Shown piece after piece: positions 1 through 64,000 of a DNA stretch of 64,000 nt. Positions within the stretch are counted from its first letter, which is position 1. The number at the start of each line of letters is the position of its first letter. The notes below the pieces were generated by a model. The model saw nothing but the letters and a program-made list of their open reading frames with translations. It searched no databases and had not been told where the DNA came from. Location: positions 2,115,089-2,179,088 of the forward strand of contig NZ_JAALDK010000001.1 of the NCBI RefSeq assembly GCF_013366925.1, in the 5' to 3' direction. Made by a program: the position numbers and the translations under genes. Source of the stretch: Paraburkholderia youngii. Its GTDB lineage: Bacteria; Pseudomonadota; Gammaproteobacteria; Burkholderiales; Burkholderiaceae.

Positions 1-25
1 GCGCCCTTTCCACCATTCGCGCGGC

Positions 26-3000
26 TCACGCCCGCTCGAGCGCCGCCATCTCCCGCACGACCACCAGCAGCACCGAAAGACTCGCGCCACCCGTCGCACG
101 CAAATCGGTCAGCAGACGCGTATAACGCTCGAGCTGCGCCGCGCGTTTCTCGCGCCACGTTTGCACCAGCGAATCGGGCGTCGACGCATCGGTCGCGCCA
201 GCCAACGCGCTCGTGGTCAGCGCGCGCTTGAGGCGTGCGAGTTCAGCGAGCGCCGATGCGCGCGCGAGCATGTCCCAATGCGTCGGCGCCGGCAACGAAG
301 CGGCGCGCTCGCTGATCCAGCTGTAGTTCAGCAGCGTGCCGAGCGCGAAGTAGACGCCCGCGACCTGTTCGAGATTGCGCTCGCACGTCGACGCGACTTC
401 GGCGATATCGAGCAGCGCGGCCGACACCTCGCCGCTCGCGATCCGCACCGCGAGATCGCTATCGACACCCGCATCGACGAACGCCCGCTGCCGCTCCGAC
501 AACGCTTCGAGATCAGCGGCCGGCAACAGCGCCGGCCATTGCGGCGCGAGACGCTGCGCGGCATCGCGACAGCGTGCGAGCAGGCCGCTCACGTCGCCGT
601 TGGCTGCGCCCGTTTGCAGATGCCGCAGGAACCACAGCGCCGAACGTTCGACGAGCCGCGCGACCTCTGCGAACATGCGCGCCTGCACGTCGTCGGCGAC
701 GCGGTTGTCGAGCGCGTCGATGCTGCGCCAGATCTGATCGAGATCGAACACGTCGCGCGCCATGATGCACGCACGCACGATGTCGCCGGGCTGCGCATCG
801 GTCTCCTCCATCAGCCGATGCACGAACTCGCAGCCGACGCGATTCACGAGCGCATTGGTCAGATGCGTCGCGAGGATTTCACGGCGCAGCGGATGGCGCT
901 GCATCGGTTCGCGGAAACGCTGCCGCAGCGGCTTCGGAAAGTACTCGATCAGCATGTCGCTGACGAGCGGGTCCTCCGGCATCGACGATTCGAGCAGCGC
1001 GTCATAGAGCCACATCTTGCTGTACGCGAGCAGCACCGCGCGCTCGGGTGTCGTCAGTCCCTGCTTCGCGGCCGCACGCTCGGCGACGTCTTCGTCGGTA
1101 GGCAGAAACTCGATCACGCGATTGAGCCGCCCCGCCTTCTCCAGATAGCGCATCAAACGCGTTTCGGCATCGAGCAGCTCGACGCCGAAGCGGCCCGCGA
1201 TCGACAAGGCCTGCGTCTGGTAGTAGTTGTCCGTCAGCACGAGCAGACCGACTTCATCGGTCATTTCTGCAAGCAGCGCATTGCGCTGCTTCTCCGTCAT
1301 CTCGCCATCGGCGACGACGAGACCCAGCAGAATCTTGATGTTGACCTCGTGATCCGAGCAATCGACACCGGCCGAATTGTCGATCGCATCGGTATTGATG
1401 CGGCCGCCGTGCTGCGCGAACTCGATGCGGCCGAGTTGCGTCAAGCCGAGATTGCCGCCCTCGGCCACCACCTTGCAGCGCAGGTCGGCACCGTTCACGC
1501 GGATCGCGTCGTTCGCACGATCGCCCGCCTGCTGGTTGGTCTCAAGGCTCGCCTTCACGTAGGTGCCGATGCCGCCGTTATAAAGCAGATCGACCGGCGC
1601 CTGCAGAATCACCCGCATCAGCTCGGCCGGCGACAGCGCCGCGGCGCTGGTGCCGAGCGCCGCCTGCACCGCCGGCGACAACGGAATCGTCTTCGCGCTG
1701 CGCGGGAACACGCCGCCGCCCGCCGAGATCAGCGACGGATCGTAATCCGCCCAGCTGGAGCGGTCGAGCATGAAGAGCCGCGCACGTTCCGCCATGCTCG
1801 CGGCGGGATCGGGATTCGGATCGAGGAAGATATGGCGGTGATCGAACGCGGCGAGCAGCTTGATATGCGCAGACAGCAGCATGCCGTTGCCGAACACGTC
1901 GCCCGACATGTCGCCGACACCGACCACCGTGAAGTCCTGGCTCTGCGTGTCGACGCCCATTTCGCGGAAGTGCCGCTTGACCGACTCCCACGCGCCGCGC
2001 GCGGTGATGCCCATTTTCTTGTGGTCATAGCCGACCGAGCCGCCCGACGCGAACGCGTCGTCGAGCCAGAATCCGTACTCATGCGAAATTGCATTCGCGT
2101 AGTCGGAGAACGTGGCCGTGCCCTTGTCGGCGGCGACGACCAGATAAGGGTCGTCGGGATCATGGCGCACCACGTCAGGCGGTGGCACGACGTCGGTGCC
2201 CGCCAGATTGTCGGTTACGTCGAGCAAGCCGCGCAGGAAGGTCTGATAGCACGTGACGCCTTCGCGCATCCACGCATCGCGCTCGCTCTGCGGCGGCGGA
2301 TTCTTGACGACGAAGCCGCCCTTCGAGCCGACCGGCACGATCACGACGTTCTTCACCATCTGCGCCTTCATCAGGCCAAGCACTTCCGTGCGGAAATCCT
2401 CGCGCCGATCCGACCAGCGCAGGCCGCCGCGCGCAACGCGCCCGCCTCGCAGATGCACGCCCTCGACGCGCGGCGAATAGACCCATATCTCGAACATCGG
2501 CTTCGGTTCGGGCAGGCCGGGCACCTGCGCGGGATCGAACTTGAACGACAGGTACGGCTTCGGTTGCCCCTGAGCGTCGTGGCGGTAGTAGTTGGTGCGC
2601 TTGGTCGCCTTGATCACGCCGAGGAACTGCCGCAGGATGCGGTCTTCGTCGAGATTCGGCACCTGGTCGAGCGCGCTGTCGATCGACTCCAGACAGGCGT
2701 TGACGCGGGCTTCGCGTACCGTGCCGAGCGCCGGATCGAAGCGCGCGACGAACAGGTCCACGAGCATGCGCGCAATCGCCGGATTGCCGGTCACCGCGCG
2801 TTCGATATACGCGTCGCTGAACGTCGAACCGACCTGGCGCAAGTACTTCGCGTACGCGCGCAGAATCGTCACCTCGCGCGCATTGAGCTGCGCACGCAAC
2901 ACGAGGCGGTTGAAGTCGTCGCTTTCGATCGTGCCGGTCCACACCTGCTCGAACGCCTGCTCGAACAGATCCTTGACCCGCTCGATGTCGAACTCGGCAT

Positions 3001-4864
3001 CGTCCGCAACTTCGAGGCCAAAGTCGTGGATCCACGCGGGCATCGCGCCCGGCGCCTCGATCAGATAAGGCCGCTCTTCGTCGACGCGCACGCCCAGATG
3101 TTCGAGCATCGGCAAGCTGCGCGACAGCGCGATCGGCATGCCCGCGCGATACACCTTGAAGCGGAACGCCCGCGGTCCCGATTCGATCGGCCGGTACAGG
3201 TTCATTGCGAGCCGCTCGCTGCCTTGCACGCGCTCGATCAGTTCGATATCGCGCACCGCCGTGCGCGCCGGATAGTCGTCGCGATAGCCGGCCGGAAACG
3301 AGTCAGTGTAGTGCTGCAGCAAACGGTTGCCCTGCTCTTCGCCGTAGGCGTCGAGCAATGCGTCGGCCAGCTCGTCCTGCCAGCGTCTCGCGACCTGCAC
3401 GAGGCGCGCTTCGAGCTCGCGCGTATCGACGCTCGGCATGCCGCCCGCTTTGGCATGGACGACGAAATGAATTCGCGCGAGTGTCGACTCCGACAGCAGC
3501 GGCGTGAATTCGACGTTCTCACCATTGAACGCGTCGGCGAGCAGATTCGCGATGCGTTGCCGCAGATCGGTGTTGTACTTGTCGCGCGACACGAACACGA
3601 GGCACGACACGAAGCGATCGAAGCGATCGCGCCGCACGAACAGCCGCGTGCGCTGATGCTCCTGCAAACGCAGCACGCCGAGGGTGGTGTCGTACAGCTG
3701 ATCTTCGTCGGCCTGGAACAGTTCGTCGCGCGGATAAGTTTCGAGCACCGTGACCAGCGATTTCGCCAGATGACCTTTCGGCAGGAATGCGGCGCGTCTG
3801 ACGATATTCGCGCATTTGCGCCGCACGATCGGAATCTCCGCGGCCGACACGAAATAAGCGGTCGACGTATACAGGCCGATGAAGCGCCGTTCGCCCGTCA
3901 CCCTGCCATCGGCGCCGCTCAGCTTGATGCCGACATAGTCGAGATAGCCGGGCCGGTGCACCGTGGCGCGCGAATTGGCCTTGGTCAGGAAGATCGGCGA
4001 CGAGCCTGAGATGATCTCCGCAGCCGCCGGCGGCAACGGCGTAACTTCCGGCGCGCCGCCCGCACCCTGCGCATCGCGCAGAATGCCGAGACCGGAGCCC
4101 GCCACCGCCCGCAAACCATAGCCGCCATCGAGCTGCACCAGTTCGTAATCGCGCTGGCCGAGGAACGTGAAATGATCGGCGACCATCCATTCGACGAACG
4201 CGCGCGCTTCGACGCCCTCGGGACCGGTCTCGCGCGCCTTCATATCCTGAATCGTCTGCTTCGCGCGTTCGATGATCTTCGGCCAGTCCTCGACCGCCGC
4301 GCGCACGTCGCCGAGCACCCGGGCGATATCGTCGCGCAACGCGTCGAGTTTTGCGGCATCGCCACAACGATCGACTTCGAAATGGATGCACGAGGTCAGA
4401 TGCGAGCGCGTATCGCCGGCTTCTTCGGCGCCCTGGCTCACGCGTGTGATGCTGCCGTCCGCCGCGCGCCAGACCCGGAACACCGGATGCACGACCGAAT
4501 GCAGCGCGAGCCGATGGCGGTTGACCGTCATCGAGACCGAATCGACGAGGAACGGCATGTCGTCGTTGACGATCTCGATCACCGTGTGATCGGAATGCCA
4601 GCCATGCTGTTCGAGGATCGGGTTATATACGCGCAGCCGCTGCTCGCCCGGCACGAAGCGCTGCGCGGTCTGCCAGTGGGCGAGCGCCGCGCCGTACAGA
4701 TCGGCGATCGAGCGGCTTTGCAGATCGCCTGCGTCGACGAAATCGTAGTAATGCCGCAGGAAGGGTTCGACGATATTGAAGGTCGGTTCCGGCAACCGCC
4801 CCCGCGCAAATTCGACGACATCGTTCAGCAGGTGCGTGACGGCTTCTTCGTTCTTTGCTTGCAT
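26..4864 (-). CDS. gdhB: NAD-specific glutamate dehydrogenase, large (~180 kDa) type
   Basis: Oxidatively deaminates glutamate to 2-oxoglutarate with NAD+, linking amino-acid catabolism to the TCA cycle in the cytoplasm. The 1,612 residues fit the large bacterial NAD-GDH family, which has a long N-terminal regulatory half with ACT-like segments and a central dehydrogenase core. In the core I see GGLRWSDRR (residues 813-821), MKAQMVKNVVIVPVGSKGG (832-850, substrate/cofactor lysines), ADKGTATFSD (912-921) and the dinucleotide-binding stretch GVGDMSGDVFGNGM (982-995). The frame is open throughout with no break. The start ATG is followed by a hydrophilic N-terminus. The gene stands alone: the next gene upstream ends about 200 bases away and the window edge lies just past its stop. 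Identification is confident. Confidence 0.96.
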   Translation of the reverse strand: MQAKNEEAVTHLLNDVVEFARGRLPEPTFNIVEPFLRHYYDFVDAGDLQSRSIADLYGAALAHWQTAQRFVPGEQRLRVYNPILEQHGWHSDHTVIEIVNDDMPFLVDSVSMTVNRHRLALHSVVHPVFRVWRAADGSITRVSQGAEEAGDTRSHLTSCIHFEVDRCGDAAKLDALRDDIARVLGDVRAAVEDWPKIIERAKQTIQDMKARETGPEGVEARAFVEWMVADHFTFLGQRDYELVQLDGGYGLRAVAGSGLGILRDAQGAGGAPEVTPLPPAAAEIISGSSPIFLTKANSRATVHRPGYLDYVGIKLSGADGRVTGERRFIGLYTSTAYFVSAAEIPIVRRKCANIVRRAAFLPKGHLAKSLVTVLETYPRDELFQADEDQLYDTTLGVLRLQEHQRTRLFVRRDRFDRFVSCLVFVSRDKYNTDLRQRIANLLADAFNGENVEFTPLLSESTLARIHFVVHAKAGGMPSVDTRELEARLVQVARRWQDELADALLDAYGEEQGNRLLQHYTDSFPAGYRDDYPARTAVRDIELIERVQGSERLAMNLYRPIESGPRAFRFKVYRAGMPIALSRSLPMLEHLGVRVDEERPYLIEAPGAMPAWIHDFGLEVADDAEFDIERVKDLFEQAFEQVWTGTIESDDFNRLVLRAQLNAREVTILRAYAKYLRQVGSTFSDAYIERAVTGNPAIARMLVDLFVARFDPALGTVREARVNACLESIDSALDQVPNLDEDRILRQFLGVIKATKRTNYYRHDAQGQPKPYLSFKFDPAQVPGLPEPKPMFEIWVYSPRVEGVHLRGGRVARGGLRWSDRREDFRTEVLGLMKAQMVKNVVIVPVGSKGGFVVKNPPPQSERDAWMREGVTCYQTFLRGLLDVTDNLAGTDVVPPPDVVRHDPDDPYLVVAADKGTATFSDYANAISHEYGFWLDDAFASGGSVGYDHKKMGITARGAWESVKRHFREMGVDTQSQDFTVVGVGDMSGDVFGNGMLLSAHIKLLAAFDHRHIFLDPNPDPAASMAERARLFMLDRSSWADYDPSLISAGGGVFPRSAKTIPLSPAVQAALGTSAAALSPAELMRVILQAPVDLLYNGGIGTYVKASLETNQQAGDRANDAIRVNGADLRCKVVAEGGNLGLTQLGRIEFAQHGGRINTDAIDNSAGVDCSDHEVNIKILLGLVVADGEMTEKQRNALLAEMTDEVGLLVLTDNYYQTQALSIAGRFGVELLDAETRLMRYLEKAGRLNRVIEFLPTDEDVAERAAAKQGLTTPERAVLLAYSKMWLYDALLESSMPEDPLVSDMLIEYFPKPLRQRFREPMQRHPLRREILATHLTNALVNRVGCEFVHRLMEETDAQPGDIVRACIMARDVFDLDQIWRSIDALDNRVADDVQARMFAEVARLVERSALWFLRHLQTGAANGDVSGLLARCRDAAQRLAPQWPALLPAADLEALSERQRAFVDAGVDSDLAVRIASGEVSAALLDIAEVASTCERNLEQVAGVYFALGTLLNYSWISERAASLPAPTHWDMLARASALAELARLKRALTTSALAGATDASTPDSLVQTWREKRAAQLERYTRLLTDLRATGGASLSVLLVVVREMAALERA

Positions 4865-5062
4865 GATCGACTCCCCTGGCTGGCGGCAATGGTGAGTATC
4901 GCGTGATTCGCAGGCAACGTCTGACTTGGAATTATGCGCCTGCAGTGTGCAATGCGTCCGTTTCGCGCAGTCAGGTAATACCCGCTGACGGGTCGTCGAA
5001 GAATTGTCACAGTTGGGTTGGAAAGGGCCGCGTCGCTGCGGCGCGGCAATGCCGCGCGAGGC

Positions 5063-5911
5063 TCAACGCGCGGGCTTGGCCGGTGCGGGTCCCGGCACGG
5101 CCGCATTGCTGTCGTCGGCGCGCTGAGTGAGCCACGCGCGAATCTGCGCGGCGGTCCACGCGGGATCGTCGTGCGGCAAGTCGTGGCCGGCCCACGGATG
5201 CTCGCGATGCGGCGCGCCCCACGCCGACGCGAGCTTCGCCGAACAGACCGGATTGACGAGCCCATCTGCCGCCGATGACAAAATCAGCAGTGCACACCCC
5301 GGCGCGGCGGGCGCCGCGCTAAAGCGGGCGGCCGCCCACAATTGCCGCAGCGCATTCGCGCGACTCACCGGTGCGCTGCGGCGGATGTTGGTCCAAGCGG
5401 CGAGATCGGCTCCCAAGGTGTCGAGGTTGTTGCACGTGAGGCGATGGATACCGCTCTCGGCATCGGTTGCATCACCCCAATGCGCGGCGACGCCGAGCAG
5501 ACCCGGCCACGCCGAGGGCCGCAGCCGCTCGTGCATGCGGCTGAATGGCCGCATGCTCGTATTGATCAGCACGAGCCGTTCGATTTCGCCGGGATGCCGC
5601 TGTGCCCAGTCGGTCGCGACCATGCCGCCGAGCGACATCGCGATTATGTTGTAGGGGCCCGGCATGCCCGTTTCGAGCGCCGCCTGCCGCACGAAGGCGA
5701 CGATGCCCGCGACGCTCGCGGGCGCGCGCCGCCGCACATATTCACCGTTGCCCGGCAGATCGAGCAGCAGCAAACGGAGGCCGGTCGTGGTCGTTGCGTT
5801 GGGGGTGGCGGCGTCCGGGCTCTGGCCCAGGGTTTCGCGCAACGCCGCCGGCAAGCGCCCCCAATGCCGCGTTTCGCGCGTCAGTCCGCGCAGCAGGATC
5901 CATGTGCTCAT
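5063..5911 (-). CDS. Alpha/beta-fold hydrolase
   Basis: A 282-residue alpha/beta hydrolase of unknown substrate. The nucleophile elbow is A-M-S-L-G-G with Ser93. A following LVLINTS strand, an AADGLVNP acid loop and a C-terminal AGHDLPHDD histidine segment complete a plausible Ser-Asp-His triad. The frame stays open well upstream, but the ATG at 5911 is chosen because it overlaps the stop of the upstream M14 peptidase by ATGA and yields a family-like N-terminus (MSTWILLRGLTRE). The tight overlap indicates translational coupling, so the two hydrolases probably act in one process, perhaps turnover of peptides or amide/ester conjugates (inference). The C-terminus ends in a short Ala/Pro-rich tail. 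Confidence 0.88.
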   Translation of the reverse strand: MSTWILLRGLTRETRHWGRLPAALRETLGQSPDAATPNATTTTGLRLLLLDLPGNGEYVRRRAPASVAGIVAFVRQAALETGMPGPYNIIAMSLGGMVATDWAQRHPGEIERLVLINTSMRPFSRMHERLRPSAWPGLLGVAAHWGDATDAESGIHRLTCNNLDTLGADLAAWTNIRRSAPVSRANALRQLWAAARFSAAPAAPGCALLILSSAADGLVNPVCSAKLASAWGAPHREHPWAGHDLPHDDPAWTAAQIRAWLTQRADDSNAAVPGPAPAKPAR

Positions 5912-6945
5912 TCGCGATCCGGCCTGTACCAGTGGTCGAGCGCGCTTTGCAGCAACTGCTCGCGATGGTTGCCTTGCGGCAGCCAGCGCCGCGACGAAAA
6001 CGCCGCGCGCGCGAGGAAGTCGAACAGGTTCGCATGGCGCCGCAGCACGCGCGCGGTGCGATGCTCCATGACCGGATTGAACATGCCCTGCCGCGAAAAC
6101 AACTGGCGCGGGTTCTTCTTGATCCACAGCCACGAGCCGAGTTCGAGCGTCATCGGCAGGAAGATGTTCGGCACCGGCGTGCGGTCGTACGCGTAGTCCC
6201 ACAGATCGCCGTGCAGCAGATACTGATGGCTTTGCGGCTCGAACGTGTAGCCGTGATGCGGATGCGCGTGTTCGAACATGCTCTTCAGCATGTACATCTC
6301 GGGAAGATGCGGCATCTGCTGACGGGTTCGCGCGTACGGAAACCAGATGCTGTCGCTCCAGCCGTAGCCGGAATGGCAATCGAGCGCGATGCTCAGCGGC
6401 CGCGCGGCGAGTTGCGTTTCGACCACGTGCAGCAGTGCGGCCGCCTCGACCTCCATCGGCTCGCCCGCGCGGCCGCGATACCACGGTAGCCACGCGCCGA
6501 CGCGCTGGCCGCCCGCAAGCAGAGGCACACGCGCGTCGGCGTCTTGCGGTGCGTTGCGCATCAGGTCGACGCCGCGCGGATTGGCACGCGTCGCTGCCCA
6601 CATGCCGCCGGGATTCGCGATCGGTAAAAAGATCAGCCGGATGGACTGCAATTCACGCACCAGCAGTTCGTCCCATTCGAGCCGCGCGAGCAGCGAGCGC
6701 ATATAGTCGAGCACGAGTTGCGAACCGATTCGCTCGAGCCCGTGAATGCCGCCGAAAAAGCCAATGGCCGGCGCGAGCGGATCGGATGAACCGATGCTCG
6801 CGGTATAGATGGAAAAGCGCCGGCTGCGTACCTCGGTCTCGCAGATCGCGCGGATTTCGAAGCTCGCCCTGCCCTGGTCGAGGATTGACTTGAGATCTTC
6901 ATATTCGGCAAAACTGTCCGGAAGGAAGCTCAAAGGTGTCGGCAT
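5908..6945 (-). CDS. M14-family zinc carboxypeptidase-like metallopeptidase
   Basis: A 345-residue cytoplasmic-looking protein (no signal peptide) of the M14 / succinylglutamate-desuccinylase-like superfamily. Zinc ligands can be placed: H68 and E71 in GGIHGLERIGSQ and H191 in ALDCHSGYG. The general-base glutamate is probably E268 in LTLELGSW. An NPGG turn (111-114) and ANPRGVDLMRN (121-131, substrate-binding Asn/Arg region) are also typical of M14 enzymes. It is first in a two-gene operon with the alpha/beta hydrolase, sharing ATGA. The natural substrate cannot be told from sequence; removal of a C-terminal residue or amide acyl group is likely. Confidence 0.88.
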   Translation of the reverse strand: MPTPLSFLPDSFAEYEDLKSILDQGRASFEIRAICETEVRSRRFSIYTASIGSSDPLAPAIGFFGGIHGLERIGSQLVLDYMRSLLARLEWDELLVRELQSIRLIFLPIANPGGMWAATRANPRGVDLMRNAPQDADARVPLLAGGQRVGAWLPWYRGRAGEPMEVEAAALLHVVETQLAARPLSIALDCHSGYGWSDSIWFPYARTRQQMPHLPEMYMLKSMFEHAHPHHGYTFEPQSHQYLLHGDLWDYAYDRTPVPNIFLPMTLELGSWLWIKKNPRQLFSRQGMFNPVMEHRTARVLRRHANLFDFLARAAFSSRRWLPQGNHREQLLQSALDHWYRPDRE

Positions 6946-7255
6946 GACGGCGTGACCGGGGTGTCGGGATTTTTAAGGGCGGCCGGGAAAGACGCACTAT
7001 AGCCTGGCTGTGTGTCAGTAGGCGCGGGCGTCCAGCCAAGCGGCAGCTGCGTGGGATCGAGGTCTAGCGCCGCGTCGATGCGTGGGCCGTGCCGCGGTTA
7101 GAGACAAGGAGATAAGCAGATGCAAACGCTTGACGCAGCTGACGCACCCCGTGAATTCGTAAACATCGACTCGGGCATGCCGGGAAACGAAACTCGTCGG
7201 ACTAACGCACAGTTAACCAGACTCGGAAGCACGGAATTGACTGGACTTCCCGGAA
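6946..7255. other. Intergenic stretch at the left edge of the accessory island
   Basis: About 310 bases between the M14 peptidase start and the IS3 remnant. It should hold the promoter of the peptidase operon. On the plus strand a strong ribosome-binding site (aaggag) precedes an ATG at 7120. The reading frame from there (79 codons) matches nothing I recognise and runs into the transposase remnant in a different frame, so it may be the stub of a gene truncated by the insertion. Nothing else is evident. Confidence 0.4.
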
Positions 7256-7558
7256 AGCGCCGACAACGGGAGCGAGTTCTCTGGTCGTCTGCTGGACATA
7301 TGGGCGTACCACTACAAGGTACAGATCGACCTCAGCCGTCCAGCCAAACCGACGGATAACAGCTTCATCCAAACATTCAACGGTTGCTCATTCCGGGACG
7401 AATGCCTGAACCTGCACTGGTTCGAATCTCTGGCGGAAGCGAAACGCCAGATCGAGGCCTGGCGGCGGGACTACAATGAGACCCGGCCTCACATGGCGCT
7501 GGACGATTTAACACTGGGCGAATTTGCCCGGCAGCACAGTCTTCGGTCGTCGGCATAA
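7256..7558 (+). pseudogene. IS3-family transposase (OrfB) C-terminal remnant
   Basis: The last ~100 codons of an IS3-type (IS51/IS407-like) DDE transposase are readable in one frame, from the D-N-G-S-E-F block of the integrase core to a stop at 7556-7558. Landmarks are LLDIWAY, SRPAKPTDNSF, FRDECLNLHWF and YNETRPHMAL. The catalytic domain's start, OrfA and the left terminal inverted repeat are missing. Counting from the retained Asp with the family's 35-residue spacing, the catalytic Glu position is Gln (F-I-Q-T-F-N-G), so even this part is inactive. It marks a past insertion at the border of the island. I could not define the right-hand IS end. Confidence 0.8.
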
Positions 7559-7718
7559 GGCTCATGAAAGGCCAGACACTAACACTGCTACATGTCCAGA
7601 AAACCAAAGCGGTTCACCATCGTAGGATGCTCACATCATCTGCAAGTGACAGTCCTCAGATCGGCAACCCGATACCGGCTCTGTAAGTAAGCCGGCGCGA
7701 GGGGAGATGGTCGGTCGC

Positions 7719-8432
7719 TTAGTTCTTGTCTTGGACCGAAAATTGAAACGGTATCTCTGGCTGCGCAAATCTGAGCCGAAGTTGGCTTAGAGCCGGGACC
7801 GGGACAAAGCGCTGATTCTCAAACGCGTAGTACGTCACTAACAACCCAACGCGGGATTCTTGTGCATCATCGAACAGGTAACTGTTCTTCGGAAAGGCAA
7901 GCTTGCCGTCCTTCGTCGCCACTACAGCCAGACATGACGAAAGCAGACTTGGCAGATGCAACAATGTCGGCTTGCGAGCTAGAGGGTTCACCAAAAGGAA
8001 TATCTGCTGGTGCCGGTCGGCTTCGCCTGAACCACTGCCGTACTCTTCCATACACAGAAGCGGAGGACGATTGCTCGTCCCTCCCGCCAAGAACACCTGA
8101 GCGTTGCCCGGATAAATGTCTATTGCATACTCATCCGGAAACGTCGTCGCGCGCGCAAAGCGATAGCTTTTGCCATTGACCGTTATGCGATTCTCTGCAA
8201 CCTCGATTCGCACAGGCTTTCCGTCCAGAGTGGTTCTCAGTTCCGTGTAACTACCCTGCCCCCCGAGATCTGAATAAAGTTGGAGAGGCCCGGCAGGTTG
8301 CTTGATCGGGGCACCGAACACCACGCCCGGCTGGGCGGAATAGAGCGCATCGTAACTGTCGTAAGATCGGACCGCGTGTGCATTGCTCGACATGACGGCC
8401 AGAGCCGCCATCAGCATCACGGTGGATTTCAT
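7719..8432 (-). CDS. Exported hypothetical protein, candidate periplasmic immunity protein
   Basis: The 237 residues begin with a clear Sec signal peptide (MKSTVMLMAALAVMSSNAHA, cleavage after AHA). The mature part is beta-rich, with no membrane segments and several Cys (e.g. LLCMEEYG and LLSSCLAVV). I do not recognise a family. Its start overlaps the stop of the upstream SleB-like hydrolase gene by four bases (ATGA), so the two are co-translated. A cell-wall hydrolase followed by a coupled exported protein is the usual layout of an effector and its periplasmic immunity protein, and the divergent module at 9.9-11.4 kb repeats it. The immunity role is inferred from context only. Confidence 0.7.
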   Translation of the reverse strand: MKSTVMLMAALAVMSSNAHAVRSYDSYDALYSAQPGVVFGAPIKQPAGPLQLYSDLGGQGSYTELRTTLDGKPVRIEVAENRITVNGKSYRFARATTFPDEYAIDIYPGNAQVFLAGGTSNRPPLLCMEEYGSGSGEADRHQQIFLLVNPLARKPTLLHLPSLLSSCLAVVATKDGKLAFPKNSYLFDDAQESRVGLLVTYYAFENQRFVPVPALSQLRLRFAQPEIPFQFSVQDKN

Positions 8433-9019
8433 CGGTATGCCTTTGCTCCGTTAGCGTTCAGGTAATCTGGGTTGTGCCGCCAAAATACGGTGCCACCGTG
8501 AGCGGCCGTCGAAACCCATACCGAATCGTAGCGGCCGCGTTCGCCGCCGTCGACGATTTGCCCAGTCTTCTTATTACGGACTCTCCAATACTTGATGACT
8601 TCGCGCCGCTTCTCTGGCACGCCGAAAATGTTGTCAGATGGGGAGCCCCATTTGAACCCGTCTAGCACCTTGGGACGGCTCGCGTATCTGGTCTTGAAGT
8701 CCAGCCCGTCCCACCAGAATGCACCGTTCGACGGGTCCGGTCCATCGTTGGCTAATGCCTTTTGAGCCCAATCGAGAGCCAGCTTAATCCCAGGATTCGG
8801 TTCAATTTCACTGTCAGTGGCACGCATCAATTTGTTGAATCTAGCGTTGGAACCATCCCATGCGTAGGAATAGTTCGGGTCTGCGGCGCGCAACTCGGAC
8901 ACGGTCTTTCCGCCCCATGCACGACACCGATTTGCCACGGCAAACGCAATTCCCCCGATTTCATGCGGGTCGTTGGCCGTGGATGCCTCCCCGTAAGCGA
9001 TCGCGGCAAGCAATCGCAC
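8429..9019 (-). CDS. SleB-like cell-wall hydrolase domain protein, putative toxic effector
   Basis: The 196 residues open with LLAAIAYGEAS followed by EIGGIAFAVANR. This resembles the SleB/Hydrolase_2 fold, in which the Glu of the (Y/A)GEA motif (E11 here) is catalytic and the GIAFAVANR helix is structural, so peptidoglycan cleavage is the likely activity. The start is a GTG whose upstream AGGAGG is unusually close. The same frame extends back only about 13 codons to a stop, so the N-terminus may be slightly longer or the domain may once have been fused to the protein encoded at 8827..9490. It is coupled to the exported protein downstream by ATGA. No secretion structural genes are nearby. Confidence 0.66.
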   Translation of the reverse strand: MRLLAAIAYGEASTANDPHEIGGIAFAVANRCRAWGGKTVSELRAADPNYSYAWDGSNARFNKLMRATDSEIEPNPGIKLALDWAQKALANDGPDPSNGAFWWDGLDFKTRYASRPKVLDGFKWGSPSDNIFGVPEKRREVIKYWRVRNKKTGQIVDGGERGRYDSVWVSTAAHGGTVFWRHNPDYLNANGAKAYR

Positions 9020-9490
9020 CTCCTGGCTGATTGCGCCGCTCCTCGCACATCCCCCTCACGCCACGCCACGAAGGTTAGATTCGGATGCCGCTTCAATGAG
9101 AACGCGCGCGTTCTCCCGCCTGCCAGCGTCGCGTCGTCGACAAGACATTGACCATCGCTGGATAGCCTATAGGTCATCCCTTCGACGGGAGACTTGGTCT
9201 TCGCGTCAACAAGCTCGAAATATTGCTCGAGTTCCTCAAACTTCGGCGCTGCCTTGCGTCCGCGACAATTGCACGCCCATGCGTAACCCAGCGCTTCGGC
9301 CATGGCATAACCGGATTTCATCTTACGAACCCTGTCAAACGGAAAGAACTCGCCGGTTCCAGCGTTCAGGGCCTGAGCGCGCGGCGTCGGCGGGAAGTTT
9401 GAATAGATCGAAATAGGTGATACGGCAAAGGTCGCATTCTTCCTCGACTGTCCAATCCTTTCCACTGCTTTGCTGATTCAGTTGCTCCAT
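8827..9490 (-). pseudogene. Frameshifted effector N-module with transthyretin-like beta domain
   Basis: The natural start appears to be the ATG at 9490, preceded by gaggag. That frame encodes a segment with C-D-L-C-R-I-T-Y and then stops near 9312. From about 9390 the homologous sequence continues in another frame (open 8827-9465): TGEFFPFDRV, GYAMAEALGY, C-N-C-R, then a beta domain starting FELVDAKTKSPVEGMTYRL. The intact protein at 9903..10373 carries the same blocks in one frame (CLGCRITF, TGEWISINAI, GYDMTRALG, CRCRN, FTLKDHNGRALPETLYTV). So a single-base indel between about 9375 and 9400 breaks this copy. The second frame change into the hydrolase near 9020-9045 may be the normal gene boundary, since the intact module also splits there. 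Confidence 0.66.
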
Positions 9491-9549
9491 TACACTCCTC
9501 AAGAGTTTTCAGACGACGCCTCGCGAATTAATCATCGAAACGGACCACG

Positions 9550-9770
9550 GTCAACCGCTTTAAATCGGGATAAGCCCGTTTTGGACAGAGTGGCCGTTAC
9601 GAATCCTTCCTCAACGAAGCACTGACCGGGTTCAATCCATAACGATAGGGCGACTCAATGTCGCCATTCTTTCATCCTGCGCCAGCAGGAATATGCAATA
9701 GAAATCAAGATACCGGACACAGTCGTAAATAGTTGTCAAAACGCCCTTATCCCGATTTAAGGCGGTTGAC
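9550..9770. repeat. 34-bp near-perfect inverted repeats bounding a 221-bp element
   Basis: Bases 9550-9583 and the reverse complement of 9737-9770 agree at 31 of 34 positions. Both start gtcaaccgc and share the core ttaaatcgggataag. The arms enclose 153 bases. Size and symmetry suggest a miniature inverted-repeat element or the paired ends of a lost insertion. No clear target-site duplication flanks it, and there is no internal reading frame of note. Confidence 0.7.
9676..9736 (+). repeat. 61-bp inverted duplication, copy 1
   Basis: This segment matches the reverse complement of 11517-11577 at about 57 of 61 bases. It begins cctgcgccagcaggaatatg and ends agttgt, immediately next to the right arm of the 34-bp inverted repeat. 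The two copies flank the plus-strand lysozyme module in opposite orientations. Confidence 0.75.
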
Positions 9771-9902
9771 GGCTAAGCATCTTGGATGGTTTATTCGCGG
9801 GTGTGCTTCAACCTGAACCATAGCCCGTCGGACACTGGTGCCATTGTTACGCATGGTCGAGGTCTGATGGTCTGAGATCGACAATTAACCTATGGATGTC
9901 CA

Positions 9903-10373
9903 ATGTACGAAAGAATGCGCTCCGCAAAGGAGATCATTGAAGAAATGAAGGCTGGCTTTTCGGATATGTTCGAGGGATCAGATGGCCGGGAATGTCTTGG
10001 TTGTCGTATTACATTCAAGATATACAAAGGATTTACTGATATGCCTCACGCAATGACGACGAACAAGAAAACCGGAGAGTGGATTTCGATTAATGCGATC
10101 AGGGCTCTCCCAACTGGTTACGACATGACGCGGGCTTTAGGGCAAGACGACGAATGCCGCTGTCGCAATCGATCTGCGGGCCCGTTCGATGAACAGTTCA
10201 CGCTAAAAGACCACAACGGGCGCGCGCTACCCGAAACCCTTTATACGGTCCGTTTGCCATCGGGCGAACTGACGCACGGCGTTACAGATCACGCGGGGCG
10301 TACAGCCCGGTACAGGACACGCGGCGCGCAATCCATCGACATTTACATCGGTCATAGGGGGCGCAATGCCTGA
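9903..10373 (+). CDS. Effector-associated protein with Cys-rich N-module and transthyretin-like domain
   Basis: A 156-residue protein without signal peptide or membrane segment. The N-half carries a Cys pair (ECLGCRITF) and a second Cys pair (C-R-C-R-N), a possible metal- or disulfide-stabilised module. The C-half is a small beta domain (FTLKDHNGRALPETLYTV, then G-E-L-T-H-G-V-T-D-H-A-G-R-T) of the transthyretin-like type seen next to type VI secretion cargo. It is homologous to the broken gene at 8827..9490. Its stop overlaps the lysozyme start by eight bases, so it is probably an adaptor or loading partner for that lysozyme (inference). It begins the module effector-partner, lysozyme, exported protein. 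Confidence 0.7.
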   Translation: MYERMRSAKEIIEEMKAGFSDMFEGSDGRECLGCRITFKIYKGFTDMPHAMTTNKKTGEWISINAIRALPTGYDMTRALGQDDECRCRNRSAGPFDEQFTLKDHNGRALPETLYTVRLPSGELTHGVTDHAGRTARYRTRGAQSIDIYIGHRGRNA

Positions 10374-10950
10374 TGCGCTTGCAACAGTACTAACAAATAC
10401 AGACCCGAATTCGTGTGTTGACGTGCATTGCAGTAGGCACGGCAAACCCTGGCGTCTTTCGAATGATGGATTGGCGTTTATGGCCGTGTGTGAAAGTGGC
10501 GTTTTGAACGGAACTTATAAGGGCTTGCCCGTTGTTGATGGGATGATCCTTAAAGTCTATGTTGATAGCAAGGGATATCCTACAGTTGGATTCGGGCATA
10601 AGGTTCTTCCCTCAGATCATCTGCACGTTGGCGATGTGATTTCAGTGGAGCGTGCGCGACAACTCGCAAAAACAAATTTTGAAGAATGTGAGTCTGCCAT
10701 TAATCGCCGGATACGGGTTCCGTTGCTCCAGTATGAATATGATGCACTAGTAAGCATGGCTTTTAACGCCGGACCGGGACATGGAATTGCAGAGCTGGTT
10801 GACAAGGTCAACACCGCAGAATACGGTAAATTACCGGCCTATATTCGCGCGTATCGCGCGCGAGGAATTGAATGGAGGCGCGCACTTGAGGCACGACTTT
10901 TTGAAACAGGGAATTATGATGCACAGCACGGGAAAGGCATTGTCATATAG
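10366..10950 (+). CDS. T4-type (GH24) lysozyme-like protein, putative effector
   Basis: The 194 residues contain the phage-lysozyme core V-Y-V-D-S-K-G-Y-P-T-V-G-F-G-H (residues 64-78). D67 and T73 line up with T4 lysozyme Asp20 and Thr26. The residue at the exact T4 Glu11 position is Asp58; a Glu (E43 in CESGV) lies 15 residues earlier and may be the real acid if this subfamily has an insertion. A helical C-lobe follows (EYDALVSMAFNAGPG). It should cleave the MurNAc-GlcNAc bond of peptidoglycan. No signal peptide or holin is present, which fits a secreted effector better than a prophage lysis gene. It overlaps both neighbours. Confidence 0.78.
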   Translation: MPDALATVLTNTDPNSCVDVHCSRHGKPWRLSNDGLAFMAVCESGVLNGTYKGLPVVDGMILKVYVDSKGYPTVGFGHKVLPSDHLHVGDVISVERARQLAKTNFEECESAINRRIRVPLLQYEYDALVSMAFNAGPGHGIAELVDKVNTAEYGKLPAYIRAYRARGIEWRRALEARLFETGNYDAQHGKGIVI

Positions 10951-11374
10951 ACTTATCAAATGTTTTGTATTAGTAGTGGCTTTGGGCGGCTTTCATTCAA
11001 TATATGCCGACGAAGCTATAGATGATTCGAACTGTCTACAATATCTAGGCGGTGGTGGATTCGGAGACTTCGATTGTTACGAAGATCATGCCAGGAGCCT
11101 GGAGGCTGATAACAAGAAGGTTTCTAATGCAATTTTGGTCGCGCACGGCGTTTCCAGAACGAACAAGATCGAGTTGATCCGTTATATGCGAGTGCAAGAT
11201 GACGCTGTGAAAGCTTGCGATCTTGCGATTAAAATTGAATATCCGTCAGCAAAGGAAAGAGCAAAAAGAAATCACATAGAACTATATGATGTGATGGCGG
11301 CCCGTTGCCACTATTCAATTCGGAAGCAGCAAAACGAGTTCCTGCGCGACCTCGATTCGATCAAAACGGATTGA
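10916..11374 (+). CDS. Exported protein, candidate lysozyme-inhibiting immunity protein
   Basis: The 152 residues start inside the end of the lysozyme gene (35-base overlap). The N-terminus has a Sec signal (LIKCFVLVVALGGFHSIYA). The mature part is charged and helical with four Cys (DSNCLQYL, FDCYEDH, KACDLAI, ARCHYS). The pattern is loosely like the LprI/DUF1311 family, whose M. tuberculosis member inhibits lysozyme, but the match is by eye and weak. The ATG at 10916 is preferred over an upstream in-frame start at 10781 because it places the signal peptide at the N-terminus. Position right after a lysozyme gene supports an immunity role. Confidence 0.7.
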   Translation: MMHSTGKALSYRLIKCFVLVVALGGFHSIYADEAIDDSNCLQYLGGGGFGDFDCYEDHARSLEADNKKVSNAILVAHGVSRTNKIELIRYMRVQDDAVKACDLAIKIEYPSAKERAKRNHIELYDVMAARCHYSIRKQQNEFLRDLDSIKTD

Positions 11375-11401
11375 AGATCATATAGACGCACGTCAACCAT
11401 G

Positions 11402-11426
11402 CCCCCGCTTCGGCGGGGCTTTCATT
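11402..11426 (+). terminator. Rho-independent terminator after the lysozyme module
   Basis: GC-rich hairpin ccccgc-ttcg-gcgggg followed by tttcattt, 28 bases after the stop of the exported protein gene. It probably ends the three-gene effector transcript. Confidence 0.65.
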
Positions 11427-11516
11427 TGGGCGGTGCGTCGTGGCAGATCGCGCGCCGTGTCACGCGACGAACCGGCACCACCACTTCGCATAGGCCATGT
11501 CGCCGATGAACTCGAT

Positions 11517-11577
11517 ACAACTATTAACGACTGTGTCGGGTATCTCGATTTCAATTGCATATTCCTGCTGGCGCAGG
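11517..11577 (-). repeat. 61-bp inverted duplication, copy 2
   Basis: Reverse complement of the segment at 9676-9736 with about four mismatches. Its outer end abuts a poly-A run and a GC-rich hairpin at 11581-11607. Confidence 0.75.
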
Positions 11578-11580
11578 GCG

Positions 11581-11607
11581 AAAAAAAGGCGGCATTGCGC
11601 CGCCTTT
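11581..11607. terminator. GC-rich hairpin with flanking A and T runs
   Basis: Stem aaggcggc / gccgcctt with a short loop, a run of A on the left and ttta on the right. It could work as a terminator, better on the minus strand because the A run becomes a U tract there. Confidence 0.5.
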
Positions 11608-11918
11608 ATCGACAGGGATCGAAACTGGTTAGTGTTGCGTCCACGAAGCATCCATCGCCGCCAGTTTCGCGTTCACGCCTTCCGTAGCGTCAGCGAGAAT
11701 CGCAAATCATGTCATCCGTATGTCACTCTCCGTTCAAATCAGCGACTTCAAGCTGACTTCGTTCTGCCATCCCGACGACACATGACGCCGCGGGAAAATT
11801 CGACACAGAAAGATATAGTCGTCTAGACGTTGCGATGCCTTCACTCAACCGTCACAGTCGCTTTCTAGAATGAGACCCACACATGCCGGCAGTGTCCGGA
11901 TGCATCGAGGGAATACAG

Positions 11919-12833
11919 ATGGAAGCGATCCGGGAAGCTATTCGAATCGAACGTTTGAGCAAAACGTTCGGCAACGGCCGTAAAGCGCTCGACGAAATCG
12001 ATCTGCGCGTCGCGCCCGGTGAAATGGTCGCGCTGATCGGCGCGTCGGGCTCGGGAAAATCGACGTTGCTGCGGCATATCGCGGGCTTTACCGCGTCGGA
12101 CGCGCAGCCGTCGCAGATCGAGATTCTCGGCCGGCCGATCCAGCAGAACGGCCGCATCGTGCGTGAAGTACGCAGCATTCGCCGCGACATCGGCTTCGTG
12201 TTCCAGCAGTTCAATCTGGTGAACCGGCTGTCGGTCGAAACCAACGTGCTGATCGGCGCGCTCGCACGCCTGCCGTGGTGGCGGCGTCTCTCCGGCCGCT
12301 TCCCGCGGGCGGAGCGCGCGTTGTCGCTGGCCGCGCTGCACGAGGTCGGCATCGGCGAGCATGCGCGCGAGCGGGCCGCGAACCTGTCGGGCGGTCAGCA
12401 GCAACGGGCCGCGCTCGCGCGGGCGCTGGTGCAGCGCGCGCAAATCGTCCTCGCCGACGAGCCGATCGCGTCGCTCGATCCCGAGTCGTCGCGTCGCGTG
12501 ATGGACATGCTGCAAGCGCTGAACGTCGAGCATCGGATCACGGTGCTGGTGTCGCTGCACCAGGTCGATATCGCGATGCAGTACTGCCCGCGCACAGTCG
12601 CACTGCGTCGCGGCAAGGTGGTCTACGACGGCCCTTCCAATGCGCTGACGCCGGCGGTGCTAAAGAAACTCTACGGCGACGATGCGCGCGAACTGTTCGA
12701 CGACGCGACGCACGACGCCGACGACACTCACGACGCGCCCGACGCCCCCGACACCGCCGCCCCCGCGCGGCCGGACACCGGCCCCGCCGCCGCGCGCTAC
12801 GCGTTCGCGCTGAACGCCGCGCCGTCGAACTGA
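11919..12833 (+). CDS. phnC: Phosphonate/phosphite ABC transporter ATP-binding protein
   Basis: The 304-residue ATPase of a PhnCDE-type importer. Walker A is GASGSGKST (41-49), the Q-loop is at FQQ (95-97), the ABC signature is LSGGQ (156-160) and Walker B is IVLADEP with D180 and E181. The ATG at 11919 is used because a gaggga ribosome-binding site sits just upstream; an in-frame ATG at 11883 lacks one. The last ~45 residues are an Asp/Ala/Pro-rich extension beyond the usual PhnC length (D-D-A-T-H-D-A-D-D repeats), with no known role. It is first in the phnC-phnD-phnE order. Confidence 0.92.
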
Positions 12834-12892
12834 AGCGCGCACGCCGTCGCGACCTCCTGATTCGCTCCATCCACTCAACCGGACCTCAACCG

Positions 12893-13870
12893 ATGAAACT
12901 CCTGCGCTCCCTGATCACGCTCGCGGCCGGCGCTGCCGCTTTTACCTGTGTCGCCGCGGCCCACGCCGAGGACATCAACCTCGGCATCATCTCGACCGAT
13001 TCGTCGGCGGTGCTCAAGCAACGCTGGGAACCGCTGATCGATGACATGAGGAAACAGACCGGCCTGGACGTGAAGGCATTCTTCGCGACCGACTACGCGG
13101 GCATCATCGAAGGCATGCGCTTCAACAAGGTGCAGGTCGGCTATTTCGGCAATGCGTCGGCGATCGAAGCCGTCGATCGTTCGAATGGCGAAGTATTTGC
13201 CAAAGTCGAGCACGCGGACGGCCAAAGCGGCTACTACTCGCTGCTGATCACCAATGTGAACAGCCGCTTCAAGACGCTCGACGACGTGTTCAAGGACACG
13301 AAGAGCGTCACGCTCGGCTTCGGCGATCCGAACTCGACCTCGGGCACGCTGGTGCCGGGCTACTACCTGTTCGCGAAGCACAACGCGCCGGTCAAAACGT
13401 CGTTCAAGAGCGTGCTGCCGTCGAGCCATGAGGCGAATCTTCTGGCCGTCGTCAACAACAAGATCGACATCGCGACCAACAACAGCGAGATGATGGACAC
13501 GCTGAAGCAACAGCATCCGGACAAGTACGCGCAGGTGCGTGTGCTGTGGACCTCGCCGCTGATTCCGTCGGACCCGCTGGTGTGGCGCAAGGATCTGCCT
13601 CAAGCGACGAAGGACAAGCTGCGCACATTCTTCCTGAACTACGCGAAGACCGGTCCGCACGAAAAAGCAGTGATGGCCGCCATCACCGGTTACAGCGGCT
13701 TCTCGGCATCGTCGGATCAGCAACTGCTGCCGATCCGCCAGATCGTGCTGTTCCAGCAGAAGCAGAAGATCGAGAGCGATACGCATCTGTCAGATAGCGA
13801 CCGCAAGACGCAATTGGCCGCGCTCGACGCGAAGCTGAGCGCGCTCGGCGCCGCACAGCAGAAGCAATGA
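12893..13870 (+). CDS. phnD: Phosphonate/phosphite ABC transporter periplasmic binding protein
   Basis: The 325-residue binding protein has a signal peptide ending AAHA before EDINLGIIS. PhnD-family features include [24 protein letters not shown], the [17 protein letters not shown] ligand loop and the N-N-S-E region near the hinge. It captures phosphonate, phosphite or a related anion in the periplasm and delivers it to PhnE. The gene follows phnC by 59 bases, and its stop overlaps the phnE start by ATGA. The frame is open far upstream, but the signal peptide fixes the ATG at 12893. No phosphonate-degrading genes are adjacent, so the ligand class is uncertain. Confidence 0.93.
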
Positions 13871-14706
13871 ACACGACCGATCTGATCGTGTCGCCGGCGC
13901 GCGCGAGCGAAGCGGCCGCCGCTCAGGCGGCGCAATCGAAAGATCGTGCCGGCAAGCGCAGCTGGTGGTCGTTGCTCGGTTGGATCGCGGTGCTTGCGGT
14001 GCTCGGCGGCGCGTGGCACGGCGCCGACATGCGTCCGCTCGATCTGCTCAGCGACTCCGCCAACATGGGCACGTTCGCGGCGGACTTCTTTCCGCCCGAC
14101 TTCACCGAGTGGCGCACCTACTTGCACGAGATGTACGTGACGCTGGCGGTCGCGATCTGGGGTACCGCGCTTTCGCTCGTCTGCGCGGTGCCTTTTGGAC
14201 TGATGTCCTCCCACAATCTCGCGCCGCAATGGCTTCTGCAACTGGTGCGCCGCCTGATGGACGCGTGCCGCGCGATCAATGAAATGGTCTTCGCGATGCT
14301 GTTCATCGTCGCGGTCGGCCTGGGGCCGTTCGCCGGCGTGCTCGCGCTGTGGGTACATACGACGGGCGTGCTCGCCAAGCTGTTCGCCGAAGCGGTCGAG
14401 GCAATCGATCCGCGCCCGGCCGAAGGCGTGCGCGCCACCGGCGCCACGCGCCTCGACGAAATCGTCTATGCGGTGCTGCCGCAAGTGCTGCCGCTGTGGA
14501 TCTCGTACGCGCTGTATCGCTTCGAGTCGAACGTGCGCTCGGCGATGGTGGTCGGCATGGTCGGCGCGGGCGGCATCGGGGTCGTGCTGTACGAGGCGAT
14601 CCGCTCGTTCAACTATGCGCAGACGGCCGCCGTGATGATCATGGTGATCGTCGTCGTGACGGTGATCGACCTCGGCTCGGCGTGGTTGCGTGAGCGGGTG
14701 ATCTGA
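13867..14706 (+). CDS. phnE: Phosphonate/phosphite ABC transporter permease
   Basis: A 279-residue inner-membrane permease of the binding-protein-dependent transport family. The EAA-type cytoplasmic loop is visible as [26 protein letters not shown], where it docks on PhnC. Several hydrophobic helices surround it (for example [18 protein letters not shown] at the N-terminus and [19 protein letters not shown] later). The start codon overlaps the phnD stop (ATGA). A strong terminator follows 38 bases after the stop, so the operon is phnCDE only. Confidence 0.93.
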
Positions 14707-15029
14707 ACACCGTTGGAGCGCACCGCGCTTCAGTTCTGAAAGACAACGGGCAAAGCGTACGGCGCTTTGCCCGTTTTTCATTGTCTCCCCGGCTCAAATT
14801 TGCCTTCGAGTTGCCCGACAGCACACTTCCCCGGAAAGTCTTCCGCCAGCCAGCAACGCCTCGTCCCCTTTTCCGCGCCGGGCTCCTGGTGTATTTATGG
14901 AGGAGAGAAAGTACCTCGGACGATCCAATCGACCGTCGGCTACTGGTAAAGTCCTCTTCAGATATTGCGATTCTCGCAACGCGCGACGATCGTGTCGCTG
15001 CGGCGATGCCCTGCTCGGCCTTGGAACGT
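14707..15029. other. Intergenic region between the phn and efflux operons
   Basis: Apart from the phnE terminator, about 250 bases remain that should carry the efflux operon promoter. I saw no convincing operator and no gene; short open frames here are shadows. No regulator gene adjoins the efflux operon. Confidence 0.4.
14745..14779 (+). terminator. Strong Rho-independent terminator of phnCDE
   Basis: Stem aacgggcaaagcg / cgctttgcccgtt with a tacgg-type loop, ending in a T run. It is a near-perfect 13-bp stem. Confidence 0.9.
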
Positions 15030-15323
15030 ATGACAAACGTAGCTATGCGCGGCACCCAGCGTCTGGCGGTCATCGCCGCCCCGAGCCTGTTGCTGGCCGG
15101 GTGCGTGCTGCGCGGCGCGCCATCGTTCGAGATCTTCGGCGCGTACTTCCCTATCTGGCTGCTCGGCGGCGTAATAGGCCTGCTCGCGGCGCTGCTCGCC
15201 CATCGCCTGTTCGTTGCGACAGGCTGGGCATCGATCGTCCCGCTTCAGCTTTCCGTCTGCCTCGCGATCGGACTCACGGTCGCGGTGCTCGTCTGGCTTT
15301 CGGGCACGGGACACCTGCTATGA
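15030..15323 (+). CDS. ytcA: YtcA-like small lipoprotein of a tripartite efflux operon
   Basis: A 97-residue lipoprotein. The signal peptide ends in lipobox L-L-A-G-C, followed by VLRGAPSFEIFGAYFPIWLL and two membrane helices (LLGGVIGLLAALLAHRLF and LSVCLAIGLTVAVLVWLSG). This is the pattern of the YtcA family, which sits upstream of mdtNOP in E. coli. The start could be the ATG at 15030 or 15045; neither has a clear ribosome-binding site. The stop overlaps the mdtN-like start by ATGA. Its role in the pump is unknown even in E. coli. Confidence 0.82.
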   Translation: MTNVAMRGTQRLAVIAAPSLLLAGCVLRGAPSFEIFGAYFPIWLLGGVIGLLAALLAHRLFVATGWASIVPLQLSVCLAIGLTVAVLVWLSGTGHLL

Positions 15324-16369
15324 AAATGGCCGGCACATCGAGGGCTCCGCTCAAAGGCCGCCTGATCGCGGGCGCGATTATCCTGATCGGCCTTGCGGCC
15401 GCGTATTTCGCCTACGACCGCACGACGCGCTTCCCCTCCACCGACGACGCGACGATCGACGCCGACGTCGTGCATATCGCGACACCGGTCGGCGGACGCA
15501 TCGTCAGGCTTGCGGTGCAGGAAAACCAGCGGGTCGCACAAGGCGACCTGCTGTTCGAAATCGATCCCGTGCCGTACCGCCTCATCGTCGCGCAGGCGCG
15601 GGCCGATCTCGAGCTCGCGCGCGCAGCGCTCGAAACTCGTCGCAGGACGATCACGGGCGAGCGCGCCAACGCGGCGGTCGCCGGAGATCAGGCCAGCAAG
15701 GCGGCGCACACCTACGCGCTCGCGACGCGCAACGTGGAGCGCCTCGCGCCGCTGGCGGCGAAAGGCTACGTACCGGCCCAGCAACTCGATCAGGCGCAGG
15801 TTGCGCAGCACGAAGCCGGGCTGTCGCTCAGTCAGGCGCGCGAGCAGAAGCAGGCGAGCGCCCAGACGATCGGCGACGATGCCGATGCAATCGCCGCCGT
15901 GCACGCGCGCGAAGCCGCGCTCGCGCTCGCCCAGCACAATCTCGATGAAACCGTGGTGCGCGCGCCGCACAACGGCTACGTCACCGGCCTTTTCGTGCTG
16001 GCCGGTGAAACGGTCGCACCGAATCAGTCGATCTTCACCCTCGTCCACGCGGACGAATGGTTCGCTGTCGCGAACTTTCGCGAAGGCGCACTCTCACGGA
16101 TCGCGCCTGGCGATTGCGCGACCGTGTATTCGATGATCGACCGCAGCCAGCCGATTCACGGCAAGGTCGTCGGCATCAGCGCGGGGGTCTCCGATACGGA
16201 TCGGCTCAACCTGCCGCGCTCGCTGCCGCTGGTGCAGTCGTCGGTGAACTGGGTGCGAGTCGCGCAGCGCTTCCCGGTGCGCGTGCTGCTCGACGAACCG
16301 GCCGAGCGACTGGTGCGCGTCGGCGCGAGTGCGATCGTCGAGGTGAGGCATGGCGCGGCGTGCCGTTGA
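15320..16369 (+). CDS. mdtN: HlyD/EmrA-type membrane fusion protein (MdtN-like)
   Basis: The 349-residue periplasmic adaptor of a tripartite efflux system. An N-terminal membrane anchor (LIAGAIILIGLAAAYFAYDR) is followed by the biotinyl-lipoyl half-motif TDDATIDADVVHIATPVGGRI, a long alpha-hairpin (about residues 85-205), a second lipoyl half (DETVVRAPHNGYVTGLFVLAGETV) and a beta-barrel domain. The architecture matches EmrA and MdtN. Gene order ytcA, adaptor, FUSC protein, outer-membrane channel matches E. coli ytcA-mdtNOP. The substrate is unknown; MdtNOP-type pumps are linked to sulfa drugs and dyes in E. coli. Confidence 0.9.
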   Translation: MKMAGTSRAPLKGRLIAGAIILIGLAAAYFAYDRTTRFPSTDDATIDADVVHIATPVGGRIVRLAVQENQRVAQGDLLFEIDPVPYRLIVAQARADLELARAALETRRRTITGERANAAVAGDQASKAAHTYALATRNVERLAPLAAKGYVPAQQLDQAQVAQHEAGLSLSQAREQKQASAQTIGDDADAIAAVHAREAALALAQHNLDETVVRAPHNGYVTGLFVLAGETVAPNQSIFTLVHADEWFAVANFREGALSRIAPGDCATVYSMIDRSQPIHGKVVGISAGVSDTDRLNLPRSLPLVQSSVNWVRVAQRFPVRVLLDEPAERLVRVGASAIVEVRHGAACR

Positions 16370-18380
16370 CATGGACAGCGCGGCCGCCGCCGGTTACGTC
16401 GAGCGTCCGCTGCGGCCCGGCGTCGCCGACCTGTTGAAACTCCTTGCGCCTTTTCCCGGACGCGCCGCGACCGCGGCACGCGTCGCGCTGATCTGCGCAC
16501 TGACGGTATGGGTCACGAGCGCGTACGGCACGCCCGAAGCGGCACTGTCGGCCTACATCGTGTTCTTCATGATCCGGCCCGACCGGACCACCAGCTTCGT
16601 GACCGGCGTGGCGCTTCTGGTGCTCGTCAGCATCGTAATCGGCCTCGTGCTGGCGGTGGCTATCGTCGTGGTCGACTATCCGCCGTTGCGCGTCGCGGCC
16701 ATGGCCTTGCTGTCGGCGAGTCTGCTGTTCGTCACGTCGGCAAGCAAGCTACGGCCGGTGGGCGCCATCGTCGCGATGATCGTCGGCTTTGCGCTCGACC
16801 AACTGGGCCGCGTGCCGGTCGGCGAACTGGCGACTCGCGCGCTGCTGTATGCGTGGCTGTTCGTCGCGATTCCGGCCGGTATGTCGGTCGCGGTCAGTCT
16901 CGTGTGCGCGCCGTCGCCGCGTCGGCTCGCGTCGCGCGAACTGGCCGAACGTCTGCGCCTCGCCGCGCGTGGCCTGCGCGAACCCGGCCCCACGCGCGAT
17001 GCGCTCGACGCGGCGCTGCGCAAAGGCAACGCGGAGATCGGCTCGTGGCTGAAGATGTCCGCTCTGGAAGGAACGTCGCTGCGAGCCGATGTCGTTGCGC
17101 TCCAACGTGCCGCGGTGTCGAGCGTCATGCTGCTAGCCGCGGTCGACCTCGCGTGCGGCGAAGCGTCGGCGCGCCTGCCGGCTTCGTTCGTCGAACCGAT
17201 CGCGACTACGCTGGAGGAGATGGCGCGCATGCTCGACGCTGGCGGCTACCCGGTCGACATCGAACTGACGTTGCCCTCGTCGGCGCCGCTCACTCCGCTC
17301 GCACGTGCGGTAGCCGACACGCTGCACGATACGATCACGCGGTTTGCCGAGCCCACTGTCGAATCCGGAGCCGCGCACGACGCGCCCTCGCAACCGGCGC
17401 CGCCCGCGCCGCACGCCGGCTTCTTCGCCGCCGACGCTTTCACGAATCTCGACCACGTCCGCTACGCGCTGAAGACCACAGTCGCGGCGATGTTCTGCTA
17501 TCTGCTGTACTCGCAGCTCGACTGGCCCGGCATCCACACCTGCTTCATCACTGTCTACGTCGTGTCGCTCGGCAGCACCGCCGAGACCGTCGAGAAACTG
17601 GCGCTGCGCATCGCCGGTTGTATCGCCGGCGCGCTCGCGGGCACCGCAGCGATCGTGTTCCTGATGCCCGCGCTGACCTCGATCGGCGAGTTGATGGCGG
17701 TCGTGGCCATCGGCGCGGGCTTGTCGGCGTGGGTTGCATTCGGCTCGCCGCGCATTGCGTATGCGGGCTTTCAGATCGCGTTCGCGTTCTTCCTCTGCGT
17801 GATCCAGGGCGCGGAGCCCGCCTTCGATCTGACGATCGCGCGGGACCGGACGATCGGCATCCTGATCGGCAACGTGGTCGTCTATCTGGTGTTCACACGG
17901 GTGTGGCCGATCAGCATCGCCGCGCGCGTCGAACAGGCGCTGGCCGCACTGCGCGAGCAATGGGCACGCCTTGCCGCGCCCGGGTACGCCGGCACGCGAC
18001 GCGCCGACGTGGCGGCCGCGCTGGCCCGCGGCCGGGCGCTGCGCGAGGATGTTGCGCTGATGCATTACGAGCCGTCGTGGGTGCGGCCCGGACCACAGTG
18101 GCTCACCGCGCACCACCGCGAATTGGCCGGCCTCGCCGCGCTCGAAGCGCCGATGCTGCTGCTCGTCGAACGACAGCCCGCCGCCGCGACGATCGAAGGC
18201 TGGCTGCAACGGCTCGCGGCCGTCGCGCATGGGCAACCGCCCCGCGTCGATGCAACGACCACGACGCAACGGCCGGCGCCCGACGTCACCGACCCGCCAA
18301 GCGCCGCGCTGCAAAGTCTCGGCGACGCACGCCTTGACGAATTCGAACGCGCGGCGTCCGCCGACGCGGCAAAGGAGTAG
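16350..18380 (+). CDS. mdtO: FUSC-family inner-membrane efflux protein (MdtO-like)
   Basis: A 676-residue inner-membrane protein with two blocks of hydrophobic helices. The N-block runs from ARVALICALTVWVTSAYG to AWLFVAIPAGMSVAVSLVC. The C-block starts with VRYALKTTVAAMFCYLLYSQLDWPGIHTCFITVYVVSLG, the aromatic-acid-exporter/FUSC signature. A long cytoplasmic region separates the blocks, as in the AaeB/MdtO family. The first Met at 16350 overlaps the adaptor gene by 20 bases; the second, at 16371, directly follows the adaptor stop and is equally plausible. It works with the adaptor and the outer-membrane channel encoded on either side. Confidence 0.9.
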   Translation: MARRAVDMDSAAAAGYVERPLRPGVADLLKLLAPFPGRAATAARVALICALTVWVTSAYGTPEAALSAYIVFFMIRPDRTTSFVTGVALLVLVSIVIGLVLAVAIVVVDYPPLRVAAMALLSASLLFVTSASKLRPVGAIVAMIVGFALDQLGRVPVGELATRALLYAWLFVAIPAGMSVAVSLVCAPSPRRLASRELAERLRLAARGLREPGPTRDALDAALRKGNAEIGSWLKMSALEGTSLRADVVALQRAAVSSVMLLAAVDLACGEASARLPASFVEPIATTLEEMARMLDAGGYPVDIELTLPSSAPLTPLARAVADTLHDTITRFAEPTVESGAAHDAPSQPAPPAPHAGFFAADAFTNLDHVRYALKTTVAAMFCYLLYSQLDWPGIHTCFITVYVVSLGSTAETVEKLALRIAGCIAGALAGTAAIVFLMPALTSIGELMAVVAIGAGLSAWVAFGSPRIAYAGFQIAFAFFLCVIQGAEPAFDLTIARDRTIGILIGNVVVYLVFTRVWPISIAARVEQALAALREQWARLAAPGYAGTRRADVAAALARGRALREDVALMHYEPSWVRPGPQWLTAHHRELAGLAALEAPMLLLVERQPAAATIEGWLQRLAAVAHGQPPRVDATTTTQRPAPDVTDPPSAALQSLGDARLDEFERAASADAAKE

Positions 18381-18387
18381 TCGAATC

Positions 18388-19968
18388 ATGCGTCGACTCA
18401 ACCCGCCCATCGCGCTGGCGATATTCGTCGCGGCAGGCTTGAGCGGGTGCGCGACTTCATCGCTCGACATGGCGCCCGACAGCTCCGCGACGCCGTGGCA
18501 GCCACAGACCGATGCAGCGGGCGCCATCGTGCCGGGCGCTCACGCGCCGGGTGCGCCGTCGGCATCGACCACGCCCCGCTATCAGCTGCCCGCCAATCCG
18601 GCGCTCGCCGCCGTGCCGCCGCCACCCGCGCTCGATCCCTCGCACGCGTACGAACTGCCCGAGTTGATCGACATCGCGGAGTCGGCCAATCCGTTGACCC
18701 GCATCGCGTGGAACGATGCGCGCAACGTGGCGCTCGCGGCCGGCATCGCGAAGAGTGCTTATCTGCCGCAATTGTCGGTCGCGGCGATGGCTCACTACAC
18801 GGGCGGCAAAAGTTCGGACACGTCGCAGCTCGGTCAAGCGTCGATCAGCGGCGAGACGCACGGCGTGACCTCGGTGCTGTCGCTGGAGTGGCTGCTGTTC
18901 GATTTCGGCGGGCGGGCCGCACGTGTCGAGGCCGCATCGCAGGCCTCGGTGGTCGCCAACATCGGCTTCACCGCAATCCATCAGCAGGTGATCTACGACG
19001 TCAGCGTCGCGTTCTACGCGTACCAGAGCGCCCGCGCTCGCCTCGGCACCGCAAATCAAAGTGTCGCGAACGCCGACGCGATTCTGTCCGCCGCGCAATC
19101 GCGCTATCAGCGTGGGGTAGGCACCGTGATCGAAGTGGCCCAGGCTCGTCAGAACTTCGCGCAGGCAAAACTCGGCCTCGTGCAAGCCGAGGGGGCCGAA
19201 AGCAACGGTTACCTCGCATTAATCTCCGCGATGGGCATCTCTCCACTCGCCAAACCCGCGATCGCCGACATGCCTACCCACACACTATCGCCGGCGATGA
19301 GCGAGCCGATCGACCGGATCGTGGCCACGGCGATCGCGCGGCGTCCGGACGTGCTGAGCGCCTACGCGGCGGAACGCGCGAACCTTGCGAAGATCAAGGC
19401 AGCCGAGTCCGACTTCAAGCCGAAAGTGTTCCTGTCGGCGTCGGCGGCGTACAACTCGAACAGTTCGTCGATTTCGGCGGTGCCAGGGATCGGCCAGCAA
19501 TTGCCGACCGTCAATCTGAGCGGCAACCGTTATGGCGGCACCGTGGTGGTCGGCGTGTCGATTCCGCTGTATGACGGCGGCTTCCGCTCGGCCGTGCTCG
19601 CACAGGCACGCAACGACGCCGACAGCGCATCGACCCGTCTCGCGCACAGTCGCGAAGAGGCTGTGCGGCAGATCGTCGGCGCGCAGAACGCGCTGCAAAC
19701 GAGCCTGAGCGCGCACACCGCCGCGAAGGAACTGCTCGCCGCCGCGCAAACGACCTACGACGCCGCGTTCGACGCCTATCGCCACGGCGTAGGTTCGATC
19801 ACCGATGCGCTGCTCGCGCAGAACCAGTTGCTGGCCGCGAAGAATGCCTACGCGGACAGCTATAGCGGCGCGCTGTCGGCGGCGGCGGCGCTTGCGCTCG
19901 CGACGGGTTCGATCGATGCTCCGGCCGGTGCGGGCCCGGACTCGCCGCTGGACGCGCCTGTCAACTAA
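18388..19968 (+). CDS. mdtP: RND/MFP-type outer-membrane efflux lipoprotein (MdtP-like)
   Basis: A 526-residue TolC-superfamily outer-membrane channel. The lipobox is L-S-G-C-A near residue 21, and a Pro/Ala-rich linker leads to two OEP repeats with coiled-coil segments (for example RYQRGVGTVIEVAQARQNFAQAKLGLVQAEG and the paralogous AYRHGVGSITDALLAQNQLLAAKNAYADS). The ATG at 18388 follows an aaaggag ribosome-binding site and gives the lipoprotein signal; the frame is open earlier but inside mdtO. It completes the ytcA-mdtNOP-like operon and provides the exit duct. Confidence 0.92.
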   Translation: MRRLNPPIALAIFVAAGLSGCATSSLDMAPDSSATPWQPQTDAAGAIVPGAHAPGAPSASTTPRYQLPANPALAAVPPPPALDPSHAYELPELIDIAESANPLTRIAWNDARNVALAAGIAKSAYLPQLSVAAMAHYTGGKSSDTSQLGQASISGETHGVTSVLSLEWLLFDFGGRAARVEAASQASVVANIGFTAIHQQVIYDVSVAFYAYQSARARLGTANQSVANADAILSAAQSRYQRGVGTVIEVAQARQNFAQAKLGLVQAEGAESNGYLALISAMGISPLAKPAIADMPTHTLSPAMSEPIDRIVATAIARRPDVLSAYAAERANLAKIKAAESDFKPKVFLSASAAYNSNSSSISAVPGIGQQLPTVNLSGNRYGGTVVVGVSIPLYDGGFRSAVLAQARNDADSASTRLAHSREEAVRQIVGAQNALQTSLSAHTAAKELLAAAQTTYDAAFDAYRHGVGSITDALLAQNQLLAAKNAYADSYSGALSAAAALALATGSIDAPAGAGPDSPLDAPVN

Positions 19969-20032
19969 CGCCGCGCTGCTGCGTCGTCCCCTTCCTGCCG
20001 CCGTGCATCTGCTGGAATGATCACGGGCTCGC

Positions 20033-20050
20033 GACCGCACTGCGGTCTTT
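20033..20050 (+). terminator. Possible terminator after the efflux operon
   Basis: Perfect 7-bp stem gaccgca / tgcggtc with a one-base loop, followed by tttcctt. The short stem, tight loop and impure T tract make this tentative. Confidence 0.35.
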
Positions 20051-20203
20051 CCTTGCCTCTTCGTCCGATCCCGCTGTGGACGGAACCCTTTGTCGTCCTG
20101 CCGGTGCTGTTCTCCGCACTGCTTCACGCATATCGCTGGTCGGTGCGATCGCCGAAGTCACGCTGAGCGACGGTCGCGAATTCGGGCATTTCACGATGTG
20201 TAG

Positions 20204-20515
20204 TCAACGCGTGTAATTCACCACCGGCACGGAATAAGAAGTCGGCGCGAAATCGGTCCGGCCGCCGCGCTGCGACGAACCATTCGACGGCGCACCGTAG
20301 CCACTGTTCTGCGCAGCCTGGTTTTGCCCCGCGACCTTTGCTTCGCCCGCCTGGATATTGGCCGGATAGTCCATCGAATTCGCGTTGGACGGATCGTGCA
20401 CCTGCGCGCGCGAGAGCGGCTGATTGGCCTGATTCGACTGCGCAAACGCCGCGATTGGCGCGGCAATCAGAGCGGCGATAACCCCTGCTTCGATCAGCGA
20501 CCTGATGGACTTCAT
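20204..20515 (-). CDS. DUF4148-type small exported protein
   Basis: A 103-residue exported protein. The signal peptide MKSIRSLIEAGVIAALIAAPIAAFAQ is followed by a Gln/Asn/Ser-rich mature segment (PLSRAQVHDPSNANSMDYPANIQAGEAKV). Small DUF4148 proteins with this look are abundant in Burkholderiaceae and have no known function. The ATG at 20515 is chosen for its well-spaced ggagg; an in-frame TTG three codons earlier is less likely. It stands alone on the minus strand. Confidence 0.8.
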   Translation of the reverse strand: MKSIRSLIEAGVIAALIAAPIAAFAQSNQANQPLSRAQVHDPSNANSMDYPANIQAGEAKVAGQNQAAQNSGYGAPSNGSSQRGGRTDFAPTSYSVPVVNYTR

Positions 20516-20751
20516 GATTTCCAACCTCCAGAGATGGCTTCATCCGATTGCCGCGGAGCCTCGCGCGGCAGCAAAACCAGTTTAGGAGCCGGTCAGGCCG
20601 CGCAGTAAGCCCTGAACCATGAATTCACTGTTGCCATAGCGACCACAATTCGAAGTCACCACGTTCCGGCGCGGCGTCAACGCGATGAACTACACTGATA
20701 ACGCCAAAGACGCGCCACAGCCATCGCATTCGATCGAGGAGATAGACGCTC

Positions 20752-21288
20752 ATGTCGCATCCCGTTGCCCTGCCGTCTTACCGCGACAGCGTGCGCGCCG
20801 AATGGGTCGACTACAACGGCCACATGCGCGACGCGTTCTACCTTCTGATCTTCAGTCTCGCGACCGACGAGCTGATCGATCTGATCGGCTTGCCCGATGC
20901 GGTGCGCAAAGAGCGGCATCGATCGATCTACACGCTCGAAGCGCATGTCAACTATCTGCATGAAATCAAACGTGGCACGCCGGTGCGTGTCGACATGCGC
21001 GTGCTCGGATACGACGCGAAACGTCTGCATGTGTACTTCGAAATGTTTGCGCTGGACGCGACGCAAAGCCAACGCACCGATCCCGTCGCCGCTGGCGAGC
21101 AGATACTGCTGCACGTCGATACCAGCGGACCGCGCGGCGTCGCTTTCGATCCGGACGTCAAAGCGCGCGTTCACGAACTCGCGCAATCTCATGCGGCATT
21201 GCCGCCGGCGCGTTTCGCGGGACGTGTAATCGCATTGCCCTGCGCAACGCAACGGGAAGCACTACCCGAACGGAGTGACCATGCTTGA
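20752..21288 (+). CDS. Hotdog-fold acyl-CoA thioesterase
   Basis: A 178-residue 4HBT-type thioesterase. The hallmark VDYNGHM (residues 19-25, catalytic Asp20) is followed by the hotdog helix and strand (SIYTLEAHVNYLHEIKRGTPV), then KRLHVYFEMF. Similar proteins occur in carnitine and betaine catabolic loci, where a betainyl-CoA thioesterase is encoded or fused, but no carnitine genes are adjacent, so the substrate is open. A gaggag site precedes the ATG. The 3' end overlaps the downstream esterase gene by eight bases, so the two are co-translated. Confidence 0.85.
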   Translation: MSHPVALPSYRDSVRAEWVDYNGHMRDAFYLLIFSLATDELIDLIGLPDAVRKERHRSIYTLEAHVNYLHEIKRGTPVRVDMRVLGYDAKRLHVYFEMFALDATQSQRTDPVAAGEQILLHVDTSGPRGVAFDPDVKARVHELAQSHAALPPARFAGRVIALPCATQREALPERSDHA

Positions 21289-22273
21289 GCCGGAAATCGC
21301 CGCGTTTATCGAACGAGCCAGTGCGCTCTATCCGTCGCATCACGCGGCGATGACGACGCGCGAGCAGCGCGAACTGTACGACCGTTACGCTGCCACGCTG
21401 ACGCCGCCGCTGCCCAGCGAACTCACCACACAGGACGCAAGCTTTCGCACCGACGCGGGCCATGCGATCCCGCTTCGGCTCTACCGGCATCGAGCGAAGG
21501 CAAGCGAACACGGCACGAACCGCGGCACGGTGCTGTATTTTCATGGCGGCGGATTCGTGCTCGGCTCGCTGAACAGTCATCAGATGATGACCGCGCGCCT
21601 CGCCGCGGACACCGGCCTCGACGTGATCGCGGTCGACTACCGGCTCGCGCCTGAGCATCGCGCGCCGGCCGCGCACGACGACTGCCTCGAGATCACGCGT
21701 GCCGCGTTGAACGACCGCCTGCCGTTCGATCTGCCTGACCCCGCCGGATTGCAACTCGCCGGCGATAGCGCCGGCGGCACGCTCGCGGCAAGCGTCGCGC
21801 TGCGCTTGCGCGACAACGGCGTGAGCGGGGTGCGCGGCATCGCGCTGGTTTATCCGATGCTCGGCACCGAACCGCAACTACCCGCGCGCGACACCGAGGC
21901 CAATGCGCCGATGCTGACGCTCGCGGACGTGCATAAGTTTCGCAACGCGTACTGGGGGACAAGCGGGGGAAACAGCGGAGGAAGAGACGAAGAGAAAGGC
22001 GACCGCACGCCCGGCCCCGCATGGACGATCCCGCTCGCCGCAAGCCGCTTCGACGGACTGCCGCCGACGCTGGCCATCGGCGCCGAGCACGACCCGCTAC
22101 GCGACGACGCGCGCGTGTTCGTCGAGCGGATTCGCGAGGCTGGTGGAGATGCCCGGCTGCTGATCGGCACGGGGCTCGTGCATGGATGCTGGCGCGCGCT
22201 TGAAACGAGCCCAGGCGTGCAGGCCATGCACAGGGCTGTATGCGATTTTCTCCGCGAACGCGCACGCCATTAG
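21281..22273 (+). CDS. Alpha/beta hydrolase of the hormone-sensitive-lipase family
   Basis: A 330-residue carboxylesterase-like enzyme. The oxyanion motif H-G-G-G is at 88-91, the nucleophile elbow G-D-S-A-G-G contains Ser163, the acid is Asp271 in EHDPLRDDA and the base is His301 in LVHGCWRA. Together these define bacterial HSL-type esterases. A Gly/Ser/Glu-rich insertion (residues about 226-243) looks like a disordered loop near the cap. The ATG at 21281 is favoured by the cggag site; an in-frame GTG two codons earlier is possible. Its overlap with the thioesterase suggests a shared ester/thioester catabolic role. Confidence 0.88.
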   Translation: MLEPEIAAFIERASALYPSHHAAMTTREQRELYDRYAATLTPPLPSELTTQDASFRTDAGHAIPLRLYRHRAKASEHGTNRGTVLYFHGGGFVLGSLNSHQMMTARLAADTGLDVIAVDYRLAPEHRAPAAHDDCLEITRAALNDRLPFDLPDPAGLQLAGDSAGGTLAASVALRLRDNGVSGVRGIALVYPMLGTEPQLPARDTEANAPMLTLADVHKFRNAYWGTSGGNSGGRDEEKGDRTPGPAWTIPLAASRFDGLPPTLAIGAEHDPLRDDARVFVERIREAGGDARLLIGTGLVHGCWRALETSPGVQAMHRAVCDFLRERARH

Positions 22274-22316
22274 CGCAGCGACACTAACCGCCGCGCCCAG
22301 TGCGCTCCCGCGCGGT

Positions 22317-23279
22317 TCAGCGATTGCGCTCAGCGCGCCACCGCGCGAACGTGACGAGATCGAGGCCGACCTCGCCCGGCTCGATGCGGGTCCAGCCGAA
22401 GAACGCGTCGTCCCAGCCGGGAATGCTTTGCGGCGTCAGCGACCGGAACTTCATGCCGGAACGATACGCGAGGTCCGGCCAGAACAGTGGCATCACCTCG
22501 CGCGTGGCGAGCTGGCGCAGCAGGTCGGACGGGCCACCCTCGTCGGCGACGATTTCGCCCTGCGAGATCCAGTCGTTCTCGGCCCACGCGACAAATACGC
22601 TCGGGTTGCCCGCGGCGTCGAACATCAGGATCACGTTCTGCTCGGGCCGCCAGTAATACTCGACGATGCCCTGCGCGGCCACCACTTCGTCGATCACCTT
22701 GCGGGTGCGCGGATCGCAGTAGGTCATGCCGTTTTCACCGAGCGCGAGCCAGCCCGACTCCCCGCAATGGCGGCTCTTTGCGTCCTTCAGGAAATGGGTG
22801 AGGCGATTGGCCGAATCCGCATCGGTCTTGCGCAAGTACAGATCGACGATGCCGGCGTTAAAGGCTTTCACCGCGACGGTTTCATCGGCGACGCCGGTGA
22901 GCAACACCTTCGCGCAACGCAGATGCGAGATCGACGACAGGAATTCGACGCCGCCGATGCCCGGCATGTCGTAGTCGACGACGACCGCCGCCACTTCCTC
23001 GAAGCGCGACGGCCGCGCGACGATGTCGCGTTCAGCCGAGGTCTCGACGAAGCGCTCGACACCCGGCTCGCTCAGACACGCCGACGCCGCCGCGAATTCG
23101 AGCGAATTCTCGCGCGCGTGCTGGCGGATATAGTTGAGGGCCGCTTGCGGCCGCGTGAAAAACAGGTTCGTGTAGGTGCCCGGAAAAAACCGGCGAAGCG
23201 CGTCGAGGTAGCTGTCGTTGTCGTCGACGAAAACCACCGTGGACGGATAAAAAACGGGAGGTCGAATAAAGTTGTTCAT
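22317..23279 (-). CDS. Atypical response regulator with unknown C-terminal domain
   Basis: The 320 residues begin with a CheY-like receiver: acidic pair D19-D20 (VFVDDND), phospho-acceptor D102 in VVVDYDMPG, T128 in KVLLTG and K151 in YLRK. About 40 extra residues lie between the first strand pair and the phospho-acceptor. The C-terminal ~160 residues have no helix-turn-helix, GGDEF, EAL or HD motif; they contain aromatic stretches such as VEYYWRPEQNVILMFDAAGNPSVFVAWAE. The start ATG is chosen where the conserved domain begins; the frame is open 52 codons further. No histidine kinase is adjacent, so it is an orphan. Confidence 0.78.
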   Translation of the reverse strand: MNNFIRPPVFYPSTVVFVDDNDSYLDALRRFFPGTYTNLFFTRPQAALNYIRQHARENSLEFAAASACLSEPGVERFVETSAERDIVARPSRFEEVAAVVVDYDMPGIGGVEFLSSISHLRCAKVLLTGVADETVAVKAFNAGIVDLYLRKTDADSANRLTHFLKDAKSRHCGESGWLALGENGMTYCDPRTRKVIDEVVAAQGIVEYYWRPEQNVILMFDAAGNPSVFVAWAENDWISQGEIVADEGGPSDLLRQLATREVMPLFWPDLAYRSGMKFRSLTPQSIPGWDDAFFGWTRIEPGEVGLDLVTFARWRAERNR

Positions 23280-23881
23280 ATCTTCACGTGTTTCCCACGC
23301 CGCCGCGAACGCGCCAGACCAACCGGTCGGCTGGTGGATGTGGCGTTTCACAAAGCGACTGCCCAAGGTATGCCGGGCAATGTCTCGCCCGCGGGTCCGC
23401 ATGATCAATGGGTTCTTGTCGCTACTTCCGGTCACCGCCTGCCGTCGCCGCTATCGACGCTGTTCGTGCATCTCGGATGGCTCAGTCTGGCGGGCCTGCC
23501 GGCATGTGCACTGCGAGCCAGTCGCTGCAAGTCACATTTACACGCCGGATAATCGAACTATGGCAGCCGGTCGTCTGCAATGGTTCGTATAGTACAGGGT
23601 CCGGGCATTGACGGCACAACTTAAATCGCTTTCCTGCAGGCGCCTATCGCGCAAATGCGGCGCGACTGATCGATCGAAAAGAAAACCGCGGAACAGGGAA
23701 AAAATGCCCGCTTCGCTCGCGCCGGCCAAGCCTATCGCGGCAGCCGCGCACCGTTCCGGTGCCAGGTCCGATCAGACATCTACCATCATGACGCGTCGCA
23801 ATATGCCGACGAGAAGCGTCGCTGGCGAAATGGTCGTTTATCATCAGTCAATCGCAGTTGCTTAATGGTTGTTGCTTAGAT
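23280..23881. other. Gene-poor stretch of about 600 bases
   Basis: It lies between the divergent response regulator and the Pro/Ala-rich membrane protein. Open frames here (for example 23608-23865, plus) have no recognisable domain and poor starts. It presumably holds both promoters. No repeat or RNA structure was noticed. Confidence 0.4.
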
Positions 23882-24760
23882 ATGACGAATACCGGGAAGA
23901 TGATGATAGTTGGGCTGCTCGTGATCGATGCGGGCGTCGCCGGTTATCTGCTGTACCCCAGGGACGATCAGGTGCCGGCCGTGACCGGCTCGGTGACTCG
24001 CAGCGTCACCGGCACGGTCGAATCGCAACCGCAGACGGACACGGCGCGTGCCATTGGCGGCAGCATGAGGCCGGCGCAACCGGTGAGCCCGCCAGCGCCG
24101 CGGGCGGACATCGCGAACAACGCCCCGATCGCGCCGCAATCGGCGGCCCCGCGGACGGAGTCGGCTGCTCCGGCACCACCCGCTCCGGCCCAGGCTCAGG
24201 CACTCGCCCCGGCACCGCCTCCAGCTCAGGCGCAAGCTCCGGCACCCGCTCCCGCACAGTCCTTCCCCGCAACAGCGGCCTCGCCCGCGCCGAGCGTCAC
24301 GCCCGATGCCGGCCAGACCGCCAGCGGCCGCATCGACAACGCAGCGCCGGCTGCGGGCAATCCGGCCGCGGTCGCGCGCGAGCGCTCGAAACCGCAGTCG
24401 TACGCGCAGCAAAGAGCCCAATCGAGGCCACAGTACGGGCCGCGCATCGACCAGACGACCCAAGGCCGCCGGCGCGACGACACGCACCCGAACGGCGCCA
24501 ACCCTGTCGCCGCGATGCTGACGGATCAACTGGTCAAGGAATCGGCGAAACCGGACCCTTCGCTGCCGATGCCGTCTGGCGTCACCGTGCCGATGCCGTC
24601 TGACAATGGCCCCGGACCTGGCCCGGGTGTCGGCCGCGGCAGCACGAATCCGGTCGCGTCGGCGATGACCGATAAGCTCGTGCGCGAATCGTCGAAAGTG
24701 GGACCCACTCAGGGGCCCACTCAGCCCCCGGCTGAGCCGCCGATCCTCAACAAACCCTGA
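23882..24760 (+). CDS. Membrane-anchored Pro/Ala-rich protein with duplicated NPVA motif
   Basis: The 292 residues comprise a short N-terminus, one membrane helix (MMIVGLLVIDAGVAGYLLY), a long low-complexity Ala/Pro/Gln stretch (about 90-145) and a C-terminal part. The C-part contains a duplicated element: NPVAAMLTDQLVKES near residue 210 and NPVASAMTDKLVRES near 260, each followed by a Pro/Gly spacer. I recognise no family. The layout suggests an inner-membrane anchor, a periplasm-spanning linker and two copies of a short binding helix. It ends 12 bases before the convergent HAD gene stop. Confidence 0.68.
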   Translation: MTNTGKMMIVGLLVIDAGVAGYLLYPRDDQVPAVTGSVTRSVTGTVESQPQTDTARAIGGSMRPAQPVSPPAPRADIANNAPIAPQSAAPRTESAAPAPPAPAQAQALAPAPPPAQAQAPAPAPAQSFPATAASPAPSVTPDAGQTASGRIDNAAPAAGNPAAVARERSKPQSYAQQRAQSRPQYGPRIDQTTQGRRRDDTHPNGANPVAAMLTDQLVKESAKPDPSLPMPSGVTVPMPSDNGPGPGPGVGRGSTNPVASAMTDKLVRESSKVGPTQGPTQPPAEPPILNKP

Positions 24761-24772
24761 GCGACGCCGGGC

Positions 24773-25447
24773 TCACGGCCGCGACGCCACCTCGTCGAGA
24801 TGCGCGAGCAGATCGGCCGGATCGTCGTAGACGCGCAGTGCGCCCGCGCGCTCCAGTTCCTCGGTGCCGTAGCCACCCGACAGTACGCCGACGCCGAGCG
24901 AGCGGCAGCGGCGCGCGGCGAGCATGTCCCAGATGCTGTCGCCCACCACGACCGTGTGCTCGATCGGGACGCCGAGCCGCTCCGCCGCGGCGAGGAACAG
25001 GTCGGGATCGGGCTTCGCGTATTTGACGTCGTCGCGCGTGACGACGACCGCCTTGGCCGGATCGACGCCGAGCGCCGCCAGATTCAGCGACGCGGTTTCC
25101 ATCCGCCCGCTCGTCGCGACGGCCCACGGCGTGCCGGCTTGCGTCAGCGCGGCGAGCAATTCGCGCGCGCCCGGCAGCGGGCAGACCTGCGCGCGCATCC
25201 GCTGATAGGCGGCCGCATGCGCGTGCCGCAGCCGTTCGGCGCGTTCGACGCTGATCTCGCCGTGGGTCTCACGCAGCAGCTGGTCGGTGAACAGCCCACC
25301 GCTCATGCCGATCTTGCGATGGATACGCCAGACGGACAGCGGGATACCCTCGCTGTCGAGCGCCTCTTTCCACGCCAGCACGTGCTGATAGACGCTGTCG
25401 ACGAGCGTGCCGTCGAGGTCGAAAAGAAAGGATGTCTGGATACGCAT
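24773..25447 (-). CDS. HAD-superfamily phosphatase (phosphoglycolate-phosphatase-like)
   Basis: A 224-residue HAD hydrolase with all four motifs: D10-L-D12-G-T-L (I), ATSGR (II), a Lys in KYAKPDPD (III) and GDSIWD (IV). A helical cap between motifs I and II (roughly residues 18-85) makes it a type C1 enzyme of the beta-phosphoglucomutase / phosphoglycolate phosphatase group. The substrate is not predictable. It is monocistronic, convergent with the Pro/Ala-rich gene and divergent from the porin. Confidence 0.9.
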   Translation of the reverse strand: MRIQTSFLFDLDGTLVDSVYQHVLAWKEALDSEGIPLSVWRIHRKIGMSGGLFTDQLLRETHGEISVERAERLRHAHAAAYQRMRAQVCPLPGARELLAALTQAGTPWAVATSGRMETASLNLAALGVDPAKAVVVTRDDVKYAKPDPDLFLAAAERLGVPIEHTVVVGDSIWDMLAARRCRSLGVGVLSGGYGTEELERAGALRVYDDPADLLAHLDEVASRP

Positions 25448-25909
25448 GCCGGCCTCCGGTGATGATGGGTTCAGTCACTATGCCATGTGTCGATGAAGCG
25501 GCCAGGGCGGGCCGCCGCCTTTCAGCACGTCCCGGCACTAACCGATTTGCGCGAATTACCACGGATTCGCGCGTATTTCCCCCGATTTCGCCGTGCCCTC
25601 GCCCGGCGCACACCGGAACACGGTAAGCTTCGCCCCTTCGTTGTTTGCGCCGTCACCGTTTTTCGAAAAAATCCCCGCTTTATTTCTCCGCTGGACGACC
25701 CGAGCGCGATTTCCGCGCCCCGCGTCGGGCCCGAGCACGCCGCGTGCTTGTGGCTGATTCGCTAAATCACCCGCTACCCGGTTATCCAGCCATCGGCTCA
25801 CTGCTGTCCGGAATAAAAAGCGAGGAAATAACCGACGCTACGACATCCAGCGAATCGCGCAACGAGCCCAATCAGTCCAAAAACACGTTAGTCAATCAAG
25901 GAACCCGCG
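25448..25909. other. Intergenic region upstream of the porin
   Basis: About 460 bases with no supported gene. It is AT-richer close to the porin start, as expected for a strong outer-membrane-protein promoter and leader. No specific operator was recognised. Confidence 0.4.
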
Positions 25910-27070
25910 ATGAAAAAGACCCTGCTCGCCGCCGCGCTGTGCGGCGCCTTCACGATATCGGCGCACGCCCAAAGCGGTGTGACGCTGTACGGCCTGATGG
26001 ACGCTGGCATCGTCTATACGAACAACCAGCTCGGCCACAGCAACTGGCAGCTCGCGAGCGGCACCACGCAGAACACGGTATTCGGCCTGAAGGGTTGGGA
26101 AGACCTCGGCGCGGGCCTGCGCGCAGTTTTCAAGCTCGAGCAGGGCTTCATGATGAACAACGGCGCGCAGGCGTTCGCCGGCAGCGGGTTCGGCTCGCAG
26201 GCATGGCTCGGCCTGCAAAGTGATTCGTACGGCACGCTGACGTTCGGCCGCCAGTTCGACATAATGAACGACGCCGTCGGCCCGCTGACGGCTGGCTACA
26301 ACACGTGGGGCGGTAGCCTCGCCGGGCATCCGTTCGAAAACGACAACCTCGCCGCGAACTCGGTCGTGATCAACAACTCGGTCAAGTACGCGAGCCCGCT
26401 GTACCACGGTCTCACGGTCGGGACGATGTACTCGTTCAGCAACAAGGCCGGCGGCTTCGCGAACAACCGCTCCTACGGCTTCGGCCTTTCGTACGCGCGG
26501 GGCCCGCTGAACCTGGCGGCCGGCTACCTGCAGTTCGACAACGCAGGCAACGGCGCCGGCGCCGTGACCACCGCCGACACCAGCGCGAACTTCATCGCCA
26601 GGCGCCAGCGCGTGTGGTCGCTCGGCGGCAACTACACGTTCGGACCGGCGAGCGTCGGTCTCGTCTGGAGCCACACGCAGATCGACGACGTCGCGGGCGT
26701 GTTCTCGTTCGGCACCGGCGGCTATCTCGGCGCGGCCGGCGACGCCACCGGCACGCTCAGCGGCGCGCTGCGCCTCGACAACTACGAGGTCAACGCGAAG
26801 TACGCGCTGAGCCCCGCCTGGAGCGTATCGGGCGCATACACCTTCACGCACGGCGCGTATAACGGCTCGTCGCCGGCATGGAACAGCGCGATGCTGCAGA
26901 CCGACTACGCGCTCAGCAAGCGCACCGACTTCTACCTGGAAGGCGTGTACCAGAACGCGCACGGCGCACCGGCCGATTCGGTGTTGTCGCACGCGATGAT
27001 CAACACACTGTCGCCGTCGTCGACGAATTCACAGGTCGCGGTCACGGTGGGCATGCGCCACGCGTTCTGA
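25910..27070 (+). CDS. Gram-negative porin (Burkholderia OmpC-like)
   Basis: A 386-residue outer-membrane trimeric porin. The signal peptide MKKTLLAAALCGAFTISAHA is followed by QSGVTLYGLMDAGIVYTNNQ, the classic first strand of betaproteobacterial porins. The constriction-loop region has LTFGRQFDIMND, and the last strand is VAVTVGMRHAF, ending in the Phe needed for BAM recognition. It admits small hydrophilic solutes. The gene is monocistronic and convergent with the NhaR-like regulator. Confidence 0.95.
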   Translation: MKKTLLAAALCGAFTISAHAQSGVTLYGLMDAGIVYTNNQLGHSNWQLASGTTQNTVFGLKGWEDLGAGLRAVFKLEQGFMMNNGAQAFAGSGFGSQAWLGLQSDSYGTLTFGRQFDIMNDAVGPLTAGYNTWGGSLAGHPFENDNLAANSVVINNSVKYASPLYHGLTVGTMYSFSNKAGGFANNRSYGFGLSYARGPLNLAAGYLQFDNAGNGAGAVTTADTSANFIARRQRVWSLGGNYTFGPASVGLVWSHTQIDDVAGVFSFGTGGYLGAAGDATGTLSGALRLDNYEVNAKYALSPAWSVSGAYTFTHGAYNGSSPAWNSAMLQTDYALSKRTDFYLEGVYQNAHGAPADSVLSHAMINTLSPSSTNSQVAVTVGMRHAF

Positions 27071-27099
27071 TGCGCGCGCGCCGCGACGGTGAGATGCCC

Positions 27100-27981
27100 T
27101 CACGACTGCGCCGCCGCGATCACCTGCGACGCGAGCGCATGATGCTGGCCGCGTCGCGAGCGGATCGCGTGAATCTCCTCGATTACGCCGTCCGCGCGGC
27201 CGAGCCAGCGCAAGCCCCGCAATAACGTGAGATCGTCGGCGCCGAGCTCCGCCAGCGGAAACACGCCGAGCCCGCGCGCCGCGAACACCGCCATCAACGC
27301 GCTGTCCTCGAATTCGCCGACGACGCGCGGCCTGATTCCCTGCGCCTCGAACCAGCGGTCGAGCCGCGCGCGCAGTGCGCCGTGGCGGGTCGGCAGCAGC
27401 ACGGGCAGGTCCGCGAGACAGTGCGGAAAGCCGTCGCGCGCCGGCTTGCGCACGATCTGCGCGGGCCCGTACCAGTCGACCGGCGAGCCCCCGACGCGCT
27501 GACTCAGCACGCGCAGGTCCGCGCCGTGTGGCGCCGGCTGACAGGCGAGCACCAGATCGAGCCGATGCAGCGCGAGCTCCGACAACAGTTGCGCGGGCTC
27601 CCCCTCGTGACACAGCAGCCTTAGCGACGGCGTGGCTAGCACCGGCGCGAGCAACGCATGCGCGGCGAGCTTCGAAATCCCGTCCGACAAACCGACCGCG
27701 AGTCGCACCGAGTCCGCGCCGCTCGTCTCGCGCATCTCATCGAGCAACGCCTCGCCCAGCTGAAATATCTGCTCCGCACGATTGAACGCCTGCTCACCGG
27801 CTTCGGTCATCGCGACGCCACGCCCGGCGGGCTTCAATAGCTGGCGCCCGAGCGCTTTCTCGAGTTCGCGAACCTGCGCGCTGATCGTCTGCACGGCCAT
27901 GTCGAGTCTCGCGGCCGCGCGCGCGAAGCCGCCCTCCTTCACGACGATCCAGAAGTAGTACAGGTGACGATAGTTGAGCAT
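27100..27981 (-). CDS. nhaR: LysR-family regulator, NhaR-like
   Basis: A 293-residue LysR-type regulator. The N-terminal winged helix (MLNYRHLYYFWIVVKEGGFARAA, VQTISAQVRELEKALGRQLL) is the NhaR form of the family, and the co-inducer domain follows. In E. coli NhaR activates the Na+/H+ antiporter gene nhaA and a biofilm polysaccharide operon; no antiporter gene is adjacent here. It is divergent from terC, with about 120 bases between, so control of terC is possible (inference). The symbol reflects subfamily similarity, not proven orthology. Confidence 0.82.
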   Translation of the reverse strand: MLNYRHLYYFWIVVKEGGFARAAARLDMAVQTISAQVRELEKALGRQLLKPAGRGVAMTEAGEQAFNRAEQIFQLGEALLDEMRETSGADSVRLAVGLSDGISKLAAHALLAPVLATPSLRLLCHEGEPAQLLSELALHRLDLVLACQPAPHGADLRVLSQRVGGSPVDWYGPAQIVRKPARDGFPHCLADLPVLLPTRHGALRARLDRWFEAQGIRPRVVGEFEDSALMAVFAARGLGVFPLAELGADDLTLLRGLRWLGRADGVIEEIHAIRSRRGQHHALASQVIAAAQS

Positions 27982-28101
27982 GCGGATCCGATACTTCGAA
28001 AAAACCGAAATGTTGTTCAGATTAGCACTGGTTCATTCGAACCGTGAACAGGCCGATGATGGCGGTTCCGCCGCTCGCGGCGCACTCGCTTGCCCCACCT
28101 C

Positions 28102-28854
28102 ATGGACTCCCTGTTTGCACTCGTTGCCGATCCCGCCGCCTGGGCCGCACTGGTTACGCTGATCGTGATGGAAATCGTGCTCGGCATCGATAACCTGATC
28201 TTCATTTCGATCCTCAGCAACCGCTTGCCGGAAGCGCAACGCGCACGCACACAGCGCACCGGGCTGCTGCTCGCGCTGGTGATGCGGCTGATTCTGCTCA
28301 GCACCGTCGCCTGGATCGCGCAGCTGACCGCGGTCGCGTTCACGCTGTTCGATCATGGTTTTTCGTGGCGCGATCTAATCCTCGTCGCTGGCGGCCTGTT
28401 TCTCGTGTGGAAAGCGACCACCGAAATCCGTCAGCACATGATCCCCGATGACGAAGTCACCGCGAAATCGAACTCGACCGTACAGCTGACCGTAGCCGCC
28501 GCGATCGGTCAGATCATCCTGCTCGACATCGTGTTTTCGGTCGACAGCATCATCACCGCGGTCGGCATGACCGAGCACCTGCCGATCATGTTCGTCGCGG
28601 TGATCGTATCGATCATGGTGATGCTGTTCGCGGCGCAGCCGCTCGCGCGTTTCATCGATCGCAATCCGACCATCGTGATGCTGGCGCTGAGCTTCCTGCT
28701 CGTGATCGGCATGACGCTGATCGCCGATGGTTTCGGCTCGCACGTGCCAAAGGCCTATATCTACGCGGCGATGGCGTTCTCCGCGTTCGTCGAGGGGATG
28801 AACATGCTCGCGCGGCGCGCGAAGACGAAACGGCTGGCAAGCAACGAGGAGTAA
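28102..28854 (+). CDS. TerC-family integral membrane protein
   Basis: A 250-residue membrane protein with about seven helices. It has the two TerC signature motifs: [13 protein letters not shown] (E24...D30-N31) and its internal repeat [12 protein letters not shown], acidic helices implicated in metal (Mn2+) export. The ATG at 28102 is used; a TTG four codons earlier is in frame. I looked for a yybP-ykoY manganese riboswitch in the short upstream region and saw none. The NhaR-like regulator is divergent. Manganese efflux is the probable role from family knowledge. Confidence 0.9.
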
Positions 28855-28912
28855 TGCCGTGATGAAATGCCCGGCGGCTTGGCGCAAGCAGCTTCCAGCC
28901 GCCGTTGGCGCG

Positions 28913-29545
28913 TTAGCGCGCCTTCCTGCGAGCGCCCTTGGCGGTCGTCGCGGCGCGCGGCGCTTCCTTCTCGACCGGTGCGCCGCCGTTCATCTGCTCG
29001 AGCCACGACAGCGTATCGACATACGACAGAAACTGCTTCAGATACCCCGGCGACAGCTCGCGCATCAACGACAGCGCACGATGCACGAGGCTGCTCGAAT
29101 TGAGCGGCCCCGCGTTGCCGGGTACCTGCGCGAGCGACTGGCGCAACTGCTTTTCGGTGCGGACTTTCGACCAGACTTCGCGGAAGTAGTCGAGCGCGGG
29201 GAGTTCGGGATAGGCGGCGGCGTGCGGAGCATCGGCCCGCGCGTGGTGGCGGGCAAGCCGTTCGATCAGCGCCGCGAGCGTGGCGTCGCTGGCCGCGTCG
29301 GTTTCAACGGGAGTGGCTTGCAACGCGCTCTCGGCCACGGCCGCACGCTCGACCTCGGCCGCATATTCGGCCAGTAATGCCGCCAATCGTTGCTCGATCA
29401 CCCGTCGCGTCTCGCCGCTGTGCCGCGCCGCGCGCCGCGCAAGCGCTTCGAGCAGATGAAAGCGCAGCGGATCGAGCCGATCCGCACCGCTCGCGCGCCA
29501 TGCATCGAGCGTCGCGCGAGCCGCGTCGATTGCGTCGTCAAGCAC
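28913..29545 (-). CDS. DUF2894-type protein, last gene of a motor-like operon
   Basis: A 210-residue soluble, Ala/Arg-rich helical protein. It ends with a conserved block (YFREVWSKVRTEKQLRQSLAQVPGNAGPLNSSSLVHRALSLM) and a basic tail (KGARRKAR). The GTG at 29545 overlaps the end of the OmpA/MotB-like gene by eight bases; the longer open frame upstream is an Arg-rich shadow. I place it in DUF2894 from its position and C-terminal block. Function is unknown. The coupling implies it works with the membrane motor encoded upstream, perhaps as a cytoplasmic partner of the long tail (inference). Confidence 0.82.
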   Translation of the reverse strand: MLDDAIDAARATLDAWRASGADRLDPLRFHLLEALARRAARHSGETRRVIEQRLAALLAEYAAEVERAAVAESALQATPVETDAASDATLAALIERLARHHARADAPHAAAYPELPALDYFREVWSKVRTEKQLRQSLAQVPGNAGPLNSSSLVHRALSLMRELSPGYLKQFLSYVDTLSWLEQMNGGAPVEKEAPRAATTAKGARRKAR

Positions 29546-30191
29546 CGGACTTCTCCGCCGTCGCCGCGCTCGACGGCCGCGGCACCGGCGCGATTTCGAC
29601 GCGGCGGTTTTTCGCGCGGCCGGATTCGTCGGCATTCGAACTGACCGGCTGCTCGGCGCCGAACGCCGCCGCAAACACCGACGACGCCGGCACGCCCTCG
29701 TCGATCAGCGTGCGCGTGACCGTCAACGCGCGCTGCGCTGACAGCTCCCAGTTATCGGCGAAGCGTCGATTGCCTTCGCGCAGGCGTTGATCGTCGGTGA
29801 AGCCGCTGACCATCAGGATCTGATCGCTCGCGCGCAGATACGCGGACAGCGGACCGGCGAGGCTCTTCAGCAGCGCGCGGCCCTCGGGCTGCAGCTGCGC
29901 GGAGTTCAGCGCGAACAGCACGTTGCCGCTAATGCCGATGCGGCCATTGACGAGCGTCACGCGCCCCGCCGCGAGCGGTCCCGCGAGCGCCTGCTCGAGC
30001 GTCTTGCGCCGCTGCGTTTCGGCCTGGCGCTGCTTGACCTCCTGCTCGAGCTTGTTCGATAGCACGAGCTGCATGCCGATCACGCTCACCAGAATCAGCA
30101 CGAACGCGCCGACCAGCACCGACATCAGATCGCCGAACGAGGCCCAGACCGGCGCGGCCGTTTCCACGCCGCCGTCGATGTCCTCGCTCAT
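29538..30191 (-). CDS. MotB/ZorB-like OmpA-family stator protein
   Basis: A 217-residue protein with one N-terminal membrane helix, W-A-S-F-G-D-L-M-S then VLVGAFVLILVSVIGMQLVL. D21 sits where MotB, ExbD and ZorB keep their proton-binding Asp. A short coiled coil follows, then an OmpA peptidoglycan-binding domain (VLFALNSAQLQPEGRALL, GFTDDQRLREGNRRFADNWELSAQRA, KNRRVEI). This is the anchor half of an ion-driven 5:2 motor. Its start overlaps the stop of the MotA-like DUF802 gene by ATGA. It is shorter than flagellar MotB and no flagellar genes are near. Confidence 0.88.
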   Translation of the reverse strand: MSEDIDGGVETAAPVWASFGDLMSVLVGAFVLILVSVIGMQLVLSNKLEQEVKQRQAETQRRKTLEQALAGPLAAGRVTLVNGRIGISGNVLFALNSAQLQPEGRALLKSLAGPLSAYLRASDQILMVSGFTDDQRLREGNRRFADNWELSAQRALTVTRTLIDEGVPASSVFAAAFGAEQPVSSNADESGRAKNRRVEIAPVPRPSSAATAEKSGA

Positions 30192-32806
30192 ACCGCGTCG
30201 GCTCCGGCGGTCGCGCGCTGCGCGGCCAGCAACTGCAGGTCTTCGACGATCTGCTTCTGCGACATCACGCTGAGATCGACCACATCGCGCGCCTGTGCGA
30301 CGTAGTAGGCGAGCTGTTCGTCGCTACGGGCAAGCGATTTGTCGAGCGCCGCTTCGATGCGTTCGAGATGCGCGACGAGCTTGTCGTTCGCTTCGCCGAA
30401 CATTCCGACGGCCGCGCCGAATGCTTCGCCGAGACTCGCGACTTCGGCCGCGCTGCCGGTGACCTGCGCGGCGACCGTGCCGAGCTTGCCGGTCTCGTGC
30501 TCGAGGTGCTCGGTGAAGCGATTGCCGACGCGTTCGAGCAGATCCGCCGACGTCGAGACCAAGGCATCGACGGCGCTGCGCTGTTCGGTCGACGCGTGAT
30601 TGACCGCGTCCAGCAGCGTCTCCAGCGTGGCGAGCAGACGGCTGCGCTCTTCCAGCATCGCGGTGTCGCGGACCATGCTGTCGGAGAGCTTCTGGCGCAG
30701 CTCCGCGACGACTTCGGCGGCGGCCTTCGGCGCTTCCGATGCCGCCTGCACGAGGCGCTCGATCTCGGCGATCGTCGCGCTGGCGTGGGTTTGCGTCTGC
30801 GCGGAGATATCGTGTGCGGTCTGCGCGAGCGCGTCGCAGATCTGCTGCTGACGGGTCGCCGTTTGCGAACCCGTCTGCTGCCATTGTTCGCTGAGCTTTG
30901 CGGTCATCGCACCGAGCGCTTCGGTCCATGCGGCGAAGCGCTGTTCGTCGCGCGCGGCGAGTTCGGCTTGCAGGTTTGCTGCGGCCTTCGGTGCTTCGGC
31001 CGCGGCCTGCACCAGTCGATCGATTTCGGCGATCGTCGCGCTCGCATGCGTTTGCGTCTGCGCGGAGATATCGCGTGCCGTTTGCGCGAGTGCGTCGCAG
31101 ATTTGCTGCTGATGGCTTGCAGCTTGCGAACCCGTTTGCTGCCATTGCTCGTTGAGTTTCGCCGTCATCGCACCGAGCGCTTCGGTCCACGCGGCGAAGC
31201 GCTGTTCGTCGCGCGCGGCGAGTTCGGCTTGCAAGTTTGCTGCGGCCTTCGGTGCTTCGGCCGCTGCTTGCACCAGTCGATCGATTTCGGCGATCGTCGC
31301 GCTGGCGTGCGTTTGCGTCTGCGCAGAAATTTCGCGCGCCGTCTGTGCAAGCGCGTCGCAAATTTGCTGCTGATGGCTGGCGGCTTGCGCACCCGTCTGC
31401 CGCCATTGCTCGCCGAGCTTCGCGCCCATCGCGTCGAGCGCCTCCGCCCATGCGCTCAAACGCTGCTCGTCGCGCGCAGTCAGCTCCGTCTGCAAGTTCG
31501 TATGCGAGCTACCGACAGCACTCAGCAACGCCGCGGCATGCTGTTCGAACGTCGCGGCGGCGCGCGCCAACGCCTGTTCGTTGTTGGCGGCGAGCTTGTC
31601 GCCCGCGCTTTGCTGCTTTGCCAACGCATCGCCCCACGCCTGCGAGATGCCGCTGGCCGTCGCTTCGAGCCGCGCGGACACGCCTTCGAGCAACGCGACC
31701 GAGCGCTGTTCGAACGCTTCGGCAACGCGTTCGACCGAAGCGCGCTGTTGCGCGGCCAACTCGTCGCTCGCCTGCCGATGTCCGGCGAGCGCGCTGCTGC
31801 AAATGTCGGCGAGGTTCGCGCTGGTCGCCGCGAAGCCGCTCGACATGCCGTCGAGCTGGCGCTGCACGGCCTGGGTCACCGCGTCGTGCAACGCGGCGGT
31901 TTCGCGCGAAAGGCCGGCCATCGTCGCTTCGACGACCGGCTGCAGGGCCCGGCCCGCAGCCTGGGCGCTGCCGGCCACGCTGTCTTTCAGCGACTGCTCG
32001 ATCACACCGGCCAGACGCAGATAAGCCGCTTCGGTGCGTCCGTAAAACGCGTCGAGACTCGCGATCTGCCGCTCGTTCGACGCGGCGCTCTGCTGTTCGA
32101 GCGCGCTCATCATCGTCTGCAGACGTTCGACCAGCAGCGGCGTCGCTTCGGCCTGGCGTTGCAGCAGCCGGAAGCTTTCGTCGCGCTGATGGCTCTGCGA
32201 GTACACGCGCAAAGTCGTCGCGATCTTCACGTCGAGCTGTTGCGCCGCTTCGAGCCGCTCGCGGCGGCATAGCGCCGACAGCAGCCCGAGCATCGCCGAC
32301 GTCGCGACACCCGCGATCGAGGTGCCGAACGCAAAGCTCAGCCCCTTGACCGGCGCCGCCAGCGATGCGCGGATCGCCTGCAGGTCGCTTGCGCTCTCCA
32401 GCGCGAGGCCGGTGCCGCGCAGCGTCATCACCATGCCGAGCAGCGTGCCGAGCATGCCGAGCAACACCAGCAGGCCGACCAGATACGGCGTCAACGCGGG
32501 TCCCGGCAACGCGACGCGCTCGCCTTCGACGCGCAGCCGCACGCTATTGCGCAGACTCGGATGGACGGGTTCGAGAAACGCGGCAAGGCTCGGCGGTGGT
32601 CCGGACAGCGCAGCAAGCGCGCCCGTCAGCGTAGCGGTCGCCTGACTATAGCGGCGCAATTCGAGCGCGCCCAGCACATAGAAGACGCCGATCAGCAGCG
32701 TGACGGCGAACGCGAGCGCATTGGAGACGGCGTAACCGACGGCGATCCAGCACGCCGCGGCGAGCCCCGCGAGAAATACAACGAGATCGATACGATATCT
32801 GGACAT
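30188..32806 (-). CDS. DUF802 protein: MotA/ZorA/ExbB-like core with giant coiled-coil tail
   Basis: The 872 residues have four membrane helices in the first 180. TM3 is GLLVLLGMLGTLLGMVMTL (111-129) and TM4 is GLSFAFGTSIAGVATSAMLG (155-174), which is the MotA/TolQ/ExbB proton-channel pattern. Residues 190-870 are a long Ala/Gln/Glu-rich predicted coiled coil reaching into the cytoplasm, including three near-identical 87-residue repeats (438-698). The DUF802 assignment is from family memory. Gene order and topology resemble ZorA of Zorya defence, but no helicase or nuclease gene follows. It is coupled to the MotB-like gene by ATGA and lies 10 bases after the DUF3348 gene. Confidence 0.85.
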   Translation of the reverse strand: MSRYRIDLVVFLAGLAAACWIAVGYAVSNALAFAVTLLIGVFYVLGALELRRYSQATATLTGALAALSGPPPSLAAFLEPVHPSLRNSVRLRVEGERVALPGPALTPYLVGLLVLLGMLGTLLGMVMTLRGTGLALESASDLQAIRASLAAPVKGLSFAFGTSIAGVATSAMLGLLSALCRRERLEAAQQLDVKIATTLRVYSQSHQRDESFRLLQRQAEATPLLVERLQTMMSALEQQSAASNERQIASLDAFYGRTEAAYLRLAGVIEQSLKDSVAGSAQAAGRALQPVVEATMAGLSRETAALHDAVTQAVQRQLDGMSSGFAATSANLADICSSALAGHRQASDELAAQQRASVERVAEAFEQRSVALLEGVSARLEATASGISQAWGDALAKQQSAGDKLAANNEQALARAAATFEQHAAALLSAVGSSHTNLQTELTARDEQRLSAWAEALDAMGAKLGEQWRQTGAQAASHQQQICDALAQTAREISAQTQTHASATIAEIDRLVQAAAEAPKAAANLQAELAARDEQRFAAWTEALGAMTAKLNEQWQQTGSQAASHQQQICDALAQTARDISAQTQTHASATIAEIDRLVQAAAEAPKAAANLQAELAARDEQRFAAWTEALGAMTAKLSEQWQQTGSQTATRQQQICDALAQTAHDISAQTQTHASATIAEIERLVQAASEAPKAAAEVVAELRQKLSDSMVRDTAMLEERSRLLATLETLLDAVNHASTEQRSAVDALVSTSADLLERVGNRFTEHLEHETGKLGTVAAQVTGSAAEVASLGEAFGAAVGMFGEANDKLVAHLERIEAALDKSLARSDEQLAYYVAQARDVVDLSVMSQKQIVEDLQLLAAQRATAGADAV
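30713..31495 (-). repeat. Three tandem 261-bp repeats inside the DUF802 gene
   Basis: Copies are 31495-31235, 31234-30974 and 30973-30713 in coding order. Each encodes 87 residues starting L-Q-x-E-L-x-A-R-D-E-Q-R and ending AAAEAPKAAAN or similar. The second and third copies are nearly identical in DNA as well, so copy number could change by recombination without a frameshift. Confidence 0.9.
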
Positions 32807-32816
32807 GGGGTCCCAG

Positions 32817-33584
32817 TTAGCAGGCGCGAAGAGCCGCGAGCAGCCCTTCGACCGGTTGAAAACGAACGTCCAGCTCGGCCAGCAAAACGCTTTGCATGTC
32901 CTTGCCGAAGGCGTCGAGCCATGCGTCGGACGCGAGCGGCGCGGCAGCGTTGCTGGCGTCGGTCGCTTCCGCCTCCGCGACCCTCCGGGCCTCCCCCTCT
33001 TTCAAGCGCTCGAAGTGCCCGCCGAGCAGGCCGGGCACCGCGCCGAGCAAAGTCCGCTCGCGCTCGCCGAGCGCACGCTCCATCACCGCATCGACGACCG
33101 CGAGCCGCGCAAGCGCCGGCGCTTGCGTCGCCAGCAGCGCGCGCAGCCGCCCGCGTAACGTGCCGATCGCAGTTTCCATCGACTGCTGGAGCGCGAGATA
33201 GCGCTGCCTGAAGACCGCATAGTCGGTCTGCGTGTCGACGACGGCCACGCGCGGTGCCGACATCCGGGCAGACAAAGACGACGAGCCACGCCGCCGTGAG
33301 CCCGCGAGCACACTATCGCTGGCGATTGCGCTCACCAGCGAGCGGCGCACACGCGTGCACTCTTCCTCTTCCGCGCGACCGAACGCGCGCGCGCCACCAG
33401 CGACGGCGGGCGGCTTGCCGTCGAGCGCCGATGACAACGCGATAGCGTCGGTCCAGCCGAGCCACTGGCTCAGCCGATCCGCCAGCGATTGGCGCGATTC
33501 GGCGACGTCGGCCTCGACGAGACGGGCCAGTAAGCGAACGAGCGCGGGGCCGCTGAGGGCGCTGCGCTGAGGGGCTTGCAACAT
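32817..33584 (-). CDS. DUF3348-type protein, first gene of the motor-like operon
   Basis: A 255-residue soluble protein, mostly helical, with an N-terminal block SGPALVRLLARLVEADVAESRQSLADRLSQWLGWTDAIALSSAL and a central stretch VDTQTDYAVFRQRYLALQQSMETAIGTLRGRLRALLA. No catalytic motif is evident. It opens the operon DUF3348, DUF802, OmpA/MotB, DUF2894, ten bases before DUF802. The family name comes from its conserved company in Burkholderia. A cytoplasmic regulator or tail-binding partner of the motor is possible, but function is unknown. Confidence 0.82.
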   Translation of the reverse strand: MLQAPQRSALSGPALVRLLARLVEADVAESRQSLADRLSQWLGWTDAIALSSALDGKPPAVAGGARAFGRAEEEECTRVRRSLVSAIASDSVLAGSRRRGSSSLSARMSAPRVAVVDTQTDYAVFRQRYLALQQSMETAIGTLRGRLRALLATQAPALARLAVVDAVMERALGERERTLLGAVPGLLGGHFERLKEGEARRVAEAEATDASNAAAPLASDAWLDAFGKDMQSVLLAELDVRFQPVEGLLAALRAC

Positions 33585-33836
33585 ACCACCGGACGCAAAA
33601 AAGTCAGCAGTTTACACGCTGGGGCCAACGAGTCCGAAGTCGCTTGCTCGATCGTGCGTCGAAAGACCCGGTTTTGCCCGATCGAACCTGGCATTCGCGC
33701 GTTTTATCGAGCGCGGTTTTTTGCCAATAGCGAAGCGAGCCTATCCCTGTATAAGATGAAAGCTGGCGCATCGCCTCGCACTGAACACTGCGGAGCGTCG
33801 ACAACACACAGAACACACGCAAGGCGGACAGGCAGC

Positions 33837-35069
33837 ATGAAATTCGATACCGTGGTGCTCGGCGCCGGCATTGTCGGGGTATGCGTCGCCGTGCAGCTGC
33901 AGAAGCGCGGGCGCGCGGTTGCACTGATCGACCGCAAGCAGCCGGGCAACGAGACGTCGTTCGGCAACGCCGGGCTGATCCAGCGCGAAGGCGTCTATCC
34001 GTACGCGTTTCCGCGCGGGCTCGGCACGCTGCTGCGCTACGCGCGCAACCAGTCGCCCGACGTGCGCTATCACGCCGACGCAATGCTCCAGGTTGCACCG
34101 TTTCTGTGGCGCTACTGGCGCAACTCACATCCGGCGAAGCACGCGGAAATCGCGAAGTCGTACGCGACATTGATCGAGCATTGCGTCAGCGAACATCGCG
34201 CGCTCGCCGCGGACGCCGGTGCGAGCGCGCTGCTGCGGCCCATCGGCTGGATCAAGGTGTTTCGCCACACCGCCGCGCGCGATGCCGAAATCATGCTTGC
34301 CGAACGGTGGCATCGCGAATACGGCGTCGAGTTCGAAACGCTCGACGCCCCGCGCCTGCAACAGCTCGAACCCGATCTCGACAAGCGCCTGCAAGGCGGG
34401 CTGCGCTATCCGCAATCCGATTCGGTCAGCGATCCGAACGCGCTCGTCACCGCGTACGCGCGGTACTTCGAAGCGCTCGGCGGCCGGTTCTTCATCGGCG
34501 ATGCCGATACGCTGCGCGAAGGCTGGCAGGTCGATACGCGGGACGGGCCGATCTCGGCCGCAGCGGCGGTGATCGCGCTCGGGCCGTGGTCGGATCGCGC
34601 GAGCACGCGGCTCGGGTATCGGCTGCCGCTCGCGGTCAAGCGTGGCTATCACATGCACTACGCAGCGCGTCGGACCGCGCACCTCAACCATCCGATTCTC
34701 GACGTCGACCACGGCTATGTGCTCGCACCGATGGCGCGCGGCATCCGATTGACGACGGGCGTCGAAATCGCGCGCCCCGAAGCGGTCAAGACGCCGGTGC
34801 AGCTCGATGCGGCCGAACCCATCGCGCGCACGCTGTTTCCGCTCGGCGAACGCCTGGACCCGGAACCGTGGATGGGACGGCGCCCGTGCACGCCGGACAT
34901 GATGCCGATCATCGGGCCCGCGACGAAACATCAGGGGCTGTGGTTCGCGTTTGGCCATGCGCATCATGGTCTGACGCTCGGACCGGTGACGGGGCGGCTG
35001 ATCGCCGAGATGATGACCGGCGAGCAGACGCTGGTCGATCCGCGGCCGTTTCGCGTCGAGCGGTTTTAG
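33837..35069 (+). CDS. FAD-dependent D-amino-acid dehydrogenase-like oxidoreductase
   Basis: A 410-residue flavoprotein of the DAO/DadA family. The FAD-binding dinucleotide motif V-L-G-A-G-I-V-G-V (7-15) is followed by an acidic end of strand 2 (ALIDRKQPG). A second motif TSFGNAGLIQ is typical of DadA, and near the C-terminus PCTPDMMPIIGPATKHQGLWFAFGHAHHGLTLGPVTGRL is the conserved FAD-binding tail. It should oxidise a D-amino acid or related amine and pass electrons to the respiratory chain. The frame is open 87 codons upstream, but the ATG at 33837 starts the Rossmann fold. Single gene. Confidence 0.9.
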   Translation: MKFDTVVLGAGIVGVCVAVQLQKRGRAVALIDRKQPGNETSFGNAGLIQREGVYPYAFPRGLGTLLRYARNQSPDVRYHADAMLQVAPFLWRYWRNSHPAKHAEIAKSYATLIEHCVSEHRALAADAGASALLRPIGWIKVFRHTAARDAEIMLAERWHREYGVEFETLDAPRLQQLEPDLDKRLQGGLRYPQSDSVSDPNALVTAYARYFEALGGRFFIGDADTLREGWQVDTRDGPISAAAAVIALGPWSDRASTRLGYRLPLAVKRGYHMHYAARRTAHLNHPILDVDHGYVLAPMARGIRLTTGVEIARPEAVKTPVQLDAAEPIARTLFPLGERLDPEPWMGRRPCTPDMMPIIGPATKHQGLWFAFGHAHHGLTLGPVTGRLIAEMMTGEQTLVDPRPFRVERF

Positions 35070-35500
35070 CCGGATGGTCCGAGGCGGCTCGATCGAGCGC
35101 CTGATTTTGTTACTTCCGTGAAAGAAACGACGGACAAGAGTGCCCGCAATGGGCCTCTTGAACGACCGGTTTTCGCCCTCTTCCGCAACAGGGCGAGGAC
35201 AGCGATTCTCAAAACTGCTCCTCGCCACGCCCTTCGCGCCATCCCTCCCAGAGATAGGCTATGCACGGTATAGCCGCCAAACACCCGCCTTCATACAGCA
35301 ATTCTCAGCGATCTCACTTTCAACCCACATTCGCCGCATATCTTCCCAAGCAGCTCCAGCCAAAATTTCTATTGAGAACGCTTCTCAATTACGTGGCAAT
35401 TGAATACAATCCGTCGCGAAATGACTTTGTAATAAACATGGAATGCCCGGGTAAGGAAACTAGCACCGGCCCCGGCTTCCCGAACTCGACGGGGATAAAC
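35070..35500. other. Regulatory region upstream of the iron-uptake operon
   Basis: About 430 bases with no supported gene. The main feature is the Fur-box-like palindrome at 35371-35389. An open frame running into the receptor gene from 35261 lacks signal-peptide logic and is not taken as coding. Confidence 0.5.
35371..35389. promoter_or_regulatory. Fur-box-like 19-bp perfect palindrome
   Basis: The sequence attgagaacgcttctcaat is an 8-3-8 perfect inverted repeat of the length and look of Fur operators (gagaa / ttctc half-sites). It lies about 110 bases upstream of the TonB-dependent receptor start, so iron repression of the piuA-sel1-piuC operon is likely. Confidence 0.7.
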
Positions 35501-37747
35501 ATGAAGTTGCGGTCCGACGATCCGAAGCTCGGCAAAATCAGCACGACACTGTGCGGCGTACTGGCCGCCGGCCCCGCCCTCGCGCAGGGCACCACGGCCG
35601 CCGCGCCCCCCGAGCGCGAGGGCCAGCTCGCGCCGATTTCCGTGCAAGGCCAGTCGGACGATGGCTTCAAGACCAATCACTCCGCGTCGGTCAAATTCAC
35701 TGCACCGCTCGTCGATACGCCGAAGTCGGTCACGGTGATTCCCGAGGAGCTGATTCGCAGCACCGGCGCATCGACGCTAACTGAAGCGCTGCGCACCGTG
35801 CCCGGCATCACGTTCGGCGCCGGCGAAGGCGGCAACCCGCTCGGCGACCGGCCGTTCATTCGCGGCTACGACGCGCAGGGCAGCACGTTCGTCGACGGCA
35901 TGCGCGATATCGGCGCAACCACGCGCGAAGTGTTCAACATCGAAAGCATCGAAGTGACGAAGGGTTCGGACGGCGCGTTCGGTGGCCGCGGCGGCGCGGG
36001 TGGCAGCATCAACCTGATCACGAAGACGCCGCATCTGGGCACGACCGCCGACGGCAGCGTCGGCCTCGGCACCGACCGCTATCGCCGCTTCACCGCCGAC
36101 GGCAACTGGCAGATGGCCGACCACGCGGCGTTCCGCCTGAACGTGATGAGCCACAACAACGACCTGGCCGGCCGCGATGCGGTCAACAACGAGCGCTGGG
36201 GCATCGCGCCGTCGTTCACGTACGGTCTCGGCACGCCGACCCGCGTGACTGCAAGCTACTATCACCTCACCACCGACGATCTGCCCGACAGCGGCATCCC
36301 GTACTTCTACACGACGACCAACAAGCCGGCGAACGTCAGCACGATCTTCCCGGCGCCGGTGGACCGCCACAACTTTTACGGCCTGATCGACCGCGACTTC
36401 CGCAAGACGAGTTCGGATATCGGCACCGTGCGCATCGAACACGACATCAACGGCGACCTGACGATCCGCAACACGACGCGCTACACGAAGTCGACCCAGG
36501 ACTACATCTGGACCCAGCCCGACGACAGCCAGGGCAACGTCGTCAACGGCAAGGTGTGGCGCCGCGCGAATACACGCGCGAGCAACGTGTACAGCCTCGC
36601 GAACCAGACCGAATTGTTCGGCGAGTTCAAGACGGGCTTCCTGAAGCACAGCTTCACGACCGGTATCGAGTTGTCGCGCGAAACCAGCGTCAACGATTCG
36701 TACACGGTGGCGGCCGCGACCGGCGCGATCTGCGCAAACAAAGGCATTGGCGCGGCGTCGGGCTATAACTGCACGAGTCTTTGGACGCCGAATCCGAACG
36801 ATCCGTGGGCCGGATCGATCAGGCAAACCAACGACCCGAGCCAGCAACGCACCACCACCAAATCGATCTACGCGTTCGATACGATCGAGTTGACCAGGCG
36901 CTGGCAGGCCAACGTCGGCCTGCGCGTCGACGATTACTCGACCGAACTGCGCAATACCGTCGCCAACGGCGCGACGCGTGTGTCGCGCGACGACACGCTG
37001 TTCAACTACCAGTTCGGCCTCGTGTTCAAGCCGGCATCTAACGGCAGCATCTATGCGTCGATCTCCACGTCGTCGACGCCGGCTGGCGCACTGCTCGGCC
37101 AGGGCAGCGAAACGCAGTCGCTGATTCCGTCCCGCGGCGTCGGTCCGAACGCGGCGTTGTTGTCGCCGGAGAAGAACCGCAGCGTCGAAGTGGGCAGCAA
37201 GTGGAACGTGCTCGATAACAAGCTATCGCTGACCGGCGCGCTGTTCCAGATCGACACGACCAATGCGCGCGTCACGCTGCCTGACAACACCTACGCGATG
37301 GTCGGCAACAAGCGCGTGCAGGGGTTCGAGTTCGGCGTGGCGGGTCAACTGACCAACAAGTGGCAGGTGTTCGGCGGCTACACGTATCTGAAGAGCGAGC
37401 TGCGCAACAACGGCAAGACCAAGTCGGATAACGGCCATCAGTTCCCGAACACGCCGAAGAACAGCATCAGCCTGTGGACCAATTACGAAGTGCTGCCGAA
37501 GTTCACGATCGGCGGAGGCGCGTTCTATATGTCGCAGGTGTATGGCGATACCGCGAATCTGCGGGCGGTGCCCTCGTACTGGCGCTTCGACGGCATGGCG
37601 ACGTATCGCGTGAACAAGCACGTCGATCTGCAACTGAACGTGCAGAACATCTTCAACCGCACGTATTACGACCAGGCGTACGCCTCGCACTACGCGTCGA
37701 TCGCACCGGGACGCTCCGCGTTCCTGACGCTCAACGCGCACTACTGA
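35501..37747 (+). CDS. piuA: TonB-dependent siderophore receptor (PiuA/Fiu-like)
   Basis: A 748-residue outer-membrane receptor for ferric catecholate or a related iron chelate. The signal region MKLRSDDPKLGKISTTLCGVLAAGPALAQ is followed by the plug domain (KSVTVIPEELIRSTGASTLTEALRTVPGI, RPFIRGYDAQGSTFVDGMRD, IEVTKGSDGAFGGRGGAGGSINLITK) and a 22-strand barrel ending FLTLNAHY. The ATG at 35501 gives the signal peptide and has gggg upstream. Stop and next start overlap (TGATG). The downstream Sel1 gene and piuC point to a PiuA-type receptor. Fur control is suggested by the palindrome upstream. Confidence 0.92.
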   Translation: MKLRSDDPKLGKISTTLCGVLAAGPALAQGTTAAAPPEREGQLAPISVQGQSDDGFKTNHSASVKFTAPLVDTPKSVTVIPEELIRSTGASTLTEALRTVPGITFGAGEGGNPLGDRPFIRGYDAQGSTFVDGMRDIGATTREVFNIESIEVTKGSDGAFGGRGGAGGSINLITKTPHLGTTADGSVGLGTDRYRRFTADGNWQMADHAAFRLNVMSHNNDLAGRDAVNNERWGIAPSFTYGLGTPTRVTASYYHLTTDDLPDSGIPYFYTTTNKPANVSTIFPAPVDRHNFYGLIDRDFRKTSSDIGTVRIEHDINGDLTIRNTTRYTKSTQDYIWTQPDDSQGNVVNGKVWRRANTRASNVYSLANQTELFGEFKTGFLKHSFTTGIELSRETSVNDSYTVAAATGAICANKGIGAASGYNCTSLWTPNPNDPWAGSIRQTNDPSQQRTTTKSIYAFDTIELTRRWQANVGLRVDDYSTELRNTVANGATRVSRDDTLFNYQFGLVFKPASNGSIYASISTSSTPAGALLGQGSETQSLIPSRGVGPNAALLSPEKNRSVEVGSKWNVLDNKLSLTGALFQIDTTNARVTLPDNTYAMVGNKRVQGFEFGVAGQLTNKWQVFGGYTYLKSELRNNGKTKSDNGHQFPNTPKNSISLWTNYEVLPKFTIGGGAFYMSQVYGDTANLRAVPSYWRFDGMATYRVNKHVDLQLNVQNIFNRTYYDQAYASHYASIAPGRSAFLTLNAHY

Positions 37748-38583
37748 TGCCGCGCGCGCAGAACGAGGTCTCGGTGCGGGCGCTCGCGAGCGTGTCGCGC
37801 GATGAACTCGCCGCCATCCTCGCGGGGCCACCCGAGCGTGCCGCCGCGTGGGTCGCGGCGGCCGCGCGCAACGGCATCGTCGAGGCGCAGGCCGTGTACG
37901 GCCAGTACCTGCTCGAGGGTCACGGCGTCGAGCGCGACGTCGACGAAGCGTTCGTCTGGTTCCGGCACGCGGCCCGGCGCGATCATCCGATGGCGATGAA
38001 CATGTTGGGCCGCTGCTACGAACATGGCTGGGGTACGGCCGCCTGCGCGCCGGTCGCCGTGTACTGGTATCGGCTCGCGGCACAAGCCGGGCTCGACTGG
38101 GGCATGTACAACTATGCGTCGGCGTTGGCGCTCGGTCATGGCATCGAATGCGATCGCGCGCAGGCATTGCAGTGGTTCTTGCGTGCTGCCGAACTCGGGC
38201 ATGCGAAGTCGTTGAACTTCGTCGGCAGCTTTTACGAGGACGGCTGGAGCGTCGATGCCGATGCGGATATCGCGCTGGACTACTATCGACGCGCCGCGCA
38301 AGGCGGCGATTTTCGCGGGCAGTTCAATTACGCGCGGCTGCTCGCCGAGCGTGGCGAAATCGCGGAAGCATTGCAATGGTTGCAACGTGTGCCGCACACC
38401 GCGACCGGCGCTTTCGTTGCGAAGATGCGCGCATGGCTGGCCGCTTCTCCCGTTAGCGCGTTTTGCGCACTCGAACGCAGCCTTGGCGCAAACGCCAATG
38501 CGAATGCCAGTGCGAATGCGAGCCTCGACATGAACACGCAAATCAGCGCCACGCCAAACCTGACGCAGGAGCCGCGCAGATGA
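37747..38583 (+). CDS. Sel1-repeat (TPR-like) protein of the piu operon
   Basis: A 278-residue soluble protein with at least four Sel1-like repeats between residues 45 and 215. Examples are [32 protein letters not shown] and [37 protein letters not shown]. These alpha-hairpins usually mediate protein contacts. The C-terminus is an Asn/Ala/Ser-rich tail ([11 protein letters not shown]). It starts on the last base of the receptor gene and shares ATGA with piuC, so all three are one transcript. Its role in iron uptake is unknown. Confidence 0.88.
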
Positions 38584-39263
38584 TGCTGCATTTACCCGCC
38601 GTACTCAACAAACAGCAGGTCGCGCAATGCCGCGAAATGCTCGACGCGGCGCAATGGATCGACGGTAATGCGACTTCAGGCCAGCAATCGGCGCAAGCCA
38701 AGCGCAACCAGCAGCTGCCCGAAGGCTCACCCGCCGCGCGTACGATCGGCGATGCGATTCAGGACGCGCTCGGCCGCAACGCGCGCTTCTTTTCCGCCGC
38801 GTTGCCGCTGAAACTCTTCCCGCCGCTCTTCAATCGTTATGCCGGCGGCGACGGCTTCGGCACGCACGTCGATAATGCGATCCGCCAGTTGCGCGGCACT
38901 GACTTCCGCATCCGCAGCGACCTGTCGGCTACGCTGTTCCTCGCCGAACCGGACACCTACGACGGCGGCGAGCTTTGCATCGAGGACACCTACGGCGTGC
39001 ATCGCGCGAAACTGCCGGCCGGCGACATGGTGCTCTACCCCGCTTCGAGCCTGCATCACGTGAGCCCGGTCACGCGCGGCGTGCGGGTCGCGTCATTCTT
39101 CTGGATTCAGAGCATGGTGCGCGACGACGGCCAGCGCGCGACACTGTTCCAGCTCGACAACGACGTGCAGACGCTCGCGGCGGAACGAGGCTCGAACGAC
39201 GCGACCGTCGTGAGCCTCACGGGCATCTATCACAATCTGCTACGTCGCTGGGCCGACGCCTGA
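38580..39263 (+). CDS. piuC: PKHD-type Fe(II)/2-oxoglutarate hydroxylase PiuC
   Basis: A 227-residue cytosolic dioxygenase of the PiuC/YbiX family. The iron triad can be read as H96 and D98 (GTHVDNAIR) and H159 ([11 protein letters not shown]). R167 or R169 (TRGVR) is placed to bind 2-oxoglutarate. PiuC genes usually sit next to TonB-dependent iron receptors and are Fur-repressed, as here. The physiological substrate is not established. Two Met codons in a row overlap the Sel1 stop. A bidirectional terminator follows 28 bases later. Confidence 0.94.
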
Positions 39264-39291
39264 TCGGCGCCAGGTCACCAGCCGCCGATGC

Positions 39292-39330
39292 AAAAAAACG
39301 CCGCGGGCCAACTGCCCCGCGGCGTTTTTC
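39292..39330. terminator. Bidirectional terminator between piuC and mctP
   Basis: Stem aaaaacgccgcggg / ccccgcggcgttttt with A run on the left and T run on the right, placed between two convergent genes. It serves both strands. Confidence 0.9.
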
Positions 39331-39351
39331 ATCGAGCCGGACAAACGTGGA

Positions 39352-40833
39352 TCAGGCCGTCACGGCAGCCCGACGCGGCGACACTGCCGACACCACGAAG
39401 CTCACGACGATGTTCGCGACCAGCGCGATCAGGCCGATATACAGCGGATAGTTCTCGTGGCCGAAATGCAGGCCGTACACCGGCTTGAGCCCTTGCGAAA
39501 TCGCGAGGCCGGTGCCGAGCACGATACCTACCAGCCAGCCGAGGAACAGACCCGGCGTGTTCAGACGGCGCGTGTACAGCGTGAACACGATGGCCGGGAA
39601 AATCTGCAGAATCCACACACCGCCGAGCAGTTGCAGATCGATCGCGTACTGCGTCGGCAGGAACACGATGAACAGCAGCGCGCCGAACTTGACGACCAGC
39701 GAGACGATCTTCGCGTTGGCCGCTTCCGCTTGAGGCGAGAGGTTCGGCGACACCAGCGGACGCCACAGATTACGCGTGAACAGATTCGCCGCGCCGATCG
39801 ACATGATCGCGGCCGGCACCAGCGCGCTGATCGCAATCGCGGCGGCCGCGAAGCCGACGAACCACGACGGGAACAGCGTACCGAACAGCGCCGGCACCAC
39901 GTCGCTCGCCGACTTCACGTTCACGCCCGCGGCGATCGCCATATACCCGAGCAGCGCGATCAGGCCGAGCAGCACCGTGTAGGCCGGCAGGAAGATCGCG
40001 TTCTTGCGAACCGTCTTTGCCGACGACGACGACAGCACCGCCGTCATCGTATGCGGATACATGAACGCGGCGAGCGCCGAGCCGAGTGCGAGCGATGCGA
40101 ACGCGGTGTACTGGTTCGGCTTCAGCAGGATGCCGGTCGCGCCGCCCTTCGCCTGGAAGTGCGCATCGGCCAGTTCGAACACGTGCCCATAGCCGCCGAG
40201 CTTCACCGGGATCAGCCATATCGCCGCGATCACGACGATATAGATCATGATGTCCTTGACGAACGCGATCATCGCCGGGGCGCGCAGGCCGCTCGCATAC
40301 GTATAGAGCGCGAGGATCACGAACGCGACGATCAACGGCAATTCGCCGCTGACGCCGAGACCCTTGATCACGACCTGCATGCCGACCAGTTGCAGCGCGA
40401 TATACGGCATCGTCGCGACGATGCCGGTCAGCGCGATGGCTGCGGGGAACCACTTGCCGCCGTATTCGCCGTGCACGTAGTCGGCCGCGGTGATGTGGTT
40501 CTTCGCGTGCGCAACCCTCCACAGCTTCGGCATCACCGCGAACACGAACGGATAAACGATGATCGTGTACGGCAGTGCGAAGAAGCCGTACGCGCCCACC
40601 GAAAAAACGAGCGCGGGCACTGCGATCACCGTATAAGCGGTGTAGAAATCGCCGCCGACGAGGAACCACGAAATGATCGTGCCGAACTGCCGGCCGCCGA
40701 GGCCCCACTCGTGCAACTGCGTCAGATCGCCGCGCTTCCAGCGCGCCGCGAAAAAGCCGATCACCGTGACGAGCACGAAGAATGCGATGAATACCGTCAT
40801 CGCAACCGGGTTCACAGGATTCAGATCGCTCAT
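39352..40833 (-). CDS. mctP: Sodium:solute symporter, MctP-like monocarboxylate transporter
   Basis: A 493-residue SSS-family permease with about 13 membrane helices. The family landmark GGRQFGTIISWFLVGGDFYTAYTVIAVPALVFSVG is near the N-terminus. The core helices include FMYPHTMTAVLSSSSAKTVRKNAIFLPAYTVLLG and AIAISALVPAAIMSIGAANLFTRNLWRP, the latter close to the SSS signature. Coupling with a DUF3311 subunit (ATGA) and a divergent cache-domain kinase and NarL-type regulator matches MctP/MctSR of rhizobia, which takes up lactate, pyruvate, propionate and alanine. The substrate here is inferred from that. Confidence 0.88.
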   Translation of the reverse strand: MSDLNPVNPVAMTVFIAFFVLVTVIGFFAARWKRGDLTQLHEWGLGGRQFGTIISWFLVGGDFYTAYTVIAVPALVFSVGAYGFFALPYTIIVYPFVFAVMPKLWRVAHAKNHITAADYVHGEYGGKWFPAAIALTGIVATMPYIALQLVGMQVVIKGLGVSGELPLIVAFVILALYTYASGLRAPAMIAFVKDIMIYIVVIAAIWLIPVKLGGYGHVFELADAHFQAKGGATGILLKPNQYTAFASLALGSALAAFMYPHTMTAVLSSSSAKTVRKNAIFLPAYTVLLGLIALLGYMAIAAGVNVKSASDVVPALFGTLFPSWFVGFAAAAIAISALVPAAIMSIGAANLFTRNLWRPLVSPNLSPQAEAANAKIVSLVVKFGALLFIVFLPTQYAIDLQLLGGVWILQIFPAIVFTLYTRRLNTPGLFLGWLVGIVLGTGLAISQGLKPVYGLHFGHENYPLYIGLIALVANIVVSFVVSAVSPRRAAVTA

Positions 40834-41027
40834 TTGAGACCTCGATACACGATGTAAATCAGCAGCGAGGTCAACGGCACCCACAGAAACTGATACCAGT
40901 AGAAGAACGGAAAGCCCGCGAGCGACGGATGCGTGTCGTTATAGAACGGCAGCCACAGCAGCGCGATATAGGGGATCAGCAAAATGAGCCAGAGCCATGA
41001 ACGGCCGGCCGGCGGGGAGGTCTCCAC
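40830..41027 (-). CDS. DUF3311 small membrane subunit of the symporter
   Basis: A 65-residue protein with two membrane helices (LWLILLIPYIALLWLPFY and FFYWYQFLWVPLTSLLIYIVYRG), typical of DUF3311 proteins encoded just before SSS symporters. A GTG at 41027 with a well-spaced aaggaga is the best start; the frame is open upstream but reads as low-quality sequence. It shares ATGA with mctP. It is probably needed for symporter assembly, by analogy with YhdT/PanF-type pairs. Confidence 0.85.
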   Translation of the reverse strand: METSPPAGRSWLWLILLIPYIALLWLPFYNDTHPSLAGFPFFYWYQFLWVPLTSLLIYIVYRGLK

Positions 41028-41177
41028 GAACGTCTCCTTGAGTATTATCGACAGCACGCGCGATGGCTCGTGCGGGGAAATCGGCAACGCCGCACACGCG
41101 CCCGCCAGGCCTGGCGCAGCGCGGGATGCGACGGGCATGTAGTATTCGCCTTCGCGCCTTTCCTTACAAGCGCGCAA

Positions 41178-41208
41178 CTACGTAAGCCGTCTACGTAATA
41201 ATACGTAG
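41178..41208. promoter_or_regulatory. Repeated ctacgta operator between mctP and mctSR
   Basis: Three TACGTA cores occur in 31 bases: ctacgta at 41178, ctacgta at 41191 and tacgtag at 41202. The last two form a palindrome around ataa. The site lies 25 bases before the kinase start and 151 before the DUF3311 start, well placed to bind the NarL/LuxR-type regulator encoded next door. Confidence 0.6.
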
Positions 41209-41232
41209 CCCGTTGACTGGCTTTTTTCAACG

Positions 41233-42648
41233 ATGAAACTCAAAGCAAAGATTGTGCTGCTTGCGATCGTGCCCTTTCTGGCGGCGATCGCGAGCATCGA
41301 GACCGGCGTGCGCCGCGAAGCGACGGCGTTAGCCGAGCGGCAGCACGCGACCACCCAGGCCGCCTACATGGCCAGCAAGGAGGTCGAGCTCAAGCACTAT
41401 GTCGAGCTCGCGACCACCGCGATCGCGCCGCTCTACGAAGCCGGCGGCGCCAACGCGCGCGACAACGCGCTGCTGCGCACGCGCGCGCTCGCGGTGCTCG
41501 AGAAGATGAATTTCGGCGAGGACGGCTACTTCTTCGTGTACGACCTGCACGGCCGCACGCTGATGCATCCGCGCGAGCCGGATCTGGTGGGCCGGGATCT
41601 ATGGTCGTTGCGTGACAGCCACGGCGCGCCGACGATCCAGCAGCTACTCGCCGCGGCCGCGCGCGGCGGCGGCTACGTGCGCTATCTGTGGCACCGGCCG
41701 TCGACCGGCAAGGAGGAGTCGAAACTCGGCTACGTGGTGCCGCTCGAACGCTGGGGCTGGATGCTCGGCACCGGCATCTATCTCGACGACGTCGACACGG
41801 CGCTCGCGCATATCGACGAGGAGGCTGCGGCCAATATCGATCGCACGATGAAGTGGATCGACGCGATCGCCGTGGCCGGCCTCGCGGTCATTGCGTTGTG
41901 CGCCCTCGTGCTGAACGTGACCGAATATCGCAGCGCCGACGCGAAGCTGAAGCGGCTCGCGCAGCAGGTCGTCGAGTCGCAGGAAAACGAGCGTGCACGC
42001 CTGTCGCGCGAACTGCACGACGGCATCAGCCAGATGATGGTGTCCGTGAAGCTGCTGCTCGAATCGGCGCTCGCGCGGCTCGAACGCGGCGACGCGCGCG
42101 TGCCCGCCGCCGAGGCCGCGTTGTCCACCGGACTCACGCGGCTCGGCGATACGCTGCGCGAAGTCCGGCGCATTTCTCATGCGCTGCGTCCGTCGATGCT
42201 CGACGATCTCGGCGTCGCCGCCGCGCTCGAACAACTGACGCGCGAACTCGGCGACGAGTCCGGCATCGCGATCGGCTTCACGCAGATCGCGCACACGCAT
42301 GCGGCCACGCTGCCCGATACGGTCAACACCGTGCTGTTTCGTATCGCTCAGGAAGCGCTGACGAACATCGTGCGGCACGCGCAGGCGTCGAGCGCGGCGC
42401 TTGCGCTCGAAGTGTCGCGCGACGCGGTCACGCTGACGATCTCCGACAACGGCCGCGGCTTCGACGTGGCCGACGCATTCGTCGGCGGACTCGAAGGTGT
42501 CGGTCTACGCAACATGCGCGAACGGCTCGAAGCGCTCGGCGGCACGCTGTCGCTGAACTCGGAGCCGGGACACACCGCCGTTACCGCGCGCGTGCCGCTG
42601 CCAACGACGCACGCCACGATGCCGCCCCTGCAGGAATTCTCGTCATGA
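41233..42648 (+). CDS. mctS: Cache-domain sensor histidine kinase (MctS-like)
   Basis: A 471-residue membrane kinase. TM1 is at residues 5-22, a periplasmic single-cache (sCache_2) domain spans about 30-205 (FGEDGYFFVYDLHGRTLMHPREPDLVGRDLW, WGWMLGTGIYLDD) and TM2 is at 210-230. The cytoplasmic part has a HisKA_3 box with H262 (ARLSRELHDGISQMM) and a HATPase domain (IAQEALTNIVRHAQ, DNGRGFD, GVGLRNMRERLEALGG). Such caches often bind small carboxylates, fitting a kinase that controls the monocarboxylate symporter. Its stop overlaps the regulator start (ATGA). Confidence 0.92.
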   Translation: MKLKAKIVLLAIVPFLAAIASIETGVRREATALAERQHATTQAAYMASKEVELKHYVELATTAIAPLYEAGGANARDNALLRTRALAVLEKMNFGEDGYFFVYDLHGRTLMHPREPDLVGRDLWSLRDSHGAPTIQQLLAAAARGGGYVRYLWHRPSTGKEESKLGYVVPLERWGWMLGTGIYLDDVDTALAHIDEEAAANIDRTMKWIDAIAVAGLAVIALCALVLNVTEYRSADAKLKRLAQQVVESQENERARLSRELHDGISQMMVSVKLLLESALARLERGDARVPAAEAALSTGLTRLGDTLREVRRISHALRPSMLDDLGVAAALEQLTRELGDESGIAIGFTQIAHTHAATLPDTVNTVLFRIAQEALTNIVRHAQASSAALALEVSRDAVTLTISDNGRGFDVADAFVGGLEGVGLRNMRERLEALGGTLSLNSEPGHTAVTARVPLPTTHATMPPLQEFSS

Positions 42649-43298
42649 ACGACACGGCCTCTCCTTCCATCGCGCGTCTGCTGCTCGTCGACGATCATCC
42701 GCTCGTGCGCGACGGTCTGCGCGCACGGCTCGAAGCAGTGCGCCACTTCGAAGTGGTCGGCGAAGCGGGCGACGCGCAGGAAGCGCTCGCTGTGGCCGAA
42801 CGACAGGCGCCGCATCTGGCGCTAATGGATGTCGGCATGAAAAGCGGCATGAACGGCATTGCGTTGGCAGGCCTTTTTCACGAGCGCTTTCCGGCGATTC
42901 GCGTGCTGATGCTGTCGATGCACGACAACCTCGAATACGTGACCCAGGCGGTGCGCGCGGGCGCGAGCGGCTATGTGCTGAAGGATTCGCCGGCGCTCGA
43001 GATCATTCAGGCAATTGGCGCGGTACTCGACGGCAAGACGTTCTTCAGCGCGGAGATTAGCGCCCGACTGATCCAGGCGTCGGCGACGCAATCGCCAGTC
43101 GAACGTTTGACGCCGCGCGAGCGCGATATTCTCGATGCGCTTGCCGAGGGACTGTCGAGCAAGCAGATCGCGCAGCGCAACGATCTGTCGGTGCGAACCG
43201 TGGAGACGCACCGGCTGAATCTGAAGCGCAAGCTCGATATCGAAGGGCAGGCGGAGTTGATCAAGTTCGCGGTCGAGAATCGGCGCAACAAGCGTTGA
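42645..43298 (+). CDS. mctR: NarL/LuxR-type response regulator (MctR-like)
   Basis: A 217-residue regulator. The receiver has D16-D17 (LLVDDHP), phospho-acceptor D62 (LALMDVGMKSG) and K113 in YVLKD. The LuxR-type helix-turn-helix (LTPRERDILDALAEGLSSKQIAQRNDLSVRTVETHRLNLKRKL) fills the C-terminus. The start is the ATG overlapping the kinase stop; the frame is open far upstream as a shadow of the kinase gene. It probably binds the TACGTA elements upstream of the pair to control mctP. Confidence 0.93.
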   Translation: MNDTASPSIARLLLVDDHPLVRDGLRARLEAVRHFEVVGEAGDAQEALAVAERQAPHLALMDVGMKSGMNGIALAGLFHERFPAIRVLMLSMHDNLEYVTQAVRAGASGYVLKDSPALEIIQAIGAVLDGKTFFSAEISARLIQASATQSPVERLTPRERDILDALAEGLSSKQIAQRNDLSVRTVETHRLNLKRKLDIEGQAELIKFAVENRRNKR

Positions 43299-43349
43299 GG
43301 TTCGCTGGCGCGCGATAATGAGCCGGTCCACACCTGGGGCGACCACAGC

Positions 43350-43892
43350 ATGAAACGCGTGTTCGAACTGAGTCTCGCCAGCCTGATGCTTTGCGTGGCC
43401 GCGGCTCGCGTTTATGGCGAACCGGCGCGCGTCAATCGCGGCCACGATCCATTCATACAGATCTCCAAAGCTGTCGCCGATTGCCCGACGCCGCTCGGCC
43501 CGTTCGAAACCGAAAAGGAATGGCTCGACGATAGCCATTACCGGATTGAACGCGGCAATAGCTGCTGGATCGAAGGCCGTTGCCGTTTGCCGAACGCGTA
43601 TCTGTACGACGCGGAAATCGCGGACAGCGTGCAACGGCGTCTCGCGAATCTGAACGTCGCGACGCACTGGCGCGAGCAATCGACGCTATGGCTGACGCTG
43701 CAACGCCGCTTCATCTACGTCGAAGGTTGCGTCGCGCCGGGCTTCGACAAAAAGACCTTCCTGAACGAACTGGCCAAAACGGCGGACGTCGAGCGCGTAA
43801 TCGACAATACGATCACCGATCCTCACGCCACTCAGTTGCCGTACCGCACGCAGGCGGACCCTGATAAGCCCGTGCTCAATCGGGGCAATTAA
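43350..43892 (+). CDS. Exported hypothetical protein, possibly BON-like
   Basis: A 180-residue exported protein. The signal peptide is LSLASLMLCVAAARVYG. The mature part has three Cys (VADCPTPLG, NSCWIEGRCRLPNAYLYD) and a C-terminal stretch (RFIYVEGCVAPGFDKKTFLNELAKTADVERVIDN). That last stretch reads like the BON-domain pattern of a strand, then a helix, then V-x-x-V, seen in outer-membrane-associated proteins. Monocistronic. Function unknown. Confidence 0.68.
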   Translation: MKRVFELSLASLMLCVAAARVYGEPARVNRGHDPFIQISKAVADCPTPLGPFETEKEWLDDSHYRIERGNSCWIEGRCRLPNAYLYDAEIADSVQRRLANLNVATHWREQSTLWLTLQRRFIYVEGCVAPGFDKKTFLNELAKTADVERVIDNTITDPHATQLPYRTQADPDKPVLNRGN

Positions 43893-44035
43893 CTCGGCAA
43901 CTGGCGATGTTTTCGCCTCTGGCATTTGTTGTCTGCTATATCGGCAAACGTCGATAGCAACGCAGAAATCGTTCGTTTGGCCTCGATAACGTCATTGCTA
44001 ACATCAGCGGCCCTACCCTACGGTCCGCAATAACA

Positions 44036-46006
44036 ATGACAACTCCTCGATTTCGCCGTACCAGCTATCGCACTTCATTGCGTCTCGGCGTGATCGGCGC
44101 CGCTGTCGCGAGCCTCGTCACGCTCGCCTCGTGCGGCGAAGACAACCTGCCGGCCGCGTCCGCCGCGTCGAATGCCGCGCCGGTCGTCGCGCAAAAGCGG
44201 CCGAACATTCTCTACATCATGGCCGATGACCTCGGCTATTCCGACATCCACGCGTTCGGCGGCGAAATCAACACACCCAATCTCGATGCGCTGGTGCAAA
44301 GCGGCCGCATCCTGACGAATCACCACACGGGCACCGTCTGCGCGATCACGCGTTCGATGCTGATCTCGGGCACCGATCACCATCTGGTCGGCGAGGGCAC
44401 GATGGGCGTGCCGACCGACGAGCGCAAAGGACTGCCGGGATACGAAGGCTATCTGAACGATCGCGCGCTATCGGTTGCGCAGTTGCTGAAGGACGGCGGC
44501 TATCACACGTACATGGCCGGCAAGTGGCACATCGGCTCGGGCATCGTCGGCAGCGCGACGGGCAGCGGGCAGACGCCGGACCAATGGGGCTTCGAGCACA
44601 GCTACGCGCTGCTCGGCGGCGCCGCGTCCAATCACTTCGCGCACGAACTGGCCGGCTCGAAGAACTACACCGAAGACGGCAAGTACGTGCAGCCGGGCCA
44701 GCCTGGGCAACCGGGCGGCGCGGGCGGCAGCCCAGCCGTGTTCTACTCGACCGACTTCTACACGCAGCGGCTGATCTCCTATATCGATTCGAACAAGGGC
44801 GACGGCAAGCCGTTCTTCGCGTACGCAGCCTATACGTCACCACACTGGCCGCTGCAAGTGCCCGATCCTTATCTGCACAACTACGTCGGCAAATACGATG
44901 CCGGTTATGACGCGATCCGCGATGCACGGATCGCCCGGCAGAAAGCGCTCGGCATCATTCCACAGGACTTCGTGCCGTACGGCGGCGCATCGGAGACGCT
45001 GGCCGCGAGCCCGGCGACCGCGAACAACGGCACCACGAACGCGAAATACGTGAGCGCCGTACACAGCGCCGTGCAGGGCTACACCGACTACGGCCCCGGC
45101 TATGTGAACAAGAAGTGGGACAGCCTGTCGCCGGCCGAGAAGAAAGCGCAGGCACGCTACATGGAAATCTACGCGGGCATGGTCGAGAACCTCGATCACA
45201 ACATCGGCCTCTTGATCCAGCATCTGAAGGACATCGGCGAATACGACAACACGTTCATCGTGTTCCAGTCGGATAACGGCGCGGAGGGTTGGCCGATCGA
45301 TTCCGGCGCGGACCCGACCGCCACCGACACCGCGAACGCGGCCGATCCGACCTACTCGCAACTCGGCACCGACAACGGCAAGCAGAACGCGCAACGTCTG
45401 CAATACGGCTTGCGTTGGGCCGAAGTCAGCGCGACGCCGTTCCGCCTGACCAAGGGTTATTCGGGCGAAGGCGGCGTGTCGACACCGTTGATCGTGCATC
45501 TGCCGGGCCAGACTTCGCAAAAGCCGACGTTGCGTGAATTCACGCACGTGACGGACAACACCGCGACGTTCCTCGCGGTCGCGCAGATCGCGCCGCCGAC
45601 CACGCCCGCGCCCGCGCTGATCAACACGCTGACCGGCGTCGATCAGAACAAGGGCAAGGTGGTCTACAACAACCGCTATGTGTATCCGATCACCGGAAGA
45701 TCTCTGCTGCCGCAACTCGAAGATCAGAGCACGGCGCCCGTGCATAGTGCGTCGTTCGGCGACGAGGCCTACGGCCGCGGTTATCTGCGCAGCGCCGACG
45801 GCCGCTGGAAAGCTCTGTGGACCGAACCGCCGCTCGGCCCCGTCGACGGTCACTGGCAGCTGTACGACATGAGCGCCGATCGCGGCGAAACGCAGGACGT
45901 GTCCGCGCAGAACCCGTCGATCATCGATGGTCTCGTGCAGCAGTGGAACGACTATATGACGAGCGTCGGCGGTGTCGAGCCGTTGCGTCCGCGCGGCTAC
46001 TACTGA
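44036..46006 (+). CDS. Arylsulfatase-type lipoprotein with non-canonical CAITR active-site motif
   Basis: A 656-residue alkaline-phosphatase-superfamily sulfatase. Metal ligands are D64-D65 in YIMADDLGYSD. The formylglycine Cys is C102 in V-C-A-I-T-R (C102 to R106), followed by SMLISGTDHH; the usual CxPxR has Pro where this has Ile. Later motifs include MAGKWHIG, YTSPHWPLQVP and VFQSDNGAEG. The N-terminus has a lipobox (VTLASC, Cys33), so it is a periplasm- or surface-facing lipoprotein. The next gene encodes a formylglycine-generating enzyme, which supports sulfatase over phosphonate-hydrolase activity. Confidence 0.92.
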   Translation: MTTPRFRRTSYRTSLRLGVIGAAVASLVTLASCGEDNLPAASAASNAAPVVAQKRPNILYIMADDLGYSDIHAFGGEINTPNLDALVQSGRILTNHHTGTVCAITRSMLISGTDHHLVGEGTMGVPTDERKGLPGYEGYLNDRALSVAQLLKDGGYHTYMAGKWHIGSGIVGSATGSGQTPDQWGFEHSYALLGGAASNHFAHELAGSKNYTEDGKYVQPGQPGQPGGAGGSPAVFYSTDFYTQRLISYIDSNKGDGKPFFAYAAYTSPHWPLQVPDPYLHNYVGKYDAGYDAIRDARIARQKALGIIPQDFVPYGGASETLAASPATANNGTTNAKYVSAVHSAVQGYTDYGPGYVNKKWDSLSPAEKKAQARYMEIYAGMVENLDHNIGLLIQHLKDIGEYDNTFIVFQSDNGAEGWPIDSGADPTATDTANAADPTYSQLGTDNGKQNAQRLQYGLRWAEVSATPFRLTKGYSGEGGVSTPLIVHLPGQTSQKPTLREFTHVTDNTATFLAVAQIAPPTTPAPALINTLTGVDQNKGKVVYNNRYVYPITGRSLLPQLEDQSTAPVHSASFGDEAYGRGYLRSADGRWKALWTEPPLGPVDGHWQLYDMSADRGETQDVSAQNPSIIDGLVQQWNDYMTSVGGVEPLRPRGYY

Positions 46007-46013
46007 GCACACG

Positions 46014-47105
46014 ATGGCGCTTTCATTCAAGCTCAAAGGCGGCGTGGCGCTCTATGGCGCATACGCCGCGATCGCGGCGGCCGCATTCGCCGCCGCGTTT
46101 GCCGCGCCGTCCATCGGTGTGGCGAGCGCGGCGGTATTCGGCGGCGGCCTGTCCAGCGCATTCGACAGCCTCAACCGCTCGCGCCCGCTCGCCGCGCTCG
46201 GCTCCGAGCAGCAATGCGAGCGATACTCTGGGGTGCCTGCGCGCTGGCGCGACGACCCGCATGCCGGCATGGTGCATCTGCATGGTGGCGACTTCGTGTT
46301 CGGCAGCAAGCTCGGTTACGAAGACGAGCGCCCGGCCGGCAACGGCAAGACGCACGTTGCCGGCTTCTGGATCGACCAGACCGACGTCACGAATGCGCAG
46401 TTCGCCGCGTTCGTGCGCGCGACCGGCTACGTCAGCGATGCGGAGCGCCAGGGCGGTGCGGTCGTTTTTCACACGCCGACACGCGAGGAAATGAACGCGC
46501 GCGATCTCGCGTGGTGGAGTTGGGTCAAAGGGGCCGCGTGGAATCATCCGAGCGGCCCCGGCAGCAATCTCGACGGCCTCATGAATCAACCGGTGACGAT
46601 GGTCACGCAGGCCGATGCGCTCGCCTACGCACACTGGCTCGGCCGCGATCTGCCGACCGAAGCCGAATGGGAATACGCGGGCAAAGCCGGCCATGAAAGC
46701 GCGGATCTCGACACCGCGCCGCGCGACGCGAACGGCAAGCCGAGCGCGAACTACTGGCAAGGCGTGTTTCCGGTGCTCAACACCAGTGAGGATGGTCATG
46801 CCGGCCTGTCACCGGTCGGCTGCTATGCGGCGAACGACTTCAGGCTTTACGACATGATCGGCAATGCGTGGGAATGGACCAAGGACGTGTACAGCGGTCC
46901 GCACCAATCGCATACGAACGGCGATACCGCGGCCGTGGCGCCGCTCAGTCGCCGACACGATACGCCGATGGTCATCAAGGGCGGCTCGTTCCTGTGCTCG
47001 CGCGACTATTGCGTCAGGTATCGCGCGGCGTCGCGCGAGCAGCAGGAAGCCGATTTGCCGGCTTCGCATATCGGCTTTCGCACGGTGTCGAGGGATCGGT
47101 CATGA
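46014..47105 (+). CDS. Formylglycine-generating enzyme (SUMF1 family), membrane-anchored
   Basis: The 363 residues consist of an N-terminal hydrophobic anchor (GAYAAIAAAAFAAAFAAPSIGVASAAVFGGG) and an FGE-sulfatase domain (about 80-360). Domain landmarks are HLHGGDFVFGS, PTEAEWEYA, LYDMIGNAWEWTKDVY and GGSFLCSRDYCVRYRAASR. C328 and C333 match the two copper-binding active-site cysteines of aerobic FGE. It oxidises the sulfatase Cys to formylglycine. It starts seven bases after the sulfatase stop and overlaps the next gene by ATGA. The anchor suggests it acts on the sulfatase at or across the membrane. Confidence 0.93.
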   Translation: MALSFKLKGGVALYGAYAAIAAAAFAAAFAAPSIGVASAAVFGGGLSSAFDSLNRSRPLAALGSEQQCERYSGVPARWRDDPHAGMVHLHGGDFVFGSKLGYEDERPAGNGKTHVAGFWIDQTDVTNAQFAAFVRATGYVSDAERQGGAVVFHTPTREEMNARDLAWWSWVKGAAWNHPSGPGSNLDGLMNQPVTMVTQADALAYAHWLGRDLPTEAEWEYAGKAGHESADLDTAPRDANGKPSANYWQGVFPVLNTSEDGHAGLSPVGCYAANDFRLYDMIGNAWEWTKDVYSGPHQSHTNGDTAAVAPLSRRHDTPMVIKGGSFLCSRDYCVRYRAASREQQEADLPASHIGFRTVSRDRS

Positions 47106-47896
47106 AGCGATATGCGATTGCCGCGCTTGCGTTCGCGGTGTTGACTGCCTGGCTGCCCGAACCCGCGTACGCCGCCGCGCAGACCATCAAAGTCGGGGTG
47201 AGTTCGGGGGCGCAAGCGGAAATCATGAACGAAGTGCGCCGCGTCGCCGCGACCGAGGGCCTCGCGCTCGACATCGTGGTGTTCGATCAGCCGTCGCGGA
47301 TCGACGCGGCGCTCGTCGCGAAACAGATCGACGTCGCGAGCTTCGAAGACGAGCCCGCGCTCGACGCGCAGCGCAAACAGCATGGCTATGCACTGACGAG
47401 CGTGGCCACGACCGTCACGTTTCCGGTCGCGCTCTACTCGCGCAAGCTGACGAATCTCGTGCAATTGCAGCGCCGCGCGACGATTGCGATACCCGACGAC
47501 CCCGCCGGCACCGCACGCGCGCTGATCCTTCTGCAAAACGAAACGCTGCTGACGTTCCGCGACAGCGCGGGCCTGCACGCGACGCTCGCCGACATCACGA
47601 GCAACCGCCTCCATCTGAAGATTCGCCAGGTGCCGCGCGCGCGCCTGTACGACTCGTTGGACAGCGTCGCGTTCGCCGTGATCGACAGCGACACGGCGGC
47701 GCGCTCAGGTCTTCGCCCCGCTCGCGACGGCCTCAGTCTCGAAGACGCGCGCTCGCCGTATGCAAACGTGCTGACCGTGCGCGACAGCGATCGCCAGCAC
47801 CCATGGGTCGCGCAACTGGTCGCCGCCTATCATTCGAACGACGTCGCGCATTTCATCCTCACGCGTTATCAGGACTCGGTGCGTCGGCCGTGGTGA
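47102..47896 (+). CDS. NlpA/MetQ-like periplasmic substrate-binding protein
   Basis: The 264 residues have a signal peptide ending AYAA, then QTIKVGVSSGAQAEIMNEVRRVAATEGLALDIVVFDQPSRIDAALVAKQIDVASFEDEPALDAQ, the opening of the NlpA lipoprotein family. ATIAIPDDPAGTARALILLQN is the conserved second block. It lacks a lipobox Cys. MetQ proteins feed D/L-methionine to MetNI, but no ABC genes are here, so it may bind a sulfur compound released by the sulfatase or sense it (inference). It overlaps the genes on both sides (ATGA, GTGA). Confidence 0.85.
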   Translation: MKRYAIAALAFAVLTAWLPEPAYAAAQTIKVGVSSGAQAEIMNEVRRVAATEGLALDIVVFDQPSRIDAALVAKQIDVASFEDEPALDAQRKQHGYALTSVATTVTFPVALYSRKLTNLVQLQRRATIAIPDDPAGTARALILLQNETLLTFRDSAGLHATLADITSNRLHLKIRQVPRARLYDSLDSVAFAVIDSDTAARSGLRPARDGLSLEDARSPYANVLTVRDSDRQHPWVAQLVAAYHSNDVAHFILTRYQDSVRRPW

Positions 47897-48843
47897 ACAC
47901 GTTTTCGTTTTCCTGCTCCGCGTGCGGTCGATGCTGCAACAGTCCACCGTCGATGACGCTGGCGGAGTTGTTTCGCCATCCCGACCGGTTTATCGGCTGC
48001 ATTGCGATTGGACGCGTGGCGCGCAGGCGGCCCGGCGAACGGCTGCGCGTCGGCCGGCATGAAGCCGTGCTCGACGAAGCCGACTGCGCGGCGTTCGAAG
48101 TGCTCGCCGATACGCTGCTGTATCGCGCGGGCGATACCTTCAGCATCGTCGCGCAGGGCTTCGACTATCCGTCGCTCGCGCGCTGCCCTGCTCTCGCGGA
48201 CGACGGACGCTGCGCGATTCATCTGCAAGGCAAGCCGCTGACCTGCGAAGTGGTGCCGCTCGACCCGCTAGTGCCGGACAGCCTGCAACATCTGGTGCTG
48301 GCCGAACGCGGCTCCAGCGCCATCTATGTCGGCAGCGCATGCATACAGGAAGGCAAACGCGACGATGCGGCGTTGCTGGTCGACGAAGGCCGCATTGCCG
48401 ATCCGCACGCTAAAGATGCGCTCGCGCGGCGGCGTCGTGCGTTAGAACAGGAGCGCGCAATCTGGACGCAAGCCGTATTCGAAGCGTTGCGCTCCGACCT
48501 GTTCGATTCACCCGCCGCGCTGGCACGCATCCCCGCGGGCGGTTTTCTGACGATCTCGCTCGTGCCGGCACTGCTAAGCGTCGCGGCGGCATCGTCGCGC
48601 TGCCGCGAACTGTGCATCGACTACATCGACAGCCAGTTGGCGTTGATCGAACGCAGCATCGTGCAAGCGCTCACACGACGCCGGCTCGACGATCGTCCGG
48701 TCACGCAGCAACTGCGCGGCTTTGCCAATGCGTATCGACATGCGAAAGCGCGCCTCGTCGATGCGGCCGCCATCGAGCAACACAATGGCACGCAGGCTTT
48801 GCGCCCCGACATCGAAGCGTATCTGAGCGGCGCCGTTCACTGA
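47893..48843 (+). CDS. YkgJ-family cysteine-cluster protein
   Basis: A 316-residue cytosolic protein. The YkgJ signature CSACGRCCNSPPSMTLAEL lies within the first 25 residues, followed by a further Cys pair ARCPALADDGRCAIH and a PLTCEVVPLDP block. These cysteines probably bind zinc or an iron-sulfur cluster. The C-terminal half is helical with no known motif. The GTG start overlaps the NlpA-like stop. Function unknown; membership in the sulfatase operon suggests a role in sulfur-ester metabolism or enzyme maturation. Confidence 0.86.
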   Translation: MNTFSFSCSACGRCCNSPPSMTLAELFRHPDRFIGCIAIGRVARRRPGERLRVGRHEAVLDEADCAAFEVLADTLLYRAGDTFSIVAQGFDYPSLARCPALADDGRCAIHLQGKPLTCEVVPLDPLVPDSLQHLVLAERGSSAIYVGSACIQEGKRDDAALLVDEGRIADPHAKDALARRRRALEQERAIWTQAVFEALRSDLFDSPAALARIPAGGFLTISLVPALLSVAAASSRCRELCIDYIDSQLALIERSIVQALTRRRLDDRPVTQQLRGFANAYRHAKARLVDAAAIEQHNGTQALRPDIEAYLSGAVH

Positions 48844-48877
48844 TCCGTCGGCGCATCGACACTTTCTATTCAGCTAT

Positions 48878-50152
48878 TCAAAGCTGCGTGTCCAGCAGCC
48901 GTACGAACTTTTCGACGACCTTCTCGGTAAACGAACGTCGCGTCCATGCTTCGAGCGTGATGCGCTTCGACTTCGCGATGTCGTCGTTGAACGCGGCGGT
49001 CTGCTGTCTGGCGAAAGCGCGGTCGTAGATATTCAGGTTTGCTTCGTCGTTCAGCTTGAACGAGCGGTTATCGAAGTTCGTCGAGCCGACCGACACCAGG
49101 TACTCGTCGACCACCAGCAACTTGCAATGGAACATGGTCGGCTGGTACTCGTAGATCTCGACGCCCGCTTTCAATAGATCGCCCCAGCATGCCCGCGACG
49201 CTTCTCGCACCGTGTGCGTATCGATGCGTTTGCCCGGCGTGACGATCTGTACTTTGACGCCGCGTTTCGCGGCTTCAACGATCGCGTTGATGGTGAGCTT
49301 GTCGGGCACGAAATACGCGCTCGCAAGCTGCAAACTGCGCGTCGCGGCAGTGATGGCCATCAGATACATCAGTTGCATGTCGTCGCTGCCGCCCGACGGC
49401 GAACTGCTGAACATATTCGCAAAACCCTCGCCCTCTCCTTTCGGCTCGGCGTCGATGTGCGGGAAATACCTGGGACCGTGCAAGACGTTGCCGGTCGCCT
49501 TGATCCAGTTATCCATGAAGACGGCCTGCATATGGGCGACCGCCGGACCGGTCAAGCGGAAATGCGTATCGCGCCAATGCTTTTCGTCCTGCGCATGGCC
49601 GGTCCACTCCGGTGCAATGCCGACCCCGCCCGTAAAACCGATCCGGCCGTCGATCACCAATAGTTTCCGGTGCGTACGATCGTTCATGCGACCGAGTCCG
49701 GTCCAATGCGGTTTGTGAAACTTGACCACTTCGGCGCCGGCCTCGCGCAGCAGTTGCAGATAGCGCCGATCCATTTTCGAACAACCGACCCAATCGAGCA
49801 GGACATGCACGGCGATGCCTTCACGCGCCTTATCGGCAAGCGCACGCGCAATCTGCTCGCCGATCTCGCCAGACCAGTAAATGAACGTTTCAAATGTGAT
49901 GGTTTCGCGCGCCGACCGAATGCCTTCGAGCATCGACGGAAAGATCTGGTCGCCGTTGAGCAGCATCTCGAAGCGATTACCCGGCACCACGGGCGGACCG
50001 AGCAATAGACCCATCGAGCGGAGGAATTGCGGATCTTCGCTCTTATAGAGCCGCTCGATCTTATGTTCTATTTTCTTCTCGCCGCTCGACAGATTGGCGA
50101 TCACGAGAACGATCACCAGCGTGACGAACGCGGTAATAGCAATGGTCAGCAT
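48878..50152 (-). CDS. Cardiolipin synthase / phospholipase D-type phosphatidyltransferase
   Basis: A 424-residue membrane-associated enzyme. The N-terminal helix is LTIAITAFVTLVIVLVIANL, and two HKD motifs are present: H161-x-K163-x4-D168 (HRKLLVID) and H342-x-K344-x4-D349 (HCKLLVVD). FTGGVGIAPEW and VGSTNFDNRS follow each motif as expected for cardiolipin synthases. It joins phosphatidyl groups to phosphatidylglycerol or a similar acceptor. The ATG at 50152 begins the membrane helix with gagg upstream; a start ten codons earlier is less likely. Confidence 0.9.
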   Translation of the reverse strand: MLTIAITAFVTLVIVLVIANLSSGEKKIEHKIERLYKSEDPQFLRSMGLLLGPPVVPGNRFEMLLNGDQIFPSMLEGIRSARETITFETFIYWSGEIGEQIARALADKAREGIAVHVLLDWVGCSKMDRRYLQLLREAGAEVVKFHKPHWTGLGRMNDRTHRKLLVIDGRIGFTGGVGIAPEWTGHAQDEKHWRDTHFRLTGPAVAHMQAVFMDNWIKATGNVLHGPRYFPHIDAEPKGEGEGFANMFSSSPSGGSDDMQLMYLMAITAATRSLQLASAYFVPDKLTINAIVEAAKRGVKVQIVTPGKRIDTHTVREASRACWGDLLKAGVEIYEYQPTMFHCKLLVVDEYLVSVGSTNFDNRSFKLNDEANLNIYDRAFARQQTAAFNDDIAKSKRITLEAWTRRSFTEKVVEKFVRLLDTQL

Positions 50153-50303
50153 GCATGGCCTCGATGGCAGGCGGCGGGACACGGCATGCGCATCCCTCGT
50201 CCGACGGGAAAGAGCCGGACTCGTGCCCGGCTCTCACGATCCTCAGGTCATGCACGGCGCGTGCCCGCATCGGGACCGCGCCTTGCTTTCCGGTTCCAAC
50301 GCG

Positions 50304-50810
50304 TTATCTGACCAAAGCAAATGCCTCGCGTCTGGCTATTTCGCCCGCGCCGAATACGCCGATGACCGTATAGTCCGAAGCCACGCATTCGAACGTCGAT
50401 GCCCGAAACGTAATGACGAAATGCCGCCGCGCCGGTGACTCGGCAGCAATCGCGATCGGATCAGTCGTCACGGCGGCAATCTCCGCGCACAACGACGAAT
50501 TGACGATTTCATGCACCGCGTAGCCAGTGAGACCTTGCGCCGCGAGCGGATGAATGGCGAGAGCGTCATCGCCCGGCGGCCCGAGACGATGAAACACGGC
50601 GTCGGCGAACAATACCGCGCAAAAAGGATCGTCGTCGGGATCGAATGGCCCGAACCGTTCAAAGTCCGACTCCGCGATCGGATAAGTGAGGATTACACGG
50701 CGATCGCTGGCAACGATGAATGGTTCGGCGGCATCGGCTGCCGGATGAGGAACGGAGTCCAGCAGGAAGACCTGATCTTCCTGCCGGGATGCATCGAACG
50801 TGCTAACCAT
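50304..50810 (-). CDS. Hypothetical acidic protein
   Basis: A 168-residue soluble, acidic protein with no signal peptide, membrane helix or motif I recognise. It contains FDPDDDPFCAVLFADAVFHRLG and a strand-rich C-terminus (FVITFRASTFECVASDYTVIGVFGAGE). It lies 22 bases downstream of the H-NS-like gene on the same strand, so it may be co-transcribed. The length and unbroken frame support a real gene. Confidence 0.62.
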   Translation of the reverse strand: MVSTFDASRQEDQVFLLDSVPHPAADAAEPFIVASDRRVILTYPIAESDFERFGPFDPDDDPFCAVLFADAVFHRLGPPGDDALAIHPLAAQGLTGYAVHEIVNSSLCAEIAAVTTDPIAIAAESPARRHFVITFRASTFECVASDYTVIGVFGAGEIARREAFALVR

Positions 50811-50832
50811 CTACTTCACGGCTCCGCGGCTA

Positions 50833-51684
50833 TTACGCGCCTGCTTGCGTCTCGGGCGTTTGCGGAGCCGCCGCGACGGGGGCGGCCGTGCTCTTTGCAG
50901 CAGCCTTGCGGGCCGGTGCTTTTCTTGCCATCTTCACAGCGCTTTTGCGGCCAGCGGTTTTCTTCACCGCGGCTTTCCGGCTTGCCGGCGTTGCCTTTCC
51001 GGCTGCGGTCTTTTTCACGGCCGTCTTGCGCGTTGCTTTTTTCGCCACTGCTTTTTTCGCCGTGGTCTTCTTGCCTACCGCGCTTGCGGTCGCTTTCGCC
51101 TGGCCGCTCTTTGCCGCCGTTTTCACCGCTTTCGGAGCGGCAGCCGCGCTCGTGCCATCGATCAGGAATTTGCTGCGATCCTTAACGGAAGCAAGCCATG
51201 CCGGCGCCGGACCGCGTCCGCTCCACGTCGCGCCGGTTTTCGGATCCAGGTACTTCGGCGGCTGGGCGCCTTTCGGCTGACCTTTGCCGCGCTTAGCGGC
51301 GGGAGTAGCCGCGGCTTTGCTTGCGCTCGCAGCGTCGATCAGGAACACCGTGCGGTCCTTCGCGCCGGCGATCCAGCCAGGCGCGCGGCCGTGACCCGTC
51401 CAGGTCGCGCCGGTTTTATGGTCGCGGTACTTCGCCGGCGTTGCCGACCTGGCGGCTTTGCTCACGCCAGCAGGTCTTCCCCGGCCCGTACCCGTATTGC
51501 CATTCAGACCTCGCGCGGAGCGTCGTGCCTTTGCCTGTGCTTCGATATCGGCAGTCGTCAGACCGTGCTTGAGCATCAACTCGCGAATCTGATCGACCGC
51601 GGCCTGTGCTTTTCTGGCAATGAGAACGTCAGCTTGCGCCTGGAGCTTCTTAAGCTTTGCTTGGATTTGCTCTAACGAAGGCAT
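50833..51684 (-). CDS. H-NS family protein with two DNA-binding domains and histone-H1-like tail
   Basis: The 283 residues have an N-terminal oligomerisation helix (QIQAKLKKLQAQADVLIARK, about 5-50) followed by two H-NS C-terminal DNA-binding domains. These are YRDHKTGATWTGHGRAPGWI (86-105) and YLDPKTGATWSGRGPAPAWL (145-164), where T-W-x-G-x-G-x-x-P is the minor-groove loop. The last ~100 residues are Ala/Lys/Thr repeats (AVKKTA, AVAKKATRK) like bacterial histone-H1 analogues. A GRGRP AT-hook-like element is at 67-71. Usual H-NS proteins in this group have one domain and about 100 residues, so this is a composite nucleoid protein that could silence acquired DNA. Confidence 0.92.
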   Translation of the reverse strand: MPSLEQIQAKLKKLQAQADVLIARKAQAAVDQIRELMLKHGLTTADIEAQAKARRSARGLNGNTGTGRGRPAGVSKAARSATPAKYRDHKTGATWTGHGRAPGWIAGAKDRTVFLIDAASASKAAATPAAKRGKGQPKGAQPPKYLDPKTGATWSGRGPAPAWLASVKDRSKFLIDGTSAAAAPKAVKTAAKSGQAKATASAVGKKTTAKKAVAKKATRKTAVKKTAAGKATPASRKAAVKKTAGRKSAVKMARKAPARKAAAKSTAAPVAAAPQTPETQAGA

Positions 51685-51892
51685 TTGATTGCTCCTTATG
51701 TGGTAATCGTCGAACTATGCCATGAATGACGGAAGAAAGGCAGTCTATTGACCTATCCTGAGCTTCAATACATCGATACCAGCGCCGATGCAGCCTTCAA
51801 ATAACAAAGCTTTCAGGTTTTCTAGCGGGTCATCGAAGATTTCTTCCTTTTCCTTCCCTCGTGATTCTTCTTTTTCGTTTCGGTTCCACCAC

Positions 51893-52231
51893 TCAGATCG
51901 GTGTAAAAACGACGACCTGGCGATCGGCAATGTACCTCACACTCCGTATAAAGCGGTAGTGTTGACCGTCCGCCGTTATCCGGTTCAGGCCCACGCGGGT
52001 CAGTAGCAGCATTTCATCTGCCTGGGAAGCATCGACGACACCGGAATCCGTTAAATCCTCCAATGCACCGGATGGATTTCCGACATAAACGCTGCGCGCC
52101 TGCTTGCCGATCCGCATGACGACCACGCTTTTTCCCTCGTCGAGCGCCAATTCGAGAAAGCTCGCGAGCGTACGCAACGACTCCGGTGTGCAAGTCCTGG
52201 TCTGATAGATCGCTGCATTCGATGGCGTCAT
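51893..52231 (-). CDS. Hypothetical protein
   Basis: A 112-residue soluble protein with alternating strands and helices (TLASFLELALDEGKSVVVMRIGKQARSVYVGNPSGALEDL; LLLTRVGLNRITADGQHYRFIRSVRYIADRQVVVFTPI). No family recognised. It sits upstream of the H-NS-like gene on the same strand, with a 208-base gap that contains a poorly supported 61-codon frame (51745-51930). Confidence 0.6.
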   Translation of the reverse strand: MTPSNAAIYQTRTCTPESLRTLASFLELALDEGKSVVVMRIGKQARSVYVGNPSGALEDLTDSGVVDASQADEMLLLTRVGLNRITADGQHYRFIRSVRYIADRQVVVFTPI

Positions 52232-52638
52232 TTGTGTTTTCCCGTCATCGGCATCGACGGCAAAAGCGCGCCGTCATGCTTTCTGGCTTTAGTCGCTTCT
52301 ACTATAGCCCGGCATTTGAATATTCAAAGGAGAGTAGCCCACTTTTTATTTGAAAACGGTCTTTTTTTGGCGAACCGCTATAGCGAACCGATTCAAGCGT
52401 GTGCGAAACATCAGTGACGATGCCTGCAAAGCCCCCGGCTCCGGTAACTTGCCGTTACCGATCTTGCAGCACCTGTTGCTCCTGCTCTGCGCAGGTCCAT
52501 TTACACTTGGTATCCGTGCCCAGCGGCGGATGCCGAGCCAATAGAGAGTCCTTTGTCAGCCGCCAGCCTCGCGGCGGCTATTGAAAAAGACGCCGGGCCA
52601 CCCTAACTTCGATCCACTCAAACACGATGGTACTTACA
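52232..52638. other. Intergenic region, about 400 bases
   Basis: No supported gene. It contains a GC-rich inverted repeat near 52558-52582 (agccgcc / ggcggct) without a T tract, and the divergent promoters for the hypothetical gene on the left and the small exported protein on the right. Confidence 0.35.
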
Positions 52639-52890
52639 ATGAAAGCTGACTTTATTCGGACCGCCCTCGGGGCACTGGCAGTCTCGTTGGTAATGGCAAG
52701 CACCGCGAACGCGGCCGGTTGCCTGAAAGGAGCGGTAGTGGGCGGCGTCGCCGGACACTATGCGGGACATCATGCGGTGGTCGGCGCGGTCGGCGGCTGT
52801 ATCGTCGGACGGCATGTGGCCAAAAAGCACGCCGAAGAACAGCAGGCAGCGACTCAGGCCGCGCCACATCAGCAAGCCAAAATGCAGTAA
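52639..52890 (+). CDS. Small exported glycine-zipper-like protein
   Basis: The 83 residues begin with a signal peptide ending STANAAG. The mature part has a Gly/His-rich amphipathic stretch, GAVVGGVAGHYAGHHAVVGAVGGCIVG, resembling glycine-zipper membrane-inserting segments. The tail is Gln/Ala/His-rich. The ATG at 52639 starts the signal; a GTG or ATG a few codons earlier is possible. Function unknown. Confidence 0.65.
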   Translation: MKADFIRTALGALAVSLVMASTANAAGCLKGAVVGGVAGHYAGHHAVVGAVGGCIVGRHVAKKHAEEQQAATQAAPHQQAKMQ

Positions 52891-52911
52891 CTGGCGCCCC
52901 GCTCCATTCAC

Positions 52912-53985
52912 TCAGGCAATGCGTAATCCGCGCGCGGGCAAGATCTCCTGGGTAGTCACGAAACGATGCTGTTTGACCGCGTCGTGAAAGAGGCGGTAGT
53001 CGCTCTTCTCGAAGGCGGTCGTCCACTCCGGTCTGTCCCCGGTGTCGTCATCGCACAACAAACCGGTGGCCTGGTACTTCCACGAACCGTGTCCTTTCGC
53101 GATATAGCCGGGCACGGGTTCTTTCAAACCCGGAATACGGCCGGCATTCACCCATTCGCAAACGGTTCTCAGACGCAGGTTGTCGTCGGGTTCGCGGTTC
53201 GTATCGAGCAGTCGGGTCAGTGCGTCTTTGACGTCGTCCGGGATGCCGGGCTGGTTTTCGAAATCTTCGCGTCCGGCCAGATAAGCTCGCACGACACGAC
53301 AACTCATGTCCGCCGCCTGCACGAAATCCGGCAAATTGTGTCGTGAGATGAAGTGATTGCAGCCGTCGATGTAATGCCAGCGTGCCCACGGCTGGTCGGG
53401 ATAATGCAACGCGGCGCCGTGGCCGACCGGCAACGCGATCGTCAGAACGTCCGTCTCGACGCGCTCGATCAGATGCGCAACCGCCAGTTCCAGGCTCGCG
53501 AGCCAGCCTTTGCGCGTGCAATCCTGCGCTTCGAGAAGATGCACGCGATTCCACGGACTTTCGATGCCCGCGAATCCCTGGTGCGCCCAGGTATCGACAT
53601 ACGTATGAAGCGTCACGCCGAGCCGGTGCAACGCGGTCTCCGAATCGCGCTGCCGGATCGCGCGCCGCACGACTTCGCGCGCGACTTCACTGTCGGGCCG
53701 GCAAACCGCCTTTTCCTCGAGACTGTCACCCACCCCAGCCGGCAGAAAATGGAACGGCGCCCACACGAGCCGATTCTGGTCGTTCTCGGTATTGGCGTAA
53801 TCGAATAACTTGTGCGCGGTCGCGAATCGCTCGAATGTCTCGCCGCCTTTGAACCGCAGTATTCCGTTCGTCGTTGCGTCGTCGACGTATTGGCAGGCAT
53901 GCGCGACGGTTTGCGCATCGCCGGCCGTCATGCCGCCGACGCGCGCGGCAATGTAGACCACGCCGTAATGGAAGTCGATGTTCAT
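52912..53985 (-). CDS. DUF6765-type putative metal-dependent hydrolase
   Basis: A 357-residue soluble protein. Conserved-looking acidic and His residues are spread over the N-half: MNIDFHYGVVYIAARVGG (H6), QYVDDAT (D35-D36), WAPFHFLP (H79) and HTYVDTWAHQGF (H127, D131, H135). The H-x3-D-x3-H arrangement recalls zinc phospholipase C and S1/P1 nuclease folds, but this is inference. No signal peptide. The DUF6765 name is a family-level recognition with moderate certainty. Single gene. Confidence 0.72.
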   Translation of the reverse strand: MNIDFHYGVVYIAARVGGMTAGDAQTVAHACQYVDDATTNGILRFKGGETFERFATAHKLFDYANTENDQNRLVWAPFHFLPAGVGDSLEEKAVCRPDSEVAREVVRRAIRQRDSETALHRLGVTLHTYVDTWAHQGFAGIESPWNRVHLLEAQDCTRKGWLASLELAVAHLIERVETDVLTIALPVGHGAALHYPDQPWARWHYIDGCNHFISRHNLPDFVQAADMSCRVVRAYLAGREDFENQPGIPDDVKDALTRLLDTNREPDDNLRLRTVCEWVNAGRIPGLKEPVPGYIAKGHGSWKYQATGLLCDDDTGDRPEWTTAFEKSDYRLFHDAVKQHRFVTTQEILPARGLRIA

Positions 53986-54260
53986 GGCAGGCGCTCCTGG
54001 CGCGCATAATCACGGCCGGTCTGTGGCCGGCGATAGGGCGAGACGAATACAGGGATCTGCGCGTGAGTAGATAGTAGACGAACGAGCTGCACTCGCCTTG
54101 AAATAACATGCGTATTGGGCGTGTTCTTCCACGTTCGCGCCACGCTACTATTCGGGCTACTGAAGGAAAACGCCGGCCGCGCCAGCGAGATCCAACCCGC
54201 CGGCACAGCAAGCCGACGGGCAACGAGGCGGAAAGCGTAACCCGGCCCGACCGGCGCCGG

Positions 54261-54722
54261 TCAGGTCAAATGTGTAACGGAAAGACGATTGTTCCAGTGC
54301 TGGTTCAGATACTCGAGCGCGAACATCCGGTGACAATGATGTGGTAAATGTTCACTGCAAAGCAGGCAGCCCGATTCAAATAGCGCGATATCCAGATTGC
54401 TTTCCACACGGCGGCGCGCGATGAGGTCGAGATATTCCTCGCGAAAGTTCTCCCAGCTCAGTTGCTTGCCCTGGTAGCGTTTGAGCAATTCCGGCTCGGG
54501 AGCCAACTCCGGAATTTCCACGTACGCCGCATTGCACAACTGCTCGAGAAAGAAAGGCAGATCCTGCTTTTTCGCAAAACCCGCCAGCTGCGACGTGTTG
54601 TTGAGGCGAATGTCGAGCACCGTGCGCACTTGGGCCTCTTTCAACAAACCGAAGAACTTCTGGGCGCTCTTGCCGGTAAAACCAATGCTCGCCACCTGTA
54701 CGGTACCTTTGTCACGTTTCAT
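54261..54722 (-). CDS. DUF488 family protein
   Basis: A 153-residue DUF488 protein. It opens with VASIGFTGKSAQKFFGLLKEAQVRTVLDIRLNN and ends with an ESGCLLCSEHLPHHCHRMFALEYLNQ block holding the conserved Cys/His residues. DUF488 proteins are widespread and uncharacterised. It lies just past the FKBP terminator on the same strand, so it is probably transcribed separately. Confidence 0.88.
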   Translation of the reverse strand: MKRDKGTVQVASIGFTGKSAQKFFGLLKEAQVRTVLDIRLNNTSQLAGFAKKQDLPFFLEQLCNAAYVEIPELAPEPELLKRYQGKQLSWENFREEYLDLIARRRVESNLDIALFESGCLLCSEHLPHHCHRMFALEYLNQHWNNRLSVTHLT

Positions 54723-54755
54723 CGTGAATCCCCTTGGCGGGCCATTCGGCGCCCA

Positions 54756-54790
54756 TAAAAAAGCCTCGCTGCGATTGGCGCAGCGAGGCT
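54756..54790 (-). terminator. Rho-independent terminator of the FKBP gene
   Basis: Stem agcctcgctgcg / cgcagcgaggct with a T run on the minus strand, 36 bases past the FKBP stop. Confidence 0.88.
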
Positions 54791-54825
54791 CGGTGGCAGT
54801 GCATCTTTAGCGCCGCTCGCGCGCT

Positions 54826-55227
54826 TTACTTGACGATGTCGACCAGTTCGACTTCGAAGGTCAGATCGGTATTCGGCGGAATCGGGCCGACGCCGCGATC
54901 GCCATATGCGGTCGCCGCCGGGCACGTGAGTCGCGCCTTGCCGCCGACTTTCATCTTCTGCACGCCTTGCGTCCAGCACGGAATCACGCGATTGAGCGGG
55001 AACGTGGCCGGGCCGCCATGCTTGGCCGAGCTATCGAATTCGGTGCCGTTGGGCAGCGTGCCGCGGTAGTTGACTTTTACCACGTCGGTCGCGGACGGCT
55101 GCGGGCCCGTGCCTTGCGTCAGATGTTCGACGATGACGCCGGACGGCAGCTTCTCCGTGGTCGGCGCGGCAGCCATCGCGGTTGAGGACAGCACGGCTGC
55201 GGCCAGCAAAGCAACGAGTGATTTCAA
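54826..55227 (-). CDS. FKBP-type peptidyl-prolyl isomerase, exported
   Basis: A 133-residue isomerase. The signal peptide LKSLVALLAAAVLSSTAMA leads into one FKBP domain (VKVNYRGTLPNGTEFDSS, FPLNRVIPCWTQGVQKMKVGGKARLTCPAATAYGDRG, IPPNTDLTFEVELVDI). It catalyses proline isomerisation in the periplasm. A TTG at 55227 is chosen as start: it has ggag seven bases upstream and begins the signal peptide, whereas upstream in-frame codons give Arg-rich nonsense. Confidence 0.9.
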   Translation of the reverse strand: MKSLVALLAAAVLSSTAMAAAPTTEKLPSGVIVEHLTQGTGPQPSATDVVKVNYRGTLPNGTEFDSSAKHGGPATFPLNRVIPCWTQGVQKMKVGGKARLTCPAATAYGDRGVGPIPPNTDLTFEVELVDIVK

Positions 55228-55427
55228 AGCAAATCTCCAATGGGGTAGTCCGTTTGATTGTAACGGATCGGGTGTCGGCCGAGGCTCCCAAATACTGCCG
55301 GATGCCGCGGGTCGTTGCGCGCCTGTCACGAACTTCGCTGAACCGCCGCGCGAGCCCGCGGTCCACATGAACATCCGGCGCGAGTCGCCGGCACGCGAAT
55401 CCGCCGCACCCGTTGAGAGCGCTTCCG

Positions 55428-58070
55428 ATGACCGAGCCGGCCCCTTCCGACAACCCCGCTGACAACCCGACCGCCGCGCCAGCGCCCGCCGACGAGCGCG
55501 TTCGCGCGCCAAGGCCGCGCCGGATTCCGCGCAGCCGTGCCCAACAGGCGCGGCTCGATGCGCGCGAATCCGCTTTCGAGCCGCTGCCGTTCCCCTCGTA
55601 TTCACCCGACGACGCGCGCCGCCCGTTCGCGGACAAACTCGACGCATGGTTCGCCGCGCGCCGTTGGCAGCCGTTCGATTTTCAGCGCGAGGTTTGGCGC
55701 AACATCGCCGCTGGCGCGAGCGGCGTACTGCACGCAAGCACCGGGGCCGGCAAAACCTGGGCCGTGTGGTTCGGCGCGCTCGCCGCGTTCGCGAGTGCGG
55801 CGTCGACGCCGCGCAAGCACCCCGAACCGCTGACGGCGCTCTGGATTACACCAATGCGCGCGCTCGCGGCCGATACCGCGCGCGCGTTGCAAAGCTCCGC
55901 GGCCGAACTCGCGGTACCCTGGAGCGTCGGTCTGCGCACCGGCGATACGTCGGCCGCCGAACGCGAGCGCCAGAACCGACGCATGCCGTCCGCGCTCGTC
56001 ACGACGCCCGAAAGTCTGACGCTGATCCTGACGCGCGCCGATGCGCGCGAAGTACTGTCTCAGGTGCGGCTCGTGATCGTCGATGAATGGCACGAACTGC
56101 TCGGCAACAAACGCGGCACACAGACGCAACTCGCGCTCGCGCGTCTCACGCATTGGCGGCCCGGCTTGCAGGTATGGGGGCTGTCGGCGACGCTGGGCAA
56201 TCTGTCGTTCGCGACCGAGGTCCTGCTCGCGCCGGTCGCGACGCCGCGCGTCAGTGTGCACGGCGCGCTGCCGAAGGCACTGATCGTCGACACGATCATT
56301 CCCGACACGATCGAGCGCTTTCCGTGGGGCGGTCACATGGGTATGCGTCAGGTCGATGCGGTCGCGCGGGCGATCGACGAAGCGCGCACGTCGCTCGTAT
56401 TCACGAACACGCGCTCGCAATGCGAGGTGTGGTATCAGGCGCTGCTCGACGCGCGCCCCGAATGGGCCGGCGTGATCGCGCTGCATCACGGCTCGCTCGA
56501 TCAACACGTACGCGAGTGGGTCGAACACGGATTGAAGGACGGCTTGCTAAAGGCCGTGGTGTGTACGTCGAGTCTCGATCTCGGCGTCGATTTTCTGCCG
56601 GTGGAGCGCGTGTTCCAGATCGGCTCGCCAAAAGGCGTCGCGCGTTTGATGCAGCGCGCGGGCCGCTCGGGACACGCACCCGGTTTGCCGTCGCGGGTGA
56701 CGATCGTGCCGACGCATGCGCTCGAATTGATAGAAGCGGCGGCCGCGCGTGAAGCCGTCGACAAACGGCAGATCGAAAGCCGCGATACGCCGCAAAAGCC
56801 GTTCGACGTGCTGGTGCAACATCTCGTCACCGTCGCGATCGGCGGTGGTTTCGACGCGCGCGAGTTGTACGATGAACTTCTGCATACCTATGCATATCGC
56901 GATCTGACGCAGCAGGAGTTCGACTGGGCTCTGGGTTTCGTCGAAGGCGGCGGCGCGACGCTGCGCGCGTATCCCGACTACCATCGCGTCGCGCGCGATA
57001 GCGACGGTCTGTACCGCGTGCCGCGCGACGATCTCGCGCGCCGGCATCGCAACAACATCGGCACGATCGTCGCGAACGGGACGTTGAACGTGGCGTATCT
57101 ATCGGGCGGTCGCATTGGCGCAATCGAGGAATCGTTCATCTCACGGCTCAGACCCGGCGATGTATTCACGTTCGGCGGCCGCGCGCTGGAATTGATCCGC
57201 GTGCAGGATATGACGGCGTGGGTGCGGCGTGCGAGCTCATCGCGTGGCGCAATGCCGCAATGGGCCGGCAGCCGCATGCCGCTATCGTCCGAGCTCGCCG
57301 ACGCGACACTGACGATGCTCGCGCGCGCCGCCGACGGCATCTACGACGAGCCGGAAATGCGCGCGGTACGGCCGCTGCTCGAATTGCAGCAGAAGTGGTC
57401 GGCGTTGCCCGAGCCGGGTGTGCTGGTCGTCGAACTGCTGAAATCGCGCGAGGGTTACCACTTCTTCTGCTATCCGTTCGCCGGGCGCACCGCGCATATC
57501 GGGCTTGGCGCTTTGCTCGCGTGGCGGGTCGCGCGCGACGAGCCCGGCACGTTTTCCATTTCGATGAACGACTACGGTTTCGAATTGCTGTGCGCGCAGG
57601 CGTTCGATTGGGACACGCACTTGCGCAATGGCCTGCTTTCACCTGACGAACTCGATCACGACATTCTTGCAAGCCTCAATTCGTCCGAACTCTCTTTGCG
57701 ACGTTTTCGTGAGATTGCGCGGGTGTCGGGCCTCGTGTTTCAGGCGCATCCTGGACAGCAGAAAAGCGCGCGGCAATTACAGGCCTCGAGCGGGCTTTTC
57801 TACGAGATCTTTCGTCAACACGATCGCGGCAATCTGCTGCTGGGCCAGGCCGATACCGAAGTACTGCTGCAGGAACTCGACGTGCGGCGCATCCGTATCG
57901 CGCTCGAACGAATGAACGCGAGCCGCGTCGTGCTCACGCGGCCCAGCAAGCCGACGCCGTTCGCGTTTCCGTTGATCGTCGGACGCCTGCGCGAAAAAGT
58001 CAGCACCGAGAAGCTCGCCGATCGCGTCGAGCGAATGCTGGCCGAACTCGAAAAGGCGGCGCAACGATGA
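55428..58070 (+). CDS. Ligase-associated DEXH-box DNA helicase (Lhr-like)
   Basis: An 880-residue superfamily 2 helicase. Motif I is STGAGKT (104-110), motif II D219-E-W-H222 ([11 protein letters not shown]), followed by [24 protein letters not shown] and, in the second RecA domain, [13 protein letters not shown] and [12 protein letters not shown] long Lhr-type C-terminal region follows. This subfamily is usually encoded with an ATP-dependent DNA ligase, an exonuclease-like MBL protein and PdeM, in DNA repair. Here only PdeM is next (ATGA overlap). The N-terminal ~40 residues are a disordered Pro/Arg-rich extension. Confidence 0.93.
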
Positions 58071-58729
58071 CGGCGAACTCTCTTGCGATCGACGTCGGCG
58101 GACAGCCTCTCGTGCTATCGAGTTTGCGCGCGTGTTTCGATCCGGTGCTGCGCGCGCTTTTTATCGCCGATGCGCATTTCGGCAAGGATGCGGTGTTTCG
58201 CGCGCGTGGCATTCCGGTGCCGACGGGTTCGACCGTGGAGAATCTGCTGCGAATCGATCGTCTGATCACCGAGTTCGAGCCGGCGATGCTGGTGTTTCTC
58301 GGCGATCTGCTGCATGCGCGCGAGTCGCTGTCGACGCCCACACTCGATGCGTTGCATGTGTGGCGCGCGCGGCATGCGTCGATGCGCGTGGTGCTAGTCG
58401 AAGGCAATCACGATCGGCATGCCGGTGCGTTGCCGCCTTCGTTGGATGTCGAGTCTGTGCGCGAGCCGTGGCATTTCGGGGCGTGGGCGCTGTGTCATCA
58501 CCCGCATGCGGTCGATCACGCGTATGTGCTCGCGGGGCATGTGCATCCGGTCTATCGGATCGCGACGCGGACCGATTCAGTGCGCGTGCCGTGCTTTCGC
58601 TTCGGGATCGATCGGGGGGTGCTGCCGGCGTTCGGGAGTTTTACTGGAGGCGCGCGTGAGACGGGGCGCGTTTTGGGGGAGCGGGTTTTTCTGGTCGTGC
58701 AGGAGAGGGTGATTGAGTTGAGCGGTTGA
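58067..58729 (+). CDS. pdeM: Ligase-associated DNA damage response endonuclease PdeM
   Basis: A 220-residue calcineurin-like metallophosphoesterase. The metal-binding set is clear: D35 and H37 (IADAHFGK), D80 (FLGDLLHAR), N114-H115 (EGNHDRH) and H158-x-H160 (AGHVHP). PdeM is the nuclease partner of the Lhr-like helicase in ligase-associated repair operons. The start overlaps the helicase stop. A strong terminator lies directly at the end of the gene. Confidence 0.93.
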
Positions 58730-58756
58730 GCGGACGGCGGGGGCCGTCCGCTTTGT
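58729..58756 (+). terminator. Terminator after pdeM
   Basis: Stem agcggacggc / gccgtccgct with a short G loop followed by ttgtt. It ends the helicase-pdeM transcript. Confidence 0.8.
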
Positions 58757-58863
58757 TGCCTGATTGCGTTTTTGTTTGCGGGTTGGCTTGCTGATTCGCT
58801 AGCCTGGTTTTTTGCTGGCTTTTTCGCTGCAAATTCCCCGCGGTGCTCGAGCGCGGTCGGTGT

Positions 58864-58887
58864 GGAGGCCGGGCGGCGCCGGCCTCC
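58864..58887 (-). terminator. Hairpin downstream of the Gly/His-rich gene
   Basis: Nine-bp stem ggaggccgg / ccggcctcc about 50 bases past the repeat gene's stop. There is no good T tract, so it could be a processing or mRNA-stabilising hairpin rather than a true terminator. Confidence 0.4.
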
Positions 58888-58933
58888 CTTCCTGGAGAGA
58901 GCCCCGCAGGGTTCGCGGGACCCTTGCCACTGC

Positions 58934-61374
58934 CTAATGGTTGCTGCCGCCGTGGCCGCCACTGCCGGAGCCACCGCCGCCGTAGCCGCCATGGCCTCCG
59001 TGCCCACCGTTACCGAAGCCTCCGTTGCCGAAGCCGCCACCGTTGCCGCCGTTGCCTTGGCCGCCGCCGTTGCCACCGTTACCGCCGTCGCCGCCATGGC
59101 CACCGTGACCTCCGTTGCCGGAACCACCGCTGCCTTGGCCACCACCGTTGCCGCCGTTTCCGCCCTGGCCGCCGCCGTTGCCACCGCCACCACCGTTGCC
59201 TCCATGGCCACCGTGTCCGGAACCGCCGCCGCCCTGGCCGCCGCCTTCGCCGCCCTTGCCGCCGCCTTCGCCGCCCTGGCCGCCGCCTTCGCCGCCATGG
59301 CCACCGTGTCCGGAGCCTCCGTTGCCCTGGCCGCCACCGCCTTCACCGCCATGGCCACCGTTGCCCGAGCCGCCGTTACCCTGGCCGCCGCCTTCACCTC
59401 CATGGCCGCCGTGTCCAGAACCGCCGTTGCCCTGGCCACCGCCTTCACCGCCATGACCACCGTTGCCCGAGCCGCCGTTGCCTTGGCCACCACTGCCTTC
59501 ACCACCATGGCCACCGTGTCCGGAACCACCGCCGCCCTGGCCGCCACCGCCTTCACCACCATGGCCACCGTGTCCCGAACCGCCGTTGCCCTGGCCGCCA
59601 CTGCCTTCACCGCCATGGCCACCGTGTCCGGAACCGCCGTTGCCTTGGCCGCCACCTTCACCGCCACGGCCACCGTTGGCAGAACCGCCCTTGCCTTCGC
59701 CACCGCTGCTACCGTGGCCGCTGTCACCATGACCGCTGCCGCCGTGGCCGCCGTCGCCGTGACCGCCCTCGCCATGGCCGCCGTCACCATGGCCGCCGTC
59801 ACCGTGGCCGCTTTCGCCGTGACCGCCCTCGCCGTGACCGCCCTCGCCGTGACCACCTTCGCCGTGACCACCTTCGCCGTGACCACCCTCGCCATGGCCA
59901 CCCTCGCCATGGCCGCCGTCACCGTGACCGCTTTCGCCATGACCGCCCTCGCCGTGGCCGCCGTCACCGTGACCATGACCGGCATCTCCATCACCACCGT
60001 GGCCGTGACCATGACCGCCATCGCCGTCACCCTCGCCACCGAGACCATGTCCATGACCACCGTCGCCATCACCATCACCGCCATGGCCGTGGCCATGACC
60101 GCCATCGCCGTCACCCTCGCCGCCGTGGCCGTGACCATGACCGCCATCACCGTCACCCTCGCCACCGTGGCCGTGGCCATGACCGCCATCACCGTCACCT
60201 TCGCCGCCATGGCCATGACCATGACCGCCATCACCGTCACCCTCGCCACCGTGACCATGTCCATGACCGCCATCACCGTCACCCTCGCCACCGTGGCCGT
60301 GGCCATGACCGCCATCGCCGTCACCCTCGCCGCCGTGGCCGTGACCATGACCGCCATCACCGTCACCCTCGCCACCGTGGCCGTGGCCATGCCCGCCATC
60401 ACCGTCACCTTCGCCGCCATGGCCATGACCATGACCGCCATCACCGTCACCCTCGCCACCGTGACCATGTCCATGACCACCGTCGCCGTCACCCTCGCCA
60501 CCGTGGCCGTGGCCATGACCGCCATCACCGTCACCATCGCCACCGTGGCCGTGGCCATGACCGCCATCGCCGTCACCCTCGCCGCCGTGGCCATGACCAT
60601 GACCGCCATCGCCGTCACCCTCGCCACCGTGGCCGTGGCCATGACCATGACCGCCATCACCGTCACCATCGCCACCGTGGCCGTGGCCATGACCGCCATC
60701 GCCGTCACCATCGCCGCCGTGGCCATGACCATGACCGCCGTCACCATCACCATCGCCACCGTGGCCATGTCCATGACCGCCGTCGCCATCACCATCACCA
60801 CCATGGCCATGGCCATGGCCATGACCATGCCCATGCCCATGCCCCCCACCACCGTCCCCACCATCCCCGCCGTTATCGCCGCCACCGTTGTTGCCGCCAT
60901 CGCCGCCCGTGCCGCCATTCCCCGAGCCATCGCCACCGCTTCCAGCGCCGCCGTTACCGTTGCCGCCGGAACCGCCGTTACCATTGTTGCCGCCGGTATT
61001 TCCCGAGCCCACCCGCCGGTGCCGGAATTAGCCGAACTATTTCCGCCACTGCTGCCCGCGCCCGGCGACGACGTCCCGCTGCCCGGCGACGAGCCGGTGG
61101 ACGACGTCGGACCGAGCCCCGCCGCCGCGATGCCGAGGGCACCCGCCCCGAGTTGCCCGAATCCCCCCGAGGTGCAGCCCGGCCCGCCGCCCGACGGACA
61201 TCCGCCGTACACGCTCGCCTCGGCGAGCACCATCACTCCAGGATTGGTTGCTGGCGCGGCGGTGCTCCCCGAATTCGTCTGCGCACCCGCCATCGCCGCA
61301 TAAAGACTGACCGCGACCGCCAAAGCCGCCCGCCGCGTGCCAAGTATCCACGCGTCCCCGTTTTGCTTTTTCAT
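58934..61374 (-). CDS. Secreted Gly/His/Asp-rich repeat protein, interrupted by a frameshift
   Basis: The ATG at 61374 has an aggagg site and encodes a signal peptide (ALAVAVSLYAAMAGA) and about 100 Gly/Ser-rich residues ending SANSGTGG. Near 61010-61020 the Gly-rich sequence continues one frame off (open 61012-58934, 692 residues). It carries about nineteen H-G-H-G-H-G-G-(E/D)-G-D-G-D-G-G repeats, then G-G-H-G-E repeats, then G-Q-G-N-G-G-S-G-H units. DNA differences between repeats fall on third codon positions only in this shifted frame (GGC/GGT, CAC/CAT, GAC/GAT), so it is the real coding frame. A missing base in ggcgggtgggc, or programmed frameshifting, joins the parts. Function unknown; metal binding is possible. 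Confidence 0.66.
60010..60830 (-). repeat. Tandem 42-bp coding repeat (about 19 copies)
   Basis: Each unit encodes fourteen residues built of H-G-H-G-H-G-G and (E/D)-G-D-G-D-G-G. Units vary mostly by synonymous C/T changes and by Glu/Asp exchange at one position. It is a coding minisatellite prone to copy-number change. There are no unique spacers, so it is not a CRISPR array. Confidence 0.85.
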
Positions 61375-62379
61375 TTCATCCTCCTAATTATTTCCCCTGA
61401 GCGACCGGTCCAATTTACGAGTGAATCTCCGCTCGTGAAAAAAAACGAAAGTCAAAGCCTTTGCGCAGCTTCGCCTTATGCGAATTAAAATGCGCTCGCA
61501 CTAAATACTTCTCTCACGGAAAATCCCCGGTCCGATTTGGCGTGCTTCGAGAGAATGGGCTGGCCGTGCGCGCACATGATCGTGAGAGCCGCACAGCGAG
61601 GCTTGATGGACGTTGAAGTTATTCGCAGTGCAATCGCGCGACCGTGCGCTAGACCACGCAATGCGATATTGCCGATGCGGCGTGCCAGGCAGGGGAAAAC
61701 GACGATGCGTCCGCCAAATCCGCTAATCCAGATTCTTCATACGGGAAGTTAAAACTATCACGCTCGATGCAATTTGAGCGACATAAAGAAAATTAACATT
61801 TGGTTTTATCGGATGAATTCAGATCATTTACACATCATCCGTTTTATTCATGTGGCCATTCGCACATAAACAAGAAAATTGGAAAAGCCGAATGAGAGAA
61901 ATCCAATAGACAACACCATGAAAATCACCGAAATGCGCGCGCGAAACATTACGCGTCGTTGCATAACGCCTGTGCGTCGCAAAGAGCGATGTCGCGATGT
62001 GCGCTGCCGCGCACAGTCGCCGAACGTGCGGCTCAGCCGTACGCGATCGCGACCCACTCCATCGGCAAAGTGTCGCGGCACAACCACCAGCGCGTCAGAT
62101 AACCAACACATCGGCACGCACGCTTTTTCCGGAGCATTCCCACCATCTTCCGCGCCACCGTCGCGTATCGTCGTTGCGCTGCCCGCAAACGCCCGTCCCC
62201 GCGAGCTACTGCGCGGGATCGCCCCCATACGCGGGTAAACCTTTGTTTGACTTCGTCGCGCCGCCCCGTTTACTGCACGCAGCCGAACCTCTCAATCCGC
62301 TTTCATTCACCGCCCGCATTTTGTTTGGTCTGCTGAGCAGTGTTCTGCGAGCGCCCTCCCCTCTCCGACGAGGTACAAC
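61375..62379. other. Largest gene-free stretch (about 1 kb)
   Basis: It lies between the Gly/His-rich gene and the FAD oxidoreductase. AT-rich blocks at about 61440-61510 and 61740-61870 stand out. On the minus strand a 33-38-codon frame ending at 61848 encodes one membrane helix (ISVIFMVLSIGFLSFGFSNFLVYV) and could be a small membrane protein, but its ribosome-binding site is weak. No other gene is supported. Confidence 0.4.
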
Positions 62380-63768
62380 ATGGTTACTATCTCCAGCAGC
62401 GCCGTCGACGAATTCAAATCCACACTGCGCGGCCAGCTTCTGCTGCCCGACACGCCGGGCTTCGACACGGCGCGCAGCATCTGGAACGCGATGATCGACC
62501 GTACTCCCGCGATGATCCTGCGCTGCGCGGGTGTGGCCGACGTGCGCAGCGGCGTCGCCTTCGCGCGCGACAACGGCCTGCCGCTCGCCATTCGCGGCGG
62601 CGGCCACAATATCGGCGGCAGCGCTGTGTGCGACGATGGCCTCGTGCTCGATCTGTCCACGATGAAATCGGTGCGTATCGACCCGCAAGCGCGGCGCGCG
62701 TATGTCGAACCCGGCGCGACGCTGCATGATTTCGATCACGAAGCGCAGGCATTCGGACTCGCGACACCACTCGGCATCAACTCGACGACCGGCGTCGCAG
62801 GTCTGACGCTCGGCGGCGGCTTCGGCTGGCTGAGCCGCCGCTACGGCATGACGATCGACAACCTCGTCGCGGCCGACATCGTCACCGCCGACGGTGAGTT
62901 CCGCCACGTGAGCGCCACTTCGCACGACGATCTGTTCTGGGCGATTCGCGGCGGCGGCGGCAATTTCGGCGTCGTTACGCTATTCGAGTTCGCGCTTCAT
63001 GAGGTCGGCCCGCTCGTGTATGGCGGCCTCGTCGTGTTGCCGCTCGCCGACGCGAAGGAAGCACTGATCAAATACCGCGATGCCGCGCCGGCAATGCCCG
63101 ACGAGCTGGCCGTCTGGGCGGTCGCGCGGCTCGCGCCGCCGCTGCCGTTCCTGCCGCCCGACGTACACGGCAAACCCGTGCTGGTGTTCGCGATGTGCTA
63201 CAACGGCCCGGTCGACCAAGGCCCGGACGCGGTAGAAGCCGCGCGCGGCTTCGGCAAGCCGCTCGGCGAACATCTTGGTCCGATGCCCCTCGAAGTCTGG
63301 CAACAGGCCTTCGATCCGCTGCTCACGCCGGGCGCGCGCAACTACTGGAAGTCGCACAACCTCGCCACCATCGACGATGGTCTGATCGACGCACTGATCC
63401 GCGCGATCGACACGCTGCCGTCCACGCAATGCGAAATTTTCTTCGGGCTGATCGGTGCGCAAACGCAGCGCGTGGCGGTCGACGCAACCGCTTACCCGGC
63501 TCGCGAGACGCTATACGCGATGAACGTGCACGGCCGCTGGGACGATGCGCGCGACGACGAGCGCTGCGTCGCATGGGCGCGCGACTTTTTCGACGCGGCG
63601 CGCCCGTTTGCGCTAGGCAGCGTGTACGTCAACTTCATGACCGAGGAAGAAGGCGGCCGTATCGCGGATGCCTATGGGCCCAACTATGAGCGGCTCGTCG
63701 CCGTGAAGAACCGCTACGATCCGCACAACCTGTTCCGCCATAACCAGAACATTCGCCCAACGCTGTAG
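62380..63768 (+). CDS. FAD-linked oxidoreductase of the berberine-bridge (BBE) family
   Basis: A 462-residue VAO/BBE-type flavoprotein. The FAD domain shows LPLAIRGGGHNIGGSAV with H76 as the covalent FAD ligand, GATLHDFDHEAQAFGLATPLGINSTTGVAGLTLGGGFGWLSRRYG and IRGGGGNFGVVT. The second covalent Cys of plant BBEs is absent (GINSTTGVAG), so the flavin is probably mono-covalent. The BBE tail YGPNYERLVAVKNRYDPHNLFRHNQNIRP is intact. The substrate is likely a sugar, alcohol or aromatic. Cytoplasmic, with no signal peptide. Monocistronic within the window. Confidence 0.92.
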   Translation: MVTISSSAVDEFKSTLRGQLLLPDTPGFDTARSIWNAMIDRTPAMILRCAGVADVRSGVAFARDNGLPLAIRGGGHNIGGSAVCDDGLVLDLSTMKSVRIDPQARRAYVEPGATLHDFDHEAQAFGLATPLGINSTTGVAGLTLGGGFGWLSRRYGMTIDNLVAADIVTADGEFRHVSATSHDDLFWAIRGGGGNFGVVTLFEFALHEVGPLVYGGLVVLPLADAKEALIKYRDAAPAMPDELAVWAVARLAPPLPFLPPDVHGKPVLVFAMCYNGPVDQGPDAVEAARGFGKPLGEHLGPMPLEVWQQAFDPLLTPGARNYWKSHNLATIDDGLIDALIRAIDTLPSTQCEIFFGLIGAQTQRVAVDATAYPARETLYAMNVHGRWDDARDDERCVAWARDFFDAARPFALGSVYVNFMTEEEGGRIADAYGPNYERLVAVKNRYDPHNLFRHNQNIRPTL

Positions 63769-64000
63769 CGACGACGCGCAACGGCAAGCAGCGCAAAACC
63801 GCGAACTGCAAATCGCCGCGCCGCCCTCGCGCAAGGCGGCGCGGCCCTTGGGCACGCTCCCTGCTATTTTGTCGGCCGCGGATGCCCGCGATGCGTGCTT
63901 CGCGCGTCGCGGCACGCCCGCTCAACGACAATCATCGCGCGCACGGAACCTCTCGTGCGCAAATGAGAACAAAGCAAAGCAAGGCGGCAATTCGCCGCAC

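Follow-up and report, generated by a model that had tools for sequence, protein, structure and literature searches.

A complete Zorya type III operon in Paraburkholderia youngii and the modular length of its ZorA rod

By its sequence profiles, a four-gene operon in the window analysed here (the whole stretch of 64,000 nucleotides) is a complete copy of Zorya type III and hence of an already known kind. Its products likely form an ion-driven inner-membrane motor, predicted to sense injury of the cell wall by phage and to work the long rod of its ZorA subunit on two further proteins, DUF3348 and DUF2894. How a signal is transferred from the membrane motor along such a long rod is an open question of Zorya, and type III offers a natural experiment on it, with dozens of rod lengths that are apparently in phase and conserved at both ends. 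In E. coli, these rod variants make 'distance' and 'phase' directly testable against each other. The operon's distribution, which is near-core and vertical, further raises the question of a native envelope role for a system that is filed as anti-phage immunity.

Gene content and identity

The four genes lie on the minus strand at positions 28913-33584, in the order DUF3348, ZorA (DUF802), ZorB (OmpA) and DUF2894, with a 10-base gap, a 4-base overlap and an 8-base overlap between them. They encode a DUF3348 protein of 255 aa (32817-33584; PF11828, 312 bits; PADLOC PDLC00656, 350 bits), ZorA3 with 872 aa (30188-32806; PF05650, 83.6 bits; PADLOC ZorA3, 1543 bits; TM scan), ZorB3 with 217 aa (29538-30191; PADLOC ZorB3, 390.6 bits; PF00691, 68.6 bits) and a DUF2894 protein of 210 aa with a GTG start (28913-29545). 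The scores of the last (PF11445, 215.9 bits; PADLOC PDLC00652, 278 bits) were obtained with a 253-aa open reading frame as the query; this longer version, which has a TTG start and overlaps ZorB, is less likely than the 210-aa one. Four coupled genes had been called at these positions in the first-pass annotation, and gene positions, spacing and Pfam matches agree with that call. Because of the profile scores of the four proteins, chance is excluded as the source of the operon's identity.

For all four proteins, the type III models of PADLOC are the best match by wide margins: ZorA scores 1543 bits with ZorA3 and 46 with ZorA1, and ZorB 391 bits with ZorB3 and 67 with ZorB1. The operon gave no PADLOC match to ZorC and ZorD (type I) or to ZorE, the HNH nickase of type II, and neither did the 30 genes scanned among the other 40 called in the window, in line with the earlier statement that no gene of these types is present. 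The reading of the membrane proteins as a ZorAB-like motor is likewise borne out, both by the ZorA3 and ZorB3 profiles and by the match to structure 8VVN described below. What did not stand is the proposal of an unnamed Zorya relative with novel effectors, as the operon is rather Zorya type III, named in 2021 by Payne et al., who report that the operon of Stenotrophomonas nitritireducens lowers phage plaquing in E. coli (PMC8565338); its definition has been restated by Mariano et al. (2025; PMC11890865).

The names of the two partner proteins are reversed between sources. DUF3348 is ZorF and DUF2894 ZorG in the text of Payne et al. (2021), and likewise in that of Mariano et al. (PMC11890865), whereas PADLOC-DB v2 has DUF3348 as ZorG3 and DUF2894 as ZorF3. 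Given this reversal, we prefer the DUF names.

The motor core and its partners

ZorA has predicted transmembrane helices at residues 6-24, 30-48, 109-127 and 158-176. The TM scan places the motif GMLGTLLGM in the third and AFGTSIAGVATS in the fourth of these, just as they had been assigned from the sequence, and the tail that had been put at ~690 residues measures ~696 residues after TM4. Over residues 1-300, the protein is 99% identical to records named Paraburkholderia youngii. A whole-genome search with PF01618 (MotA_ExbB) reached seven places above the curated cut-off and one below it, none of them at the operon; since this profile misses ZorA in its own genome, ZorA is a distant relative of MotA. 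A profile of ZorA residues 1-260 matches 8VVN_C with an E-value of 9.6e-5, the one other match listed being an aquaporin at 0.64; 8VVN is the type I Zorya complex described by Mariano et al. (PMC11890865).

The second motor protein, ZorB, has one predicted transmembrane helix (22-40) and an OmpA/peptidoglycan-binding domain at residues 92-196, which gave structural matches to MotB and related OmpA-domain structures. Together with PF00691, these matches point to a predicted peptidoglycan-binding OmpA domain. Residue D21, just N-terminal of the helix, is invariant in 9/9 aligned proteins. The earlier description of a MotB/ZorB-like protein with an Asp and an OmpA domain thus holds, the Asp being found immediately ahead of the predicted helix. 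On the ZorA side, T121 in TM3 and T162 in TM4 (32321-32446, minus strand) are candidates for a polar role in the ion path; they are invariant in 13/13 aligned proteins and, counted by hand on the printed alignment, align with T158 and T197 of 8VVN_C. In the account of Mariano et al., rings of Ser and Thr residues surround the ZorB Asp (PMC11890865), and by this alignment we infer that T121 and T162 would be the corresponding ring residues.

According to the same authors, the type I complex consists of ZorA and ZorB in a 5:2 ratio with a pentameric rod, and likewise that of type II; they describe the rod in both types, model it close to the base as a five-helix bundle in type II, find the tail essential, and report that rod, ion path and peptidoglycan binding are required for defence in both (PMC11890865). 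In their model, the rotation of ZorA rearranges or spins the rod and recruits nucleases; what is recruited in type III would be the pair of DUF3348 and DUF2894. In the mechanism that we propose, the OmpA domain of ZorB would bind peptidoglycan displaced by phage entry, and ions would flow past D21 and the ZorA threonines. The long cytoplasmic rod of ZorA, driven or reshaped in this way, would gather or activate the two DUF proteins: as an unbroken multi-helix bundle, it would transmit motion or strain to a conserved cap at its tip, where DUF3348, DUF2894 or both may dock. The module rule described in the next section would then mean that the phase of the bundle from membrane to tip must hold, and that the distance spanned need not.

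The two partners themselves offer few clues. The structural model of DUF3348 is all-helical, a set of long helices with a mean pLDDT of 77.8, and gave no Foldseek match at E<=0.001, while the model of DUF2894 is reliable for the first ~75 residues only. Pfam, profile and structure searches found no nuclease family or known fold in either protein. This counts against our main reading, given that the model in PMC11890865 expects a recruited nuclease, and it favours an abortive ion channel, in which ZorAB opens an ion leak, the DUF proteins merely act as its gate and the rod is a regulatory spacer. We nevertheless consider such a channel unlikely, as a mere spacer need neither hold its helical phase over eight different unit lengths nor carry a highly conserved distal cap, both of which are described below.

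The ZorA rod varies in length mostly by whole modules

The proximal rod carries two DUF802 repeats (31523-31843, minus strand; PF05650 at G000:C1:2146611-2146769 and 2146776-2146931). A 261-bp tandem repeat of 2.9 copies (30720-31477, minus strand; TRF, 86% matches and 0% indels) makes up three 87-residue rod modules at ZorA ~446-706, with unit spacings of 87 and 87. Further along lies a conserved distal stalk block (ZorA ~685-757; 30536-30754, minus strand), with a mean column conservation of 0.82-0.84 versus 0.52-0.65 in the variable rod, and near the end a conserved C-terminal cap (ZorA ~812-857; 30236-30373, minus strand) with the motif DEQLAYYVAQAR and a conservation of 0.87, which we propose as the docking tip. 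Conservation, computed on 25 distinct base-length tails, is also high at TM4 and lower in the rod between TM4 and the distal block.

The length of this rod mostly follows a module rule. Across 92 loci, the window included, the distance between AFGTS in TM4 and DEQLAYY near the C-terminus is exactly 496 residues in 27, and this base length occurs both in the window's family and in another family (f15). Each of the remaining 65 loci exceeds this length, and in 55 the excess is an exact integer multiple of a repeat from the same protein, with units of 29, 33, 40, 51, 62, 80, 87 (in one to four added copies) or 113 residues. Five pairs of loci (L027/L117, L030/L109, L039/L084, L042/L119 and L043/L105) are identical sequences fetched twice; without these duplicates, the base length is found in 25/87 loci and an exact multiple in 54/62. 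Of the ten other longer loci, six exceed the base length by 11 or 22 residues, and the rest do so by 58, 69, 402 (3x76+2x87) or, at one locus, 4 residues. The last of these, L215 in genome G532, is the clearest exception to the rule. Left out of the length tests were L032, L087 and L092, in which the ZorA frame is broken, L216, which has no motif, and L210, which has no anchor. Among 120 homologues listed, some of them from genomes already represented by the loci, the motif is present in 119; in 108 of these, the tail measured as far as the C-terminus is 540+87k residues long, with 17 proteins at k=0, 41 at k=1, 42 at k=2 and 8 at k=3.

Several observations bear on how these lengths arise. ZorA has 872 and 785 aa in records named P. 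youngii and 784 and 871 aa in records named P. sediminicola, so more than one length occurs within a named species. Repeats of one protein have a median identity of 0.80 to each other (n=125), compared to 0.63 (n=3,793) for repeats that occupy equivalent positions in different proteins, near and far relatives pooled; by sequence, this is a sign of repeated local duplication. On the trees of 38-39 species, tail length requires 23 changes, as few as the best of 1,000 shuffles (mean 27), and unit type 13-14, compared to 17-18 in the lowest shuffle. Unit type therefore tracks lineage, and length turns over fast.

The length classes could also be noise from assembly or recombination without functional meaning, given that near-identical repeats may collapse in short-read assemblies and that the ZorA frame is broken in 3 of 76 loci, possibly by decay or by an assembly error in the repeat. 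We regard this as very improbable: the exact sizes recur in many genomes, long contigs included, they do so with repeats as diverged as the within-protein median indicates, and two families have exactly the same base length.

The modules also appear to preserve the helical register. Eight unit lengths (29, 33, 40, 51, 62, 76, 87 and 113), chosen by the analyst as the shortest strong self-match per lineage and leaving aside 80 as possibly 2x40, are best fitted as whole turns by a common period of 3.635 residues, with a mean cosine of 0.925, and only 9/100,000 random sets match this fit when the period is free between 3.5 and 3.7. Per 100,000, the figure becomes 26 without unit 87, 59 without 29 and 6 without 76 and 87, and no random set in 100,000 is as good when the steps of 11 and 22 are added. 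The hydrophobic signal recurs every 3.665 residues in 19 tails without inserts and every 3.64 in 48 tails with repeats. At 3.665, the sole independent value, a fixed period gives a weaker fit (1,101/100,000), and at 3.64, which derives in part from the repeats themselves, it is matched by 1/100,000. When left free, the spectral peak of the repeat arrays falls at 3.62-3.655, near 29/8, 51/14, 76/21, 87/24 and 113/31; a periodic array peaks only on its own harmonics, so this agreement is consistent with the fit and is no independent proof of it. The insert of 402 residues corresponds to 110.6 turns at 3.635.

Taken as sequence evidence, these data suggest a continuous, in-register shaft of free length and fixed phase. 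Growth mostly in phase between two conserved ends fits a continuous helical bundle that has to join membrane and tip with its register intact. Any continuous coiled coil would be expected to keep its register; this alone does not show rotation.

Distribution, inheritance and known systems

Zorya type III is rare overall, yet near fixation in some genera. Of 97 genomes of the window's genus, each from a different species, 90 carry DUF3348 and exactly these carry DUF2894 (lists compared by eye), compared to 92/97 for rpoB and 43/97 for HSDR_N, a type I restriction domain and our sole yardstick for a patchy defence gene. Both DUF proteins are absent from seven genomes (G003, G034, G049, G061, G070, G075 and G079); rpoB is likewise without a match in G061 and G070, so assembly gaps may account for these two. 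In the sister genus (g283), DUF2894 is found in 63/65 genomes, and the proteins counted in these two genera are single-copy with few exceptions. At the level of the family, DUF3348 is present in 207/299 genomes and 11/25 genera; the figures are 70/198 genomes and 18/54 genera in the other family (f15), and 8/369 at the level of the class, the genome of the window counted. The four genes keep to one strand and to the same order in 76/76 loci and in a further 20/20 (order checked by script), all 96 chosen via DUF3348 and the 76 including the five duplicate pairs listed above. Together with the shared presence in 90 genomes, this supports the co-occurrence that the first-pass annotation had proposed to check.

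Within the genus, inheritance appears to follow that of the host. Across 38 species, 17 of 35 splits are common to a concatenated Zor tree and an rpoBC tree, compared to at most 3 in 500 label shuffles. Single rpoB and rpoC trees have 23 and 24 splits in common with the rpoBC tree, a generous yardstick given that the reference is built from these two genes; of the splits in the Zor tree, half differ. The 38 shared taxa result from leaving G008 and G013 out of the Zor tree and from G010 having no full rpoC on its contig. The Mantel correlation between Zor and rpoBC is 0.68, with 0/999 permutations as high, and well-supported conflicting splits number seven for Zor, six for rpoB alone and five for rpoC alone. 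The operon is thus near-core and mostly vertically inherited within the genus.

Its position is less constant. By script, 31/76 loci have the window's neighbours on both sides, 11/76 share a second context and 34/76 lie elsewhere, so the cassette does move. The second shared chromosomal neighbourhood comprises L036, L037, L039, L081, L084, L098, L099, L169, L170, L173 and L179. In genomes of nine or fewer contigs that carry the operon, it lies on a separate contig from rpoB in 24/30 (read by eye), which suggests that it resides there on a secondary chromosome; the window's own genome has it on the rpoB contig. Among its nearest neighbours in the window are genes for a porin, a LysR protein, TerC, an FAD oxidoreductase and a TonB-dependent receptor, and by Pfam the ten nearest are metabolic, transport or regulatory genes. 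No defence neighbour stood out among the 30 of 40 window neighbours scanned, the four PADLOC matches being judged generic domains. A PLD-like protein at 48878-50152 gave weak matches to the DrmC (DISARM) profile; we take it to be perhaps an ordinary cardiolipin-synthase-like enzyme.

Neither of the marks of a mobile defence island, defence neighbours and patchy presence, was found here, the former in the 30 neighbours scanned and the latter within the genus as judged against HSDR_N, and the near-core, vertical distribution more closely resembles that of a housekeeping machine. This is unusual for a defence system and counts against the defence reading. A housekeeping envelope motor is accordingly a real possibility, if short of probable. 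In Burkholderiaceae, such a motor would mainly serve a native task, such as sensing wall or envelope stress or transferring force, and the protection seen in E. coli would stem from overexpression as a side effect or reflect a single aspect of its envelope sensing. It would explain the single-copy presence in nearly all species of the two genera, the splits shared with the rpoBC tree and the ordinary neighbours, and it agrees with the lack of a DUF3348 match in 50,697 phage records and of a ZorB match in viral contigs, the latter from a search sensitive to close relatives only. Against it stand the direct anti-phage assays on a type III operon (PMC8565338), the patchy occurrence above the genus, with the few genomes in the class, and the absence of the operon from five species in which rpoB was found, which means that it is not essential. 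Against the defence reading stands a CRISPRi study of Burkholderia cenocepacia K56-2, a strain whose predicted defence systems include Zorya III: during infection by phage Bcep176, no predicted defence gene altered fitness on knock-down, though the first one or two genes of Zorya I and III changed transcription (PMC12584637).

Tentatively, these strands could be combined in a picture that we find doubtful as a whole: Zorya III would be an envelope motor of ancient origin, passed on vertically in Burkholderiaceae and some related groups. Torque or strain would travel along its unbroken, in-phase shaft, which may lengthen freely but by whole turns only, in a gear-like manner, to the conserved tip that works the DUF pair, and phage defence would be one use of this wall-sensing machine. 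The phage-sensing motor set out at the beginning remains our preferred reading.

Among known systems, the flagellar stators MotAB and PomAB have the membrane Asp and the MotB-type OmpA domain in common with the ZorB described here; on the side of ZorA they are distant, PF01618 reaching eight places in the genome and the window's ZorA not being among them. The type III operon of S. nitritireducens described by Payne et al. (2021) has the same four families in a single operon. What the present analysis adds to it are the rod modules, with their quanta of ZorA tail length, and the near-core, mostly vertical status within the genus, neither of which we found described in the open-access literature searched. 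Zorya types I and II (PMC11890865; 8VVN and 8VVI) share with the window the ZorAB core, the membrane Asp, the OmpA domain and the long cytoplasmic rod, and they differ in having ZorC and ZorD (type I) or ZorE (type II), none of which was found in the window's operon. Finally, whereas a comparison of types I and II describes component sizes as well conserved inside each family (PMC11890865), the ZorA3 tails with unbroken frames, counted from the AFGTS motif, range here from 534 to 993 residues.
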